From assembly GCF_019039255.1 (NCBI RefSeq), contig NZ_CP077062.1, forward strand, positions 2,728,001-2,792,000: a stretch of DNA of 64,000 nt. Direction: 5' to 3'. Numbering within the stretch: position 1 is the first letter of the stretch; each line of letters begins with the position of its first letter. Of this stretch, positions 1-64,000 are shown piece by piece. The notes below the pieces were generated by a model. That model worked only from the letters and a program-made list of their open reading frames with translations, had not been told where the DNA came from and did no database searches. The DNA comes from Nocardioides panacis. GTDB lineage: Bacteria > Actinomycetota > Actinomycetes > Propionibacteriales > Nocardioidaceae. The position numbers and the translations under genes were made by a program.

Positions 1-3000
1 ATCCGCGACGCCGGCGTGCCGATGGTCGTGGTGGGCGGCGAGCGCGAGCCGAGCGCCGAGCTGATGGAGCGGTCGACGGTGCCGGTCGGCACCGCCGTGC
101 AGGTGCACCGCTACCTCGCCGAGGGCGGGCCGGCCAACCTGGCGCAGCTGCACGCGTTCGTCTCGGACACCGTGCTGCTCACCGGTGACGCGTTCGAGCC
201 GCCGGTGGCGCTGCCGTCCTGGGGGGTGCTGCCCCGCGCGTCGACGGCGACCGGTCCGCGGGTCGGGATCCTGTTCTACAAGGCGCACTTCGCCTCCGGC
301 AACGACGCGTTCGTGCACACCCTCGCCGACGCGGTCGACGCCGCCGGTGGCGTCGGGGTGCCGGTCTACTGCTCCTCGCTGCGCGGGGCGCCGGCGGAGC
401 TGCTGGCCGAGCTGGGCACGCTCGACGCGCTGGTCGTCACCGTGCTCGCCGCCGGCGGGACCAAGCCGGCGACCTCCAGCGCCGGCGGGGACGACGAGGC
501 CTGGGACGTCGAGGCCCTCTCCGCCCTCGACATCCCTGTGCTGCAAGGGCTCTGCCTCACCTGGGACCGTGCGACGTGGGCGGCGTCCGACGACGGCGTC
601 TCCCCGCTGGACGCGGCGACCCAGGTGGCCGTCCCCGAGTTCGACGGCCGGATCATCACGACGGCGTTCTCGTTCAAGGAGACCGACGAGGAGGGCCTGC
701 CGCGCTACGTCGCCGACCCGGAGCGCTGCCGTCGGGTGGCGGGCATCGCGGTGGCGCACGCCCGGCTGCGGCACACTCCCCCGGCGGAGCGGCGGATCGC
801 GCTCGTGCTGTCGGCCTACCCCACCAAGCACAGCCGGGTCGGCAACGCCGTCGGCCTGGACACCCCGGTGTCGGCGGTGCGCCTGCTCCGGGCGATGGCG
901 GCGCGGGGCTACGACCTGGGCGAGGGCCTGCCCGGTCTGGACCGCAAGGACGACGCCGAGGCCGGCAACGCCCTGATCCACGCGCTCATCGACGCGGGCG
1001 GTCAGGACGAGGACTGGCTCACCGCCGAGCAGCTGTCCGGCAGCCCGGTGCGGATCCCGGCAGCGACGTACCGGAGGTGGTTCGCCGAGCTGCCGGCCGG
1101 GCTGCGCGAGGGCATGACCCGGCACTGGGGCGAGGCACCCGGCTCGTTGTACGTCGACGGGGACGACCTCGTGCTGGCCACCCTGCAGGCCGGCAACCTG
1201 GTGGTGCTGATCCAGCCGCCCCGCGGCTTCGGGGAGAACCCGGTCGCGATCTACCACGACCCGGACCTGCCGCCCAGCCACCACTACGTCGCGGCCTACC
1301 GGTGGCTGGAGAACGAGTTCGGCGCCGACGCGGTCGTGCACCTGGGCAAGCACGGCTCGCTGGAGTGGCTGCCCGGCAAGACCCTCGCCCTGTCGGACGG
1401 CTGCGCGAGCGACGCCGCGCTCGGGAACCTGCCGCTGGTCTACCCGTTCCTGGTCAACGACCCGGGTGAGGGCGCCCAGGCCAAGCGCCGCGCGCACGCC
1501 ACGATCGTGGACCACCTGGTCCCACCGATGGCCCGGGCCGAGGCCTACGGCGACATCGCCCGGCTCGAGCAGCTGATGGACGAGCACGCCAACATCGCGG
1601 CGATGGACCCCGCCAAGCTGCCGGCGATCCGCGCGCAGATCTGGACGCTGATCCAGGCGGCCCGGCTCGACCACGACCTCGGGCTTGGTGATGCAGCCGC
1701 ACGACCCAGCGACTCAGCGTTCGACGACTTCCTGCTGCACGTCGACGGCTGGCTGTGCGAGATCAAGGACGCCCAGATCCGGGACGGACTGCACGTCCTC
1801 GGGGACCCGCCGGTGGGCGAGGCACGGGTCAACCTGGTGCTCGCGATCCTGCGGGCCAACCAGGTCTGGGGCGGTCAGGCCAACGCCCTGCCGGGGCTCC
1901 GGTCGGCGCTGGGCCTGAAGGACTCCACCACGGGCTCGGGACAGGCGAGCACCGCGGAGGTGGACGCCGCCGAGGCGCTGGCCCGGGCGCTCGTGCTCGC
2001 CATGGAGGCCGGGGGCTGGGACGCCGCGGCCGCCCCGTCCGTCGTCGCCGAGGCCCTCGGGCACGACGAGGTCGTCACGGCGGTGCTCGAGTTCGCCGCC
2101 ATCCAGGTCGTCCCCCGGCTGGCGCGCACCACCGACGAGCTCACCGCGGTGCTGCACGCCCTCGACGGCGGCTACGTCCCGGCGGGTCCGTCCGGGTCGC
2201 CGCTGCGTGGGCTGGTCAACGTGCTGCCGACCGGCCGGAACTTCTACACCGTCGACCCCAAGGCGGTGCCGTCGCGGCTGGCCTACGACACCGGCCTGGC
2301 GATGGCAGCCTCGCTCGTGGACCGCTACGTGACCGACACCGGCGGCTACCCCCGGTCGGTCGGCCTGTCGGTGTGGGGCACCTCGGCGATGCGCACGTCG
2401 GGCGACGACATCGCCGAGGTGCTGGCGCTGATCGGCGTCCGGCCGCTGTGGCAGGAGGAGTCCCGCCGCGTCGGGAGCCTCGAGGTCGTCCCGCTGGCCG
2501 AGCTCGGCCGCCCGCGGATCGACGTGACGGTGCGGATCTCGGGGTTCTTCCGGGACGCGTTCCCGCACGTCGTCGCGATGCTCGACGACGCGTTCACGAT
2601 GGTCGCGGAGCTCGACGAGCCCGACGAGGACAACTACGTGCGCGCCCACACCCGGGCCGACCTGGCCGAGCACGGCGACCGGCGCCGCGCGACCACCCGG
2701 ATCTTCGGCTCCAAGCCCGGGGCGTACGGCGCCGGCCTGCTGCCGCTGATCGAGTCCGGCAGCTGGCGCACGGACGAGGACCTGGCGGAGGTCTACACCG
2801 CCTGGGGCGGCTTCGCCTACGGCCGCGGCCTCGACGGCGTGGCCGCCGGTGACGACATGCGCGCGAACTACCGGCGGATCAACGTCGCGGCCAAGAACAC
2901 CGACACCCGCGAGCACGACATCGCCGACTCCGACGACTACTTCCAGTACCACGGCGGCATGGTCGCGACGGTCCGCTCGCTGACCGGGACGGCTCCCGCG

Positions 3001-3417
3001 GCGTACATCGGCGACTCGACCTCGCCGGACGCCGTCCGCACCCGCTCGCTGACCGAGGAGACCGCCCGGGTCTTCCGGTCCCGGGTGGTGAACCCGCGGT
3101 GGATGTCCGCGATGCGGCGGCACGGCTACAAGGGCGCCTTCGAGATGGCCGCGACCGTCGACTACCTCTTCGGGTACGACGCCACCGCGGCGGTCGTGCC
3201 GGACTGGATGTACGAGTCGCTGGCGCAGAGCTACGTCCTCGACCCGGAGAACCAGGCGTTCCTGCGCGAGGCCAACCCGTGGGCGCTGCACAGCATGGTG
3301 GATCGGCTGTCCGAGGCGGCCGAGCGCGGGCTGTGGGCCGAGCCGGACCCGGACACCATGGACGCCATGCGGCAGGCCTACCTCGACGTCGAGGGAGACC
3401 TCGAGGACCGCCGGTGA
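1..3417 (+). CDS. cobN: Cobaltochelatase subunit CobN (5' end outside window)
   Basis: This is the large subunit of the aerobic CobNST cobaltochelatase, which inserts Co2+ into hydrogenobyrinate a,c-diamide using ATP. The frame is open from the first base, so the true start lies upstream. About 1138 residues are visible and family members run near 1200, so perhaps 60 to 100 residues are missing. The CobN/magnesium-chelatase H-type signature HLGKHGSLEWLPGKT lies near residue 445, and a long conserved body (VNVLPTGRNFYTVDPKAVPS) follows. The stop overlaps the GTG start of cobF as GTGA, which implies translational coupling. CobS and CobT-type partners are not in the window. Confidence 0.95.
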   Translation: MRDAGVPMVVVGGEREPSAELMERSTVPVGTAVQVHRYLAEGGPANLAQLHAFVSDTVLLTGDAFEPPVALPSWGVLPRASTATGPRVGILFYKAHFASGNDAFVHTLADAVDAAGGVGVPVYCSSLRGAPAELLAELGTLDALVVTVLAAGGTKPATSSAGGDDEAWDVEALSALDIPVLQGLCLTWDRATWAASDDGVSPLDAATQVAVPEFDGRIITTAFSFKETDEEGLPRYVADPERCRRVAGIAVAHARLRHTPPAERRIALVLSAYPTKHSRVGNAVGLDTPVSAVRLLRAMAARGYDLGEGLPGLDRKDDAEAGNALIHALIDAGGQDEDWLTAEQLSGSPVRIPAATYRRWFAELPAGLREGMTRHWGEAPGSLYVDGDDLVLATLQAGNLVVLIQPPRGFGENPVAIYHDPDLPPSHHYVAAYRWLENEFGADAVVHLGKHGSLEWLPGKTLALSDGCASDAALGNLPLVYPFLVNDPGEGAQAKRRAHATIVDHLVPPMARAEAYGDIARLEQLMDEHANIAAMDPAKLPAIRAQIWTLIQAARLDHDLGLGDAAARPSDSAFDDFLLHVDGWLCEIKDAQIRDGLHVLGDPPVGEARVNLVLAILRANQVWGGQANALPGLRSALGLKDSTTGSGQASTAEVDAAEALARALVLAMEAGGWDAAAAPSVVAEALGHDEVVTAVLEFAAIQVVPRLARTTDELTAVLHALDGGYVPAGPSGSPLRGLVNVLPTGRNFYTVDPKAVPSRLAYDTGLAMAASLVDRYVTDTGGYPRSVGLSVWGTSAMRTSGDDIAEVLALIGVRPLWQEESRRVGSLEVVPLAELGRPRIDVTVRISGFFRDAFPHVVAMLDDAFTMVAELDEPDEDNYVRAHTRADLAEHGDRRRATTRIFGSKPGAYGAGLLPLIESGSWRTDEDLAEVYTAWGGFAYGRGLDGVAAGDDMRANYRRINVAAKNTDTREHDIADSDDYFQYHGGMVATVRSLTGTAPAAYIGDSTSPDAVRTRSLTEETARVFRSRVVNPRWMSAMRRHGYKGAFEMAATVDYLFGYDATAAVVPDWMYESLAQSYVLDPENQAFLREANPWALHSMVDRLSEAAERGLWAEPDPDTMDAMRQAYLDVEGDLEDRR

Positions 3418-4169
3418 GACGGCTGCGGGTGATCGGGATCGGTCCCGGCGGCCCCGACCAGCTGACCGTCGAGGCGGTCGCCGCGCTCAACGAGGTCGAC
3501 GTCTTCGTGGTCCCCGTGAAGGACCGCGGGGTCGACGACCTGGTCGCGGTGCGCGAGGAGATCTGCCGCCGGCACGTCACCGGCGCGCACCGGATCGTGG
3601 AGGTCCCCGACCCGCCCCGGGACCGGTCCCCCGCCGACTACGAGGCGACGGTCTCCGCCTGGCACGAGGCGCGCGCGGTCGCCGTCGAGACGGTGCTCGC
3701 CGGCCTCGGCGCGGACCAGGTCGCCGGCCTGCTGGTCTGGGGCGACCCGTCGCTCTACGACAGCCACCTGCGGATCGTCGAACGGATCCTGGCGCGCGGC
3801 GTGCTGAGCTTCCCCTACGACGTGGTCCCGGGAGTGAGCTCCGTGCAGCTGCTGGCAGCCCGGCACCGGATCGTCCTGCACCGGGTCGGGGAGCCGGTCA
3901 CGATCACCACCGGCCGGCGCCTGCTCGGCACCGTCGAGGGCGGCGCCGACAACCTGGTGGTGATGCTCGACGGCGACCTCACCTGCCGGCGGCTGTCCGG
4001 CGACTGGGAGGTCTGGTGGGGCGCCAACCTCGGTACGGCGGCCGAGGTGCTCGTCCACGGGCCGCTGCGCGACGTGCTGCCCCGGATCGAGGAGCTGCGC
4101 GCGCGGGCGAAGGCCGAGCGCGGCTGGGTGATGGACACCTACCTGCTGCGGCGCTGCCCCTCGGGCTGA
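3414..4169 (+). CDS. cobF: Precorrin-6A synthase (deacetylating) CobF
   Basis: CobF is a SAM-dependent C1-methyltransferase that releases acetate from precorrin-5 in the aerobic corrin pathway. The 251-residue product begins VRRLRVIGIGPGGPDQLTVEA, the glycine-rich N-terminal motif of tetrapyrrole methylases. It also carries LLVWGDPSLYDSHLRIVER, DVVPGVSSVQLLAARHRI and GEPVTITTGRRL, and ends GWVMDTYLLRR, all typical of CobF rather than other Cob methylases. The GTG at 3414 overlaps the cobN stop by 4 nt, which fixes the start. The 3' end overlaps the opposing bluB-cobT gene by 31 nt. Confidence 0.93.
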   Translation: MRRLRVIGIGPGGPDQLTVEAVAALNEVDVFVVPVKDRGVDDLVAVREEICRRHVTGAHRIVEVPDPPRDRSPADYEATVSAWHEARAVAVETVLAGLGADQVAGLLVWGDPSLYDSHLRIVERILARGVLSFPYDVVPGVSSVQLLAARHRIVLHRVGEPVTITTGRRLLGTVEGGADNLVVMLDGDLTCRRLSGDWEVWWGANLGTAAEVLVHGPLRDVLPRIEELRARAKAERGWVMDTYLLRRCPSG

Positions 4170-5887
4170 GCCGGGCCCTGCGGCGTCGTGCGGCCGATGC
4201 CGTGCCGCAGCGCCAGCGCCTGGAACAGCAGGGACGAGGCCATCGCGGCGCCGACGCCCTCCCCCGCCCGCAGCCGCAGGTCGAGCAGCGGCTCGAGGCC
4301 GAGGTGCTCCAGGGCGGTCGCGTGCGCCCGTTCGCGGCTGCGCTGCCCGGCCACGAGGTAGGCCGCCACCCCCGGCTCGAGCGCCACCGCCACCAGGGCC
4401 GGCACGGTCGTGGCCAGGCCGTCCAGCACGGTCACCGCGCCGCCGGCGGCCGCGCCCAGCACCGCGCCCACCAGGACGCACAGGTCGGCCCCGCCCAGCG
4501 ACGCGAGCGCCTGCCCGGGCCGGGCGGTCAGGTCCCCGTGCTCGCGGCGGGCCCGGGCCAGGGCGCCCTCGACGACGGCGCGCTTGCGGTCCAGCATCGC
4601 GCTGTCGGAGCCGGCGCCCAGCCCGACGACGTCACCGGCGTCCAGGCCGAGCAGCGCGGCGGCGAGGGCGGCCGCCACCGTGGTGTTCCCGATGCCGACC
4701 TCGCCCACGGCCAGCACCCGGTGCCCCGCTGCGACCTCGGCGCCGAGCAGGCGGCCACGCTCGACCAGCCCGTCGGCCACGGACCGGGACAGCGCGTCCC
4801 GGTCGAGCAGGTCTCCGGTGCTCGTGCCCGCGTCGACGACCCGGAACCCGAGCCCGGCCGCGTGGGCCGCCACCGCACCGGCGGACACCCCCGCGGCCGC
4901 CGCGGACAGCACGTCGTCGGTGACCGAGTCGGGGAAGGCGCTCACCCCCAGGCGCGAGACCGGGTGCCGGGCCCCCACCAGCAGCAGCTCGCCGCCGGAG
5001 ACCCCGGCGCGGCCGACGGCCTCCAGCCGGTCGACGTACCGGTCCAGGACGCCGAGGGACCCCGGCGGGGTCAGCAGCGTGTCCCCCTCGTCGCGGGCGC
5101 GCACCACCGCGACCCGGTCCGGCGCGCGCAGGTGCGAGACCGGCGGCGCGGCCGTCGCACCGGTCTCCTGCCACCGCTCGTGGAGCACGACCTCCTCCAG
5201 CGGCTGCCGCCGCGACCAGCCGGCGCGCTCCAGCCCGGGCGCCGGCGGGCGCTCGTCGGGCCAGCCCAGGCACAGCCAGCCGAGCGTCACGACCCCCTCC
5301 GGCAGACCGAGGAGGTCGGCGAGCTCGTCGGGGTCGAAGAGCGTCACCCAGCCGAGGCCGAGACCCTCGGCCCGGGCGGCCAGCCAGAGGTTCTCGATCG
5401 CGCACGCGCAGGACCAGAGGTCGGCGTCGGGGAAGGTCGCCCGGCCCAGCACGCCCGCGGCGGGCGTCCTCCGGTCGCACGCGACGACCACGCCGTACGG
5501 CGCCTCGCGGATCCCCTCCAGCTGCAGGTCGAGCAACCGGCGCCCGGCCTCCGGCTCGAGCTCGCGGGCCTGCCGGAGCCGCTGCTCGTCGGCCATCCGA
5601 GCGGCCCGCTCGCGGGTCTCGGCCGCGGTCACCACGACGAAGCGCCACGGCTGGCTGTGCCCGACCGACGGGGCGCGGTGGGCGGCGGTGAGCACCCGCT
5701 CGAGGATCGCGGGGTCCACCGCGTCCGGGCGGAACCTGCGGATGTCGCGGCGGGCCGCGATCACGTCGTGCAGCGCGTCGCGGGCCGCCTCGGGGAACGC
5801 CCAGGCGCCCACGTCCGCGGCCCGCTCGGCCGCGGAGGTCCGGTCGCCGATCAGCGGGACGGGGCGCGGCCAGCCCTGGGACGGCAT
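4139..5887 (-). CDS. Fusion of DMB synthase (BluB) and nicotinate-nucleotide:DMB phosphoribosyltransferase (CobT)
   Basis: The 582-residue product joins two enzymes of the B12 lower-ligand branch. Residues about 1-220 are a BluB-type flavin enzyme (RRDIRRFRPDAVDP, HRAPSVGHSQPWRFVVV, ENLWLAARAEGLGLGW), which cleaves FMNH2 to 5,6-dimethylbenzimidazole. Residues about 235-575 are CobT, which activates that base to alpha-ribazole phosphate: GEVGIGNTT lies near residue 397 and the catalytic glutamate is in LRAGEGVGA near 540. The ATG at 5887 is 4 nt downstream of the lepA stop, so co-transcription with lepA is likely. The last ten or so residues are antisense to cobF. Both halves look intact. Confidence 0.92.
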   Translation of the reverse strand: MPSQGWPRPVPLIGDRTSAAERAADVGAWAFPEAARDALHDVIAARRDIRRFRPDAVDPAILERVLTAAHRAPSVGHSQPWRFVVVTAAETRERAARMADEQRLRQARELEPEAGRRLLDLQLEGIREAPYGVVVACDRRTPAAGVLGRATFPDADLWSCACAIENLWLAARAEGLGLGWVTLFDPDELADLLGLPEGVVTLGWLCLGWPDERPPAPGLERAGWSRRQPLEEVVLHERWQETGATAAPPVSHLRAPDRVAVVRARDEGDTLLTPPGSLGVLDRYVDRLEAVGRAGVSGGELLLVGARHPVSRLGVSAFPDSVTDDVLSAAAAGVSAGAVAAHAAGLGFRVVDAGTSTGDLLDRDALSRSVADGLVERGRLLGAEVAAGHRVLAVGEVGIGNTTVAAALAAALLGLDAGDVVGLGAGSDSAMLDRKRAVVEGALARARREHGDLTARPGQALASLGGADLCVLVGAVLGAAAGGAVTVLDGLATTVPALVAVALEPGVAAYLVAGQRSRERAHATALEHLGLEPLLDLRLRAGEGVGAAMASSLLFQALALRHGIGRTTPQGPAQPEGQRRSR

Positions 5888-5891
5888 CCGG

Positions 5892-7808
<1,917 letters not shown>

Positions 7809-7886
7809 TCTCCCACAGCACCGGCGGAGATCCGGACGGCCGCGACCCCGGCGAGGTGCGTGACGCGGTGCCGGTCGGCGGACACA

Positions 7887-8861
7887 ATGACGGCCATGCC
7901 CCTCACCGCCCGCGGCCCCCGGGACCCGTCCAGCCTGGAGCCCGTCCCGCACGGCCGCACGGCACGGCGCCTGGACTGGCTGCTGCTGCCGCCGATGACC
8001 CGCCGACTGGTCGAGGACCTGTTCGGGACCACGGTCGTCGAGGCGGTCTCCGTGGAAGCGGGCTACACGCCGGGGCTCGCCTCGGTGCTCACCGGCGCCG
8101 ACGGTCGGCGGATCTTCCTCAAGGCCGCCAGCAAGAAGGCGCAGCGCCCGTTCGCCGACGCCTACCGCGAGGAGATCCAGAAGCTCCGCAGCCTGCCCTC
8201 CGGGCTGCCCGTCCCCCACCTGCTGTGGAGCCACGAGGACGACCTGTGGGTGCTGCTGGCCCTGGAGTACGTCGACGGGCACAACCCCGTGCGGCCCTGG
8301 CAGCGCGCGGAGCTCGACGCCTGCCTGGACACCCTCGAGCTGGTCGCGCAGACCTTGACGCCCCCGCCGATGCGGCTCGCGCCGTTCGGCGAGGAGTTCG
8401 CCGACTTCCTCGACGGCTGGGACCACGTCCGGGCCACCGCCCCCGACTGGCCGCACCTCGACGAGGCGGTCGCCCTCGCCGGCCGCTACGCCGCAGCCTC
8501 GGCCGGCAACACCCTGGTGCACACCGACGCGCGCGACGACAACCTGCTGCTCACCGCGGGCCGGGCCTACCTGTGCGACTGGAACTGGCCGGTGCAGGGA
8601 GCCGCCTGGATCGACACCGTCTGCCTGCTGATGTCGGCGTTCGGGGACGGCCTCGACGCCGACGCGGTGCTCGCCGAGCGCCGCCTGACCCGGACCGTGG
8701 ACCCCGACGACATCGACAGCCTGCTCGCGCTGTTCTGCGGCTACTTCCTGGCCCGTCGCGACGAGCCGGCGCCGCACTCGTCGCCGTACCTGCGGGTGCA
8801 CCAGGACTGGAGTGCCGAGGTGGCCTGGGCGTGGCTGGCGCAGCGCCGCGGCTGGACCTGA
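7887..8861 (+). CDS. Aminoglycoside-phosphotransferase-fold kinase of unknown substrate
   Basis: The 324-residue protein has the APH/choline-kinase fold. Visible are a nucleotide-binding N-lobe with a lysine in [11 protein letters not shown], the catalytic loop [12 protein letters not shown] (family HxDxxxxN pattern) and the metal-binding aspartate in AYLCDWNWP. Members of this fold phosphorylate antibiotics, choline, homoserine or fructosamines, and nothing here identifies the substrate. A second in-frame ATG lies at 7896; the first is chosen because GGCGGA precedes it at usable distance. It is transcribed divergently from lepA. A drug-resistance role should not be assumed. Confidence 0.8.
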
Positions 8862-8894
8862 CCGGGCGGCCGGGCTCCCGCTGCGCGCCGCGAT

Positions 8895-8924
8895 TTGGGC
8901 GCTCGCGCGGGCCGCTGGTAAGGT
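8895..8924 (+). promoter_or_regulatory. Probable rpsT promoter
   Basis: A -35-like TTGGGC (8895-8900) and a -10-like TAAGGT (8919-8924) are separated by 18 bases, in the gap between the phosphotransferase gene and rpsT. Transcription would start near 8931, giving an untranslated leader of about 110 bases before the rpsT GTG. That leader contains a possible hairpin, GCTCC...GGAGC, around 8955-8985. Confidence 0.55.
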
Positions 8925-9039
8925 TCTGGCTTGCGTGTTCGGGCGTCTCTGCGCCCTCCGGCTCCTGGTTCACCGGGAGCGAGCACCGACTGACTCAGCA
9001 CTGACCCAACCGACGAGAACGACGATCGAGGCCTGCCCC

Positions 9040-9300
9040 GTGGCGAACATCAAGTCCCAGATCAAGCGCAACCGACAGAACGACGCTGCGCACGAGCGCA
9101 ACAAGTCCGTGAAGTCCGCGCTGAAGTCTGCCGTGCGCCGCTTCCGCGAGGCTGCCGACGCCGGCGACGCCGACCAGGCCAAGACGCTGGCCGCTGCGGC
9201 CGGCCGCAAGCTGGACAAGGCCGCCTCCAAGGGCGTCATCCACAAGAACCAGGCTGCGAACAAGAAGTCCGCGATCAACAAGCGGGCCGCGTCGCTCTGA
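9040..9300 (+). CDS. rpsT: 30S ribosomal protein S20
   Basis: The 86-residue basic protein [20 protein letters not shown]...INKRAASL matches S20 over its whole length. S20 binds 16S rRNA early in small-subunit assembly. The GTG at 9040 gives the usual N-terminus (ANIKSQ). The gene has its own likely promoter upstream and a strong hairpin immediately downstream. The arrangement lepA (-), rpsT (+), holA (-) is a standard actinobacterial neighbourhood, here with the phosphotransferase gene between lepA and rpsT. Confidence 0.97.
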
Positions 9301-9324
9301 CGCTGCACCCCTCGCACACCTTGC

Positions 9325-9359
9325 ACGAGGCGCCACTCCCCCGGGAGCAGGCGCCTCGT
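9325..9359. terminator. Bidirectional terminator between rpsT and holA
   Basis: ACGAGGCGCC and GGCGCCTCGT form a perfect 10-bp stem around a 15-base loop that can itself pair (CTCCC/GGGAG). It lies between the convergent ends of rpsT and holA. There is a short TT on the + side but no long T-run, as is common in GC-rich genomes. Confidence 0.75.
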
Positions 9360-9378
9360 TCGCGTTCCGGACCCGTGC

Positions 9379-10365
9379 TCAGCGTCCGCCGCCGTGCGCC
9401 CCGGTGATGGTCAGCACCATCCGCTCCAGGGAGTACGCCGCGTCGCCGGCCTGGCCCTTGACGTCCGCGTCCGCCCGCGCGACGGCGGTGATCGCCGTGG
9501 CCAGGCCGAGGTCGTCCCAGCCGCGGGCCTGCTCGCGCAGCACCCGGATCTTCCAGGGCGGCACCCCGGCCTCCCGGGCCAGGTCGGCCTCCCGCAGCCC
9601 CCGCGGCGCCGACTTGAAGCGGGCGAGCCCCCGCAGGCCGGTCGCGAAGGCGCTGGTGACCAGCACCGACGCCGTCCCGTTGTCCAGCGCCCAGCGCAGC
9701 TCCTCCAGCGCGACCGCGGTCCGGCCGTAGAGCGCGGCGTCCGCGATCGCGAACGACTTGACCTCGGCGCGGCCGCCGAAGTACTTGCGGACCACGGACT
9801 CCGTCAGCGGCTCGCCGGGGAAGTCGCTGGCCAGCTGGCTCGCGGCCCCGGCCAGTGCCCGCAGGTCCTGGCCGATCGCCTGCACCAGCAGGTCGGCGGC
9901 GTCCTCGGCGATCCGGCCGCCGTGGCCGCGGACCTCCGCGGACACGAAGCGGGAGAACTCCGAGGGCTTGAGCGAGGCGGACTTCACCTCGGTGACGCTC
10001 GCGACCTTGCGCAGCTTGGTGAGCAGGCCGGAGCCCTTCTGGCCCCCGGAGTGCACCAGGATCAGGCCGATGTCCTCCGACGGCGCGGCGGCGTAGTCCA
10101 GCAGGCCGGCGTGGGTCTCCTCGGGCAGGTCCTCCAGCCCGCGCAGCACGACGCAGCGGATCGACGAGAACAGCGAGGGGGCGGCCAAGTCGCCGAGCAC
10201 CCCCATCGTGACCTGGTCGGCCGTGGTCTCGCTGACCTCGGACTCCGGGTCGAAGGCGTGCACCGCCACGACGGCCGCCGAGATGGTGCGCTGGTTGAGG
10301 AACTCCTCGGGGCCGGTCACCAGCGTGACGTGCCCCAGGATGTCGGAAGCTCGAGGTGTCGCCAT
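9379..10365 (-). CDS. holA: DNA polymerase III subunit delta
   Basis: HolA is the clamp-loader subunit that opens the sliding clamp. The 328-residue product starts MATPRASDILGHVTLVTGPEEFL. It shows the delta-subunit features DIGLILVHSGGQKGSGLLTKL, the RALAGAASQLA region and a C-terminal helical bundle ending SLERMVLTITGAHGGGR. The ATG at 10365 is chosen because an upstream in-frame extension is arginine-rich and has no family support. In most actinobacteria holA directly follows comEC; here a divergent kinase gene lies between them. Confidence 0.92.
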   Translation of the reverse strand: MATPRASDILGHVTLVTGPEEFLNQRTISAAVVAVHAFDPESEVSETTADQVTMGVLGDLAAPSLFSSIRCVVLRGLEDLPEETHAGLLDYAAAPSEDIGLILVHSGGQKGSGLLTKLRKVASVTEVKSASLKPSEFSRFVSAEVRGHGGRIAEDAADLLVQAIGQDLRALAGAASQLASDFPGEPLTESVVRKYFGGRAEVKSFAIADAALYGRTAVALEELRWALDNGTASVLVTSAFATGLRGLARFKSAPRGLREADLAREAGVPPWKIRVLREQARGWDDLGLATAITAVARADADVKGQAGDAAYSLERMVLTITGAHGGGR

Positions 10366-10463
10366 GGTGGCGCCAGCCTGCCACACGCGACCGACACGAG
10401 TACGCCGCCACCGGGTGGGTACGGTCGCCACGACAACCGAGCCGACCCGACCGAGAGGACACG

Positions 10464-11995
10464 ATGCAGCCCGAGTTGATCGGAGGCCGCTACCGCGTGC
10501 TGTCGGCCATCGGCCAGGGCGGGATGGGGACCGTCTGGCTGTGCCAGGACGAGACCCTGCGCCGCGAGGTGGCCGTCAAGCAGGTCGGCCTGCTGCCGGG
10601 CGAGTCGGTGACCGACTCGGCCCGCGCGTTCCGCGAGGCCCGCTCCTCGGCCGGCCTCAGCCACCGCAACGTGGTCACCGTCTTCGACGTCGTCGAGGAG
10701 GCCGGCGCCATCTGGCTGGTGATGGAGCACGTGCCCGGCCGCTCCCTGTCGGAGATCATCAAGCAGGACGGCCCGCTGGAACCCACGGTGGTCGCCGACA
10801 TCGGCGCCCAGGTCGCCGCCGGCCTGGCCGCCGCGCACCGGGCCGGCACCATGCACCGCGACGTGAAGCCCGGCAACGTGCTGGTCCGCGAGGACGGCGT
10901 CGTGAAGATCAGCGACTTCGGCATCGCCCGCTCGGCCGGCGACCCGGCGCTGACCCAGTCCGGCTTCCTCACCGGCACCCCCAGCTACTTCTCCCCCGAG
11001 CTCGCCCGCGGCGCCGAGCCCGGCTCCGGCACCGACGTCTGGGCGCTGGGCGCGACGTTGTACGCCGCCGTCGAGGGCCGCTCGCCCTACGAGCAGCGGA
11101 CCAACCCGGTCGCGGTGCTGCACGACATCACCTCCGGCCAGCCGCCGCGACCGCGGCGCGCGGAGTTCCTCGAGCCGGCGCTGCTGCGGATGATGGACCG
11201 CGACCCGGACTCGCGCTGGTCGATGGACGACGCCGCGCACGGCCTGCGCCGCCTGGCGGACGCGCACAGCACCGGTGGCACCCGCGAGCAGACCGCCGGG
11301 GTCGCCGCCCCGACCACCCAGGTCGAGCGCCCCGCCCCCGAGCCGGTGCGGGAGCCGGTGCCCGCGGCCGCCCCGGTCGACCCGCCCGGCCCGTCGTACG
11401 ACGGGGGTCCGGGACGGCGCAGCCGCGGCCCGGTGTACGCCGTGCTGGCGGCGGTCGCGCTGCTCCTCGTCATCGGGGGCGTCGCGTACGCCGCGTCCCA
11501 GCGGTCCGGTTCCGACCCCAGCGCCGGACCCTCGGCCGGGGCGAGCAGCCCGGCCGGCTCGCCGTCCGCCTCGAGGAGCCCGAAGAAGTCGAGCACCCCC
11601 TCGCCCAGCGCGCAGGACACGCCGTCGCAGGCGCCCAGCACGCCCGCCGCCTCGCCGACGCCCACGCGCTCGACGACGCCGGCGACGGGCGCCGGGCTGG
11701 CGGCCCAGAAGTCGTTCCTCACCGACTACTTCGCCCAGGGCCCCGGCGGCACCGACGCGGGCTGGGCGCTGCTCACCCCCGCTACCAGGGCGTCGTCGGC
11801 CGCGGCTCCTACGACGGCTTCTGGCGCACGATCAAGTCGGTGTCCGTGGGTGACGTGCGCCCCGCCGGCGACGGCGCCGTCACCGCGACCCTGACCTACA
11901 CGAAGACCAACGGCCGCACCACGACCGAGCAGCACCTGATCCAGCTCGAGAAGTCCGGCGACGGCTACCTGATCGACGGGGACGGTCCCGCCTGA
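10464..11995 (+). CDS. Membrane Ser/Thr protein kinase, PknB type (frameshifted in this sequence)
   Basis: The cytosolic Hanks-type kinase domain (residues about 8-270) has the P-loop GQGGMGTVW, a catalytic lysine in AVKQ, HRDVKPGN, DFG and an activation segment GTPSYFSPE. A proline-rich linker, one transmembrane helix (PVYAVLAAVALLLVIGGVAYAA, near 325-346) and a Ser/Thr/Pro-rich extracellular spacer follow. The uncorrected frame ends at 11894 in an unnatural tail. One extra C in the C5 run at 11776-11780 restores an extracellular domain (YQGVVGRGSYDGFWRTIKSV...) ending at 11995, about 510 residues in all. The start is the ATG at 10464 after GAGAGGAC. The stop is 2 bp from the opposing comEC stop. 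Confidence 0.88.
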
Positions 11996-11997
11996 GC

Positions 11998-14306
11998 TCA
12001 CCGGCTCCGGGTCCCCCGGGCGGTGACCCCGAGCCGGCCGTCGCGGACGGTGACCGCGACGTCGCCGTCCTCGTCGGTGCGCTCGACCCGCATCCCTGCC
12101 CGGCGCAGCAGCGCGAGCGTCGCCACGGCCGGGTGGCCGTAGTCGTTGTCCCGGCCCACCGACACCAGGGCGAGCCGGGCCCCGAGCCCGTCGAGCAGGT
12201 CCGGGTCCTGGTAGCGGCTGCCGTGGTCCGCCCCTTGAGCACGTCGACCCGCAGCCCCGGCAGGGACGCGTCCAGCCGCTGCTGCGCCTCCGGCTCCATG
12301 TCGCCGGACATCAGCACCCGCACGCCGTGCACCTCGACGAGCAGTACCAGGCTGGCGTTGTTCGCCGCCGAGCCCTCCTCGCCGTGCTCGCCGCCTGACG
12401 CGACGGAGACCGGGCCGACCACCTGCCAGGTCAGCTGCCCGACGCGGCGGACCTCCCCGTAGGCGGGGACCCGCACCGGCACCCGCGCGGCGGCCGCCCG
12501 GCGACGTACGTCCGCCGCGCCGTAGGCCGGGTCCTCGGTCGCGGTCACGTCGACCTCCCCCACCCGGCGTCCGTGCAGCACCGCAGCGAGGCCGTCGACG
12601 TGGTCGGCGTGGAAGTGCGTGAGCACGACGACCGGCAGCTGCTGCACGCCGAGCCGGTCCAGGCAGGCGGCCATGGCCGGCGGGTCCGGGCCGGTGTCCA
12701 CGACCACCGCGGCTCCCCCGCCGGCGTTCAGCACCAGGCCGTCGCCCTGCCCGACGTCGCAGGCCACCAGCACCCACCCCCGGGGCGGCCAGCCCGGGCT
12801 GGGCAGCGGGCGGAGCATCACCACGACCAGCAGCAGGCTGAGCGCCACCGACCAGCGGGGGCGGCGGAGCACCGCACCGGCGCCGAGGCCGACGACCACG
12901 CAGAGCAGGCCCAGGACCAGCACCGGCACGACTCCCGGCGCCCAGTCCAGCACCGCGGTGGGCAGCCGGGCCAGGTGCGTCGCGACGGTGATGATCCAGG
13001 AGGCGCAGAGCCCGGCCAGCCACCCGCAGGCCCGTCCGGCCGGCTCCACCACCAGCACCAGCACGCCGCCCAGCAGCCCCAGGACCGTCGCCGGCCCGAC
13101 GACCACGGCGACCACGAGGTTCGCGACCACCGCGACCAGGCTCACCTGCCCGGAGATCGCCGCCACCACCGGCGTGCAGGCCAGCTGCGCGGCGAACGGG
13201 ACGGCCAGCGCCTCGGCGGCCCAGCGGGGCAGCCAGCCGCGCAGCGCGTCGCGGAAGGGTGGGCCGAGGAACAGGATGCCCGCCGTGGCGAGCGCGGACA
13301 GCGCGAAGCCGACCGACCGCGCCAGCCACGGGTCGAGGAGCAGCAGCACCAGCACCGCGACCCCGAGCGCCCGGACGCCGGTGTCCCGCCCGCGGGCGCC
13401 GAGCCCCAGCAGGGCCACCGACCCCATGGCCGCCGCCCGCAGCACGCTCGGCTCGGGGCGCGCCAGCAGCACGAAACCCGCCACCCCGAGGACGCCCACC
13501 AGCACCAGGCCGCGGGCACGCACGCCCGCCCACCGGGCCAGCACCAGCAGGAAGCCGACCACCAGCGTCAGGTTCGTGCCCGAGACCGCGGCGAGGTGGG
13601 TCAGCCCGCACGTCCGGAAGTCCTCGACGACCCCGGCCGACATCGACCGGTCGTCGCCCACCACCAGGGCCGGCACCAGGGCCCGGGCGTCCGGCGGGGC
13701 GTCCGCTACCGACGCCCGGATGCCGGCCCGGACCCGCGCGGCGGCGGCGAACAGCTCGCCGGGACGGTGCAGCACCCGGGGCGGCCGGCCCACTGACAGC
13801 ACGCCGGCCAGGTCGGGGCCGTCCGGAGGGGCGAGCCGGCCGGTGCCGGTGACCACCGACCCGAGCTCGACCCGATGCCAGCTCTCGTCGGCGACGACCA
13901 GCACCGGCACGCCGGTCCGGTAGCGGTGCCCGCGGCCGACCACGTCGGAGACCGACAGCCGGGTGAGCACGAACGACCCGAACCGGCCGTCGCGCAGCAC
14001 CGGGTCCGTGGTCACCCGGCCGGTGACGGTGACGACGGCGGCCTGCTCGGCCAGCCGGGCCACCGGGCCGTGCTGGTCGCCCTCGACCCGCAGGGCGGTC
14101 ACGCCCCCGACCGCGCAGGCCGCGAGCAGGCAGGCGAGCAGCGTCCGCACCGGTCGCCCGCCCCGCCGGCGGGTCGCGACGAGCACCACGCCCAGCACCG
14201 CGAGGACGCCCACGCTCCAGCCCGGCAGCCCGAGCACGGCCAGCCCGCCGGCCCAGGCGGACACCGCCAGGACCAGCGCACGGAGGTCGGGAGGGAGCGC
14301 CGGCAT
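11998..14306 (-). CDS. comEC: ComEC/Rec2 DNA-uptake channel (frameshifted in this sequence)
   Basis: ComEC carries single-stranded DNA across the membrane during transformation. The N-terminal DUF4131 region, the multi-helix competence domain (TCGLTHLAAVSGTNLTL) and a C-terminal metallo-beta-lactamase domain with LTHFHADHVDG near residue 563 are all visible. In the uncorrected frame the protein degenerates after LRVDVLKG. Adding one C to the C4 run at 12231-12234 restores LKGADHGSRYQDPDLLDGLG through to the stop at 11998, for a product of about 769 residues. The ATG at 14306 shares one base with the comEA stop. Whether this organism is competent cannot be told from these two genes. Confidence 0.92.
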
Positions 14307-15262
14307 CAGAGGGTGACGAAGGGGGCGATCTCGGCGAGCGTCGCGTCCCCGATGCCGGACACCTCCAGGAGCTCGTCGACGGAGGTGAAAGCGCCGTTCT
14401 CGGTGCGGAACGTCAGGATCGAGCGAGCCGTCACCGGGCCGATCCCGGGCAGCAGCTCCAGGTCGGCCTGGGTGGCGCTGTTCAGGTTCACCAGCGGGGT
14501 GGCGGTCGAGGAGCCGCCGGCCGAACCCCCGGCCGGGACACCGGCGGCCGAGGCGGCGACACCCGGCGGAGCAGGCCTCCCGACCACGATCTGCTCACCG
14601 TCGGCCAGCACCCGGGCCAGGTTCAGCGCGCCGGTGCGGGCGCCGGGCCGGGCACCGCCCGCTGCCTCCAGGGCGTCGACGACCCGGGAGCCCAGCGGGA
14701 GCGTGGCGATGCCCGGCCGGCGGACCTTGCCGGTGACGTCGACGACGATGCTGCCGGACGGCGTCGCCCCCGCGGCCCCGGCAGCGGAACCTGCGGTGGG
14801 ACCGGCGCCGCCCGTCGTCGGAGGGGTCGGAGGGGAGGACGCGGGCGGGCCGGCCGTCGGTGCCGGGACCGCGGCGAGCGCCGAGGGGGACGACGCGACC
14901 ACCGGCAGGGACGTCTCGCGTCCTCCCGCCCGCAGCGCCCACCACGCGCCGGCCGCCAGGGCGGCGGCGACCACCAGCGCCAGCACCGCCAGGTGCGCGG
15001 AGGTCAGGCCGACCCGGCCCTGCAGGGTCGGCGGCAGCCGGTCGTGCGCCCAGCCGCCCACCGACGACAGCCGGCCGACCGGCCGGTGCGCGTGCCGACC
15101 CGGGACCCCGTCAGCGGGGAGCCCGCCGGACCCGCCCGTGGGCCGGTGGACCGGGGTGCCCACGGCGTCCGGACGGATCTCGGCGAGCTCCGCGCTCAGC
15201 AGCTCGAGCCGTCGCCGTGCCACCGCGGCGACCTCTTCGTTGGCTGACCTGCGTGAGCGCAT
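14306..15262 (-). CDS. comEA: ComEA-type DNA-binding protein
   Basis: ComEA is the membrane-anchored receptor that passes DNA to ComEC. The 318-residue product has a cytosolic N-terminus, one transmembrane helix (residues about 90-110), a Ser/Pro/Ala-rich linker and an SLBB domain (GSIVVDVTGKVRRPGI). It ends in a helix-hairpin-helix domain (LVNLNSATQADLELLPGIGPVTARSIL), the usual ComEA order. The ATG at 15262 has no Shine-Dalgarno upstream, so the start is less certain than the rest. The stop overlaps the comEC start by one base. Confidence 0.93.
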   Translation of the reverse strand: MRSRRSANEEVAAVARRRLELLSAELAEIRPDAVGTPVHRPTGGSGGLPADGVPGRHAHRPVGRLSSVGGWAHDRLPPTLQGRVGLTSAHLAVLALVVAAALAAGAWWALRAGGRETSLPVVASSPSALAAVPAPTAGPPASSPPTPPTTGGAGPTAGSAAGAAGATPSGSIVVDVTGKVRRPGIATLPLGSRVVDALEAAGGARPGARTGALNLARVLADGEQIVVGRPAPPGVAASAAGVPAGGSAGGSSTATPLVNLNSATQADLELLPGIGPVTARSILTFRTENGAFTSVDELLEVSGIGDATLAEIAPFVTL

Positions 15263-15357
15263 GAGGAGAACCTAGGAAGACCCCGACCGATCGGGAAGGC
15301 GCACGTCCGCGGCCTGTGGACGGGCGCCGGGCGCGGCCGCCTGTGGACGGTTCCGGG

Positions 15358-16218
15358 TCAGCGCGGGGCGACGACGACCGCGACCATGCCCGGCCCCACG
15401 TGCGCCCCGATCACCGCGCCGACCTCGCCGACCGAGACCTCCCGGGCCGACAGGTTCGCGGCGAGCCGGCGGCCGAGGTGCTCGGCGAGCACGCCGGCCC
15501 GGTCCGGATTCGCGAGGTGCGCGACCGCCACGTCCACCTGCCGGTCGGCGGCGGCCGCGACGGCCAGCTCCTCCAGACGGCTCAGAGCACGGGCCGCCGT
15601 ACGCACCTTCTCGCGGGGACCGATCCGCCCGTCCACGATCTCCAGCAGCGGCTTGACCGCCAGCGCCGAGCCGAGCAGCGCGGCGGCGGCGCCGATCCGG
15701 CCGCCGCGGCGGAGGTACTCCAGGGTGTCGACGTAGAACAGCGACGTGGTCGCGTCGGCGCGGGCCAGCGCCGCTCCGGCCGCCTCCTCGGCCGAGCCGC
15801 CCCGCTCGAGCACCTCGGCGGCGGTCAGCACGGCGAACCCGGTGGCCATGCCCAGTTGGCGGGTGTCGACCACCCGGACCGGCAGGGAGGCGTCCCGGGC
15901 GGCCAGCTGCGCGGACTCGAAGGTGCCGCTCATCTCCCCCGACAGGTGCACCGACAGGACCTCGTCGAAGCCGTCCGCACGGGCCTTCTCGAAGGCCTCC
16001 AGGAACACCGCCGGCGTCGGCCGCGACGTGCTCACCGGGGTCCACTCACGCAGCGCGGCGGCCATCGTCTCGGCCGTCACGTCGGGGTCGACGCCCTCGT
16101 CGTGGGACCTCGCCCCGATGACCACCTGGAGAGGCACCACGCGGATGCCGTGGCGCTCGATCACGTCGCGCGGCAGCATCGCCGTGGAGTCGGTCACCAG
16201 GGCGACGGTCGCAGACAT
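15358..16218 (-). CDS. DegV family fatty-acid-binding protein
   Basis: The 286-residue protein starts MSATVALVTDSTAMLPRDVIERH, the DegV signature, and carries TSRPTPAVFLEAFEKA and LSVHLSGEMSGTFESAQ. DegV/FakB proteins bind a fatty acid and can present it to a fatty-acid kinase; no FakA homolog is in the window. The gene lies 95 nt upstream of comEA on the same strand, a common actinobacterial arrangement with no known functional link. Confidence 0.92.
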   Translation of the reverse strand: MSATVALVTDSTAMLPRDVIERHGIRVVPLQVVIGARSHDEGVDPDVTAETMAAALREWTPVSTSRPTPAVFLEAFEKARADGFDEVLSVHLSGEMSGTFESAQLAARDASLPVRVVDTRQLGMATGFAVLTAAEVLERGGSAEEAAGAALARADATTSLFYVDTLEYLRRGGRIGAAAALLGSALAVKPLLEIVDGRIGPREKVRTAARALSRLEELAVAAAADRQVDVAVAHLANPDRAGVLAEHLGRRLAANLSAREVSVGEVGAVIGAHVGPGMVAVVVAPR

Positions 16219-16306
16219 GCGGAAAGGCTAGCCGTCGACGAGGGAATCACCTCGGGGCGCGCACCGTTGGGACCGGTAGTTCCACCCGCCAACGAGAAGG
16301 AGACCC

Positions 16307-16951
16307 ATGCGCGTCGTCATCGCCGGAGGTCACGGCCAGATCGCCCTGCTGCTCGAGAGGGTGCTCGCGGACCGCGGCGACTCGCCCGTGGGCATCGTGC
16401 GCAACCCCGACCACGTCGCGGACGTGGAGGCCGCCGGCGCCGAGGCCGTCGTGCTCGACCTCGAGGACGCCGACGTCGCCGCCGTCACGGACGTGGTGAA
16501 GGGGGCGGACGCGGTCGTCTTCGCGGCCGGCGGGGGGCCGAACAGCGGCGTCGCCCGCAAGGAGAGCGTCGACAAGGGCGCCGCGGTGCTGCTCGCCGAC
16601 GCCGCCGAGCAGGCGGGCGTCCGACGCTACGTGATGGTCTCCTCGATGGGCACCGACAAGGCCGACCCGGACAGCCAGGACGTGTTCCAGGTGTACCTCC
16701 GCGCCAAGCTGGCGGCCGACGACGACCTGCGGGCGCGGGACCTCGACTGGACCGTCGTACGCCCGGGGCGGCTGACCGACGACGCGGGCGCCGGCCGCAT
16801 CCAGGTCGGCACGCTGGAGCGCGGCGAGATCCCGCGCGCCGACGTCGCCGCGGTGCTCGCCGCGGTGCTGGTCACGGACGCCACCATCGGCAGCACGTTC
16901 GACCTGCTCGCCGGGCACCAGACGATCGACGCGGCGCTCGCCGGCCTCTGA
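16307..16951 (+). CDS. NAD(P)-binding Rossmann-fold protein (atypical SDR, NmrA/YwnB-like)
   Basis: The 214-residue protein begins MRVVIAGGHGQIALLLERVL, an atypical GGxGxI dinucleotide-binding motif. It continues with VVFAAGGGPNSG, VRRYVMVSSMGT and DLDWTVVRPGRL, as in the atypical SDR a5 group. No classical YxxxK catalytic pair is clear, so it may be a sensor or an enzyme of unknown substrate. AAGGAG four bases before the ATG fixes the start. Its last codons form half of the terminator stem. Confidence 0.85.
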   Translation: MRVVIAGGHGQIALLLERVLADRGDSPVGIVRNPDHVADVEAAGAEAVVLDLEDADVAAVTDVVKGADAVVFAAGGGPNSGVARKESVDKGAAVLLADAAEQAGVRRYVMVSSMGTDKADPDSQDVFQVYLRAKLAADDDLRARDLDWTVVRPGRLTDDAGAGRIQVGTLERGEIPRADVAAVLAAVLVTDATIGSTFDLLAGHQTIDAALAGL

Positions 16952-16962
16952 GGGAGGCCGGC
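16940..16962. terminator. Terminator hairpin spanning the stop of the Rossmann-fold gene
   Basis: GCCGGCCTC (16940-16948) pairs with GAGGCCGGC (16954-16962) as a perfect 9-bp stem whose loop contains the TGA stop. It sits 13 bp from the end of leuS and can serve both convergent genes. Confidence 0.65.
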
Positions 16963-16975
16963 GGTCCCGTCCGGG

Positions 16976-19465
16976 TCAGCCGGTGACGATGTTGACCAGC
17001 TTGGGCGCCCGCACGATCACCTTGCGGACGTCCTTGCCGTCCAGCGCCCGCTGGACGTGAGCGTCGGCCATCACCAGCGCCTCCAGGTCGGCCGCGGTGA
17101 TGTCCGGGCTGACCTCCAGCCGGGCGCGCAGCTTGCCCTGTACCTGCACGACGGCAGTCACCGAGTCCTGCACCAGCAGCGCCGGGTCGACCGTCGGCCA
17201 GCCCGCCCGGGCGACGGTCGGCTCGTGGCCCAGCCGCGCCCACATCTCCTCGGCGGTGTACGGCGCCACCAGGCTCAGCAGGATCGCGACCGCCTCGGCG
17301 GCCTCGCGCACGGCCGGGTCGGCCGGGCCGCAGCCCGAGTCGATCGCCTTGCGGGTGGTGTTGACCAGCTCCATGGTGCGGGCGACCAGCACGTTGAACC
17401 GTTGGGTCTCGACCAGCTGCTCCGCGTCGGAGACGGTGCGGTGGGTGGCCTGCCGCAGCCCGACGTCGCCGCCCTCGGCGGGCGTGCCGGGCTCCGAGCC
17501 GACGTCCCCGGACAGCCGCCAGGCGCGCTGCAGGAACTTCACGGAGCCGCCGGGCGACATGTCGGCCCAGTCGATGTCGGCCTCGGGCGGGCCGGCGAAC
17601 ACCATCGTCAGCCGGATCGCGTCGACGCCGAACTCGTCGATCATCTCGCCCAGGTTGACGCCGTTGCCCAGGGACTTGCTCATCCCGCGGCCCTCGTTGA
17701 TGACCTCGCCCTGGTTCAGCAGCCGGGAGAACGGCTCGACGAAGTCGACCAGGCCCATGTCGTGCAGCACCTTGGTGAAGAACCGGCTGTACAGCAGGTG
17801 CAGGATCGCGTGCTCGACGCCACCGACGTACTGCGCCGCCGGCATCCAGTTGCGCACCGCCTTGGGGTCGAAGGGGCCCTCGGTGTAGTGCGGGGAGCAG
17901 TAGCGGAAGAAGTACCAGCTGGAGTCGACGAACGTGTCCATCGTGTCGCTGTCCCGCTTGGCCGGGCCGCCGCACTGCGGGCAGTCCACGTTGACCCAGT
18001 CCGCGGCCGCGGCCAGCGGGGAGACGCCCTTGGGCTTCAGGTCGGCGCCGCTCAGGTCGGGCAGCTCGACCGGCAGCTGGTCCTCGGGCACCGCGACCTC
18101 ACCGCAGGCCCCGCAGTGCACGATCGGGATCGGGGCGCCCCAGTAGCGCTGCCGGCTCAGCAGCCAGTCCCGCAGCCGGAAGTTCACGAAGCCCTTGCCG
18201 ACGCCCTTCTGCTCCAGCCAGCTGATGATCCGGGCCTTGGCCTCGTCCACCGGCAGGCCGTCCAGCGAGATCTCGTCGTTCGCGGAGTTGATGGCCGGTC
18301 CCGAGCCGGTGAACGCCTCGCCGCCGGCCTCCTCGAACCCCTCGGGCGGCTGCACCGTGCGGATGACCGGCAGGCCGAACTTCTTGGCGAACTCCCAGTC
18401 CCGCTGGTCCTGGCCGGGCACCGCCATGATCGCGCCGGTGCCGTAGTCGGCCAGCACGTAGTCGGAGGCCCACACGGGGATCCGCGCGCCGGTGACCGGG
18501 TTCACGGCGGTGACGCCCAGGTCGACGCCGGACTTGGGCCGGTCGGTGGCCAGCCGGTCGATGTCGGTGGCCTTGCGGACCTCGACCAGGTAGTCCTCCA
18601 GGGCCGCGCGCCGCTCCGGGGCACAGAGCTCGGCGGCCATCTTCGCGTCCGCGGCGACCACCATGAACGTGGCGCCGAAGACGGTGTCGGGCCGGGTGGT
18701 GAACACCCGGATCGGGTCGCCGTGGTAGTGCGGCGCGTCGACCGCGAAGTCGATGTGCGCGCCCTCCGAGCGACCGATCCAGTTGCGCTGCATGGCCAGC
18801 ACCTTCGACGGCCAGGTGGCCTCCAGCGGCTCCATGTCGTCCAGCAGCCGCTGGGCGTAGTCGGTGACCTTGAAGTACCACTGCGACAGCTCGCGCTTGG
18901 TGACCTCGGCGCCGCAGCGCTCGCACATGCCCGCGACCACCTGCTCGTTGGCCAGCACGGTCTGGTCGTTGGGGCACCAGTTGACCGGGGAGAACTTGCG
19001 GTAGGCCAGCCCCCGCTCGCGGAACTTCAGGAACAGCCACTGGGTCCAGCGGTAGTACTCCGGGTCGGAGGTGTTCAGGCGGCGGGACCAGTCGAAGGAG
19101 ATGCCGTAGCGCCGGAACGACTCGGCCTGCGTCTCGATGTTGGCGTAGGTGAACACCGCCGGGTTCTCGCCGCGCTTGATCGCGGCGTTCTCGGCGGGCA
19201 GCCCGAAGGAGTCCCAGCCGATCGGGTTCAGCACGTCGTAGCCGCGCTGCCACCAGTAGCGCGCGATCACGTCGTGCAGCGCCATCACCTCGGCGTGGCC
19301 CATGTGCAGGTCACCGCTCGGGTAGGGGAACATCGTCAACGCGTAACGGCGCTCCTTGGACCCGTCGTCGGCCGCCTGGAACGGGTTCAGGTCGTCCCAG
19401 ACCTTGCGCCACTTGTCCTGCGCGGCCGTCACGTCGTAGTGCTGGTCGTGGTCCTGGTCGTCCAT
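16976..19465 (-). CDS. leuS: Leucyl-tRNA synthetase
   Basis: LeuS charges tRNA-Leu. The 829-residue class I enzyme has the HIGH motif as [14 protein letters not shown] (residue about 54), a CP1 editing insertion ([16 protein letters not shown]), zinc-type cysteine pairs (CERC, CGAC, CPQC) and the KMSKS motif as GMSKSLGN near 592. The ATG at 19465 gives [21 protein letters not shown]; longer in-frame extensions would run into the leader region. The upstream leader carries a Leu-codon peptide and an attenuator, so expression is probably raised when charged tRNA-Leu is scarce. It lies convergent with the Rossmann-fold gene. Confidence 0.97.
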
Positions 19466-19508
19466 GGTCTCGTCTTCCCGTCCTGCGTGCTGCTCGGCCT
19501 GGGGGCAC

Positions 19509-19577
19509 AAAAAAACCCCTCAGGAACGAGGGGTAGCCGCGTCGTCCTGCCCGCGAGGGGCACCGGTCAACGCGGCT
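19509..19577 (-). promoter_or_regulatory. Transcription attenuator in the leuS leader
   Basis: On the - strand, ACCCCTC and GAGGGGT (19534-19528 and 19521-19515) form a 7-bp terminator stem with a 6-base loop, followed by seven T's (19515-19509). Upstream, CCCCT (19560-19556) and CAGGA (19549-19545) can instead pair with AGGGG and TCCTG of the terminator's 3' arm, giving a mutually exclusive antiterminator. A further 8-bp stem, AGCCGCGT (19577-19570) with ACGCGGCT (19542-19535), would enclose and sequester the antiterminator strand; its 5' arm overlaps the end of the leader peptide. The pairings are read from the sequence and the switching is inference. Confidence 0.8.
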
Positions 19578-19602
19578 TGCCAAGAAGAAGTGTCGTGCGC
19601 AT
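19567..19602 (-). CDS. leuS leader peptide with three tandem Leu codons
   Basis: This short frame encodes MRTTLLLGKPR and stop. Codons 5-7 are three consecutive CTT leucine codons, a choice almost absent from neighbouring genes, which use CTG and CTC. The peptide ends inside the 5' arm of the anti-antiterminator stem and lies just upstream of a T-run terminator before leuS. Its ATG is 6 bases after a TAGGCT -10 box, so the transcript would start at or next to the ATG, with no Shine-Dalgarno. Leaderless leader peptides are known for amino-acid attenuators in actinobacteria. Confidence 0.78.
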   Translation of the reverse strand: MRTTLLLGKPR

Positions 19603-19608
19603 GCGAAG

Positions 19609-19614
19609 AGCCTA
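19609..19614 (-). promoter_or_regulatory. -10 box of the leuS leader promoter
   Basis: TAGGCT on the - strand fits the actinobacterial TANNNT consensus. The expected start point about 7 bases downstream is the A of the leader-peptide ATG at 19602. No good -35 hexamer is seen. Confidence 0.55.
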
Positions 19615-19649
19615 GCGCACCGGCTGGCGGCGTCGCAGCCGCGTTCTGC

Positions 19650-20114
19650 TCAGCGACCGGTGCCCACGGCCTCGTCGAGGACCGCCTCCAGCCGGACCAG
19701 GGCGTGCGCCAGGCCGGCGTACGTCTCGCGACCCAGTGCCTGCGCCCACTCGTGCTCCAGGCGCACCATGGTCTGCCGGATCACCCCGACGGCGGCCCAG
19801 CCGCGCTCGGTGAGCCGGACCACCCGGGTCCGCCGGTCGTCGGGGTGCGCCTCGCGGACGAGGTAGCCCCCGCTCTCCAGCTGGTGGAGCAGGTGGTTCA
19901 TCGCCTGCTTGGACGCCGACGTGCGCACCGCCAGCACCCCCGGCCGCTGGCCGTCCGGCCCCGGGTGCTGGAACACGCCCAGGTGGGCGGGCAGCACGTC
20001 GTCGAAGCCGGCCCTGTGCAGGCTGGCCATCACCTCGTGGCGCACCAGTACCGCAGGTCGGCGCAGCAGCGCGCCGACCGGTGGCAGCGCGACGTCGTCC
20101 ATCTCGATCGTCAT
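19650..20114 (-). CDS. MarR-family transcriptional regulator
   Basis: The 154-residue protein has the winged-helix core of MarR proteins: SASKQAMNHLLHQLESGGYLVREAHPDDRRTRVVRLTERG, with the DxR wing motif as DDRR. Family members usually repress their own gene and a neighbour and respond to small phenolic or drug-like ligands. The ATG at 20114 is chosen for the GGGGGG tract four bases upstream; an in-frame TTG at 20144 is possible. No obvious target gene adjoins it, since the leuS leader lies downstream. Confidence 0.88.
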   Translation of the reverse strand: MTIEMDDVALPPVGALLRRPAVLVRHEVMASLHRAGFDDVLPAHLGVFQHPGPDGQRPGVLAVRTSASKQAMNHLLHQLESGGYLVREAHPDDRRTRVVRLTERGWAAVGVIRQTMVRLEHEWAQALGRETYAGLAHALVRLEAVLDEAVGTGR

Positions 20115-20186
20115 CTGTCCCCCCCGGACAAGACTTTCCTCCAAGACCCCCCGGCCTCGAGACGAGTGTGCCCCCCCTCAGGGGCG

Positions 20187-20210
20187 TTTTATAGCGGTTT
20201 TTACCGAACC
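20187..20210 (-). promoter_or_regulatory. AT-rich candidate promoter/operator of the marR gene
   Basis: The segment contains the inverted repeat CGGT-TTTT-ACCG (20195-20206), flanked on the - strand by TATAAA. It is markedly AT-rich for this genome and lies about 75 bases upstream of the MarR start, where an autoregulatory site would be expected. The half-sites are short, so this is tentative. Confidence 0.35.
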
Positions 20211-20239
20211 ATTGCCCAGCGCGTACGACGTCCGCGCGG

Positions 20240-20536
20240 TCAGTGCGCGGCGGGACGCCCGTCGTCCGCGTCGGCCGGCTGCTCCGTGGGCACGACGACC
20301 GGACGCAGGCGGGCCCACAGCAGGAACAGCGCGGCCACCACGGCCATCCCCAGGCCGGCATAGAGGTTGACGTTGACGCCGCCGGACTTGGCGAGCTCCG
20401 CCTCGCTGGGCCCGATGATCCCGGCGATGATGAGGACGACGCCGTAGATGCCGATCAGAGAGGCGATGAAGACGCGGATGTCGAAGGCGCCCGCCTTGTG
20501 CGGGGCCCCGGAGTCGTGGTCGTGCGTGCCGGACAT
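20240..20536 (-). CDS. Small two-helix membrane protein paired with the symporter gene
   Basis: The 98-residue product has a His/Asp-rich cytosolic start (MSGTHDHDSGAPHKAG), two hydrophobic helices (VFIASLIGIYGVVLIIAGIIG and LYAGLGMAVVAALFLLWARL) and a polar tail. I do not recognise the family. Its start lies 10 nt downstream of the symporter stop on the same strand, so the two are almost surely co-transcribed. It may be an accessory subunit of that transporter, as small partner proteins are known for some symporter families, but this is inference. Confidence 0.75.
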   Translation of the reverse strand: MSGTHDHDSGAPHKAGAFDIRVFIASLIGIYGVVLIIAGIIGPSEAELAKSGGVNVNLYAGLGMAVVAALFLLWARLRPVVVPTEQPADADDGRPAAH

Positions 20537-20546
20537 GGTGGCTCCC

Positions 20547-22241
20547 TTACCAGAAGACGATGTTGAGGATGATGACGAGGACCGCCGAGACCGCAGCGAG
20601 CTGCTTCGGCTTCTGCCACCAGGACAGCGACCCCTCGTTCGGGTCGTGGAAGTCGGACTTCGGGGTCAGCGAGTAGACGAGCCCGCGCAGCTCCGACTCC
20701 GGCTTGGGCGCCGTCACCAGGCTGACCAGGACGCTGACCACGATGTCGACGCCGAACGCCGCACCGGCGGCCGCGAAGCTCGCGCCCTGGCCCTGCAGGC
20801 CGATCGCGCCGATGGACATCGGGCCGAGCGCGTCCTTGCTGAGCACGCCGATCAGCACCGCGGCCAACGTGCCGCTGACCAGGCCGGTCCAGCCGGCCGT
20901 CGGGGTCATCCGCTTCCAGAACATGCCGAGGATGAAGGTGGCGAACAGCGGGGCGTTGAAGAACCCGAACAGCGTCTGCAGGTAGTCCATGATGTTCGAG
21001 TAGTTCGCCGCGAAGAACGCCGTGCCGATCGCGATCAGCGTCGCCGCGACCGTGGCCAGCCGCCCGATCCGCGTGTAGTAGTCGTCGGGCTTGTCCTTCT
21101 TCACGTAGGTCTGCCACAGGTCGTAGGAGAAGACCGTGTTGAAGGCCGAGATGTTCGCGGCCATGCCGGCCATGAACGACGCGAGGAGACCGGCGATCGC
21201 GACGCCCAGCATGCCGTTGGGCAGCAGGTCGCGCATCAGGTAGAGGATCGAGTTGTTGTAGTCGGGCGTCGCGCCCTTCGCCGGCGAGGACAGCTCGGTG
21301 ACGATGACGCCGGCGATCATGCCGGGCAGGATCACGATGAACGGGATGAACATCTTCGGGAAGGTGCCGATGATCGGCGCGCGCTGGGCGGCCGACATCG
21401 AGCTCGACGCCATGGCCCGCTGCACCTCGACGAAGTTCGTCGTCCAGTAGCCGAAGCTCAGCACGAAGCCGAGGCCGAACACGATGCCGACCACCGACCA
21501 GAACGGGCTGTCGATGCCGGTCAGGTTGGTGCCGGGCCACGAGTTCAGCCGCAGCGACGCGTCCGACATCTTGTTGATCTGGTCGGTGAGGCCGCTGTAG
21601 CCGCCCACCTTGTGCAGCCCGACCAGGGTCAGCGGCAGCAGCGCGGCGACGATCACGAAGAACTGCAGGACCTCGTTGTAGATCGCGGCGGACAGCCCGC
21701 CCAGGGCGGTGTAGGTGAGCACGACCGCGGCGGCGACGAGGAGCGCCACCCACAGCGGCCAGCCCAGCAGCACCTCGACGATCTTGGCCAGCAGGTAGAG
21801 GTTGATGCCCGCGATCAGCAGCTGCGCGAGCGCGAAGCTCAGCGCGTTGACCAGGTGCGCGGTCGGTCCGAACCGCCGGTTCATGAACTCGGGGACCGAG
21901 CGGACCTTCGAGCCGTAGTAGAACGGCATCATCACGACGCCGAGGAACAGCATCGCGGGCACCGCGCCGACCCAGAAGTAGTGCACCGTCGGCAGCCCGA
22001 AGCTCGCGCCGTTGGCGGACATGCCGATGATCTCGACCGCGCCGAGGTTCGCGGAGATGAAGGCCAGCCCGGTCACCCATGCCGGCAGCGAGCGCCCGGA
22101 GAGGAAGAAGTCGATGCTGCTGGACACCGACCGCTTCGCGAGGATGCCGATCCCCAGCACGAACACGAAGTAGGTGGCGATCAGGAGGTAGTCGACCCAG
22201 TTGGCGTCGAGTCGGAGCTGGGTATCCGCCGCAAGAATCAT
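20547..22241 (-). CDS. Sodium:solute symporter (SSS family, SGLT-like)
   Basis: The 564-residue protein has about 13-14 transmembrane helices and SSS family motifs: IDFFLSGRSLPAWVTGLAFISANLGAVEIIG near the N-terminus, ALGGLSAAIYNEVLQFF and a central SFGYWTTNFVEVQRAMAS. The fold matches sugar-type SGLT members, and a galE gene is transcribed divergently next door. A galactose or related sugar substrate is therefore possible but unproven. AGGAG four to five bases before the ATG at 22241 favours it over the ATG at 22253. Confidence 0.88.
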   Translation of the reverse strand: MILAADTQLRLDANWVDYLLIATYFVFVLGIGILAKRSVSSSIDFFLSGRSLPAWVTGLAFISANLGAVEIIGMSANGASFGLPTVHYFWVGAVPAMLFLGVVMMPFYYGSKVRSVPEFMNRRFGPTAHLVNALSFALAQLLIAGINLYLLAKIVEVLLGWPLWVALLVAAAVVLTYTALGGLSAAIYNEVLQFFVIVAALLPLTLVGLHKVGGYSGLTDQINKMSDASLRLNSWPGTNLTGIDSPFWSVVGIVFGLGFVLSFGYWTTNFVEVQRAMASSSMSAAQRAPIIGTFPKMFIPFIVILPGMIAGVIVTELSSPAKGATPDYNNSILYLMRDLLPNGMLGVAIAGLLASFMAGMAANISAFNTVFSYDLWQTYVKKDKPDDYYTRIGRLATVAATLIAIGTAFFAANYSNIMDYLQTLFGFFNAPLFATFILGMFWKRMTPTAGWTGLVSGTLAAVLIGVLSKDALGPMSIGAIGLQGQGASFAAAGAAFGVDIVVSVLVSLVTAPKPESELRGLVYSLTPKSDFHDPNEGSLSWWQKPKQLAAVSAVLVIILNIVFW

Positions 22242-22399
22242 GGGTCTCCTCATTTCCGGACTGAACCGACAGCACGGTACTCCCCCGTACGTGTACTTCC
22301 CATGCGCCCCTCTGTGCGCGGGTCGTGTCGCTCCGGGCCGCGGTCCGGAGCGGCTAGGGTCGGCTGCTGACGAGACGCTCGCGGGAGAGGTGGACGCAG

Positions 22400-23368
22400 A
22401 TGTCCTGGTTGGTGACGGGCGGTGCCGGCTACATCGGCGCCCACGTGGTGCGGGCCTTCGCGGAGCAGGGCCTGACCTCGGTCGTCCTCGACGACCTGTC
22501 CAGCGGGCACCGCGGCTTCGTGCCCGAGGGCGTGCCGTTCGTGCAGGGCAGCATCCTCGACACCGGCCTGGTCGCCGCGACCCTGCGCGAGCACGCCGTC
22601 GAGGGCGTGGTGCACGTCGCCGGCTTCAAGTACGCCGGGGTCTCGGTCCAGAGGCCGCTGCACACCTACGACCAGAACGTCACCGGCACCGTCAGCGTGC
22701 TGCGCGCGATGGCCGACGCCGGCGTCGACAAGGTGGTGTTCTCCTCCAGCGCCGCGACGTACGGCACCCCGGACGTGGACACCGTCACCGAGCGCACCCC
22801 GACGAACCCGGAGTCGCCGTACGGCGAGTCCAAGCTGATCGGCGAGTGGCTGCTGCGCGACCAGGCCACCGCGGCGGGGCTGCGGCACACCTCGGTGCGC
22901 TACTTCAACGTGGTGGGCTCGGGGACCGACGAGGTCTACGACACCAGCCCGCACAACCTGTTCCCGCTGGTGATCGAGGCGCTCCTCGAGGGCCGCACGC
23001 CCCGGATCAACGGCGACGACTACGCCACCCCCGACGGCACCTGCGTGCGCGACTACGTGCACGTCGCCGACCTGGCGGTCTCCCACGTCGCCGCCGCCCA
23101 GGCACTGCTGGCCGGTACGTCGCTGGAGCCGGTCTACAACCTCGGCAGCGGCGACGGGCTGTCCGTCCGGCAGATCATGGACGCCATGGCCCGGGTCACC
23201 GGCGTGGACTTCACGCCCGAGGTGCACCCCCGCCGTCCGGGCGACCCGGACCGGATCGTCGCCTCCGGCGAGCTCGCGGCCCGCGACCTCGACTGGCGGA
23301 TGCGGCACACCGTCGACGACATGGTCGCCAGCGCCTGGCGGGCCCGCCGGGCCGCGCACGCCGGCTGA
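22400..23368 (+). CDS. galE: UDP-glucose 4-epimerase
   Basis: GalE interconverts UDP-glucose and UDP-galactose. The 322-residue extended SDR has TGGAGYIG at the NAD site, FSSSAATYG with the catalytic serine, SPYGESK with the Tyr-Lys pair, and RYFNVVGS. The C-terminal substrate segment (DGTCVRDYVHVADLAVSHVAA, YNLGSGDGLSV) is typical of GalE. A TAGGGT -10-like box is at 22355-22360 and a purine-rich tract precedes the ATG. It is divergent from the symporter gene, and an SDR gene follows 38 nt downstream. Confidence 0.93.
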   Translation: MSWLVTGGAGYIGAHVVRAFAEQGLTSVVLDDLSSGHRGFVPEGVPFVQGSILDTGLVAATLREHAVEGVVHVAGFKYAGVSVQRPLHTYDQNVTGTVSVLRAMADAGVDKVVFSSSAATYGTPDVDTVTERTPTNPESPYGESKLIGEWLLRDQATAAGLRHTSVRYFNVVGSGTDEVYDTSPHNLFPLVIEALLEGRTPRINGDDYATPDGTCVRDYVHVADLAVSHVAAAQALLAGTSLEPVYNLGSGDGLSVRQIMDAMARVTGVDFTPEVHPRRPGDPDRIVASGELAARDLDWRMRHTVDDMVASAWRARRAAHAG

Positions 23369-23406
23369 CCCGCACCTCCTCCGCCCCTCCTGCGAAAGGC
23401 TCACCC

Positions 23407-24168
23407 ATGACCGTGCTCGACCTGTTCCGTCTCGACGGCAAGGTGGCGATCGTGACCGGCGCCTCCTCCGGCCTCGGCGTCGCGTTCGCCCAGGCCCTGG
23501 CCGAGGCCGGCGCCGACGTGGTGCTCGGCGCCCGCCGGGTCGAGAAGCTCGAGGAGACCCGCGCGCTCGTCGAGGCCACGGGGCGCCGGGCGCTGGCCGT
23601 GCAGACCGACGTCGCCGACCCGGACGCGTGCACCGCGCTGGTCGAGGCGGCGATGCAGGAGTTCGGCCGGGTCGACGTGCTGGTCAACAACGCCGGGATC
23701 GGGACCGCCGTACCCGCCACCCGGGAGACGCCCGAGCAGTTCCGCCAGGTCGTCGACGTGAACCTCAACGGCTGCTACTGGATGGCGCAGGCGTGCGGCC
23801 GGGTGATGCAGCCGGGTTCCAGCATCGTGAACATCAGCAGCGTGCTCGGCCTGACGACCGGGGGCCTGCCCCAGGCGGCGTACTCCGCGACCAAGGCCGG
23901 GCTGATCGGCCTGACCAGAGACCTGGCCCAGCAGTGGACCGGGCGCAAGGGGATCCGGGTCAACGCCCTGGCCCCGGGGTTCTTCGCCTCGGAGATGACC
24001 GACACCTACCCCGAGGGGTACCTCGACCAGGCGATCGGCCGGGTGCCGGCCGGCCGCAAGGGCGAGGGTGTCGAGCTCGCCGCGGCCCTGGTCTTCCTGG
24101 CCAGCGACGCCGGCGGCTACGTCACCGGCCAGACGCTCGCGGTCGACGGCGGGATGACGATCGCCTAG
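23407..24168 (+). CDS. Short-chain dehydrogenase/reductase
   Basis: The 253-residue classical SDR shows TGASSGLG at the cofactor site, NNAG, the catalytic serine in NISSVLGL, YSATK as the Tyr-Lys pair and the C-terminal QTLAVDGGMTIA. The GARR after the second strand suggests NADP(H). The substrate is unknown; similar proteins are annotated as gluconate 5-dehydrogenase or 3-oxoacyl-ACP reductase homologs. AAAGG lies before the ATG. It is probably in one transcript with galE. Confidence 0.9.
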   Translation: MTVLDLFRLDGKVAIVTGASSGLGVAFAQALAEAGADVVLGARRVEKLEETRALVEATGRRALAVQTDVADPDACTALVEAAMQEFGRVDVLVNNAGIGTAVPATRETPEQFRQVVDVNLNGCYWMAQACGRVMQPGSSIVNISSVLGLTTGGLPQAAYSATKAGLIGLTRDLAQQWTGRKGIRVNALAPGFFASEMTDTYPEGYLDQAIGRVPAGRKGEGVELAAALVFLASDAGGYVTGQTLAVDGGMTIA

Positions 24169-24227
24169 CGCGCGCCCGGCTCGCCTGGGCCGTGCCCGGT
24201 CTTGGCCGGCGGTGGGATGATGAGGGC

Positions 24228-24737
24228 ATGAGCAGCCAGCAGAACATGCGCGCCCTCAAGTCCGGGCTCACCCTCGAGTACCCGCAGTCCCTGGGGGTCT
24301 ACGACAAGTACGAGCAGGCCCAGAGGTCGGTGGACTTCCTCTCCGACCACGAGTTCCCGGTCGAGAACTGCATGATCGTGGGCACCGAGCTCAAGCAGGT
24401 CGAGCGGGTCACCGGACGCCTGACCACCGGACGCGTCGCCCTGGGCGGTCTCCTGTCCGGCGTCTGGATGGGCCTGTTCATCGGCCTGATCTTCTCGTTC
24501 TTCGGCACCGGCGGGGCCACGGCGATCATCCTCTCGACGGTGGCCTTCGGCGCGCTGTTCGGCGTGATCTGGGCACTCGTCGGGTACGCCGCGACGCGGG
24601 GTCACCGTGACTTCAGCTCCGTGAGCCGGATCGTGGCCACCCGCTACGAGGTGCTCGTCGAGCACAAGCACGCCGCCGCGGCCCGCGAGCTCCTCGCCCA
24701 GCTCCCGGGCCACACGGCGTCGCAGCAGCAGTTCTAG
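24228..24737 (+). CDS. General-stress-protein (17M-like domain) membrane protein
   Basis: The 169-residue protein opens with a YflT/GSP17M-like domain (YPQSLGVYDKYEQAQRSVDFLSDHEFPVENCMIVG). A glycine-rich double helix follows (ALGGLLSGVWMGLFIGLIFSFFG and AIILSTVAFGALFGVIWALVGYAATRG), then a cytosolic tail RYEVLVEHKHAAAARELLAQL. The family is widespread in actinobacteria and linked by name to general stress, but its biochemical role is unknown. The end meets the opposing SRPBCC gene within one or two bases. Confidence 0.8.
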   Translation: MSSQQNMRALKSGLTLEYPQSLGVYDKYEQAQRSVDFLSDHEFPVENCMIVGTELKQVERVTGRLTTGRVALGGLLSGVWMGLFIGLIFSFFGTGGATAIILSTVAFGALFGVIWALVGYAATRGHRDFSSVSRIVATRYEVLVEHKHAAAARELLAQLPGHTASQQQF

Positions 24738-24738
24738 G

Positions 24739-25207
24739 TCAGCTGCCGCTCTCCACCTCGGCCAGCCGGCCGAGGCTCTGCTCCAGGTCGGACTTGCTGA
24801 CCAGGGGGGAACTTGATCTTCGCCAGCAGGTCGGGATCGGTCACCTTGCTCCAGTCGTAGGTGAGCGACACCTGCGTGCTGCCCGACCCGTCGGGCTGGA
24901 GCTCCCAGAGCCACTCCCAGCCGGGCGGCTCGGCGCCCGCCGGTGCGGTCTTCCAGCCGATCATCTTGTCGTGGTCGAAGGCGCTGACGAAGTTGTCGGT
25001 CTGGTACTCGCCGCCCATGTGGTCACCGGTCATGTTCATGGTGAACTTCTGGCCGACCCGCTCCAGCCGGTCGCCGTGGTGCAGTCCGCGCATGAAGCCC
25101 GAACCGTCGAGATCGGTGTGCCGGTGCGGGTTCGACAGCACGTCGAAGATCTCCTTCGCCGAGGCCGGGATCTCCCGCTGGACAGTGATCGAGTTGTCGT
25201 TGCTCAT
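24739..25207 (-). CDS. SRPBCC (START/polyketide-cyclase-like) protein, frameshifted near its end
   Basis: The product starts MSNDNSITVQREIPASAKEIFDVLSNPHRHTDLDGSGFMRG and has the ligand-pocket pattern of small SRPBCC proteins (GWEWLWELQPDGSGSTQVSLTYDWS). The uncorrected frame ends at 24734 in a random-looking tail after KIKFPPGQQ. Removing one base from the G6 run at 24804-24809 gives KIKFPLVSKSDLEQSLGRLAEVESGS and a stop at 24739. This is the usual ending of the family (SLxRLAE), with about 155 residues in all. The ligand is unknown. Confidence 0.8.
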
Positions 25208-25259
25208 GTCCTACCGCTACCCGCTCGGGCGCACGCCACACCCGTCCGGCCCGGGACGG

Positions 25260-25293
25260 GAGAAGGCCGGCCCCTGGGGGAACCGGCCTTCTC
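25260..25293 (-). terminator. Terminator of the tRNA-Ala gene
   Basis: GAGAAGGCCGG (25260-25270) and CCGGCCTTCTC (25283-25293) form a perfect 11-bp stem just downstream of the tRNA 3' end on the - strand. It may also serve as the upstream insulator of the SRPBCC gene. Confidence 0.75.
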
Positions 25294-25299
25294 GTCCTC

Positions 25300-25375
<76 letters not shown>

Positions 25376-25468
25376 GCCGCCCCGAAACTGCCAGGGCAAC
25401 TCGGGAATCTTAGCCAACGCGGGTGGCGGATGCGAAATCGGGTCGCGACCCGGCGCGTGCCGCGGGCG

Positions 25469-26120
25469 TCACAGGTCGGTGAGGCCGCCGCCGGCCGGTC
25501 CCGCGGCCTGCTGGTTGTAGGCCTCCAGCCGCAGCCGGGCACCCGGTGAGGCCTCCGCGACCGTCACCCAGCCGCAGTTGTCGACGCCGCGCAGGGTGGC
25601 GGCGAGGTCGGCCGGCCACCCGAGCAGCCCGAGCAGGCCGACCTTGAGGCAGGCGCCGTGGGTGACCACGATCCCGGTCTCCCCCGGGTCGAGCGCCGCC
25701 AGGCACTCGCTCAGGGCGGGCACCATCCGGGCCACGACCTCGGTGTCCCCCCTCGGCGCCCTCGACCGGGTGCAGCCGGTCGCCACGCACCCAGGAGTCG
25801 TGCGCGACCGGGAAGGTCTCGGCGAACTCGGCCATCGTCATGCCCTGGCGGGCGCCGACGTCGAACTCGCGCAGCCGCTGGTCGGTCTTCGCGTCCAGCC
25901 CGGTCGCCTGCTCGACGTACCCGCAGGTCTGCCGGGCGCGGGCCAGGTCGGAGGTCCACAGCGCGGCCGGCCCCAGCCCCGCGAGGTACGTCGCGGCCGC
26001 GGCCGCTTGGGCGTGGCCGAGGTCGTCGAGCTCGATGTCGGCGTGTCCCTGGGCGCGACCCGACTCGTTCCAGGCGGTCCGGCCGTGCCGGAGGAGGACC
26101 AGGCGTCGACCCTGCGTCAC
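25469..26120 (-). CDS. Histidine phosphatase family protein (frameshifted in this sequence)
   Basis: The N-terminal part has the phosphohistidine motif LVLLRHGRTAWNESGRAQGHADIELDDLG, and the second half has the partner histidine in IVVTHGACLKVG. The two parts lie in different frames. Removing one base from the C6 run at 25747-25752 joins them as HPVEGAEGDTEVVARMVPAL and gives about 216 residues. The GTG at 26120 overlaps the rsfS stop as GTGA. In actinobacteria the gene after rsfS is often a phosphoglycerate-mutase-like phosphatase; the substrate is unknown. Confidence 0.88.
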
Positions 26121-26497
26121 TGGCCCCGGCCGGAGGTGACGGTGTCCGGCAGCGCGATCAGCGGGCAGTCGCGCCAGAGCCGCTCGAGGGCGTAGAACGA
26201 CCGCTCCTCCTCGTGCTGGACGTGCACGACGATGTCGGCGTAGTCGATGAGCACCCAGCGGCCGTCGCGCTCGCCCTCCCGGCGGACCGGCTTGGCGCCG
26301 ATCTCGCGGAGCGCGTCCTCGATCGCGTCGACGATCGACTTGACCTGCCGGTCGTTGGCGGCCGAGGCCAGCAGGAAGGCGTCGGTGATGACGAGCTGCT
26401 CGGAGACGTCGAAGGCCATGATGTTCTCGGCCTGCTTGTCCGAGGCTGCCTGGGCCGCGGTGCGGACCCACTCGAGGGCACGGTCTGTTGCGGTCAT
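26117..26497 (-). CDS. rsfS: Ribosome silencing factor RsfS
   Basis: RsfS binds ribosomal protein L14 and blocks subunit joining when nutrients are low. The 126-residue protein shows the family core [37 protein letters not shown] and the C-terminal [28 protein letters not shown]. The ATG at 26497 overlaps the nadD stop as ATGA, and the stop overlaps the phosphatase start, so three genes are translationally coupled. Confidence 0.95.
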
Positions 26498-27153
26498 GAT
26501 GCGGGTGGTCCTAGCTTCGAGGTGGGTGGAGCAGAGGTGTAGAGGGCGTACTTGGTGATGTACTGCACGACCCCGTCCGGCACGAGGTACCAGACCGGTT
26601 CGCCCTTCATGGTGCGCGCCCGGCAGTCCGTCGACGAGATCGCCAGGGCCGGGATCTCCAGGATGGTGACCTTGTCGGCCGGCATCCCGCTCAGCGTGGA
26701 GCGGTCCAGCGTGAACCCCGGCCGGGTGCAGCCGACGAAGTGCGCGAGGTCGAACAGCTCGTCCGCGTCGCGCCAGGTGAAGATGTCGCCGAGGGCGTCG
26801 GCCCCGGTGATGAAGTACAGGTCGGCGTCCGGGAGCTCCTTGCGCAGGTCCCGCAGCGTGTCGATCGTGTACGTCGGACCCTGCCGGTCGATGTCCACGC
26901 GGGACACCCAGAAGCGCGGGTTCGACGCGGTGGCGATCACCGTCATCAGGTAGCGGTCCTCGGCCGGCGACACCTGCCGGGACTGCTTCTGCCAGGGCTG
27001 CCCGGTGGGCACGAAGACGACCTCGTCGAGGTCGAAGAACGACTGCACCTCGCTGGCCGCGACCAGGTGGCCGTGGTGGATGGGGTCGAAGGTGCCGCCC
27101 ATCACGCCCACGCGCCGGCGGGGACGCTCCCCCGTGGTGTCGGCGTCAGTCAC
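26494..27153 (-). CDS. nadD: Nicotinate-nucleotide adenylyltransferase
   Basis: NadD makes deamido-NAD from nicotinate mononucleotide and ATP. The 219-residue protein has the nucleotidyltransferase motif [20 protein letters not shown] and a second conserved element, [14 protein letters not shown] (ISSTxIR-like). The internal [21 protein letters not shown] is typical of NadD. The N-terminus carries a short extra arm ([14 protein letters not shown]). The gene directly precedes rsfS, as in most actinobacteria. Confidence 0.95.
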
Positions 27154-27174
27154 GCGTCATCGTCGTCAGCAACG

Positions 27175-27321
27175 TCAGGAGTGGTCGCGGCCGCCGCCGA
27201 AGGCGAGCAGCCCGCCCAGCAGGGCCAGGAGGAGCACGAACACGCCGACGCCGACGAGCCAGGGGTTGATGCCTGCCCCGGCTTCGGTGGCGGCGAGGGC
27301 GACGAGGGGCGTGAGCGACAT
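27175..27321 (-). CDS. Small single-helix membrane protein
   Basis: The 48-residue product MSLTPLVALAATEAGAGINP... has one strong hydrophobic helix (WLVGVGVFVLLLALLGGLLAFGGG) and a charged end GRDHS. I do not recognise a family. It lies 21 nt upstream of nadD and 32 nt after the CDP-alcohol transferase on the same strand, which supports it as a real gene of this operon. Function unknown. Confidence 0.6.
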   Translation of the reverse strand: MSLTPLVALAATEAGAGINPWLVGVGVFVLLLALLGGLLAFGGGRDHS

Positions 27322-27353
27322 GGACCGAACTCTACCGTGCCGCCGGGGCGCGG

Positions 27354-27974
27354 CTAGCGCGGTGGGACCGGCAGCCCGATCCGGCCGAGCCGGACCAGCG
27401 AGACGCTCTTCATCACCAGCAGCGCGGTCGCGATGACCGCCCCGAGCCAGACCCAGCCGGTGACCAGCAGCAGCACCGCGAACAGCGAGGAGTTCACCGC
27501 CTTGCCGGGCTTGGACCAGTTCCACAGCCACAGCGGACGGTCGATCACGTAGAAGTAGTTCGGGCTGCGCACCGGCCAGGCCAGGAAGGCCAGCGACAGG
27601 AAGCAGTCGACGACCATGAACTCCGCGAGGTAGATGAACACGGGTACGGCGAACTCCGGCTGCAGCCACACCAGGCCGATGTAGAACGCCGCGGCGCAGA
27701 ACCGGTCGGACAGGATGTCGAGCACCGCGCCGATCCGGGTCTCGCAGCCCCGGATCCGGGCGACGAACCCGTCCAGGCTGTCCCCCGCCCAGTAGACGAC
27801 CAGCGCCACCACCAGCAGGGTGAGGCTGCCCTGCTGGGCCGCCAGCCCGGAGAGCACGACGGAGATCGCGGTTCGGACGAAGGTGATGACCGTGGCGGAG
27901 GTGCCCACCCGCTCCTGGCCGGGGTCGGTCCAGACATCCAGGGTGGACGGGTCGACGTCCGCAGCCACTGCCAT
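27354..27974 (-). CDS. CDP-alcohol phosphatidyltransferase family protein
   Basis: The 206-residue integral membrane protein has the catalytic signature DG(x2)AR(x8)G(x3)D(x3)D as DGFVARIRGCETRIGAVLDILSD, with about six hydrophobic helices. The family moves a phosphatidyl group from CDP-diacylglycerol to an alcohol (glycerol phosphate, inositol phosphate and others). The acceptor cannot be told from the motif. The start is the ATG at 27974, 9 nt after the upstream HTH_42 gene. Confidence 0.85.
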   Translation of the reverse strand: MAVAADVDPSTLDVWTDPGQERVGTSATVITFVRTAISVVLSGLAAQQGSLTLLVVALVVYWAGDSLDGFVARIRGCETRIGAVLDILSDRFCAAAFYIGLVWLQPEFAVPVFIYLAEFMVVDCFLSLAFLAWPVRSPNYFYVIDRPLWLWNWSKPGKAVNSSLFAVLLLVTGWVWLGAVIATALLVMKSVSLVRLGRIGLPVPPR

Positions 27975-27983
27975 GCCGGGAGC

Positions 27984-29180
27984 CTAGTCTCCGGGGCCCG
28001 GTGCATCGCGCAGGAGGGCGGTGGACAGGGGGCTGGGGAACCGGACGGTGAACCGGGTGTCCCCCAGCAGGGCGGCCAGGTCGGCTGCCCGGGCCAAGAC
28101 CTCGGCGCGCCGCTCGGCGCCGACGTCGACCAGCAGCCGGGTCCGGACCTCGCCGTCCGGGGCCTGCACCCAGCCGCCGACGACCTGCCCGTCGACCCAC
28201 ACCGTCGGGCCGGCGTTGCCCATCCGGTCGAACGTCTCGGCGCAGGCGTCGGGGAGGTACCAGCCGCGCTCCTTCCAGCCCATCGTGGTCGGGTCGAGCC
28301 CCGGCAGCAGCGCCACCCACGGCTCGACCGGCCCGACCGGCTCCTCGTCCCCGGCCGCGACGAACGCCGGCCCGCCGTCGACGAGCACCTCCACCGCCCC
28401 CGCGTCGGCGAGGGCGGCCTTCGTGGTCGCCACCGTCCAGCCGGTCCACCACTGCAGGTCGGCGGCGGTGGCCGGGCCGAACGCCCGCAGCCAGCGCGAC
28501 GCCAGCCCCTCGGCGGCCTCCCGCTCGGTCAGGTCGGCCAGTCCCCCGTCGAGCCAGGAGTCCATCGCGGCGTAGGTGTAGGCCCCGTTGATCCAGGTCC
28601 CGGTCGGCCGGGTGCGGACGATCTGGCCCTCGAACCCGAGGTTCAGCAGCACCCGGGTGTGCGCCGAGACCGACGCCGACCACCTCTTCCCGGGCGCCAT
28701 CACGATCTTGCGGGTCAGCGCCGGCACCTTGGTGCCCAGCGACCGGGCGGTCAGCGGGCCGTGCTGGTGCAGGGCGTCGAGCACCTGCCGGCGGGCGTCG
28801 GCGAGCCACGCGTCCGGGTCCTCGACCCCGTTCTGGGCGAGCAGCTTCGCGGTCCGCCGGTGCTCGGGACCGACGAGCCTGCGGGTCGCGGCCGCGTGCA
28901 TGAGGCGTACGACGTCCGGGCGGGCCACCCACAGCGTGCGGCGCATCGCGTGGTGGCGCACGACGGCGCGGTCGACGTACAGCGCCCGCTCGACGGCCTC
29001 GACCGACGGGTGCACCATCCGCTGCATCGCGGACAGGTGCACGGTCACCGGGTCGGTCGAGTGCAGCGCGACCACGGCGTCGGCGATCGCCGCCACGTCG
29101 TCGGTGCGCCGCGACGGGAGCAGCAGGTGCCGGCGCGCGAGCCGGGCCCGTCGCTCGTCGGTGCCGATCCGGCGCGGCAT
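27984..29180 (-). CDS. Winged-helix DNA-binding (HTH_42, AlkZ-superfamily) protein
   Basis: The 398-residue protein has the layout of the HTH_42 superfamily: an N-terminal helical segment, tandem winged helices (RTLWVARPDVVRLMHAAATRR) and a C-terminal beta domain (VALLPGLDPTTMGWKERGWYL). Some members are DNA glycosylases that excise bulky or crosslinking alkyl adducts with a QxQ motif. Here the matching N-terminal position reads ALHSTDP, so glycosylase activity cannot be assumed. The ATG directly abuts the proA stop with no gap. Confidence 0.82.
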   Translation of the reverse strand: MPRRIGTDERRARLARRHLLLPSRRTDDVAAIADAVVALHSTDPVTVHLSAMQRMVHPSVEAVERALYVDRAVVRHHAMRRTLWVARPDVVRLMHAAATRRLVGPEHRRTAKLLAQNGVEDPDAWLADARRQVLDALHQHGPLTARSLGTKVPALTRKIVMAPGKRWSASVSAHTRVLLNLGFEGQIVRTRPTGTWINGAYTYAAMDSWLDGGLADLTEREAAEGLASRWLRAFGPATAADLQWWTGWTVATTKAALADAGAVEVLVDGGPAFVAAGDEEPVGPVEPWVALLPGLDPTTMGWKERGWYLPDACAETFDRMGNAGPTVWVDGQVVGGWVQAPDGEVRTRLLVDVGAERRAEVLARAADLAALLGDTRFTVRFPSPLSTALLRDAPGPGD

Positions 29181-30419
29181 CTAGCGGACGTGGCCGTCGC
29201 CGGTGACGACGTACTTCGTGGAGGTCATCTCGGGCAGCCCCATCGGGCCGCGGGCGTGCAGCTTCTGGGTGGAGATGCCGATCTCGGCGCCGAACCCGAA
29301 CTCGCCGCCGTCGGTGAACCGGGTCGAGGCGTTCACCACCACGGCGGCGGAGTCGACGGCTGCGGTGAACCGGCGGGCGGCGTCCAGGGAGCCGGTGACG
29401 ATCGCCTCGGTGTGGCCCGAGGAGTACGTCCGGATGTGGCGTACGGCGGCCGCCAGGTCGGGCACCACGGACGCCGACAGGTCGAGGGAGAGGTACTCCG
29501 TGCGGTGGTCGTCCTCCGTCGCCGGCAGCACGCCGTCCTGGGCGGCGAACGTCGCGTCGCCGTGCACGGTGACCCCGGCCTCCTGCAGGGCCCGCACCAC
29601 CCGGGGCACGAACGCGTCCGCGACCGCAGCGTGCACCAGCAGCGACTCTGCGGCGTTGCAGACCGACGGGCGGTCCGTCTTGGCGTTCAGCACGATCGCC
29701 AGTGCCATGTCCAGGTCGGCGTCCCGGTCGACGTACACGTGGCAGTTGCCCACGCCGGTCTCGATCACCGGCACCGTCGACTCCTCGACCACCGAGCGGA
29801 TCAGGCCGGCGCCGCCGCGCGGGATCAGCACGTCGACGAGCCCACGGGCCCGCATCAGCGCCTTGGCCGACTCGTGGCCCTCTCCCGGCACCAGCTGCAC
29901 GACGTCGGCCGGCAGGCCGGCCCCGGCCGCCGCGTCGCGGAGCACGCCGACGACCGCCTCGTTGGAGCGCCGGGCGCTGGAGGAGCCGCGCAGCAGCACC
30001 GCGTTGCCGCTCTTCAGGCAGATGCCGGCCGCGTCGGCGGTGACGTTGGGGCGGGCCTCGTAGATGATCCCGACCACGCCGAACGGCACCCGCACCTGGC
30101 GCAGCTCGAGACCGTTGGCGAGCGTCGAGCCGCGCACCACCTCGCCCACCGGGTCCGGCAGGGCGGCGACCTCGCGCAGCCCGTCGGCCATCGCGGCGAC
30201 CCGGCCGGCGTCCAGGCGCAGCCGGTCGACGAGCGACTCGGAGGTGCCGGCCTCCCGGGCGGCGGCGACGTCCCCGGCGTTGGCGGCCAGCACGTCGTCG
30301 GTGGCCGCGACCAGGGCGCCGGCCATCGCGTGCAGCGCGGCGTCCTTGGTGGCCCGGGTGGCCAGCGCCAGCTCGTGGGCGGCCTCACGGGCCCGGACGG
30401 CCACGGCCTCGAAGGTCAT
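29181..30419 (-). CDS. proA: Gamma-glutamyl phosphate reductase
   Basis: ProA reduces gamma-glutamyl phosphate to glutamate semialdehyde, the second step of proline synthesis. The 412-residue aldehyde-dehydrogenase-fold enzyme shows [28 protein letters not shown], the catalytic cysteine in [10 protein letters not shown] near residue 253 and the terminal [18 protein letters not shown]. The ATG at 30419 gives a standard start. It is separated from proB by a gene of unknown function. Confidence 0.97.
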
Positions 30420-30432
30420 GCCTCCAGGGTAG

Positions 30433-30783
30433 TCAGAACGGCAGCGGAGTCACGTCGTGCAGGTCGACGATCACGTGGTACTCCATGCCGCGGGACAGGA
30501 AGACGGTGCGCTCGAGGACCTCGAGGCCGACGACCTCCCAGCGCGGCAGGCCGGCCGACTCCCGGTGCTCGTTCCACACCCGCAGCGCGAGCGAGGAGGC
30601 GTCCAGGAGGCTCTCGGCCTCCTCCCAGTACTGGATCTCGGCGCGCCCGCCGGCGTACTTCAGGGAGTGCAGGAACGGCCGCTGGTCACTGAGCCTGCGC
30701 AGCGCGTTGCGGACGATCAGGGGCTCGACCTCTTCGCCCGCGACGGTCACGGTCACGTGCCAGAGCCGACACAGCTCGCTCAC
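30433..30783 (-). CDS. Protein of unknown function between proB and proA
   Basis: The 116-residue product begins [64 protein letters not shown] and ends [17 protein letters not shown]. No transmembrane segment or catalytic motif is visible; the alternating pattern suggests a small alpha/beta fold. AAGGAG seven bases before the GTG at 30783 fixes the start and argues for a real gene. It is 13 nt upstream of proA and preceded by a 163-nt gap after proB, so it may begin its own transcript. I do not recognise the family. Confidence 0.72.
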
Positions 30784-30946
30784 CAGCCCACTCCTTGCAC
30801 GGTCCCGAAGATCCCAGGTCACAGCCCCTCCGCCGGCCCCGTGGGGCCCCGGCGGGACTCCACCAGTCTGCCGCCCGCCGGGCCGCGACGTCCGAGGATT
30901 GCCGAAAATCACGGCCGCCCCGGAGTGCCGGTGTGGACCGGTCCGG

Positions 30947-32071
30947 TCAGCCGCGCGGGAGCAGCACCAGGTCGTCGCGGTGCACGACCTCGCGCTCGTA
31001 GGAGGCACCCAGCTCGCGGGCCAGGTCGTGGGTGGAGCGGCCGAGCAGCGCGGGCAGCTCGTCGGCGTCGTAGTTGACCAGCCCGCGGGCCACCGGCACG
31101 CCGTCCGGGTCGACCAGGTCCACCGGGTCTCCCCCGACGAAGCTGCCGCTGACCCCGGTGATGCCGGCGGGCAGCAGCGAGGCGCGCCGCTCGGTCACCG
31201 CGCGGACCGCCCCGGCGTCCAGCGAGATCCGGCCCTGCGCCTCGGTGGCGTGCGCGAGCCACAGCAGCCGGGTGGGGCGCCGCCGACCGGTCGGGTGGAA
31301 CAGCGTGCCGACGTGGTCGCCGGCCAGGGCCCGGTCGGCCAGCGCCGACGCGGTCAGCACGACGGGGATGCCCGCGCCGGTGGCGATCCGGGCCGCCTCC
31401 ACCTTGGTCTGCATGCCTCCGGTGCCGACCCCGGACGAGCCGCTCCCTCCGGTCCGCACGGCGTCCAGGTCGGCGTCGGAGACCACCTCCCCGAGCATCG
31501 TCGCGCCCCCGTTGGCCGGGTTGCCGTCGTAGAGCCCGTCGACGTCGCTGAGCAGCAGCAGCAGGTCGGCGTGCACCAGGTGCGCCACCAGGGCGGCGAG
31601 CCGGTCGTTGTCGCCGAACCGGATCTCCGAGGTGGCGACCGTGTCGTTCTCGTTGACGACCGGCAGCACGCCGAGCTCCAGGAGCCGCGCGAACGTGCGG
31701 TAGGCGTTGCGGTAGTGGCTGCGCCGGGTCATGTCGTCGACGGTGAGCAGCACCTGGCCGGCGACGACGCCGTGCCGGGCGAACTCCTCGTTGTAGCGGT
31801 GCACGAGCATCCCCTGGCCCACCGAGGCGGCGGCCTGCTGGGTGGCCAGGTCCCCCGGCCGGCGGGACAGCCCGAGCGGCGCCAGGCCGGCGGCGATCGC
31901 GCCCGACGAGACGAGCACCACCTCGGCGCCCCGGGCCCGGACGCCGGCGAGCGCGTCGACCAGCGCCCGGACCCGGTCCGGGTCGATGCCCCCGTCGGCC
32001 GTGGTGAGCGAGGAGGACCCCACCTTCACCACGACCCGCGAGGCCCGGGCGACCTGCTCGCGCACGGTCAC
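30947..32071 (-). CDS. proB: Glutamate 5-kinase with PUA domain
   Basis: ProB phosphorylates glutamate in the first and feedback-controlled step of proline synthesis. The amino-acid-kinase domain has [34 protein letters not shown] and [10 protein letters not shown]. The C-terminal 90 residues ([28 protein letters not shown]) form the PUA domain present in many bacterial forms. The product has 374 residues. The GTG at 32071 overlaps the obgE stop as GTGA; a second GTG at 32065 is possible. Confidence 0.96.
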
Positions 32072-33621
32072 TCCTCGACGTCCTCCGACGCGTCGAGCCC
32101 CGGGTCGTCCTCCGTCCAGCCCCAGTCGGGGTCGTTGCGCTGCACCACGGTGTCGTCGGGGTCGATCACGCCGATCCGGCGGGCGACGTCGGCCCGGGTC
32201 TCGTTCTCCGCGCGGTTCGGCATCGCGGCATCGATCTCCCGGCGGCGCACGGCCGCGGGACGCTCGGTCTCGAGCCGGGCGTCGTCGCCGCGGCGGCCGA
32301 GCAGCTCGGCGCCGGTGCTGACCATCGGCCGGAAGTCGAACACCACGGCGTTCTCGGCCTCGCCGATGAGGACGGTGTCGCCCTCCTCCGCGCCGAGGGC
32401 GAGGAGCTTGTCCTCGACGCCGAGGCGGTTGAGCCGGTCGGCGAGGAAGCCGACCGCCTCGTCGTTGGTGAAGTCGGTCTGCCGCACCCAGCGCTCGGGC
32501 TTCAGCCCGCGGACCCGCCAGCCCTCGCCGGTCTGCCGGACGGTGAACTCGGGTCCGCTCTGGCTGCCGCGGGGACGGATCACGATGCGGGTGGCCTCGA
32601 CGACCGGCTTCTCGGCACGGGCCCGGGCCACCACCTCGGCCATCTTGAAGGAGAGCTCGCGCAGCCCCTCGTGGCTGGTGGCCGAGACCTGCATGACCTC
32701 GAGCCCGCGGGCGTCGAAGTCCTCCTTGACGATGTCCGCGAGGTCCCGGCCGTCGGGCACGTCGACCTTGTTGAGCACCACCAGCCGGGGACGGTCCTCG
32801 AGACCGCCGTACGACGCCAGCTCGCGCTCGATCACGTCGAGGTCGGAGAGCGGGTCGCGGCCGGGCTCCATCGTCACGGTGTCGATGACGTGCACCAGCG
32901 CCGCGCACCGCTCGACGTGCCGCAGGAAGGCGTGGCCGAGGCCGCGTCCCTCGCTGGCCCCCTCGATGAGGCCGGGTACGTCGGCCACCGTGAACGTCGT
33001 GTCGCCGGCGGTGACGACTCCGAGGTTCGGCACGAGGGTCGTGAACGGGTAGTCCGCGATCTTCGGGCGGGCCCGCGACAGCGCCGCGATCAGGCTGGAC
33101 TTGCCGGCGCTCGGGAAGCCGACCAGGCCGATGTCCGCGACGACCTTGAGCTCCAGCGTCACGGTCAGCTCGTCACCGGGCTCGCCCAGCAGCGCGAAGC
33201 CGGGGGCCTTGCGCTTGGAGGACGCCAGCGCCGCGTTGCCCAGGCCGCCGTGACCGCCCTCGGCGATCACCATCTCGGTCCCGGGGCCGACGAGGTCCGC
33301 GAGGACGGTGCCGTTCTCGTCGTTGACGACCGTGCCGTCGGGGACCGCCAGCACCAGGTCGTGGCCGTGCGCGCCGTTGCGGTTGCTGCCCGCGCCGTGC
33401 CCGCCGTTCTCGGCCTTGCGGTGCGGGCTGTGGTGGAAGTCGACGAGGGTGGTGACGTCGGAGTCGACGCGCAGGATCACGCTGCCGCCCGGACCGCCGT
33501 TGCCGCCGTCGGGACCGCCGAGCGGCTTGAACTTCTCACGGTGGACCGAGGCGACGCCGTTGCCGCCGCTTCCGGCGGCGATGTTGAGCGTCACCCGGTC
33601 GACGAACGTCGGAACGGCCAT
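32068..33621 (-). CDS. obgE: GTPase ObgE/CgtA with C-terminal OCT domain
   Basis: Obg is an essential ribosome-assembly GTPase. The 517-residue protein has the glycine-rich Obg fold ([30 protein letters not shown]), the G1 motif [10 protein letters not shown], the switch region DYPFTTL, DVPGL and NKVD. A C-terminal OCT domain and an acidic tail follow. GAAGGAG six bases before the ATG fixes the start. It follows rplU and rpmA, as is nearly universal, and is coupled to proB. Confidence 0.97.
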
Positions 33622-33674
33622 CGGTGACTCCTTCGGTGATGCGGGGTGGTGCTGGGGTGGTGCCGGGGGGAATG

Positions 33675-33711
33675 ACGAAAGGGACGCCCTGCCGTGTCAG
33701 CAGGGCGCCCC
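33675..33711 (-). terminator. Hairpin terminator/attenuator between rpmA and obgE
   Basis: On the - strand GGGGCGCCCTGC pairs with GCAGGGCGTCCC, 12 bp with one G:U, and TTTC follows. It would end most transcripts after rpmA and lower obgE output relative to the ribosomal proteins, or act as a processing site. Confidence 0.65.
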
Positions 33712-33742
33712 TCCGCGCTTCTGTACTAGATCCCGGCCGAGG

Positions 33743-34000
33743 TCACTCGGCGGTCGGGAGGATGTTGATCACGCGGCGTCCGCGCTTGGTGCCGAACTCG
33801 ACGTTGCCGCCGACCAGGGCAAACAGCGTGTCGTCACCGCCGCGGCCGACGCCGCTGCCCGGGTGGAAGTGGGTGCCCCGCTGGCGGACGATGATCTCGC
33901 CGGCGTTCACGAGCTGACCGCCGTAGCGCTTCACACCGAGCCGCTGGGAGTTGGAGTCCCGACCGTTCTTGGTCGAGGCTGCGCCCTTCTTGTGTGCCAT
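33743..34000 (-). CDS. rpmA: 50S ribosomal protein L27
   Basis: The 85-residue product [29 protein letters not shown]...VINILPTAE is a full-length L27, whose N-terminal tail reaches the peptidyl-transferase centre. The N-terminus starts directly with MAHKKG, without the cleavable extension found in Firmicutes. It lies 55 nt downstream of rplU. Confidence 0.98.
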
Positions 34001-34055
34001 GAGTTCAGTCCTTTGTGCGGAAGAGTTGCCGGAGGGAGAGGCGACGACCCGGAGG

Positions 34056-34367
34056 TCAGGCGCTGATCTCGGTGACCTTGACCTGGGTGTACTTCTGACG
34101 GTGACCCTGGCGCTTGCGGTAGCCGGTCTTGTTCTTGTACTTCAGGATGGTGATCTTCGGGCCCTTGGTGGCACCGAGGACTTCCACCGTCACGGTCGCC
34201 TTCGCCAGCTGGTCGGCGCCGGCGGTGACCTTCTCGCCGTCTACGAGCATGAGGACGGGCAGACTGACGGAGTCACCCACCTCGTGGGCAACCTTGTCGA
34301 TCTCGATGACGTCGCCGACAGCAACCTTCTGCTGCTGGCCGCCACTGCGCACGATCGCGTACACCAC
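34056..34367 (-). CDS. rplU: 50S ribosomal protein L21
   Basis: The 103-residue product [26 protein letters not shown]...[22 protein letters not shown] is a complete L21. Two adjacent GTG codons (34367 and 34364) are possible starts; the second would give the more usual YAIV start. A strong promoter lies 132 bases upstream, leaving a structured leader of about 125 bases. Confidence 0.97.
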
Positions 34368-34456
34368 GGACTCACTCTCTTCTTCGGACTACAACGTTGG
34401 GTTGCGCGCTCCGGCCAGGCTCACAGGTCTCACCGCGAGGGGAGAGCATGGAAGTG

Positions 34457-34491
34457 GCGCCGTACACGCACGACGGCGCAGTGATGCGCCG
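34457..34491 (-). promoter_or_regulatory. Alternative hairpins at the 5' end of the rplU leader
   Basis: Three segments compete. CGGCGC (34491-34486) can pair with GCGCCG within 34479-34473, while GCGCCGT (34479-34473) can pair instead with ACGGCGC (34463-34457). Both hairpins cannot form at once. The position, from the first transcribed bases, would suit ribosomal-protein feedback, but no L21 binding site is recognised. Confidence 0.35.
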
Positions 34492-34498
34492 AGGGTCA

Positions 34499-34527
34499 AG
34501 TCTACGGACGGCGGCCCAGCGGGTCAA
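34499..34527 (-). promoter_or_regulatory. Promoter of the rplU-rpmA-obgE operon
   Basis: On the - strand, -35 TTGACC (34527-34522) and -10 TAGACT (34504-34499) are separated by exactly 17 bases, a near-consensus housekeeping promoter. Transcription should start near 34492. Confidence 0.8.
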
Positions 34528-34561
34528 AACGACGCCGCGGGCCGGTCCTCCGCCGACCGGG

Positions 34562-37500
34562 CTACCGCTTGCGCGAGCGCCTGCTCTTGACCGGGACGTG
34601 CACGGCCCCGTCGGAACCGTCGGCACCCTCGGCCCCGTCGGGACTGGTCGAGTCGGTCGTCTCGCTCCCGGTCTCGGTCCCCGCGGCGATCCCGGCCGGC
34701 GGACCGGCGGGACGCCGGGCGACCCGGCGGCGGGAGGAGGTGACCAGCCGGGGGCCGGCCGGTACGACAGGCTCCGCGGCCGGCTCCGGCGCCGGCTCGG
34801 GCGCCTTCTCCGGCTCGGGCTCGGGCTCGGGGGTGCTCTCGACGATCGGCTCGGGGGTCACCGGCGTGGCGGTCAGCGCGTGGGCGTCGACGGCCTCGGC
34901 CGGCACCGGGCTCGAGGTGGCGGTGGAGTCGGTCACCGGGGCGTCCGCGGGAGCGTCGGCCGGCGCACTGTCCTCGACGACCGGCGCGGGCACCGGCTCG
35001 GGCACCGTCTCGGGCACGACCTCCTCGGTCGGCCGCGGCTCGTGCCGGGCCATCGCCGCGATGTCCTTGGGCGACGGCGACGACTTGGTCGCGCCTCCCC
35101 CGTTGCCACCGTTGGCACCGTGCGAGGCGTTGCCGTTCCCGGTGTCGGGACCGTCCTCGCCGCCGCCGCGACGGCCGCGACGGCCGCGCCGGGGCTCGTC
35201 GTCCTGCTGCTTGGAGGGCTCGACGGGCTCGTGCTGGATGACCACGCCGCGACCCTGGCAGTGGTCGCAGTTCTCGCTGAACGACTCGACCAGGCCGGTG
35301 CCGATCCGCTTGCGGGTCATCTGGACCAGGCCGAGCGAGGTCACCTCGGCGACCTGGTGGCGGGTGCGGTCCCGGCCCAGGCACTCCACGAGGCGGCGCA
35401 GGACCAGGTCCCGGTTGCTCTCGAGGACCATGTCGATGAAGTCGATGACGATGATGCCGCCGATGTCGCGCAGCCGGAGCTGGCGGACCATCTCCTCGGC
35501 GGCCTCGAGGTTGTTCTTGGTCACCGTCTCCTCGAGGTTGCCCCCGGAGCCGGTGAACTTGCCGGTGTTCACGTCGACGACGGTCATCGCCTCGGTGCGG
35601 TCGATGATCAGCGAGCCGCCGGAGGGCAGCCAGACCTTGCGGTCCAGGCCCTTGGCGATCTGCTCCTCGATCCGGTAGTCGGCGAAGACGTCGTCCCCGG
35701 AGTACCGCTCGAGGCGCTCGGCGAGGTCCGGGGCGACGTGCTCGACGTAGGAGTCGACCATGTCCCAGGCCTCGTCGCCGGAGACGACCAGCTTGGCGAA
35801 GTCCTCGGTGAACAGGTCGCGGACGACCTTGAGGGTGAGGTCGGGCTCGCCGTACAGCAGCGCCGGGGCGTTGCCCTTCTCGACCTTGCTCTCGATGTCG
35901 GCCCAGCGGGCGGTGAGCCGCTCGACGTCGCGGGTGAGCTCGTCCTCGGAGGCCCCCTCGGCCGCGGTGCGGACGATCACGCCGGCGCTGTCCGGGACGA
36001 TCTCCTTGAGCAGCGCCTTGAGCCGCGAGCGCTCCGTGTCCGGCAGCTTGCGGGAGATGCCGCTGGTCGTGCCGTCCGGGACGTAGACCAGGAACCGGCC
36101 CGGGAGGCTGACCTGGCTGGTGAGCCGGGCGCCCTTGTGGCCGATCGGGTCCTTGGTGACCTGGACCAGGATCGGCTGGCCGGACTTGAGGACCTGCTCG
36201 ATCTTGCGCGGGCCGTTGCCGGCGCCGAGCGCGTCCCAGTTGACCTCGCCGGCGTACAGCACGGCGTTGCGGCCCTTGCCGATGTCGACGAACGCCGCCT
36301 CCATCGAGGGCAGCACGTTCTGCACCCGGCCGAGGTAGACGTTGCCGATCAGCGAGGTCTGCGACTCGCGGGCGACGTAGTGCTCGACGAGCACCTTGTC
36401 CTCGAGGACCGCGATCTGGGTCAGGTCCTTGCGCTGCCGGATCACCATCACCCGGTCGACCGCCTCGCGGCGGGCCAGGAACTCGGCCTCGCTGACGATC
36501 GGTGCGCGCCGGCGGCCGGCCTCGCGGCCCTCGCGGCGGCGCTGCTTCTTGGCCTCCAGGCGGGTGGAGCCGTGCAGGCTGGTGATCTCGTCCTCGGCGT
36601 TGCGCGGCTTGCGCACCCGGGTGACGGTCTTCTCCGGGTCGTCCGGGCCCCCGTCACCCTCCTCGCCGGCGCGACGACGGCGACGGCGCCGGCGGGTGCC
36701 GTTGCCCTCGCCCTGGTCGTCGTCCTTGGCGGCCTCGGAGCCGCCGCGGTTGTTCTGCCCGCCGCCCCGCTGGCCCGAGCCGCGGCCGCGACCGGACCCG
36801 GTGTCGTTCTGCTCGCCGCTCTCCGTGTCGTCGTCCGACGTCTCGTCGTCGGAGGTCTCGGAGTCCTCGGAGTCGTCGGCCCCGTTGCCGCCCCCGCTGC
36901 CGCCGCGGCGACGGCGCCGGCCGCCACGACGACGGCGCCGGCGGTTGCCGCCCTGCTCGTCGTCGGTGTCGTCGGTGTCCTCGTCGGTGCCGGTGTCGGC
37001 CCGGTCGTCGTTCTCGTCGGTGGTCTGGTCGGCGTCCCGGTCGGACCGGGCCTCGGGACCGGTGCCGGCGTCCTGCTGCTCGGTCGGGGCGTCCTCGGTG
37101 CCGGCGGGACGGGTCGCGCGGGAGCGGGAGCGCGACCGGGTGACCTTCTTCACGACCGGGGCGGTCTGCTCGTCGGCGGCGTCGGCCTCGACCTCGGCCG
37201 TGGTCCCGGTGGTCCCGGTGGCCTCGGTGGCCTCGGCGCTGGTCTGCTCGAGGGTCCCGGCAGCGGCCTCGTCGGCCGCGGGGGCCGAGGTGGCGCGCCG
37301 GCGGCGCCGGGTCGTCGTGGTGACCGGGTCGGGGGTCTGGAAGAGCAACGCGGTGGCGGTGGCCGGCGCGTCGGCGGCGGGCGCCTCAGCGGCGGGGGCG
37401 TCCGTCGTCTCCTCGGCGACCTCGTCGGTCGGCTCCTCGAGCGGCTCGTCGACCGGTGCGGCGGGGTCGGCGACGGCGGTCTTCCTGCTCGCGGCGCGCT

Positions 37501-37846
37501 TGGCCGGGGCCCGCTTCGCGGCGGTCTTCTTGGCGGCCGGGGCGCGCTTCGCGGCGGCCTTCCTGGCGGTCTTCCTCACCGGTGCGCCGTCGGCTTCGGT
37601 GGCCTCGCCGGTGCCGATCGTCTCGGCGGGAGCCACCTCGGCGGCGGTCGCGGCGGGCTGGGCGTCCGGCAGCGCGAGCTGCGCGTCGGCGGGGGCCTCG
37701 GCGGCCTTGGTGGTCACGGTCTTCTTCACCGCACGCTTGCGGGTGACCTTCTTGGCGACCGGCTTGGCCGGCGCCGCGGGTGACTCGGTGGGGTCCCCGG
37801 GACCTGCTTCGGTGGCGGGGGTGGTGCTGTCGTTGTCGTCGAGCAT
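34562..37846 (-). CDS. rne: Ribonuclease E/G family endoribonuclease
   Basis: RNase E/G cleaves single-stranded AU-rich RNA and drives mRNA decay and rRNA maturation. The 1094-residue protein has a long N-terminal extension (about 480 residues, Lys/Ala-rich then Asp/Glu- and Arg/Gly-rich) of the actinobacterial type. The S1 domain is near 497-590 (GNVYLGRVQNVLPSMEAAFVDIG). The catalytic acidic residues lie in VDVNTG and DFIDM (about 755-805), with a zinc-link CDHC near 861 and a disordered Pro/Glu C-tail. AGGAG before the ATG at 37846 fixes the start. The 233 nt beyond it hold no gene I can support. Confidence 0.95.
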   Translation of the reverse strand: MLDDNDSTTPATEAGPGDPTESPAAPAKPVAKKVTRKRAVKKTVTTKAAEAPADAQLALPDAQPAATAAEVAPAETIGTGEATEADGAPVRKTARKAAAKRAPAAKKTAAKRAPAKRAASRKTAVADPAAPVDEPLEEPTDEVAEETTDAPAAEAPAADAPATATALLFQTPDPVTTTTRRRRRATSAPAADEAAAGTLEQTSAEATEATGTTGTTAEVEADAADEQTAPVVKKVTRSRSRSRATRPAGTEDAPTEQQDAGTGPEARSDRDADQTTDENDDRADTGTDEDTDDTDDEQGGNRRRRRRGGRRRRRGGSGGGNGADDSEDSETSDDETSDDDTESGEQNDTGSGRGRGSGQRGGGQNNRGGSEAAKDDDQGEGNGTRRRRRRRRAGEEGDGGPDDPEKTVTRVRKPRNAEDEITSLHGSTRLEAKKQRRREGREAGRRRAPIVSEAEFLARREAVDRVMVIRQRKDLTQIAVLEDKVLVEHYVARESQTSLIGNVYLGRVQNVLPSMEAAFVDIGKGRNAVLYAGEVNWDALGAGNGPRKIEQVLKSGQPILVQVTKDPIGHKGARLTSQVSLPGRFLVYVPDGTTSGISRKLPDTERSRLKALLKEIVPDSAGVIVRTAAEGASEDELTRDVERLTARWADIESKVEKGNAPALLYGEPDLTLKVVRDLFTEDFAKLVVSGDEAWDMVDSYVEHVAPDLAERLERYSGDDVFADYRIEEQIAKGLDRKVWLPSGGSLIIDRTEAMTVVDVNTGKFTGSGGNLEETVTKNNLEAAEEMVRQLRLRDIGGIIVIDFIDMVLESNRDLVLRRLVECLGRDRTRHQVAEVTSLGLVQMTRKRIGTGLVESFSENCDHCQGRGVVIQHEPVEPSKQQDDEPRRGRRGRRGGGEDGPDTGNGNASHGANGGNGGGATKSSPSPKDIAAMARHEPRPTEEVVPETVPEPVPAPVVEDSAPADAPADAPVTDSTATSSPVPAEAVDAHALTATPVTPEPIVESTPEPEPEPEKAPEPAPEPAAEPVVPAGPRLVTSSRRRVARRPAGPPAGIAAGTETGSETTDSTSPDGAEGADGSDGAVHVPVKSRRSRKR

Positions 37847-38079
37847 GTGCTCTCCTCGGCGCCCGGGACACCGACGAGTCGGCGTCCGCACGGGTGCTGT
37901 GTCAGTCGCCAGGCCGGACGAGCCGACCGGGCGTGAAGCCTGCGGATGGGGCCCGCCAGCGGTGCGGGAGCACCGTGCCGAGCAACGGCGACGTCTTCCG
38001 AGTCATTCGTCGAACGGGCTGCCCACCGGCACTGTCCGCGGTCACCGACGTCCTACGAGGAGCTGCTGTCACTAGCGCC

Positions 38080-38820
38080 TCACGCCGTGTCGCGGTGGAG
38101 TGCCAACGGATCGCCCACCGTGCCGAACTGCGTATCCAGGGGGCCTTGGGCGAGTCGCTCGTGCAACGGAGCGGCATCGGCCTCGAGCCCCACCAGGGTG
38201 CGGAGTCCGGCGAGGACGTCGTCGGGTCTCACGGACGGGGTTCCGTGTCGTAAAACCATGTCGAGTATCGCACACTCGCCCTCGATTCCCGGTCCCGCCG
38301 CGGACTGCAGCGACACGACGGCGGCGCGGCAGTCGAAAGTGCGCAGCCCCTTCTTGGTCATCCGCTCGACGAGCACCTCCTCGGCGGCGAGGAAGGCGGT
38401 CACCCCCTCGGCGCCCTGGTCGGGCGTCATCGACGGCACGGTCGTCCGCCACACGCTGGCCTCGAGCAGGTCCGAGAGCGAGCCGCCCGGGGACTCCACG
38501 ACCTGCAGCAGGTCGAGCCCCGGCGGCAGCGCCTCGTCGAGCGCGGCCAGCACCTCCGCCGGGTCGGTGACCTCGGCGAGCCCGATCTCGAGGTACTCCG
38601 CCTCGCTGGCTGCCCCGGTCGGGGAGGCTCCCGCGTAGGAGATCCGCGGGTGCGGGTTGAAGCCGGAGGAGTAGGCCATCGGGATCCGGGCCCGGAAGAC
38701 CGCCCGCTCGAAGGCGCGGGAGAAGTCGCGGTGGCTGGTGAACCGCAGCCGTCCCCGCTTGGCGTACCGGAAGCGGAGCCGCTGGACGGGAGGGGCCTGT
38801 TGCTCGGGTTGCTCACGCAC
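38080..38820 (-). CDS. DUF2344 / TIGR03936 family radical-SAM-linked protein
   Basis: The 246-residue product carries the family core LRFRYAKRGRLRFTSHRDFSRAFERAVFRARIPMAYSSGFNPHPRISYA. Members occur beside, or fused to, the B12-binding radical-SAM protein TIGR03960, which here lies 2.6 kb upstream (41439-43409) on the same strand. The molecular role is not established. The GTG at 38820 is chosen for the GGTAGGG tract eight bases before it; GTG at 38829 is also in frame. It precedes rne, a common actinobacterial order. Confidence 0.88.
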   Translation of the reverse strand: MREQPEQQAPPVQRLRFRYAKRGRLRFTSHRDFSRAFERAVFRARIPMAYSSGFNPHPRISYAGASPTGAASEAEYLEIGLAEVTDPAEVLAALDEALPPGLDLLQVVESPGGSLSDLLEASVWRTTVPSMTPDQGAEGVTAFLAAEEVLVERMTKKGLRTFDCRAAVVSLQSAAGPGIEGECAILDMVLRHGTPSVRPDDVLAGLRTLVGLEADAAPLHERLAQGPLDTQFGTVGDPLALHRDTA

Positions 38821-38872
38821 GGGGCGCACCCTACCGGCGCGGGTGCGGGGCCCCGTGCGGGAGGATGTCGCG

Positions 38873-40096
38873 GTGATCGACGACGCCACCGCCCCCGCCC
38901 ACCCCGACACCCGCGCCCAGCGGGTCCTGGTGGTCGTCGGCATCGTGGTCGTGGCCTTCAACCTGCGGCCCGCCGCGGTGAGCGTCGGTCCGGTCCTCGA
39001 CGAGATCATCACCGGCCTCGGCATGACCAGCACCACCGCGGGCGTGCTGACGACCCTGCCGGTGCTCTCCTTCGCCGCGTTCGGCGCGCTCGCGCCCTGG
39101 CTCGCCCGGGTCCTCGGGCTGCACCGGATCACGCTGCTCGCCCTGGTCTCGGTGGTCGTCGGGCTCGCGCTGCGCTCCCAGACGGCCAACGTGCCGCTGT
39201 TCCTGCTGCTCTCGCTGGTCGCGCTGGCCGGCATGGCGACCACGAACGTGCTGCTGCCCTCCCTGGTCAAGCTGCACTTCCCGGACCGGGTCGGCCTGAT
39301 GACGTCGATCTACACCACCTCGCTCGCGGTCGGGCTGACCCTCTCCTCGGTGCTGACCGTCCCGCTGTCGGAGCACTTCGGGTCGTGGCGGTGGGGGCTG
39401 TTCGCCTGGGCGGTCACGGCGCTGGTCGCGGCGCTCCCCTGGATCGGTCTGGTCCGGCACGACAGCGCCCCCGACGTGGCCGCGCGGGGGATCTCGCTCG
39501 GCGCCGTCGCCCGCACCCGGCTCGGCTGGGGCATGGCGCTGTTCTTCGGGTTCCAGTCGCTGCAGGCCTACTCGGTGTTCGGCTGGTTCGCGCAGGTCTA
39601 CCGCGACGCCGGCTTCTCCCCCGGCACCGCCGGGCTGCTGCTCGGCGTGATCACCGCGATGAGCATCCCGCTGTCGTTCTGGTTGCCCTCCTGGGCGGCG
39701 CGGATGGAGCACCAGACCTGGCTGATCGTCGGCTTGGTGCTCTGCTACCCCGTCGGGTACGTCGGCCTGATCGTCGCGCCGGTCGCCGGCGCCTGGTTGT
39801 GGGCGGTGCTCGTGGGCGTGGCGGCCTCGGTGTTCCCGGTGGTGCTGACCCTGATCGGGCTGCGGGCCCGCACCGCGGAGGGCACGGCGGCGCTGTCCGG
39901 CTTCACCCAGTCGGTGGGCTACCTGATCGCGGCGATCGGCCCGTTCGGGATGGGCCTGACCTACGAGCTGACCGGCGGGTGGACCGTGCCGCTGATCGGG
40001 CTGATCGTGCTGGTGGTCCCCCAGCTGCTCGCCGGGCTGATGGTCGCCCGGCCCTCCTACATCGAGGACGCGATCGGCGTGCGCACCGCCGGCTGA
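38873..40096 (+). CDS. MFS transporter, CynX/NimT-like
   Basis: The 407-residue protein has about twelve hydrophobic helices and the subfamily N-terminus VVVAFNLRPAAVSVGPVLDEI, shared with cyanate (CynX) and 2-nitroimidazole (NimT/YeaN) transporters. The substrate is unknown. The GTG at 38873 has GGGAGG eight bases upstream; GTG at 38855 is also in frame. It is divergent from the DUF2344 gene by about 50 bp and splits that gene from its usual partner. Confidence 0.87.
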   Translation: MIDDATAPAHPDTRAQRVLVVVGIVVVAFNLRPAAVSVGPVLDEIITGLGMTSTTAGVLTTLPVLSFAAFGALAPWLARVLGLHRITLLALVSVVVGLALRSQTANVPLFLLLSLVALAGMATTNVLLPSLVKLHFPDRVGLMTSIYTTSLAVGLTLSSVLTVPLSEHFGSWRWGLFAWAVTALVAALPWIGLVRHDSAPDVAARGISLGAVARTRLGWGMALFFGFQSLQAYSVFGWFAQVYRDAGFSPGTAGLLLGVITAMSIPLSFWLPSWAARMEHQTWLIVGLVLCYPVGYVGLIVAPVAGAWLWAVLVGVAASVFPVVLTLIGLRARTAEGTAALSGFTQSVGYLIAAIGPFGMGLTYELTGGWTVPLIGLIVLVVPQLLAGLMVARPSYIEDAIGVRTAG

Positions 40097-40239
40097 CCGG
40101 TGCCGTACGGTGGTCGACGCAAAGTAAAGGAAACCGACGGGCGGCCGGGTACGACGGCCGCCCTCCGCACGTGCACCTGTCGACCCGAGGCTGCCTCCCG
40201 GTCGCGTCACGCGCAGACCAGACACGGGAGATCCTCCAC

Positions 40240-41391
40240 ATGCTCAGACGACTCGGCGTCGCCCTGGCTTTCGTCCTGCTCACCACCGGAGCGACCGCGG
40301 GCAGCGCTGCCGCGTGGCAGCCGGACCCGGGAGCGCACTTCAACGACCCCTGGGGAAGGACCGCCGCCCAGGCGCGGCTGGTCAGGACCTTCGTGGCGGC
40401 CGTGAACCACGCGCACCGCGGCTCGACGATCAGGGTCGCGGCGTACTCCAACGACCGCAAGGACATCGCCGACGCGCTGATCAGGGCGCACCGGCGCGGC
40501 GTGCACGTGCAGATGCTGCTCAACGACAACTTCACCTCGCGGCAGACCAGGCGGATCCAGCGCGCGCTGGGCAGCGACGTGTCGAAGGCCAGCTTCCTGC
40601 GGATCTGCGTGCGCTCCTGCCGCGGGAAGCGCGGCAACCTGCACTCGAAGTTCTACCTGTTCTCGCAGACCGGCACGACGCGCTGGACCACGATGATGGG
40701 GTCGGCGAACCTGACCGGCAACGGCGTGAAGATCCAGTGGAACGACATGTACACCGTGAACGCCAACCGGCCGATGTACGACGTCTACTCCCGGGTCTTC
40801 GACCAGATGAAGCGGGACCGTCCGCTGCCGCACCCGTTCCGCACCGCCACCGTGCGCGGCGCCTACACGACCAACGTCTACCCGCGCTACGACACCACCC
40901 GCAGCGACGACCCGATCATGAGGCGGCTGGACCAGGTCCGCTGCCACGGCGCCGCGGGCGGCACCGGCATCGGCGACCGGACGCTGATCCGGATCTCGAT
41001 GTACGGCTGGAACGGCGTGCGCGGCCGCTACCTCGCCGACAAGGTCGCCGCGCTCTCGTGGGCCGGGTGCAACATCCGGGTGCTGCACAGCGACGGCGGC
41101 GGCTACGTCGTGGGCACGCTGCGTGCGAACGGCGTGAACGTCCGCACCGCGAGCTACGACCGCAACCGCAACGGCACGGTCGACCTGTACACCCACGAGA
41201 AGTACATGATCCTGAGCGGGAGGTACGGCGCCAAGGCCGGCTGGCACGTGTGGACCGGGTCCCAGAACTGGTCCGACATCGCGCTGAACGGCGACGAGGT
41301 CACCATGCACATCCCGCGGCGCGGGGCGTTCTACGAGTACCGCAAGAACTTCGACTTCATCTGGAAGCACCACAGCCACCGGGTCGGCTGA
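40240..41391 (+). CDS. Secreted phospholipase-D-like phosphodiesterase
   Basis: The 383-residue protein has a clear signal peptide (MLRRLGVALAFVLLTTGATAGSAAA, cleavage near 25) and two HKD-type motifs. These are HSKFYLF...MMGSANLT near 134 and HEKYMILSG...WTGSQNWS near 318, each as HxK followed by GSxN or GSQN. The lysines and histidines are intact, but the aspartate of the classical HxKxxxxD is not obvious in either copy. It may be an exported phosphodiesterase acting on phospholipid or nucleic acid. GGGAG lies nine bases before the ATG. A large stem-loop follows the stop. Confidence 0.85.
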   Translation: MLRRLGVALAFVLLTTGATAGSAAAWQPDPGAHFNDPWGRTAAQARLVRTFVAAVNHAHRGSTIRVAAYSNDRKDIADALIRAHRRGVHVQMLLNDNFTSRQTRRIQRALGSDVSKASFLRICVRSCRGKRGNLHSKFYLFSQTGTTRWTTMMGSANLTGNGVKIQWNDMYTVNANRPMYDVYSRVFDQMKRDRPLPHPFRTATVRGAYTTNVYPRYDTTRSDDPIMRRLDQVRCHGAAGGTGIGDRTLIRISMYGWNGVRGRYLADKVAALSWAGCNIRVLHSDGGGYVVGTLRANGVNVRTASYDRNRNGTVDLYTHEKYMILSGRYGAKAGWHVWTGSQNWSDIALNGDEVTMHIPRRGAFYEYRKNFDFIWKHHSHRVG

Positions 41392-41434
41392 CCCGGCGCG
41401 TCTGGCGGCCCGGCGCCGCCAGAGGCGCCGGGTC
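41390..41434. repeat. Palindromic repeat pair acting as convergent terminator
   Basis: ACCCGGCGCGTCTGGCGGC (41391-41409) pairs with GCCGCCAGAGGCGCCGGGT (41415-41433) over 19 bp with one mismatch and a 5-base loop. It lies between the convergent ends of the phospholipase-D-like gene and the radical-SAM gene. The same 19-bp unit recurs at 43728-43804. Confidence 0.8.
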
Positions 41435-41438
41435 GGCG

Positions 41439-43409
41439 TCAGACGACGGTGAGCGGCAGGAGCTTCAGGCCGGTGGGCCCGATCTGGATCTCGGTGTCCT
41501 GGCTGGGGCACACGCCGCAGTCGTAGCACGGGGTCCACCGGCAGTCCTCGACCTCGACGTCGAGGTTGGGGTCGATGGCGTCCTGCCAGTCCTCCCAGAG
41601 CCAGTCCTTGTCCAGGCCCGAGTCCAGGTGGTCCCAGGGCAGCACCTCGGCGTGCTCGCGCTCGCGGGTGGTGTACCAGTCGAGGTCGACGGGCAGGTCC
41701 GCGAGCGACGTACCGGCGGCGGACTCCCAGCGCTCGAAGGAGAAGTGCTCGCTCCAGCCGTCGAACCGGCCGCCGTCGCGCCAGACCTGCTCGATGACCC
41801 GGCCGACCCGACGGTCCCCGCGCGAGAGCAGTCCCTCGATGATGCCGGGACGGCCGTCGTGGTAGCGGAACCCGATGGCCCGGGCGAACTTCTTGTCCGC
41901 GCGCACGTTGTCGCGCAGCTTCTTGAGCCGGTCGTCGGTGGTCTCGTGGTCGAGCTGCGCGGCCCACTGGAAGGGCGTGTGCGGCTTGGGCACGAAGCCG
42001 CCGATGGACACCGTGCAGCGGATGTCGTTCTGGCCGGAGACCTCGCGGCCCTTGGCGATCACCTTCTTCGCCAGGTCGGCGATCTCCAGGACGTCCTCGT
42101 CGGTCTCGGTCGGCAGGCCGCACATGAAGTAGAGCTTCACCTGGCGCCAGCCGTGGGAGTACGCCGTGGCGACGGTGCGGATCAGGTCCTCCTCGGTGAC
42201 CATCTTGTTGATCACCTTGCGCATCCGCTCCGAGCCGCCCTCGGGCGCGAACGTCAGACCGGACCGGCGGCCGTTGCGGGAGAACTCGTTGGCCAGCGTG
42301 ATGTTGAAGGCGTCCACGCGGGTCGACGGCAGCGACAGCGACACGTTGCTGTCCTCGTAGCGGTCGGCCAGCCCCTTGGCGACCTCGCCGATCTCGGTGT
42401 GGTCGGCGCTGGACAGCGAGAGCAGCCCCACCTCGTCGAAGCCGGTGCTGCGGATGCCGTTCTCGACCATGTCGCCGATCGTGGTGATGGAGCGCTCCCG
42501 CACCGGGCGGGTGATCATGCCCGCCTGGCAGAACCGGCAGCCGCGTGTGCAGCCGCGGAAGATCTCCACCGAGAACCGCTCGTGCACGGTCTCCGCGAGC
42601 GGGACCAGCGGCTTCTTCGGGTAGGGCCAGGCGTCGAGGTCCATCAGCGTGTGCTTGTGCACGCGCCACGGGACGCCGGAGGTGTTCGGCACGACCCGCT
42701 TGATCCGGCCGTCCGGGAGGTAGTCGACGTCGTAGAACTTCGGGACGTAGACCGCCCCGGAGACCGCGAGGCGGTAGAGCAGCTCGTCGCGCGGGGTGCG
42801 GCCGCCCAGGCCGGGACGGCCCTCGGACTTCCACTCGCGGATCACGTCGGAGATCGCGAGCACGATCTCCTCGCCGTCGCCGAGGACGGCGGCGTCGAGG
42901 AAGTCGGCGACCGGCTCGGGGTTGAACGCCGCGTGGCCGCCGGCCAGCACGACCGGGTCCTCGTCGCCGCGGTCGACCGCGTGCAGCGGGATGCCGGCGA
43001 GGTCCAGCGCGGTGAGCATGTTGGTGTAGCCCAGCTCGGTCGAGAACGACAGGCCGAGCACGTCGAACGCACGGACCGGGCGGTGGTTGTCGACCGTGAA
43101 CTGCGGGATGCCGTGCTTGCGCATGGTGGCCTCCATGTCCGGCCACACCGAGTAGGTGCGCTCGGCCAGGATCCAGTCGCGCTCGTTGAGCACCTCGTAG
43201 AGGATCTGCACGCCCTGGTTGGGCAGGCCGACCTCGTAGGCGTCGGGGTACATCAGCGCCCAGCGCACCTCGGCGCCGTCCCACGGCTTCTGCGTGGAGT
43301 TCAGCTCGCCGCCGACGTACTGGATCGGCTTCTGCACCGACGGGAGCAGTGGCTCGAGCAGCGGGAAGACGCTCTCCGCGGATCTCGGGGACGACTGCAC
43401 TGTGGGCAC
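41439..43409 (-). CDS. TIGR03960 family B12-binding-domain radical SAM protein
   Basis: The 656-residue protein begins with the family signature SVFPLLEPLLPSVQKPIQYVGGELN and an N-terminal cobalamin-binding-like domain. The radical-SAM cluster follows as CTRGCRFC (CxxxCxxC, near residue 288) and a SPASM-like C-terminus has four cysteines (DCRWTPCYDCGVC). The substrate is unknown; the family travels with DUF2344 and sits beside rne and ribosomal genes, which suggests RNA or ribosome chemistry, but that is inference. The GTG at 43409 is preceded by GGAAGG. The cobalamin genes at the window start could supply its cofactor. Confidence 0.92.
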   Translation of the reverse strand: MPTVQSSPRSAESVFPLLEPLLPSVQKPIQYVGGELNSTQKPWDGAEVRWALMYPDAYEVGLPNQGVQILYEVLNERDWILAERTYSVWPDMEATMRKHGIPQFTVDNHRPVRAFDVLGLSFSTELGYTNMLTALDLAGIPLHAVDRGDEDPVVLAGGHAAFNPEPVADFLDAAVLGDGEEIVLAISDVIREWKSEGRPGLGGRTPRDELLYRLAVSGAVYVPKFYDVDYLPDGRIKRVVPNTSGVPWRVHKHTLMDLDAWPYPKKPLVPLAETVHERFSVEIFRGCTRGCRFCQAGMITRPVRERSITTIGDMVENGIRSTGFDEVGLLSLSSADHTEIGEVAKGLADRYEDSNVSLSLPSTRVDAFNITLANEFSRNGRRSGLTFAPEGGSERMRKVINKMVTEEDLIRTVATAYSHGWRQVKLYFMCGLPTETDEDVLEIADLAKKVIAKGREVSGQNDIRCTVSIGGFVPKPHTPFQWAAQLDHETTDDRLKKLRDNVRADKKFARAIGFRYHDGRPGIIEGLLSRGDRRVGRVIEQVWRDGGRFDGWSEHFSFERWESAAGTSLADLPVDLDWYTTREREHAEVLPWDHLDSGLDKDWLWEDWQDAIDPNLDVEVEDCRWTPCYDCGVCPSQDTEIQIGPTGLKLLPLTVV

Positions 43410-43489
43410 GACGGACGACCTTCCGGAGGACTGTGCGGGGGACGCTCCAGGGTACGTCGGCCGGGCGCGGGTCCCGAAACCGAGCGCCG

Positions 43490-43663
43490 TCAGCCGTCGA
43501 GGTCGGCGAGCTCCTTGAGCGCCGCCTCGGCCCGGGCCAGCTCCTCGCGGGCCAGCGCGATCAGGTCGCACAGCCCCTGGGCGCCGAAGCGGTTGCTGAC
43601 GACGTGCACGGCGTCGCTGATCACGGGATCGATGTCCTGGGGCTGGGACGGCGTCGAAGTCAT
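43490..43663 (-). CDS. Small 57-residue helical protein upstream of the radical-SAM gene
   Basis: The frame encodes MTSTPSQPQDIDPVISDAVH, then a helical stretch with NRFGAQGLCDLIALAREELARAEAALKELADLDG. It has strong third-position GC bias, GAGG eight bases before the ATG, and the same direction as the radical-SAM gene 80 nt downstream. The C-terminal half looks like an amphipathic helix or coiled coil. I do not recognise the family. It is flanked by copies of the palindromic repeat. Confidence 0.65.
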   Translation of the reverse strand: MTSTPSQPQDIDPVISDAVHVVSNRFGAQGLCDLIALAREELARAEAALKELADLDG

Positions 43664-43727
43664 GACGGCATCCTCGCAAAACCGGCGCAGGTCACGAACC
43701 CGACATGCGGAGGACGCCCGGACCGCC

Positions 43728-43804
43728 GACCCGGCGTCTTTGGCGGGAGGTCGCCGCCAGACGCGCCGGGTCGGCGTCGTTCGGACCGCCAGACGCGCCG
43801 GGTC
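43728..43804. repeat. Cluster of three 19-bp palindromic repeat units
   Basis: The unit CCGCCAGACGCGCCGGGTC occurs directly at 43754-43772 and 43786-43804. A degenerate inverted copy is at 43728-43746, so the first two copies can fold into a long imperfect stem. The cluster lies between the small 57-residue gene and the NTF2-like gene. The last copy overlaps the stop of the latter. Confidence 0.75.
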
Positions 43805-44159
43805 AGCCCTTGACGTAGGACAGCTTCTCCGCGACCAGGCCGTCGCGGAACCGCAGCACGTCCACCCCGCGCACGTGCCCCGGCGTGCCGTCCTCGTTCG
43901 TCCACCCGAACCGCCACCGCAGCACCGCGCGGTCGCCGGCGACGAACGACTCCTCCTCGGTGAACAGGGCGTCGGGCGTGCCCCCGAACAGCTCCACCCA
44001 CACCGCCCGCACGGCGTCCGAGCCGGTGCGTCGTACGCCGTCGGGGGCCGGGCCGGTGGCCTCGAAGACGCAGTCGTCGGTCATCAGCGCCATGATCGCG
44101 TCGACGTCGCCGGACCCGAACGCGGCCGAGAACGCGCTCAGGGCTGCGGCGGTGTCCAC
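43803..44159 (-). CDS. NTF2-like / SnoaL-like protein
   Basis: The 118-residue protein VDTAAALSAFSAAFGSGDVDAIMALMTDDCVFEATGP...VDVLRFRDGLVAEKLSYVKG fits the small NTF2-like (SnoaL) fold used by cyclases, isomerases and binding proteins. No catalytic residue can be assigned with confidence. The GTG at 44159 lies inside the end of the upstream maleylpyruvate-isomerase-fold gene (22-nt overlap), so the two are co-expressed. Confidence 0.85.
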   Translation of the reverse strand: MDTAAALSAFSAAFGSGDVDAIMALMTDDCVFEATGPAPDGVRRTGSDAVRAVWVELFGGTPDALFTEEESFVAGDRAVLRWRFGWTNEDGTPGHVRGVDVLRFRDGLVAEKLSYVKG

Positions 44160-44719
44160 GCGGCGTCCCGTCCGCCCGCCGCCAGCAGCCGCGCCTGCGG
44201 GTCGTCGGCGGCGCCGTCCACGCGGGCCCCGACGAAGCCGGCCCCGCGGTAGATCTCCTCGCGGTCGACGAACCAGGTGGCGACCTCGTCGACCAGGTCG
44301 GCGTCCAGTGTCCGGTCCTGCCCGGTCGCGGCGGCGAGGTCCCAGGCGTGGATCAGGTGGTCGGCCGAGAGCTGCCGGACGTACTCCGCCGGGTCCTCGT
44401 CGCCGTAGGACAGGTGCACCTTCTCCCCTGCCGGGAGCCGTTCGGCCACCACCGCGACCGCCTCGTCGGCCAGGGTCTCGCCGGTCGCGAGCGGATCCTG
44501 GCCAAGCAGGTCGCCGTCGAGGGAGTCGCCGATCTCCGCGATCGTCGCGCCGCGCATCAGCGGCATGGTCCAGGCGTCCTCGCCGACCACGTGGTTCACC
44601 AGCGCGCGGACGTTCCAGTCCGTGCACGGGGTGGGCCGGTCCCACTGGTCCGCCGCGACGCCGCGCACCCGCGCGGTCCAGGTTTCGACGGTACGGCGGT
44701 GCAGCTCGGCGACGTCCAT
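44138..44719 (-). CDS. Maleylpyruvate isomerase N-terminal-domain (DinB-fold, TIGR03086-like) protein
   Basis: The 193-residue protein shows RVRGVAADQWDRPTPCTDWNVRALVNHVVGEDAWTMPLM and DHLIHAWDLAAATGQ, with conserved histidines placed as in the mycothiol-dependent metal-binding DinB/MDMPI fold. Such proteins often handle thiol-linked detoxification in actinobacteria. The exact substrate is unknown. The start is the ATG at 44719, and the NTF2-like gene overlaps its end. Confidence 0.87.
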   Translation of the reverse strand: MDVAELHRRTVETWTARVRGVAADQWDRPTPCTDWNVRALVNHVVGEDAWTMPLMRGATIAEIGDSLDGDLLGQDPLATGETLADEAVAVVAERLPAGEKVHLSYGDEDPAEYVRQLSADHLIHAWDLAAATGQDRTLDADLVDEVATWFVDREEIYRGAGFVGARVDGAADDPQARLLAAGGRDAAWTPPQP

Positions 44720-44776
44720 GGCGCCAGCGTGCTCCCGCCGGGCGGGAACGGTCCATGGCGCATCCGGGCCAGCCCG

Positions 44777-44816
44777 GCCGGAGGCCCGGGTCGGGGTCGC
44801 CGGAGGCCCGGGTCGG
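44777..44816. repeat. Direct repeat downstream of rodA
   Basis: GCCGGAGGCCCGGGTCGG occurs twice (44777-44794 and 44799-44816), just beyond the rodA stop. GGCCCGGGTC is partly self-complementary, so the copies may act in termination. Confidence 0.6.
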
Positions 44817-44819
44817 CGG

Positions 44820-46043
44820 TCAGAAGCGGGAGCGGTGCACCCTCGAGCGGGCCACGCCGATGCCTTCGCCGCTGCGCAGGTGGATGTTCTGCAGCAGGCC
44901 GAGCGCCATCAGGCTCGCGAACATCGAGCTGCCGCCGTAGGACACGAGCGGGAGGGGTACGCCGGTCACCGGCATGATCCCGAGGCACATGCCGATGTTC
45001 TGGAAGGCCTGGAAGCCGAACCAGCACGCGATGCCGGCGGCGGCCACCCGCCCGAACAGGTCGTCGGCGCCCATCGCGATCCGCAGCGCGCGCCACAGCA
45101 CCACGCCGAGCAGGGCGATCAGCACCGCCGAGCCGACCAGGCCGAGCTCCTCGCCGGCGACGGTGAAGATGAAGTCGGTGTGCTGCTCGGGGACGAACCC
45201 GGACTTGGTCTGCGAGCCGCCGAACAGGCCCTGGCCGAAGATCCCGCCGTTGCCGATCGCGATGCGGGCCTGGGTGGTGTTGTAGCCGGCGCCGCGCGGG
45301 TCCAGGTCGGGGTTGGTGAACGCCATGAACCGGTCGAGCTGGTAGGCCTTGAGGACGTGCAGCTTGACCGCGAGGGTGGCCGCCACGACCGCGCCGACGA
45401 ACAGCCCGAGCAGCCAGGTGCGGCGGGCGCCGGAGACCGCGATGACACCGAAGACGGTCGCCGACAGCACCAGCATCGTGCCGAGGTCCGGCTGCAGCAG
45501 GATCAGCGCCGCGGGCACGCCGGCGATGGCGAGCATCCCGAGCACGTCGCGGGAGCCGACCTCCGTGGTGCGCAGGGACCCCTCGGTCCGCTCCGCGACG
45601 AGCAGCGCCATCCCGATCACGACCGCGAGCTTGGCGAACTCCGCCGGCTGGATGGACATCCCGCCCAGCTGGATCCAGGAGCGCGAGCCGTTGATGGTCA
45701 CGCCCATCACGAGCACCAGCAGCAGGCCGACGATCGAGGCGACGTACACCAGCGGCGCGAGGATCCGCACCCAGCGGTGGTCGGTCGCGGCGACCATCAC
45801 CCCGAGCACCACGCCGATGGCGATGTTGACCAGGTGCTTCTTGATGTAGCCGTTGGGGTCGTCGGTGGGGAGGCCGCCGCGGGCCGAGGTGGCCGACCAC
45901 ACCAGCAGGGCGCCGATGGTGAGCAGCGCGGCGGCGGCCGCCATCAGCACCCAGTCCAGGCGCGCGGCCTTGACCCGGGTGGTGGTGCCGGCGAACGTGC
46001 GGGTCTGGCGGGGCGAGCGCGGACGGACGGCGACGACGGTCAT
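44820..46043 (-). CDS. rodA: Rod-shape-determining peptidoglycan glycosyltransferase RodA
   Basis: RodA is the SEDS-family polymerase that works with PBP2 in side-wall growth. The 407-residue protein has about ten transmembrane helices and SEDS motifs: GSRSWIQLGGMSIQPAEFAKLA, LLQPDLGTMLVL, QARIAIGNGGIFGQGLFGGSQT, VPEQHTDFIFTVAGEELGLVG and a C-terminal VTGVPLPLVSYGGSSM. The ATG at 46043 overlaps the PBP2 stop as ATGA. It is the last gene of the mre operon. Confidence 0.96.
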   Translation of the reverse strand: MTVVAVRPRSPRQTRTFAGTTTRVKAARLDWVLMAAAAALLTIGALLVWSATSARGGLPTDDPNGYIKKHLVNIAIGVVLGVMVAATDHRWVRILAPLVYVASIVGLLLVLVMGVTINGSRSWIQLGGMSIQPAEFAKLAVVIGMALLVAERTEGSLRTTEVGSRDVLGMLAIAGVPAALILLQPDLGTMLVLSATVFGVIAVSGARRTWLLGLFVGAVVAATLAVKLHVLKAYQLDRFMAFTNPDLDPRGAGYNTTQARIAIGNGGIFGQGLFGGSQTKSGFVPEQHTDFIFTVAGEELGLVGSAVLIALLGVVLWRALRIAMGADDLFGRVAAAGIACWFGFQAFQNIGMCLGIMPVTGVPLPLVSYGGSSMFASLMALGLLQNIHLRSGEGIGVARSRVHRSRF

Positions 46044-48200
46044 CGGTTGCCCTTCTTCTCGGCGCGGGTCATCGGCGGCAGGATCTCGCCGTCCCGGGCG
46101 AAGACGGGCAGCCCGGCCGGCGGCTTCGCACCGGGCAGCGCCGCGTCCCGGGTGTGCACCTTCATGCCCTGGACGCCGTAGAGCGCCTCCCAGATCTTGC
46201 GGACCGCGGGACCGGAGGTGCCGGAGCCGGTGCCCGCCTGGGTGACCATCATCAGCACGACGTAGTCCTTGTCGTACGACGCGACCCAGGACGTGCTCTG
46301 CTTGCCGTGCACCTCGGCCGAACCGGTCTTGGAGCGGATCTTGATCTTGTCGAGCGGGAAGTCCATGAACTTCCACGCCGTGGTGCCGGTCTTGGCGGTG
46401 CCGAGCAGCGCCTGGTCGACGTACTTCAGGGAGCTGCGGGACACCTTGACCCGGCCGACGACGGCCGGCTTGATCTCGCGGATCGTCCTGCCGTCCGGGC
46501 CGACGACGGCCTTGGCGACCCGCGGCTCGTAGAGCGTCCCGCCGTTGGCCAGCGCGGCGTAGGCCCGGGCCGACTGCAGCGGGGTGACCAGGGTGTCGCC
46601 CTGGCCGATCACGTAGTTCACCGCGTCGCCGGCGCGGTAGGCGTAGCCCTCCACGCAGAACTCGCGGGCGAAGACGTGCAGGAAGTCGTTGCCGGGCTTC
46701 TTGCCGATCTTGCAGTAGTAGCTCTTGTTGGCCTTCCAGTAGGCCTTCTTCCAGACCCGGTCGGCGATCCGGCCGCTCGCCTCGCCCGGCAGGTCGACGC
46801 CGGTGGGCTTGCCGAAGCCGAACAGCTTCGCGGTCCTCACCAGCGGGTCCTTGGCCTTCACGTCGGCGACGTCGCTGCCGTAGCGCTGCCAGAACTTGAA
46901 GCCGACGCGGTAGAAGAACGTGTCGCAGGAGATCTGCAGCGCCTCGTCGAAGCCGATCATCCCGTAGGACTCCGACTCGTAGTTCTTGAACAGCCGGTTG
47001 CCGACCTGGAAGTTCGACGAGCAGTCCAGCCGGGTGCTCGGGCTGAACCCGTTGTTCAGCGCACCCGTGGTCATGAACGGCTTCCACGTCGAGCCGGGGG
47101 CGAACTGGCCCTGGGTGGCCCGGAACAGCAGCGGGTTGTCGGACTTGGCGGAGTAGAGCCGGCCGAGCTGCTTGGAGGAGATCCCGCCGACCCACACCTT
47201 CGGGCTGTACGTCGGGGCGCCGGCCATCGCCACCACCCGGCCGTTCTTGGCGTCCATCACGACCACCGCGCCGGAGTCGGCGACGTAGTTCTTGTGCGTG
47301 ACCTTGTCGTAGGTCTTGCGGGCCGTCTTGATGGTCTGGTCGAGCTGCTGCTCCACGACGCCCTGGACGCGCGAGTCGATCGAGGTGACCAGGGTGTCAC
47401 CGGCGCGGCCGGCGACCTCGCCGGAGTCGCCGAGCACCCGGCCCATCGAGTCGACGGCGACCCGCTTGTAGCCGGGCGCCCCCCCGGAGGTACTTGTCGT
47501 ACTGCTTCTCCAGGCCGGCCCGGCCGACGACCGAGGCGCCGTGCACCGAGGTGTCGTGCTCGGCCTTGGCCTCGTCGAGCTCCTCGGAGGTGATCGGGCT
47601 GAGGTAGCCCAGCAAGTGCGCGGCGTTGATGCCGTACGGCGCCGGGTAGGACCGCACGTTCTGGGACTCGACCAGCACCGACGGGAAGTCCTCGGCCTGC
47701 TCCATGATCGAGACCGCGACCGACTGCTCGACGTCCTCGGCGACCGGCACCGGCTGGTAGGGCGACCCGTTCCAGCAGGTGCCCGCGACCGACCCGGTCT
47801 CGCCGCACAGCAGCGTCTTGGCCTCGATCCGCTTCACGGGTACGTCGACCGCGCGCGAGAGCCGGCGCAGCAGCGTGGACTGCTCGTCGCCGGCCATCTT
47901 GTGCAGCATGGTCCGGTCGAGGCTGACCACCCACGACGTGCGGTTGGCGACCAGCGGACGGCCCATGTCGTCGACGATCAGGCCACGGGCGGGCTGCACG
48001 ACGAGCTCGCGCACGGACTGCTCGGCGGCCTGGGCCTGGTAGGCCTCACCGCCGAGCACCTGCATGTACCAGAGCCGCCCGAAGAGTGTCACGAACAGCG
48101 AGAGCACCAGCGCCTGCACGACGATCAGCCGGAGCCGGCCCTTGACCGCGCTCGGGGTCCGCAGCCGGGGACGCCGGCCGCCCGCACCTGTCGAGGCCAT
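46040..48200 (-). CDS. mrdA: Penicillin-binding protein 2, transpeptidase (frameshifted in this sequence)
   Basis: PBP2 crosslinks the glycan made by RodA. The first 240 residues hold a short cytosolic tail, a transmembrane helix (LRLIVVQALVLSLFVTLFGRLWY) and the dimerisation domain. The transpeptidase domain has the active serine in GSTWKPF (near 370) and KTGSAE (near 627). The two parts lie in different frames. Removing one base from the C7 run at 47479-47485 joins them as KYLRGAPGYKRVAVDSMGRVLG and gives about 719 residues. An intact copy is expected because the gene is usually needed for rod growth. The start shares one base with the mreD stop. Confidence 0.95.
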
Positions 48201-48712
48201 CAGTAGGCGACCTGGTGCGGCTGCAGGTGGCGGAACAGCCGCATCACCAGCGGCAGCACGAAGGGGGTGACCAGCACGTCGTACACGACCGCGACCGGGA
48301 TGACGGCGAGCGCCTCCCCGACCGGGATGGCCGGGTCGTGCAGCAGCATCCCGCTGAGCGCGAAGAGCGAGGTGCCCACGAACGAGCAGGCGGCGACGGT
48401 CAGGACCGCGGCGACGGCCGAGGAGCCGGCGTCCTGGCGGACCCGGCCGGCGAGGTAGCCGACGACGACCAGGGACAGCGCCCAGCGCCCGGCGACGTGG
48501 TCGGTGGGCGGGGCCAGGTCGATCGCCAGCCCGCCGAGGAACCCGAGCACCGCGGCGAACTCGGGGCCGCGGACCAGCGCGGCCGCGACCACGACGAGCA
48601 GCGCGAGGTTGGGCACCACGCCGTCGAAGGACAGCGCGGAGAACACCGAGACCTGCAGCACGACGGCCAGCAGGACGACACCGGTGAGCAGCAGGGCGCG
48701 CAGGGCGGTCAT
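48200..48712 (-). CDS. mreD: Rod-shape-determining membrane protein MreD
   Basis: The 170-residue protein has five to six hydrophobic helices and the MreD pattern (VVPNLALLVVVAAALVRGPEFAAVLGFLGGLAIDLAPP). MreD links MreC to the synthetic enzymes. The ATG overlaps the mreC stop by 4 nt and the stop shares a base with the PBP2 start. Confidence 0.93.
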   Translation of the reverse strand: MTALRALLLTGVVLLAVVLQVSVFSALSFDGVVPNLALLVVVAAALVRGPEFAAVLGFLGGLAIDLAPPTDHVAGRWALSLVVVGYLAGRVRQDAGSSAVAAVLTVAACSFVGTSLFALSGMLLHDPAIPVGEALAVIPVAVVYDVLVTPFVLPLVMRLFRHLQPHQVAY

Positions 48713-49617
48713 CGGCGGGCTCCCCCGGTCTCGGTGCGGCCCGCGCGGATCACGGCGCGGTCGCTCTTGGTGTCGCCGTCGACGACGACCCCGACCAGGT
48801 CGAGCGAGGTGAAGTCGACGTACGGCTCGATGACCGCCTGGGTGGACTGCTGGCGCGGGGTGGCCGACACCGCGTCGACCCGCCCGATCGGCACGCCGGC
48901 GACGTACGGGGTGCCGTTCTTGCTGCCCCAGGTCACCACGGCGTCGCCCTTGGCGGCCGAGGCGCCGGCGTCGACGAGCTCGAGGTCGAGGCGGTCGTCG
49001 TCGCCGACCGAGCCGCGGCCGTCGATGGTGCCGACCTCCATGCTCGAGCCGAGGCGGCCGCCGACCACCGAGTCCCGGTCGACCAGCAGCAGGACGGTGG
49101 CGGTGGACCGGTCGGCGCGCACCACGCGGCCGACCAGCCCGTCGTTGTTGAGCACGGTCATGTCGGCGGTGACGCCGGCGCGGGTGCCGGCGTCGATCGT
49201 CACGGTGCGGCTGAAGGACTGGGCGGGGCCCATCGCGACCACCCGGGCGGGCACCAGCGCGTAGCCGGTGCTCTTCGAGGTGGACAGCAGGCCGTCGAGC
49301 TCGGCGACCCGGTTGCGGTCCACCGAGGCGCCGGCGAGCTGGCCGCGGAGCTGGGAGTTCTGGGCCTCGAGCCGGGCCACGTCGTCGCGCAGCCCGCCCG
49401 TGGTGTGGAAGAACTGCGGCACCGCCTTGAACGGGCGTACGGCGGCCGTGGTGCCGTTCTCCACCGGCCCGAGGACCGTGCCGACCGCGGAGCGCAGCGG
49501 GTCGAGCGGGGAGCTCGAGCCGCCACGGACGTCGAGGGTGATCAGCGTGAAGCAGGCGAGCAGCAGCAGCGCGAGCACCGCGCGGGACGGGCGCTTCCCG
49601 GGGGAGGTCGGTCGCAT
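48709..49617 (-). CDS. mreC: Rod-shape-determining protein MreC
   Basis: MreC is a periplasmic scaffold with an N-terminal membrane helix (RAVLALLLLACFTLITLDV), a coiled coil (GGLRDDVARLEAQNSQLRGQL) and two beta domains (VTIDAGTRAGVTADMTVLNNDGLVGRV). The 302-residue length is normal. It lies 21 nt downstream of mreB. Confidence 0.94.
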   Translation of the reverse strand: MRPTSPGKRPSRAVLALLLLACFTLITLDVRGGSSSPLDPLRSAVGTVLGPVENGTTAAVRPFKAVPQFFHTTGGLRDDVARLEAQNSQLRGQLAGASVDRNRVAELDGLLSTSKSTGYALVPARVVAMGPAQSFSRTVTIDAGTRAGVTADMTVLNNDGLVGRVVRADRSTATVLLLVDRDSVVGGRLGSSMEVGTIDGRGSVGDDDRLDLELVDAGASAAKGDAVVTWGSKNGTPYVAGVPIGRVDAVSATPRQQSTQAVIEPYVDFTSLDLVGVVVDGDTKSDRAVIRAGRTETGGARR

Positions 49618-49638
49618 GTCGTCAGCCCTGGCTCTCGC

Positions 49639-50664
49639 TCATCGACGGGGCTCGGAGACGAGCACCTGCTGGAGGGCCTCGAACTCCTCGACGCACTTGC
49701 CGGCCCCCATCGCCACCGAGCGCAGCGGCTCCTCGGCGATGTGCACCGGCATCCCGGTCTCGTGGCGCAGCCGCTCGTCGAGGCCGCGCAGCAACGCGCC
49801 GCCGCCGGTCAGCACGAGGCCGCGGTCCATGATGTCGCCGGCGAGCTCGGGCGGCGTCTGGTCGAGGGTGGTGCGGACCGCGTCGACGATCGCGTGCAGC
49901 GGCTCCTCGAGGGCCATCCGGACCTCGGCGGAGGAGACCACGACGGTCTTGGGCAGCCCGGAGATCATGTCCCGACCGCGGACCTCGGCCTCCGGCTCCT
50001 GCGGGAGCGGGAACGCCGAGCCGAGGGTCATCTTGATCTCCTCGGCGGTGCGCTCCCCCAGCATCAGGGAGTACTCCTTCTTCATCCAGGCGATGATCGC
50101 CTGGTCGAGGTCGTCGCCCGCGGTGCGGATCGAGAGGCTGGTGACGATGCCGCCCAGCGAGATGACCGCGACCTCCGTCGTGCCGCCGCCGACATCGACG
50201 ACCATGTTGCCGGTGGCCTCGTGGACGGGGAGCCCGGCGCCGATCGCGGCGGCCATCGGCTCCTCGATGATGTAGACCCGGCGGGCGCCGGCCTGGTAGC
50301 CGGCCTCCTTGACGGCGCGCTGCTCGACCGCGGTGATGCCGCTCGGCACGCAGATCACCAGGCGGGGCTTGGCGAAGTAGCGGCGGCGGTGCACCTGCTG
50401 GATGAAGTAGCGGAGCATCTGCTCGGTGGACTCGAAGTCCGCGATCACGCCGTCCTTGAGCGGGCGGATCGCGGTGATGTTGTCCGGGGTCCGGCCGATC
50501 ATCCGCTTCGCCTCGTGCCCGACGGCGAGGATCTCGTTCGTCGAGGAGTTCAGCGCGACGACGGACGGCTCGTCGAGGAGCACGCCCTTGCCACGCACGT
50601 AGACGAGCGTGTTGGCGGTGCCGAGGTCAACGGCCATGTCGCGGCCGATGATGCTGTTCGCCAT
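49639..50664 (-). CDS. mreB: Actin-like rod-shape protein MreB
   Basis: The 341-residue actin homolog has the phosphate-binding loops [15 protein letters not shown] and [13 protein letters not shown] and the adenosine motif [15 protein letters not shown]. It forms membrane-bound filaments that guide cell-wall elongation. The ATG at 50664 is followed by the usual [16 protein letters not shown]. It heads the operon mreB-mreC-mreD-PBP2-rodA. Confidence 0.97.
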
Positions 50665-50788
50665 GCCTGCGGTCCCTGCTGTCGTCGCCTGTCCGGGTGG
50701 GTCGGGGGTACGGCGCACCGACCCCGTCCCAGGGTAAGAGCGCGAACCTCTCCAGCCCCGGACGACACGCGCGTCACACCCGACGCAG

Positions 50789-50835
50789 GCGGGCGGTTCA
50801 GCTGGTGCGGCGGTTCAGGGGCTGCGGCGGTTCAG
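50789..50835. repeat. Three copies of a 17-bp tandem repeat over a gene end
   Basis: The core GGCGGTTCAG recurs every 17 bases (copies ending at 50801, 50818 and 50835). The middle copy contains the stop of the flavin-oxidase-like gene. The period is not a multiple of three. Confidence 0.65.
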
Positions 50836-51522
50836 CGCTGCGACCCGGGCCGTCACGTGCTCCGGCACCGCGGCGACGTCGACGTCCGCGCCGGTGACCG
50901 GCTCGCCGGCGCGCAGCCCGAGCGGCAGCACCCCGGCCCACACGCCGCCCGCCTCGACGTCGACGTCCTCGTCGCTCGGGTCGCCGACCCGCCGCTTGAC
51001 CGAGGCCTCGTGCAGCGGCAGGGCCAGCACCGTGGTGGCGGAGAGCTCCTTGCGGGTCGGCCGGCGCAGCGTCGCGGACCGGCCGGGCGTCACGTGGTCG
51101 ACCAGCAGGTCCAGGGCGTGCGAGCGCTCGGCCTCACCGGTCACCAGCCGGGGCCGGCCGACGACCACGGCCGAGCGGTAGTTCATCGAGTGGTTGAAGC
51201 CGGACCGCGCCAGCACGATCCCGTCGAGCACCGTCATCGTCACGCTGACGTCCTGCCCGGGCGCCTGCACCAGGCTGCGCGAGGCCACCGAGCCGTGCAC
51301 GTAGAGCGTGCCGCCCTCGTCGGGACCGTCAAGGTCGACGGCGAACACCGTCGGCAGGGCCAGCGGCACCCCGTCGACGACGACGGCGAGGTGGCAGACC
51401 AGGGACGCGTCCAGGACGTCGTACAGGGTGTCGCGGTCGGACTGGGCGCGCTCCCTCTCCCGGCGCGGCGTGCTCCGGCCGGTCGGCGAGAGCGGCTGGT
51501 CGGCGCGGCGCCCGGCGGTCAC
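50815..51522 (-). CDS. Pyridoxamine-5'-phosphate-oxidase-fold flavoprotein (NimA-like)
   Basis: The 235-residue protein has the split-barrel flavin fold seen in NimA/PPOX proteins: RDTLYDVLDASLVCHLAVVVDGVPLALPTVFAVD, LYVHGSVASRSL and NYRSAVVVGRPRLV. Such proteins bind FMN or F420 and reduce nitroimidazoles or other small molecules. The cofactor and substrate are not determinable here. The GTG at 51522 lies 4 nt after the ndk stop. Confidence 0.82.
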   Translation of the reverse strand: MTAGRRADQPLSPTGRSTPRRERERAQSDRDTLYDVLDASLVCHLAVVVDGVPLALPTVFAVDLDGPDEGGTLYVHGSVASRSLVQAPGQDVSVTMTVLDGIVLARSGFNHSMNYRSAVVVGRPRLVTGEAERSHALDLLVDHVTPGRSATLRRPTRKELSATTVLALPLHEASVKRRVGDPSDEDVDVEAGGVWAGVLPLGLRAGEPVTGADVDVAAVPEHVTARVAALNRRSP

Positions 51523-51526
51523 GGGG

Positions 51527-51937
51527 TCACAGACCCGGGAACCAGATGCCGATCTCGCGCGCGGCGGACTCGGGCGAGTCCGAGCCGTGCACGAGGTTCT
51601 CGCGGTTGGACAGCGACAGGTCCCCGCGGATCGTGCCCGGAGCGGCCTTGCGGCCGTCGGTCGCGCCGTTCAGCGCGCGCACCACCTCGACGGCCTCGTC
51701 GCCCTCGAGCACCGCCGCGAGGAGCGGGCCGGAGGTCACGAAGTCGCGCAGCGGCGGGTAGAAGTCCCGGTCCACGTGCTCGGCGTAGTGCTCGTCGGCC
51801 TGGGCCGCGGTGATGGTGCGCAGCTCCAGCGCGACGAGCGAGAGGCCCTTGGCCTCGAAGCGGGACAGCACGTTGCCCACGAGTCCGCGGCGGACGGTGT
51901 CGGGCTTGAGCAGGACGAGGGTGCGCTGGGTCGACAT
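51527..51937 (-). CDS. ndk: Nucleoside diphosphate kinase
   Basis: Ndk balances nucleoside triphosphate pools. The 136-residue protein has the catalytic histidine in NLVHGSDSPESA near residue 117 and the N-terminal RTLVLLKPDTVRRGLVG. It lies in the conserved folC-DUF4233-ndk order of actinobacteria. Confidence 0.97.
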   Translation of the reverse strand: MSTQRTLVLLKPDTVRRGLVGNVLSRFEAKGLSLVALELRTITAAQADEHYAEHVDRDFYPPLRDFVTSGPLLAAVLEGDEAVEVVRALNGATDGRKAAPGTIRGDLSLSNRENLVHGSDSPESAAREIGIWFPGL

Positions 51938-51992
51938 GGGCGCCAGCCTAGGGAACCCGCGGCCGACCCGCGAAACCGACCGGTGGCCGGAC

Positions 51993-52409
51993 TCAGTCCT
52001 GGGCGCCGTCCTGGGCGCCGTGCTCGGCGCCGTGCTCGGCGCCGTGCTCGGCGCGCCACTGCTCCTCCAGGACGGCGCGCTCGGCCCGCTCCCGGTCGAT
52101 CGTGGCGCCCATGAAGTAGGAGGTCGCCCAGAGCCCGGCGAAGACCACGCCGAGGAAGAACATAGCGGTGATCAGGAACCCCAGCGCGATCGAGACGACC
52201 TGCACCGCCCAGCCCAGGGCGTAGCCCCCGCGCCGGCCGAGCATCCCGGCCGCGACCAGGCACAGCACCGCGAGGCCGAGGCCCAGGGCCAGCGACGCGC
52301 CGGTGGCCAGCTCGGTCATCCCGATCGTCACGATGCCGGTCAGGAACAGCACGACCGCCTGGAGCACCAGCATGCCGGCGCACATCGAGCGCCGGATGGA
52401 GCGGGTCAT
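51993..52409 (-). CDS. DUF4233 membrane protein with repetitive tail
   Basis: The 138-residue protein has four hydrophobic helices (MLVLQAVVLFLTGIVTIGMTELATG, LALGLGLAVLCLVAAGML, WAVQVVSIALGFLITAMFFLGVVFAGLWA). This matches the DUF4233 family that follows folC in actinobacteria; its role is unknown. The C-terminus ends in AEHG/AQDG repeats encoded by a 12-bp tandem repeat. The ATG overlaps the folC stop by 4 nt. Confidence 0.88.
   Translation of the reverse strand: MTRSIRRSMCAGMLVLQAVVLFLTGIVTIGMTELATGASLALGLGLAVLCLVAAGMLGRRGGYALGWAVQVVSIALGFLITAMFFLGVVFAGLWATSYFMGATIDRERAERAVLEEQWRAEHGAEHGAEHGAQDGAQD
51996..52055. repeat. Five copies of a 12-bp tandem repeat in the DUF4233 gene
   Basis: Units GTCCTGGGCGCC (two copies) and GTGCTCGGCGCC (three copies, the last one base off) follow one another without gaps. 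They encode AEHG or AQDG tetrapeptides at the protein's extreme C-terminus. The in-frame period allows length variation. Confidence 0.8.
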
Positions 52410-53773
52410 CCGCGCCGCCTCCGCGGCCGGAGCAGGTGCCGCGCCTCGCCGACGGTGACCACCGAGCCGGTGACCAGCACGCCGCCGGAGCCGATCGCCT
52501 CGCCGAACACGCCGCCCTCCTCGGCGAGGGTGGCCGCCTGCTCGATGGCGTCCTGGATCCGCGGGGCGACGTACACCCGGTCGATGCCGAAGATGCCGCG
52601 GGCGACCTCGGCGAGGTCCTCGGCGCGCATCGTGCGGGTGGTGGTGTTCTCGGTGCAGACGATCGCGGCCATCACCGGCTCGAAGGCCGCCAGCACGCCC
52701 TCGTAGTCCTTGTCGGCCATCACCCCGACGACCCCGATCAGCGGGTTGAGCAGGAACGAGTCCTCGATCGCGTCCGCGGTGGCCTGCGCGCCGTGCGGGT
52801 TGTGCGCGGCGTCCAGCAGGATCGTCGGGCTGCGCCGGATCACCTCGAGGCGGCCGGGCGAGGTCACCTCGGCGAGCGCGTCGCGGACCAGGTCGACGTC
52901 GAGCGGCTCCTCGCCGAGGAACGCCTCCACGGCGGCCAGCGCCAGGACCGCGTTCTGCGCCTGGTGGGCGCCGTGCAGCGGCAGGAAGACCTCGGGGTAC
53001 TCCCCGCGCAGGCCGCGCAGCTGCATCATCTGGCCGCCGACGGCCGCGACGCGGTGCTCGACGCCGAAGTCCCGGCCCTCCCACAGCACCGTCGCGCCGA
53101 CCTCCGCGGCCCGCTCGGCGATCACCGCCGCCACGTCGTCGGGCTGCACGGCCACCACCACCGTCGAGCCGGCCTTGATGATCCCGGCCTTCTCGCGGGC
53201 GATGTCGACCGGACGCGAGCCGAGGTAGCTCGCGTGGTCCACGGCGATCGGGGTGAGCACCGCGACCGTCGCGTCGGCGACGCTGGTGGCGTCCCACGAG
53301 CCGCCCATGCCGACCTCGACGACGGCCGCGTCGACCGGGGCGTTCGCGAACGCGGCGTACGCCATCCCGACGAGCGTCTCGAAGAACGACAGCGGGTGCT
53401 CCGCGTCCTGGTCGACGAGGTCCGCGAGCGCCGCGACGTCCTGGTAGGCCTCCAGGAACTGCTCCTCGGTCAGCGGCTCGCCGTCCAGGGAGATCCGCTC
53501 GGTCATCGACTCCACGTGCGGGCTGGTGAACCGGCCGGTGCGCAGCCCGGTCGCGGTGACCAGCGCGTCGATCATCCGCGAGGTGCTGGTCTTGCCGTTG
53601 GTGCCGGTCAGCTGGATCACCGGGTAGCCGCGCTGCGGCTCGCCGAGCAGCTCGACGAACGCCTCGATCCGGTCCAGCGACGGCTCCAGCCGGGTCTCCG
53701 GCCAGCGGGCGAGCAGCGCTCGCTCGGCGTCGGCGTAGGTGGTGACGGGAGCAGGTGCGGGGGTCTCGGACAT
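52406..53773 (-). CDS. folC: Bifunctional folylpolyglutamate / dihydrofolate synthase
   Basis: FolC adds glutamate to folates and, in bifunctional forms, makes dihydrofolate. The 455-residue Mur-ligase-fold protein has the P-loop GTNGKTST, SPHVESMTERISLDG, VEVGMGGSWDATS and LDAAHNPHGAQA. The ATG at 53773 gives an ordinary start. Its stop overlaps the DUF4233 gene. In many actinobacteria folC follows valS on the same strand; here valS is inverted and a GNAT gene intervenes. Confidence 0.95.
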   Translation of the reverse strand: MSETPAPAPVTTYADAERALLARWPETRLEPSLDRIEAFVELLGEPQRGYPVIQLTGTNGKTSTSRMIDALVTATGLRTGRFTSPHVESMTERISLDGEPLTEEQFLEAYQDVAALADLVDQDAEHPLSFFETLVGMAYAAFANAPVDAAVVEVGMGGSWDATSVADATVAVLTPIAVDHASYLGSRPVDIAREKAGIIKAGSTVVVAVQPDDVAAVIAERAAEVGATVLWEGRDFGVEHRVAAVGGQMMQLRGLRGEYPEVFLPLHGAHQAQNAVLALAAVEAFLGEEPLDVDLVRDALAEVTSPGRLEVIRRSPTILLDAAHNPHGAQATADAIEDSFLLNPLIGVVGVMADKDYEGVLAAFEPVMAAIVCTENTTTRTMRAEDLAEVARGIFGIDRVYVAPRIQDAIEQAATLAEEGGVFGEAIGSGGVLVTGSVVTVGEARHLLRPRRRRG

Positions 53774-53785
53774 CGTGCTGCGAGT

Positions 53786-54685
53786 CTACGGATCGGGCAC
53801 CGGGTCGCCGACCAGCAGGCTGACCATGTCGGCCACCGGCTCGTAGCCGACCCGCTCGTAGACCCCGTTGGACACCGGGTTGGCCTGGTCGGTGAACAGG
53901 CAGGGCCGCAGCCGGTCCGCGAGCGCCCGCCGGGACAGCTCCGCGACGGCGGCGCCGGCGTAGCCCCGGCCGCGGTGCGCGCGAGGGGTGTAGACCGGGC
54001 CGATCCGCACGGCGCCGTACGACGGAGGGTTCTGGCCGGTCAGGTGCACCGGGACGCCGTCGACCTCCCAGACGAAGAGCAGCCCGGCGCGCAGCCGGCC
54101 CAGCACGGTGTCCGCGGTGACCGGCTCCTCCGCGTGCCCGGCGCTGCGTCCGGCCTGCGCGTCGGCGTCGGCGTGGAACGCGGAGAACCAGGCCAGCGCC
54201 AGATCGGCGTCCGGCTCGGTGGCCACCCGCAGGGCGCCGCCCGGCGTCGGCGGCACCCGGACCGCGCGGGCCTCGAAGAGCCGGGTGTGCATCCGCACCG
54301 TGACCACCCCGCCGGCGAGCCGGGCCAGCTCGTCGGCGAACGTGCGGGCCGCCGGCAGCGCCCCGTTGACGCCGCCGACCCGCTCCCCGCGCTCGTGCAG
54401 CAGCCGGGCGAGACCCACCGCGGCGTCCTCCGGCATCGGCAGCAGGTAGGGCGGGTAGGGCGCGAACGGCGCCGTGCGCATCGCGACGCCGGCCACCGAG
54501 CCGTCCGCGGCCCGCGCGACGGCGTACCAGTGCGGCAGCCCCTCGTCGGCGGTCCGGCCCTCCCGCGCCTCGCGCTCGGCGTGCGTCGCCACCACGGTGT
54601 TCAGCACCGGGTCGAGGCCGAGGTGGTCCGCCGCCTGGGCGAGGAACCCGGCCGCGTCGGCGTGCAGCTCGAGCGTCGTGGTCAC
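53786..54685 (-). CDS. GNAT-family N-acetyltransferase
   Basis: The 299-residue protein has a C-terminal GNAT domain with the acetyl-CoA loop [13 protein letters not shown] and the family ending [16 protein letters not shown]. The N-terminal half is a degenerate second GNAT-like region ([34 protein letters not shown]). The substrate is unknown. The GTG at 54685 faces valS across 77 bp. Confidence 0.85.
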
Positions 54686-54749
54686 CGGGACACCGTAGGA
54701 GTCCGCCGCACCCCGGGGAACTCGTTTTCGGCTGTCCGCCGCCGGCCGG

Positions 54750-54755
54750 TAGATT
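54750..54755 (+). promoter_or_regulatory. -10 box of a leaderless valS promoter
   Basis: TAGATT matches TANNNT and lies 7 bases before the valS ATG, so transcription would start at the ATG. No good -35 hexamer or Shine-Dalgarno is present. Confidence 0.5.
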
Positions 54756-54762
54756 TCGGGCC

Positions 54763-57381
54763 ATGACCACCGAGCCGATCACCCCAGACCTGTCCGAGAC
54801 GACGCAGCCAGCCGGTCGCGCCGTCGTCGTACCGGACAAGCCTGCGCTGGAGGGGCTCGAGGCGACCTGGTCCCAGCAGTGGAAAGCCGACGACACCTAC
54901 GCGTTCGACCGCTCCCGGAGCCGCGAGCAGGTCTACTCGATCGACACCCCTCCCCCGACCGTCTCCGGGTCGCTGCACGTCGGGCACGTGTTCTCCTACA
55001 CGCACACCGACCTGATCGCGCGGTTCAAGCGGATGCAGGGCCTCGAGGTCTTCTACCCGATGGGCTGGGACGACAACGGCCTGCCGACCGAGCGCCGGGT
55101 GCAGAACTACTTCGGCGTGCGCTGCGACCCCTCGCTGCCCTACGACCCCGACTTCACGCCGCCGGAGAAGCCGGACGCGAAGAAGCAGGTCCCGATCAGC
55201 CGGCCCAACTTCATCGAGCTGTGCGAGCGCCTCGTGGTGCAGGACGAGGAGATCTTCGAGTCGCTGTGGCGCACGCTGGGCCTCTCGGTGGACTGGAAGC
55301 AGCACTACACGACGATCGGCCCGAAGTCGCAGACCGCCTCCCAGCGGGCCTTCCTGCGCAACTACGCCCGCGGCGAGGCCTACCTCCAGGAGTCCCCGAC
55401 CCTGTGGGACGTCACCTTCCAGACCGCCGTCGCGCAGGCCGAGCTCGAGGCCCGGGAGTACGCCGGCGCCTACCACCGGGTCGCGTTCGGGGGTCCCGAC
55501 GGTCCCGTCTACATCGAGACCACCCGCCCCGAGCTGATCCCCGCTGTGGTCGCCCTGGTCGCGCACCCCGACGACGAGCGCTACCAGGGGCTGTTCGGCA
55601 AGACCGTGACCTCCCCGGTGTTCGGTGTGGAGATCCCCGTCTACGCGCACCGGCTCGCCGAGCCCGACAAGGGCGCCGGCATCGCGATGTGCTGCACGTT
55701 CGGCGACCTGAACGACGTGACCTGGTGGCGCGAGCTGCAGCTCCCGGTGCGCACGGTGATCGGCCGCGACGGCCGGCTGCACCGTGAGACGCCGGAGTGG
55801 CTCGCGGCCGGGCCGGCGGCTGCGGCGTACGCCGAGCTGGCCGGGAAGACCACCTTCAGCGCCCGCGAGGCGATGGTCGCGGCGCTGCGCGCGTCCGGCG
55901 ACCTCGACGGCGAGCCGAAGCCGACCCAGCGGATGACGAACTTCTACGAGAAGGGCGACAAGCCGCTGGAGATCGTCTCGACCCGCCAGTGGTACATCAA
56001 GAACGGCGGCCGGGACGCCGAGCTGCGCGACGAGCTGGTCGCCCGCGGCTCGGAGATCCACTGGGTGCCGGCGCACATGAAGCACCGCTACGAGAACTGG
56101 GTCGGCGGCCTGAACGGCGACTGGCTGATCTCCCGCCAGCGGTTCTTCGGCATCCCGTTCCCGGTCTGGTACGCCCTCGACGCCGACGGCGAGCCCGACT
56201 ACGAGCACCCGCTGATGCCGGCCGAGGCGGACCTGCCGCTGGACCCCTCCACGACGGCGCCGGGCGGGTACGACGAGTCGCAGCGCAGCAAGCCGGGCGG
56301 CTTCGTCGGCGACCCCGACATCATGGACACCTGGGCGACCTCCTCGCTGACCCCGCACATCGCGGGCGGCTGGGAGTCCGACCAGGACCTGTTCGGCCGG
56401 GTCTTCCCGTTCGACCTGTGCACCCACGCGCACGACATCATCCGCACCTGGCTGTTCTCCCGGGTGGTCCGCGCGCACCACGAGAACCACACCGTGCCGT
56501 GGACGCACGCGCTGATCTCGGGCTTCATCATGGACCCGGACCGCAAGAAGATGAGCAAGTCCAAGGGCAACGCGATCGTGCCCGCCGACATCCTGGAGAA
56601 GTTCGGCGCCGACGCCGTGCGCTGGCGGGCCGCGATGGCCCGGCCCGGCCTGGACTCGCCGTTCGACGAGACCCAGATGAAGGTCGGCCGGCGGCTCGCG
56701 ATGAAGGTGCTCAACGCCTCGAAGTTCGCGCTCTCCTCGGTCGGCGCCACCCAGGTCGTGCCGTCCGCGGTCAGCGAGCCGGTCGACTGCGCGATGCTCG
56801 CCGGCCTGGCCGCGACGGTCACGAGGGCGACCGAGGCGTTCGAGGCCTACGACTACACCACCGCGCTCGAGGTCACCGAAAAGTTCTTCTGGGAGTTCTG
56901 CGACGACTACCTCGAGCTGGTGAAGGAGCGGGCGTACGGCGCCCGCGGCGACGACGCGGCCGCCTCGGCGAAGGCCGCCCTGGCGGTGGCGCTGCACGTG
57001 CAGCTGCGGCTGCTCGCGCCGTTCCTGCCCTACGTCACCGAGGAGGTCTGGTCCTGGTGGCAGGAGGGCTCGATCCACCGGCAGTCCTGGCCGGTCGCCG
57101 CCGAGCTCGGGTCCGCGGCCGCCGCCGACCCGGCGATGCTGGCCGCCGTGGCCGGCACGCTGGTCGGCATCCGCGGCGCGAAGTCGAACGCCAAGGTCTC
57201 GATGCGCACCGAGCTGTCCCACGCCGAGGTGTCCGGTCCCGCCGCCGCCCTGGCGCTGGCGGAGAAGGCGTCCGCCGACCTCAAGGCCGCCGGCAAGATC
57301 GTCGGCGACCTGACCTTCACCCCCACCGACGCCACGGCGATCACCGTCGACGCGGAGATCGCCGCCCAGCCCGACGCCTGA
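54763..57381 (+). CDS. valS: Valyl-tRNA synthetase
   Basis: ValS charges tRNA-Val and edits threonine. The 872-residue class I enzyme has HIGH as [14 protein letters not shown] (near 67), an editing domain ([26 protein letters not shown]), [10 protein letters not shown] and KMSKS as KKMSKSKGN (near 596). It ends with a C-terminal arm ([15 protein letters not shown]-like region). The start has a -10 box seven bases upstream and probably gives a leaderless mRNA. Confidence 0.97.
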
Positions 57382-57396
57382 CCCGGCCGGGCGGCG

Positions 57397-59313
<1,917 letters not shown>

Positions 59314-59362
59314 GCCGCGAGCCTAGCCAGGCCGCGGTCCCCACGGAACGCGGGGAGAGTGC

Positions 59363-60646
59363 TCAGGCGGACTTCTTCTTCTTGGCCTCGGGCTCGCGCG
59401 GCACCAGCGTCGGGTTGACGTTGTCGCTGACCACCTCGCCGGTGACGACCACCTTGGCGATGTCCTCGCGGGACGGGACGTCGTACATCACGTGGAGGAG
59501 CACCTCCTCGATGATCGCGCGCAGCCCCCGCGCACCGGTGCCCCGGACCATCGCCAGGTCGGCGACCGCGTCGATGGCGTCGGCGGTGAACTCCAGCTCG
59601 ACGCCGTCGAGGTCGAAGAGCTTCTGGTACTGCTTGACCAGCGCGTTGCGGGGCTCGGTGAGGATCTGCACGAGCGCCTCGCGGTTGAGCTTGTCCACGG
59701 TGGCGATCACCGGGAGCCGGCCGACGAACTCGGGGATCAGGCCGAACTTGAGCAGGTCCTCGGGCATCACCTCGGAGAAGATCTTGGTCATGTCGCGCTC
59801 CTCCTTGGTGGGGAGCTTCGCGCCGAACCCGAGGGTCTTCTTGCCGATCCGCTGCTCGACGATGTGCTCGAGGCCGGAGAAGGCGCCGCCGACGATGAAC
59901 AGGATGTTCGTGGTGTCGATCTGGATGAACTCCTGGTGCGGGTGCTTGCGCCCGCCCTGCGGCGGCACCGAGGCGGTGGTGCCCTCGAGGATCTTCAGGA
60001 GCGCCTGCTGCACGCCCTCGCCGGAGACGTCCCGGGTGATCGACGGGTTCTCGGCCTTGCGGGCCACCTTGTCGATCTCGTCGATGTAGATGATCCCGGT
60101 CTCGGCCTTCTTGACGTCGTAGTCAGCGGCCTGGATCAGCTTGAGCAGGATGTTCTCGACGTCCTCGCCGACGTAGCCCGCCTCGGTCAGCGCGGTGGCG
60201 TCGGCGATCGCGAACGGCACGTTGAGCATCCGCGCGAGCGTCTGGGCGAGGTAGGTCTTGCCGCAGCCGGTCGGGCCGATCACCAGGATGTTGGACTTGG
60301 CGAGCTCGACGGTGTCGTCGGACTTGTGCCGCTGGGTGCCCGAGGTGACCCCGGCCTGCACACGCTTGTAGTGGTTGTAGACGGCCACCGCGAGCGCCTT
60401 CTTGGCGTTCTCCTGGCCGATCACGTAGGAGTTGAGGAACTCGAAGATCTCCCGCGGCTTGGGCAGCTCCTCGAGGCCGACCTCGGTGCCCTCGCTGAGC
60501 TCCTCCTCGATGATCTCGTTGCAGAGGTCGATGCATTCGTCGCAGATGTAGACACCTGGTCCCGCGATGAGCTTCTTGACCTGCTTCTGGCTCTTCCCGC
60601 AGAAAGAACACTTCAGCAGGTCGCCTCCGTCACCGATGCGTGCCAC
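59363..60646 (-). CDS. clpX: ATP-dependent Clp protease ATP-binding subunit ClpX
   Basis: ClpX unfolds tagged proteins and feeds them to ClpP. The 427-residue protein has an N-terminal zinc domain (CSFCGKSQ...CDECIDLC), Walker A as GPTGCGKT (Cys in place of the usual Ser), Walker [10 protein letters not shown], the pore loop GYVGED and the ClpP-binding loop LGFGAK. The GTG at 60646 gives the usual [15 protein letters not shown] start and has AGGAG eight bases upstream, so it is preferred to the GTG at 60652. It is 192 nt downstream of clpP2, with a hairpin between. Confidence 0.97.
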
Positions 60647-60805
60647 AGGCACGACTCCTCACGACTCAGGCCGGCGGCGATCCGGAAGACTCCCGGGGCC
60701 GGGGAGGGACCCATGACGGACCCGCTCCCACCGGCTGTTTGCGACTTCTTGTACTCGAACTCGAAGGTACCCCGTCGCGCCCTCAAATGGGGCAGGACAC
60801 GGCGA

Positions 60806-60833
60806 CTCCCTCGCCCCCGGGGGGACGAGGGAG
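60806..60833 (-). terminator. Hairpin between clpP2 and clpX
   Basis: CTCCCTCG and CGAGGGAG flank an inner C/G-rich palindrome immediately after the clpP2 stop. There is no T-run, so it may be a partial terminator or an RNA-stability element that separates clpP1P2 from clpX expression. Confidence 0.6.
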
Positions 60834-60838
60834 ACCGG

Positions 60839-61507
60839 TCAGGCGGGGGTCAGCGAGCCCTTGCGCGACTCCAGGATCGCGTCGATCAGGCCGTAGTCCA
60901 CCGCGGCGTCCGCGGTGAGGATCTTGTCGCGGTCGATGTCCCGGCTGACCTGCTCGACGTCCTTGCCGGTGTGCTCGGCGATCATCTTCTCGAGCAGCTC
61001 CCGCATCCGCAGGATCTCGTTGGCCTGGATCTCGATGTCGGAGGCCTGGCCGTAGGTGCCCTCGGTGTAGGGCTGGTGGATCAGGATCCGGCTGTTCGGC
61101 AGCGCGAGGCGCTTGCCGGGGGCCCCGGCCGCGAGCAGGATCGCGGCGGCGGAGGCCGCCTGACCCAGGCACACGGTCTGGATGTCCGGCTTGACGAACC
61201 GCATCGTGTCGTAGATCGCGGTCAGCGCGGTGAACGAGCCGCCCGGGGAGTTGATGTAGATCTGGATGTCCCGGTCGGGGTCCATCGACTCCAGGCAGAG
61301 CAGCTGGGCCATCACCGCGTTGGCGATGTCGTCGCTGATCGGGGTGCCGAGGAAGATGATCCGGTCCTCGAAGAGCTTGCCGTAGGGGTCGATGCGGCGG
61401 AACCCGTAGGAGGTCCGCTCCTCCCACTGCGGGATGTAGTAGTTCGCCGAGGGGGCCGCCACCTCAGGGGCTCGCCCCGTCAGACCCGGGATGCTGGAGC
61501 TGGTCAT
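60839..61507 (-). CDS. clpP2: ATP-dependent Clp protease proteolytic subunit ClpP2
   Basis: The 222-residue serine protease has the catalytic serine in GQAASAAA, histidine in LIHQP and aspartate in DIDRDKI. The N-terminal stretch ([32 protein letters not shown]) matches actinobacterial ClpP2. It forms a mixed tetradecamer with ClpP1. GAGG overlapping the clpP1 stop precedes the ATG, and the gap between the two genes is 8 nt. Confidence 0.96.
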
Positions 61508-61515
61508 GGCGGTCC

Positions 61516-62133
61516 TCACTTGTTCCGGGCCGGACGGCCCTCGTCGGCGACCTGGCGGGCGCTCGAGATCACGTGGTCGATGAAGCCGTAGTCCAGTGCC
61601 TGCTCGGCGGTGAACCACCGGTCGCGGTCGGCGTCCTGCTCGACCTGCTCGAGCGCCTGGCCGGTGTGCTGGCTGATCAGCTCGAAGAGCACCTTCTTGA
61701 TGTGCAGCGACTGCTGGGCCTGGATCTTGATGTCCGAGGCCGAGCCGCCCATGCCGCCCGAGGGCTGGTGCATCATGATCCGGGCGTGCGGGAGGGCGTA
61801 GCGCTTGCCCGCCGCGCCGGCGCACAGCAGGAACTGGCCCATCGAGGCGGCCAGGCCCATGCCCACGGTCGCGACGTCGTTGGGGATGTAGTTCATGGTG
61901 TCGTAGATCGCCATGCCGGAGTCCACCGAGCCGCCGGGGCTGTTGATGTGCAGGAAGATGTCGGTCTCGGGGTCCTCGGCGGACAGCAGGAGCATCTGCG
62001 CGCAGATCGCGTTGGCGTTCTGGTCGCGCACCTCGGAGCCGAGGAAGATGATCCGCTCCCGGAGCAGACGCTGGTAGATGTGGTCGTCGAGCCCGTACGT
62101 CCCGCCGCCACCGTTCATCTGGGTCTCAGTCAC
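61516..62133 (-). CDS. clpP1: ATP-dependent Clp protease proteolytic subunit ClpP1
   Basis: The 205-residue protein has the catalytic serine in GLAASMGQF, histidine in MMHQP and aspartate in DADRDRWF. It aligns with mycobacterial ClpP1 ([31 protein letters not shown]). The GTG at 62133 is 7 bases after a TAGGGT -10 box, consistent with a leaderless message. A longer start at 62169 would place that box inside the gene and is rejected. Confidence 0.95.
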
Positions 62134-62140
62134 GTCCCCG

Positions 62141-62198
62141 ACCCTAGCCGGAACGAGGGACACATCCACGAACTGTCCCGACTTGTTCGCCCACAGCG
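62141..62198 (-). promoter_or_regulatory. clpP1P2 promoter with candidate ClgR box
   Basis: On the - strand the -10 box TAGGGT (62146-62141) has a weak -35 (GTGGAT, 17-base spacer). Upstream, CGCTGTGGGCGAAC (62198-62185) differs at one defined position from CGCYNANRGCGWWS, the core I recall for the ClgR activator site of corynebacteria and streptomycetes. The site centre would be near -57, as expected for an activator with a poor -35. Confidence 0.6.
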
Positions 62199-62217
62199 CA
62201 CGGCGTGGTCCGGACGC

Positions 62218-62253
62218 GACCGTGGCCGGGAGGAGATCCTCCCGGCCACGGTC
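62218..62253. terminator. Long perfect palindrome after the M6 protease gene
   Basis: GACCGTGGCCGGGAGGA (62218-62234) and its exact reverse complement (62237-62253) form a 16-17 bp stem with almost no loop. It lies between the M6 protease stop and the clpP1 promoter, so it should insulate the two. Confidence 0.7.
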
Positions 62254-62312
62254 TGAACGATGCTCGAAGGCCCCTGACCCCCTGCGCCGTCCGTTCTACT
62301 CGGTCGAACCGG

Positions 62313-64000
62313 TCACTTCCGCTGGGAGACCTGGATCCCCATCGTGGTGCCGTTCTGGCTCAGCACCTTGATGTTGGTGCCGGTGTTCGGCACCTTCACG
62401 CTCGCGGCGGGCTGGGAGGCGTCCCAGTACGACGCGTTGTCATGGAACAGCGGCTGGGCCGCCTGGCCACGGATGTAGTTGGCCGTCCCGTTGACGTGCA
62501 GGGTGAAGGAGTCGGACTTCTCCAGCGAGAACGGCGAGTCGTAGCCGCTCACGCGCGGACGCCACAGGGTGCCGTCGAGCCGGACCAGCGGGCGCGGGTT
62601 CGCGTCCACCGGCAGGATCAGGCCCTCACCCGGGTGGGCGCTGGTGTTGTTGTCCGCCTGGGAGGTGTCCCAGTAGCTGACCAGCAGGCCGTTCTGGTAC
62701 GGGAACCGCTCCACGAAGTCCGGCTTGGTGTTGGCGTAGCCGAAGTTGTACGGACCCGACTGGAGGTACTTGTCGAACGACACGTACGCCCGGTTGGAGG
62801 CGATGTAGTAGTTGGCGAACGACTGCGAGATCGTGCTGCCCACCGAGCTGAACTTGTCCAGCGTCCAGCCGTTGGGGCTGGTCTCGGCGCCGTCGGCGAA
62901 CACCTGCGTGCCACCGGCGGTGATGCTGAGCGCGTCCACGAACAGGCCCGGCGTGTACGCCGGGTCGTTGCCCTGCACGCCACCGTCACCGACGTAGCGG
63001 ATCCGGATGTCGACGGTCTTGCCGGCGTACGGCGTCAGGTCGTAGCTCAGCGGCACCCACTTGCCGGCGGAGTCGCCGGTGAGGCCGTTGTTGGCCGCCG
63101 GGTCGGTCGCCGTGCCGGGGATGGTGTTCCAGCCGCTGCCGGTGTTGACCTCGACGTAGGCGTAGTCGTAGTCGGCCTCGATGTTGTAGTTGGCCTGGAA
63201 GTCCAGCTTGGCCGCGCCCGCGGGCAGGGCCACCGAACGGGCCATGGAGGCGACGTAGTCGTCCCCGGTCCCGCTCCACCAGGACTTGCTGCCGGCGTAC
63301 GGCGCGACCAGGTTCGAGGTGACCTGCTTCTTGGGCAGCACCACCACCGCGGCCTGGGCCTTGCTCGAGTTGTACTCGTGCGGGCCGAGCTCCAGCTTGC
63401 GGTTCTGCGACGGGAGCAGGGTCTCGTAGTCGAGCCAGCCGAGCTGCAGCTTGTCCCACGCGCCGAAGTCGGCGGCGCGGGTGCCGAGGGCCTGGTCCTT
63501 CGGGCCGTCGACGCGGCTCTGGGCCATGATCGACCAGTAGTTGACGCTGTTCTCGCCACCGTTGGTGTCGTAGAGGTCCGGCAGACCGAGGTCGTGGCCG
63601 TACTCGTGCGCGAAGACGCTCATCCCGCCGTTCTCGGGCTGGATGGTGTAGTCGCCGACCCACAGGCCGGTGTCACCGATCTGGCTGCCGCCGTACCCGT
63701 TGGGGCCACCGGTGCCGATCGGGGTGGTCTGGGTGTACCAGCGGTGCGACCAGATGGCGTCCTCGCCCTGGATCGGGTCGCCGTCGGCCTCGTCGCCGCC
63801 CGCGTGCACGATCTGGAAGTGGTCGAGGTAGCCGTCGGGCTCGTTGAAGTTGCCGTCACCGTCGGCGTCGTAGCGGTCCCACTGGTCGAACGTCTTCAGC
63901 TCGGCCGTGATGTCGGCGGTGGTGCGGCCGGCGGCCTTCTGGTCGGCGACCCACTGGTTGACCGCGTCCTGGACGAGGTTCCACGTGTTCTGGCAGACGT
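62313..64000 (-). CDS. M6 (immune-inhibitor-A-like) secreted metalloprotease, N-terminus outside window
   Basis: About 562 residues are visible and the frame is open to the window edge, so the start and any signal peptide lie beyond 64000. The zinc site is FAHEYGHDLGLPDLYDTNGGENS (HExxHxxxxxD, M6 family). A calcium-type loop DADGDGNFNEPDG precedes it and a jelly-roll carbohydrate/MAM-like domain follows (FQANYNIEADYDYAYVEVNTGSGW). Relatives are exported proteases that degrade host or environmental proteins. The gene ends before a strong palindrome. Confidence 0.9.
   Translation of the reverse strand, partial: VCQNTWNLVQDAVNQWVADQKAAGRTTADITAELKTFDQWDRYDADGDGNFNEPDGYLDHFQIVHAGGDEADGDPIQGEDAIWSHRWYTQTTPIGTGGPNGYGGSQIGDTGLWVGDYTIQPENGGMSVFAHEYGHDLGLPDLYDTNGGENSVNYWSIMAQSRVDGPKDQALGTRAADFGAWDKLQLGWLDYETLLPSQNRKLELGPHEYNSSKAQAAVVVLPKKQVTSNLVAPYAGSKSWWSGTGDDYVASMARSVALPAGAAKLDFQANYNIEADYDYAYVEVNTGSGWNTIPGTATDPAANNGLTGDSAGKWVPLSYDLTPYAGKTVDIRIRYVGDGGVQGNDPAYTPGLFVDALSITAGGTQVFADGAETSPNGWTLDKFSSVGSTISQSFANYYIASNRAYVSFDKYLQSGPYNFGYANTKPDFVERFPYQNGLLVSYWDTSQADNNTSAHPGEGLILPVDANPRPLVRLDGTLWRPRVSGYDSPFSLEKSDSFTLHVNGTANYIRGQAAQPLFHDNASYWDASQPAASVKVPNTGTNIKVLSQNGTTMGIQVSQRK

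Follow-up and report, generated by a model that had tools for sequence, protein, structure and literature searches.

Leucine codons at a fixed distance from a hairpin before leuS in Nocardioides panacis: a probable ribosome-mediated attenuator, and similar scaffolds before genes of branched-chain amino acid synthesis

Leucine attenuators upstream of leuS were predicted in Streptomyces avermitilis and S. coelicolor (Seliverstov et al., 2005, PMC1262725), and RNA-seq of S. lividans TK24 places before leuS a leaderless leader, LeuL2, which encodes MRAVRLLLSEPR and is followed by a terminator (PMC8079986). The kind is thus already known, predicted in 2005 and widespread in related bacteria, and this supersedes the remark of an earlier note on the present locus, made from the DNA letters alone, that attenuators of the synthetase gene itself are less familiar in actinobacteria. 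Other branched-chain systems are to be kept in mind. The LEU element of actinobacterial leuA is a pseudoknot, at the base of which the Shine-Dalgarno box is paired with the Leu codons (PMC1262725). For Corynebacterium glutamicum ilvBNC, an antiterminator role has been assigned to the hairpin that separates the leader from the terminator (PMC11857589). Mutation of the control codons of S. coelicolor ilvB was without effect, as recounted in PMC1262725, a result that speaks against the reading proposed here. The element that we describe here is, with a probability of about three in four, a ribosome-mediated transcription attenuator that would sense the charging of leucyl-tRNA and control leuS, as judged from sequence and its comparison.

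In Nocardioides panacis the whole element occupies the minus strand from 19602 to 19509 of the window, by which we mean the entire stretch of 64,000 nucleotides that was analysed. It begins with a leader of 11 codons, MRTTLLLGKPR (19602–19567, ATG at 19602–19600, TGA at 19569–19567), where three Leu codons, CTT CTT CTT, stand in tandem at 19590–19582; a −10-like box, TAGGCT (19609–19614), is located 6 nucleotides 5′ of the ATG, and a leaderless transcript would be expected. The last codons of the leader contain the 5′ arm (AGCCGCGT, 19570–19577) of an 8-bp helix, stem A, the 3′ arm of which (ACGCGGCT, 19535–19542) adjoins the terminator with no gap in between. This 7-bp hairpin (19515–19534, ACCCCTC at 19534–19528, loop GTTCCT, GAGGGGT at 19521–19515) leads into seven T's (19509–19515), and 43 bases separate the last T from the ATG of leuS. 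The leader, the 8-bp stem and the terminator with its seven T's had been pointed out in the earlier note and are indeed in place, the frame with its three CTT codons being exact to the base; CTT is also rare, as claimed, with none among the 62 Leu codons of the window's leuS.

The gene that follows (16976–19465, minus strand, ATG at 19465) codes for a leucyl-tRNA synthetase that matches TIGR00396 in a profile search with 929.4 bits (cut-off 548.4). The protein is 78% identical to its counterpart in Nocardioides caldifontis, and the best named relatives among the matches listed belong to Nocardioides and Marmoricola (76–78% identity). Upstream of the ATG the frame meets no stop as far as a TTG within the T-run (19510–19508), so that an ORF finder yields an 844-residue version; initiation at 19465 is the more likely. 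A start codon right after the T-run, with GAGGGG as ribosome-binding site, was considered and discarded, as its frame with leuS is inconsistent across loci. A CATGTCSGG-like sequence recurs 3′ of the T-run in many Nocardioides-type loci (for example L024, L037 and L041), its ATG being inconsistently in the leuS frame. On the 5′ side of the leader, and on the same minus strand, lies a MarR-like regulator gene (19650–20144), for which every match is below the curated cut-offs. Rfam 15, with its T-boxes, amino-acid leaders and riboswitches, recovered only a tRNA from the whole window and likewise from six related loci; restricted to 19440–19660, it gave two matches, of 16.0 and 14.8 bits, both below the gathering score.

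We assembled 110 leuS loci, from the best 30 of 57 genomes of the order and from 80 named contigs among the matches listed. A short open reading frame with at least three Leu in four codons, then a hairpin with a T-run, precedes 60 of 108 leuS genes, including that of the window (two of the 110, with less than 150 nucleotides upstream, were omitted), and the same pattern appears in none of 1080 dinucleotide shuffles of those upstream stretches. When pattern searching is combined with inspection by hand the element is present in 67 of the 110 loci, to which the order contributes all of its 30 and the named contigs 37 of their 80. The search pattern used there fixes parts of the terminator and leaves free both the spacing between codon and stem and the 3′ arm of that stem; the window's locus, in which AAG replaces the CAG or TAG of relatives, and three others fall outside it and were added by hand. 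With these patterns the element was not found at the named leuS loci of Microbacterium, Agromyces and Aeromicrobium.

In the window's genome, a covariance model of the element has a single strong match, at 77.3 bits (E 3e-17); this score is partly obtained by construction because the window is one of the model's 46 rows. The next four matches are at or below 16.3 bits. Across the class, 170 of 296 genomes have a match at E ≤0.01, a figure that mixes genes, and 111 of 296, from 23 families, have one of at least 42 bits. Forty loci above this score were read, some of them from genomes behind the model: leuS comes next in 39 and the contig ends in one. One genome (G250) holds two matches, of 71.2 and 59.5 bits, on contigs C30 and C5. 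Among 30 weaker loci the next open reading frame is an acetolactate synthase in 15, citramalate synthase-like in 10, leuA in one, leuS in one and unlabelled in three, these labels resting on family searches for one acetolactate synthase, one citramalate synthase-like and one leuA case, and on judgement by eye for the rest. Relatives devoid of the element, which the earlier note would have held against its reading, do occur in places: within the window's family 10 of 25 genomes have no match to the model, eight of them being all eight genomes of one genus, and the other 15 have one.

Alignment of the sequence upstream of leuS in relatives, proposed at the outset as a check, bore out the expectation, with Leu-codon leaders retained and both helices covarying (67 loci, 46 aligned). 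On these 46 of the 67 sequences RNAalifold recovers stem A and the terminator unaided. Cells where both sides of a pair have changed number 67, whereas shuffles give 20.2 and sliding the partner never gives more than 9; such changes affect 6 of the 10 pairs of stem A, the outermost of which is formed in 14 of 46 sequences only, and 3 of the 7 of the terminator. One of five covariation measures, that of further pair types, was equalled by 10 of 500 shuffles, and the other four by none or one. The leader is constrained too. Each of the 67 relatives has an in-frame Leu codon exactly 5 nucleotides 5′ of the GCC at the stem base; 64 use CTT at this place and 3 use CTC, although CTT makes up 0.4% of the 4437 Leu codons of the leuS reading frames of the same relatives. 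The start of the stem falls within a codon that reads TAG in 31 loci, CAG in 18 and another sense codon in 18 (AAG in the window). Since the leader's stop varies in position, before the stem arm in 31 of 67 loci and after it in the others, what is fixed is the place of the control codon rather than that of the stop. Upstream, TAnnnT precedes the in-frame leader start by 6 or 7 nucleotides in 66 of the 67 loci; in the remaining one a contig end interrupts the sequence. Because the shuffles are negative, the helices covary, and both CTT and the 5-nucleotide spacing are fixed, a leucine-responsive ribosome-mediated attenuator is well supported.

The same scaffold recurs before other genes, with other codons. 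Among the best 30 citramalate synthase loci of the order, 26 are preceded by an isoleucine leader of the same layout (family check with TIGR00977, 642 bits, cut-off 450). The cimA gene of the window's own genome is one such case, with a leader of Ile codons, MQQSPVIIS then stop, a stem and a terminator (G000:C1:817911–817991, locus L193:1371–1452). In 24 of the 26 loci ATT serves as control codon, against 1.6% of the 499 Ile codons of those genes; the distance from codon to stem was imposed rather than discovered in the pattern search for cimA elements, which fixes it at 5 or 6 nucleotides. In 27 sequences 47 cells have changed on both sides, against 14.1 in shuffles, one of five measures (further pair types) being equalled by 60 of 500 shuffles and the other four by none or one. 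A second covariance model, built on these elements, has matches at E ≤1e-4 in 201 of the 296 genomes of the class. We read 70 of its loci, about 20 of them from genomes behind the model: the next gene is citramalate synthase in 64, acetolactate synthase in 2, threonine ammonia-lyase-like in 3 and unlabelled in one. The three threonine ammonia-lyase-like cases, L269, L270 and L271, are in three genomes of one family and have ATT followed by ACG or ACC before the stop; the one gene that was searched scored 299.9 bits, below the family cut-off of 496. At L154, a leader reading MTNLLLT then stop is found, on the same scaffold, before a gene for a bacterial-type 2-isopropylmalate synthase (NF002086, 716.9 bits).

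Acetolactate synthase is preceded by this scaffold with Ile-Leu-Val-Leu codons and citramalate synthase with Ile codons, so that the choice of codons matches the pathway in which the gene acts. In the window's genome L112 (G000:C1:803973–804060, plus strand), a weak match of 16.3 bits to the leuS model, has a leader MRFDILVRSRRGC then stop, and a terminator, before an open reading frame labelled by eye as acetolactate synthase-like. Over the leuS and cimA-type sets the final control codon nearly always ends in U, CTT in 64 of 67 and ATT in 46 of 57, in genomes that use such codons very rarely. Our literature search did not find a published report of the Ile-codon scaffold before cimA, although a 2010 comparative review by Lopatovskaya et al. 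may already describe wider leuS or cimA cases; the words cimA and citramalate are absent from the S. lividans article (PMC8079986). The Ile-codon scaffold suggests that isoleucine made by the citramalate route is under charged-tRNA control in much of the class.

We may now consider how the leuS element would operate. A leaderless transcript would begin at the leader's ATG, and a ribosome would translate the 11 codons. When leucyl-tRNA is short, this ribosome would stall once the last CUU has entered the A site, and its leading edge would then rest on the base of stem A; when leucyl-tRNA is ample, it would reach the stop and leave, stem A and the adjacent terminator would fold, and transcription would end before leuS. 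By sequence and comparison the leader, the fixed distance from codon to stem, stem A and the terminator are in place, together with a predicted promoter box. From these we infer the stall, its block of stem A and a lower termination once stem A is lost. A hairpin that overlaps the end of the leader is likewise present, as stem A, for which the ribosome would compete. The weakest step is the one by which loss of stem A would lower termination: a strand able to capture the 5′ arm of the terminator exists in the window, and such a pairing is not conserved.

The textbook answer to this difficulty is an antiterminator, and the earlier note had drawn one, pairing CCCCT...CAGGA (19545–19560, minus strand) with AGGGG/TCCTG, that is 19560–19556 and 19549–19545 with 19520–19516 and 19525–19521. 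Taken in full, with this classical antiterminator deciding in the present species, that model is possible and on the unlikely side. The pairing can certainly be drawn, at −11.1 kcal/mol against −12.7 for the terminator helix alone; in the stalled state the best fold deprived of any terminator pair reaches −20.3 kcal/mol, against −26.0 with the terminator. The 5′ arm of the window's terminator is also more often paired in the stalled state (0.79) than in the free one (0.55), yet 27% of shuffled spacers do as much, and the antiterminator shows no conservation in relatives nor, where its strands vary, any co-evolution. There, the pairing of this arm is 0.15 when free and 0.27 under a simulated stall (66 of 67 parsed, L046 being out), a rise in the direction expected for capture, yet below the 0.44 obtained with shuffled spacers. 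With the leader masked, equilibrium folds of ten relatives retain the terminator. What survives of the original leucine attenuator, then, is the Leu leader, the terminator on leuS and the stall codon locked to the stem; the particular antiterminator is unsupported beyond the window's sequence.

Other capturing strands fared no better. Pairing of the 3′ arm of stem A with the terminator loop gains no support from comparison with shuffled loops, over which it has no advantage (mean p 0.55, 65 relatives, L046 and L060 out). Pairing of the spacer with the terminator's 5′ arm is unsupported by fold statistics and by swaps of strands between sequences, and pairing of the spacer or the Leu codons with the terminator's 3′ arm by swaps, both in leuS and in cimA elements. 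In these swaps, which are blind to invariant strands, five antiterminator pairings of leuS had mean ranks of 0.46–0.52 (33 sequences kept, drawn from the 67 minus L046 and L060, whose terminators were unparsed) and four of cimA had 0.53–0.59 (45 kept), with no co-evolution; for two of the leuS candidates 0.15 and 0.18 of the sequences ranked below 0.1, where chance gives 0.1, their mean ranks being near one half. Stem A and the terminator were matched, at 0.17 and 0.22 in leuS and at 0.10 and 0.06 in cimA. As these two are matched and the antiterminator candidates are not, we adopted a role of stem A that favours termination. The last step may then be a capture of the 5′ arm that varies, an influence that the neighbouring helix exerts directly, or the opposite role, as in C. 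glutamicum ilvBNC.

In this opposite scheme, which has been proposed for C. glutamicum ilvBNC and which we regard as rather improbable here, stem A would itself be the antiterminator: an early stall would free it to hinder the terminator base, and a ribosome at the stop would cover its 5′ arm and let the terminator fold. Stem A and the terminator abut, with no gap in the window and 0–2 nucleotides in 54 of 57 cimA-type elements; a ribosome at either of the stop positions would cover the 5′ arm; and in C. glutamicum, where the control codons are CUU and GUA, the adjacent hairpins share their boundary trinucleotide (PMC11857589). Against this, the two helices of the window have no base in common, so that they can form at once, and the lowest-energy fold of the leader holds both; moreover a stall at the fixed last CUU would cover the 5′ arm of stem A, not free it. 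Finally, that we deal with the ordinary terminator of the MarR-like gene, which does end at 19650 on the strand of leuS, and with a chance reading frame is most improbable in view of the absence of leader plus terminator from all shuffles, of the covariation of stem A with the leader's codons and of the constancy of CTT and spacing in relatives.

Returning to a stem A that favours termination, it is tempting, if doubtful, to see a single attenuator design for leucine, isoleucine and mixed branched-chain sensing in Actinomycetes, unlike that of trp: a control codon that ends in U and keeps a constant distance would bring the ribosome, when it stalls, onto the base of a stem directly adjoining the terminator, and termination would be set by whether or not this adjoining helix forms, not by an alternative pairing. 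Just as tentatively, leuS, cimA and ilvB would be under this design, with leuA and the threonine ammonia-lyase-like gene in single families. Comparison separates what is conserved, a leader, a fixed spacing and two abutting hairpins, from a textbook demand that is not seen, the antiterminator, and the switching step becomes thereby directly testable.

Set beside the described systems, the element would share with the E. coli trp attenuator (PMC1183508) the principle that a ribosome held up at control codons determines whether transcription terminates or continues; in trp, alternative pairings link segments I to IV in a chain, whereas only two hairpins are backed by comparison here. The LEU element of leuA differs both in gene and in layout, the window having a terminator. 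C. glutamicum ilvBNC (PMC11857589) and the ilvB-II motif (PMC10272879) have, like the element, a leader of branched-chain codons and a hairpin adjoining the terminator, and their transcription starts one nucleotide from the leader start, much as predicted here; they differ in gene and codons, and in having three hairpins with a terminator that overlaps its neighbour by a trinucleotide. LeuL2 of S. lividans (PMC8079986) is leaderless, as expected for the window's leader, and like the latter it is placed before leuS and followed by a hairpin and a U-run. It has 12 codons with CTT CTG CTT, where the window has 11 with CTT CTT CTT and AAG replacing GAG before CCGCG; five loci of one family (L140–L144) encode ATGCGTGCCGTACGCCTTCTGCTTAGCGAGCCGCGCTGA, the same peptide as LeuL2. 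The Streptomyces candidates of 2005 (PMC1262725) have in common with the window a Leu-codon leader, a hairpin and a T-run terminator directly before leuS. They belong to another actinobacterial family and were marked with an antiterminator hairpin, whereas a conserved alternative pairing is unsupported here. The leuS case thus extends that prediction to many families and gives it a statistical footing.
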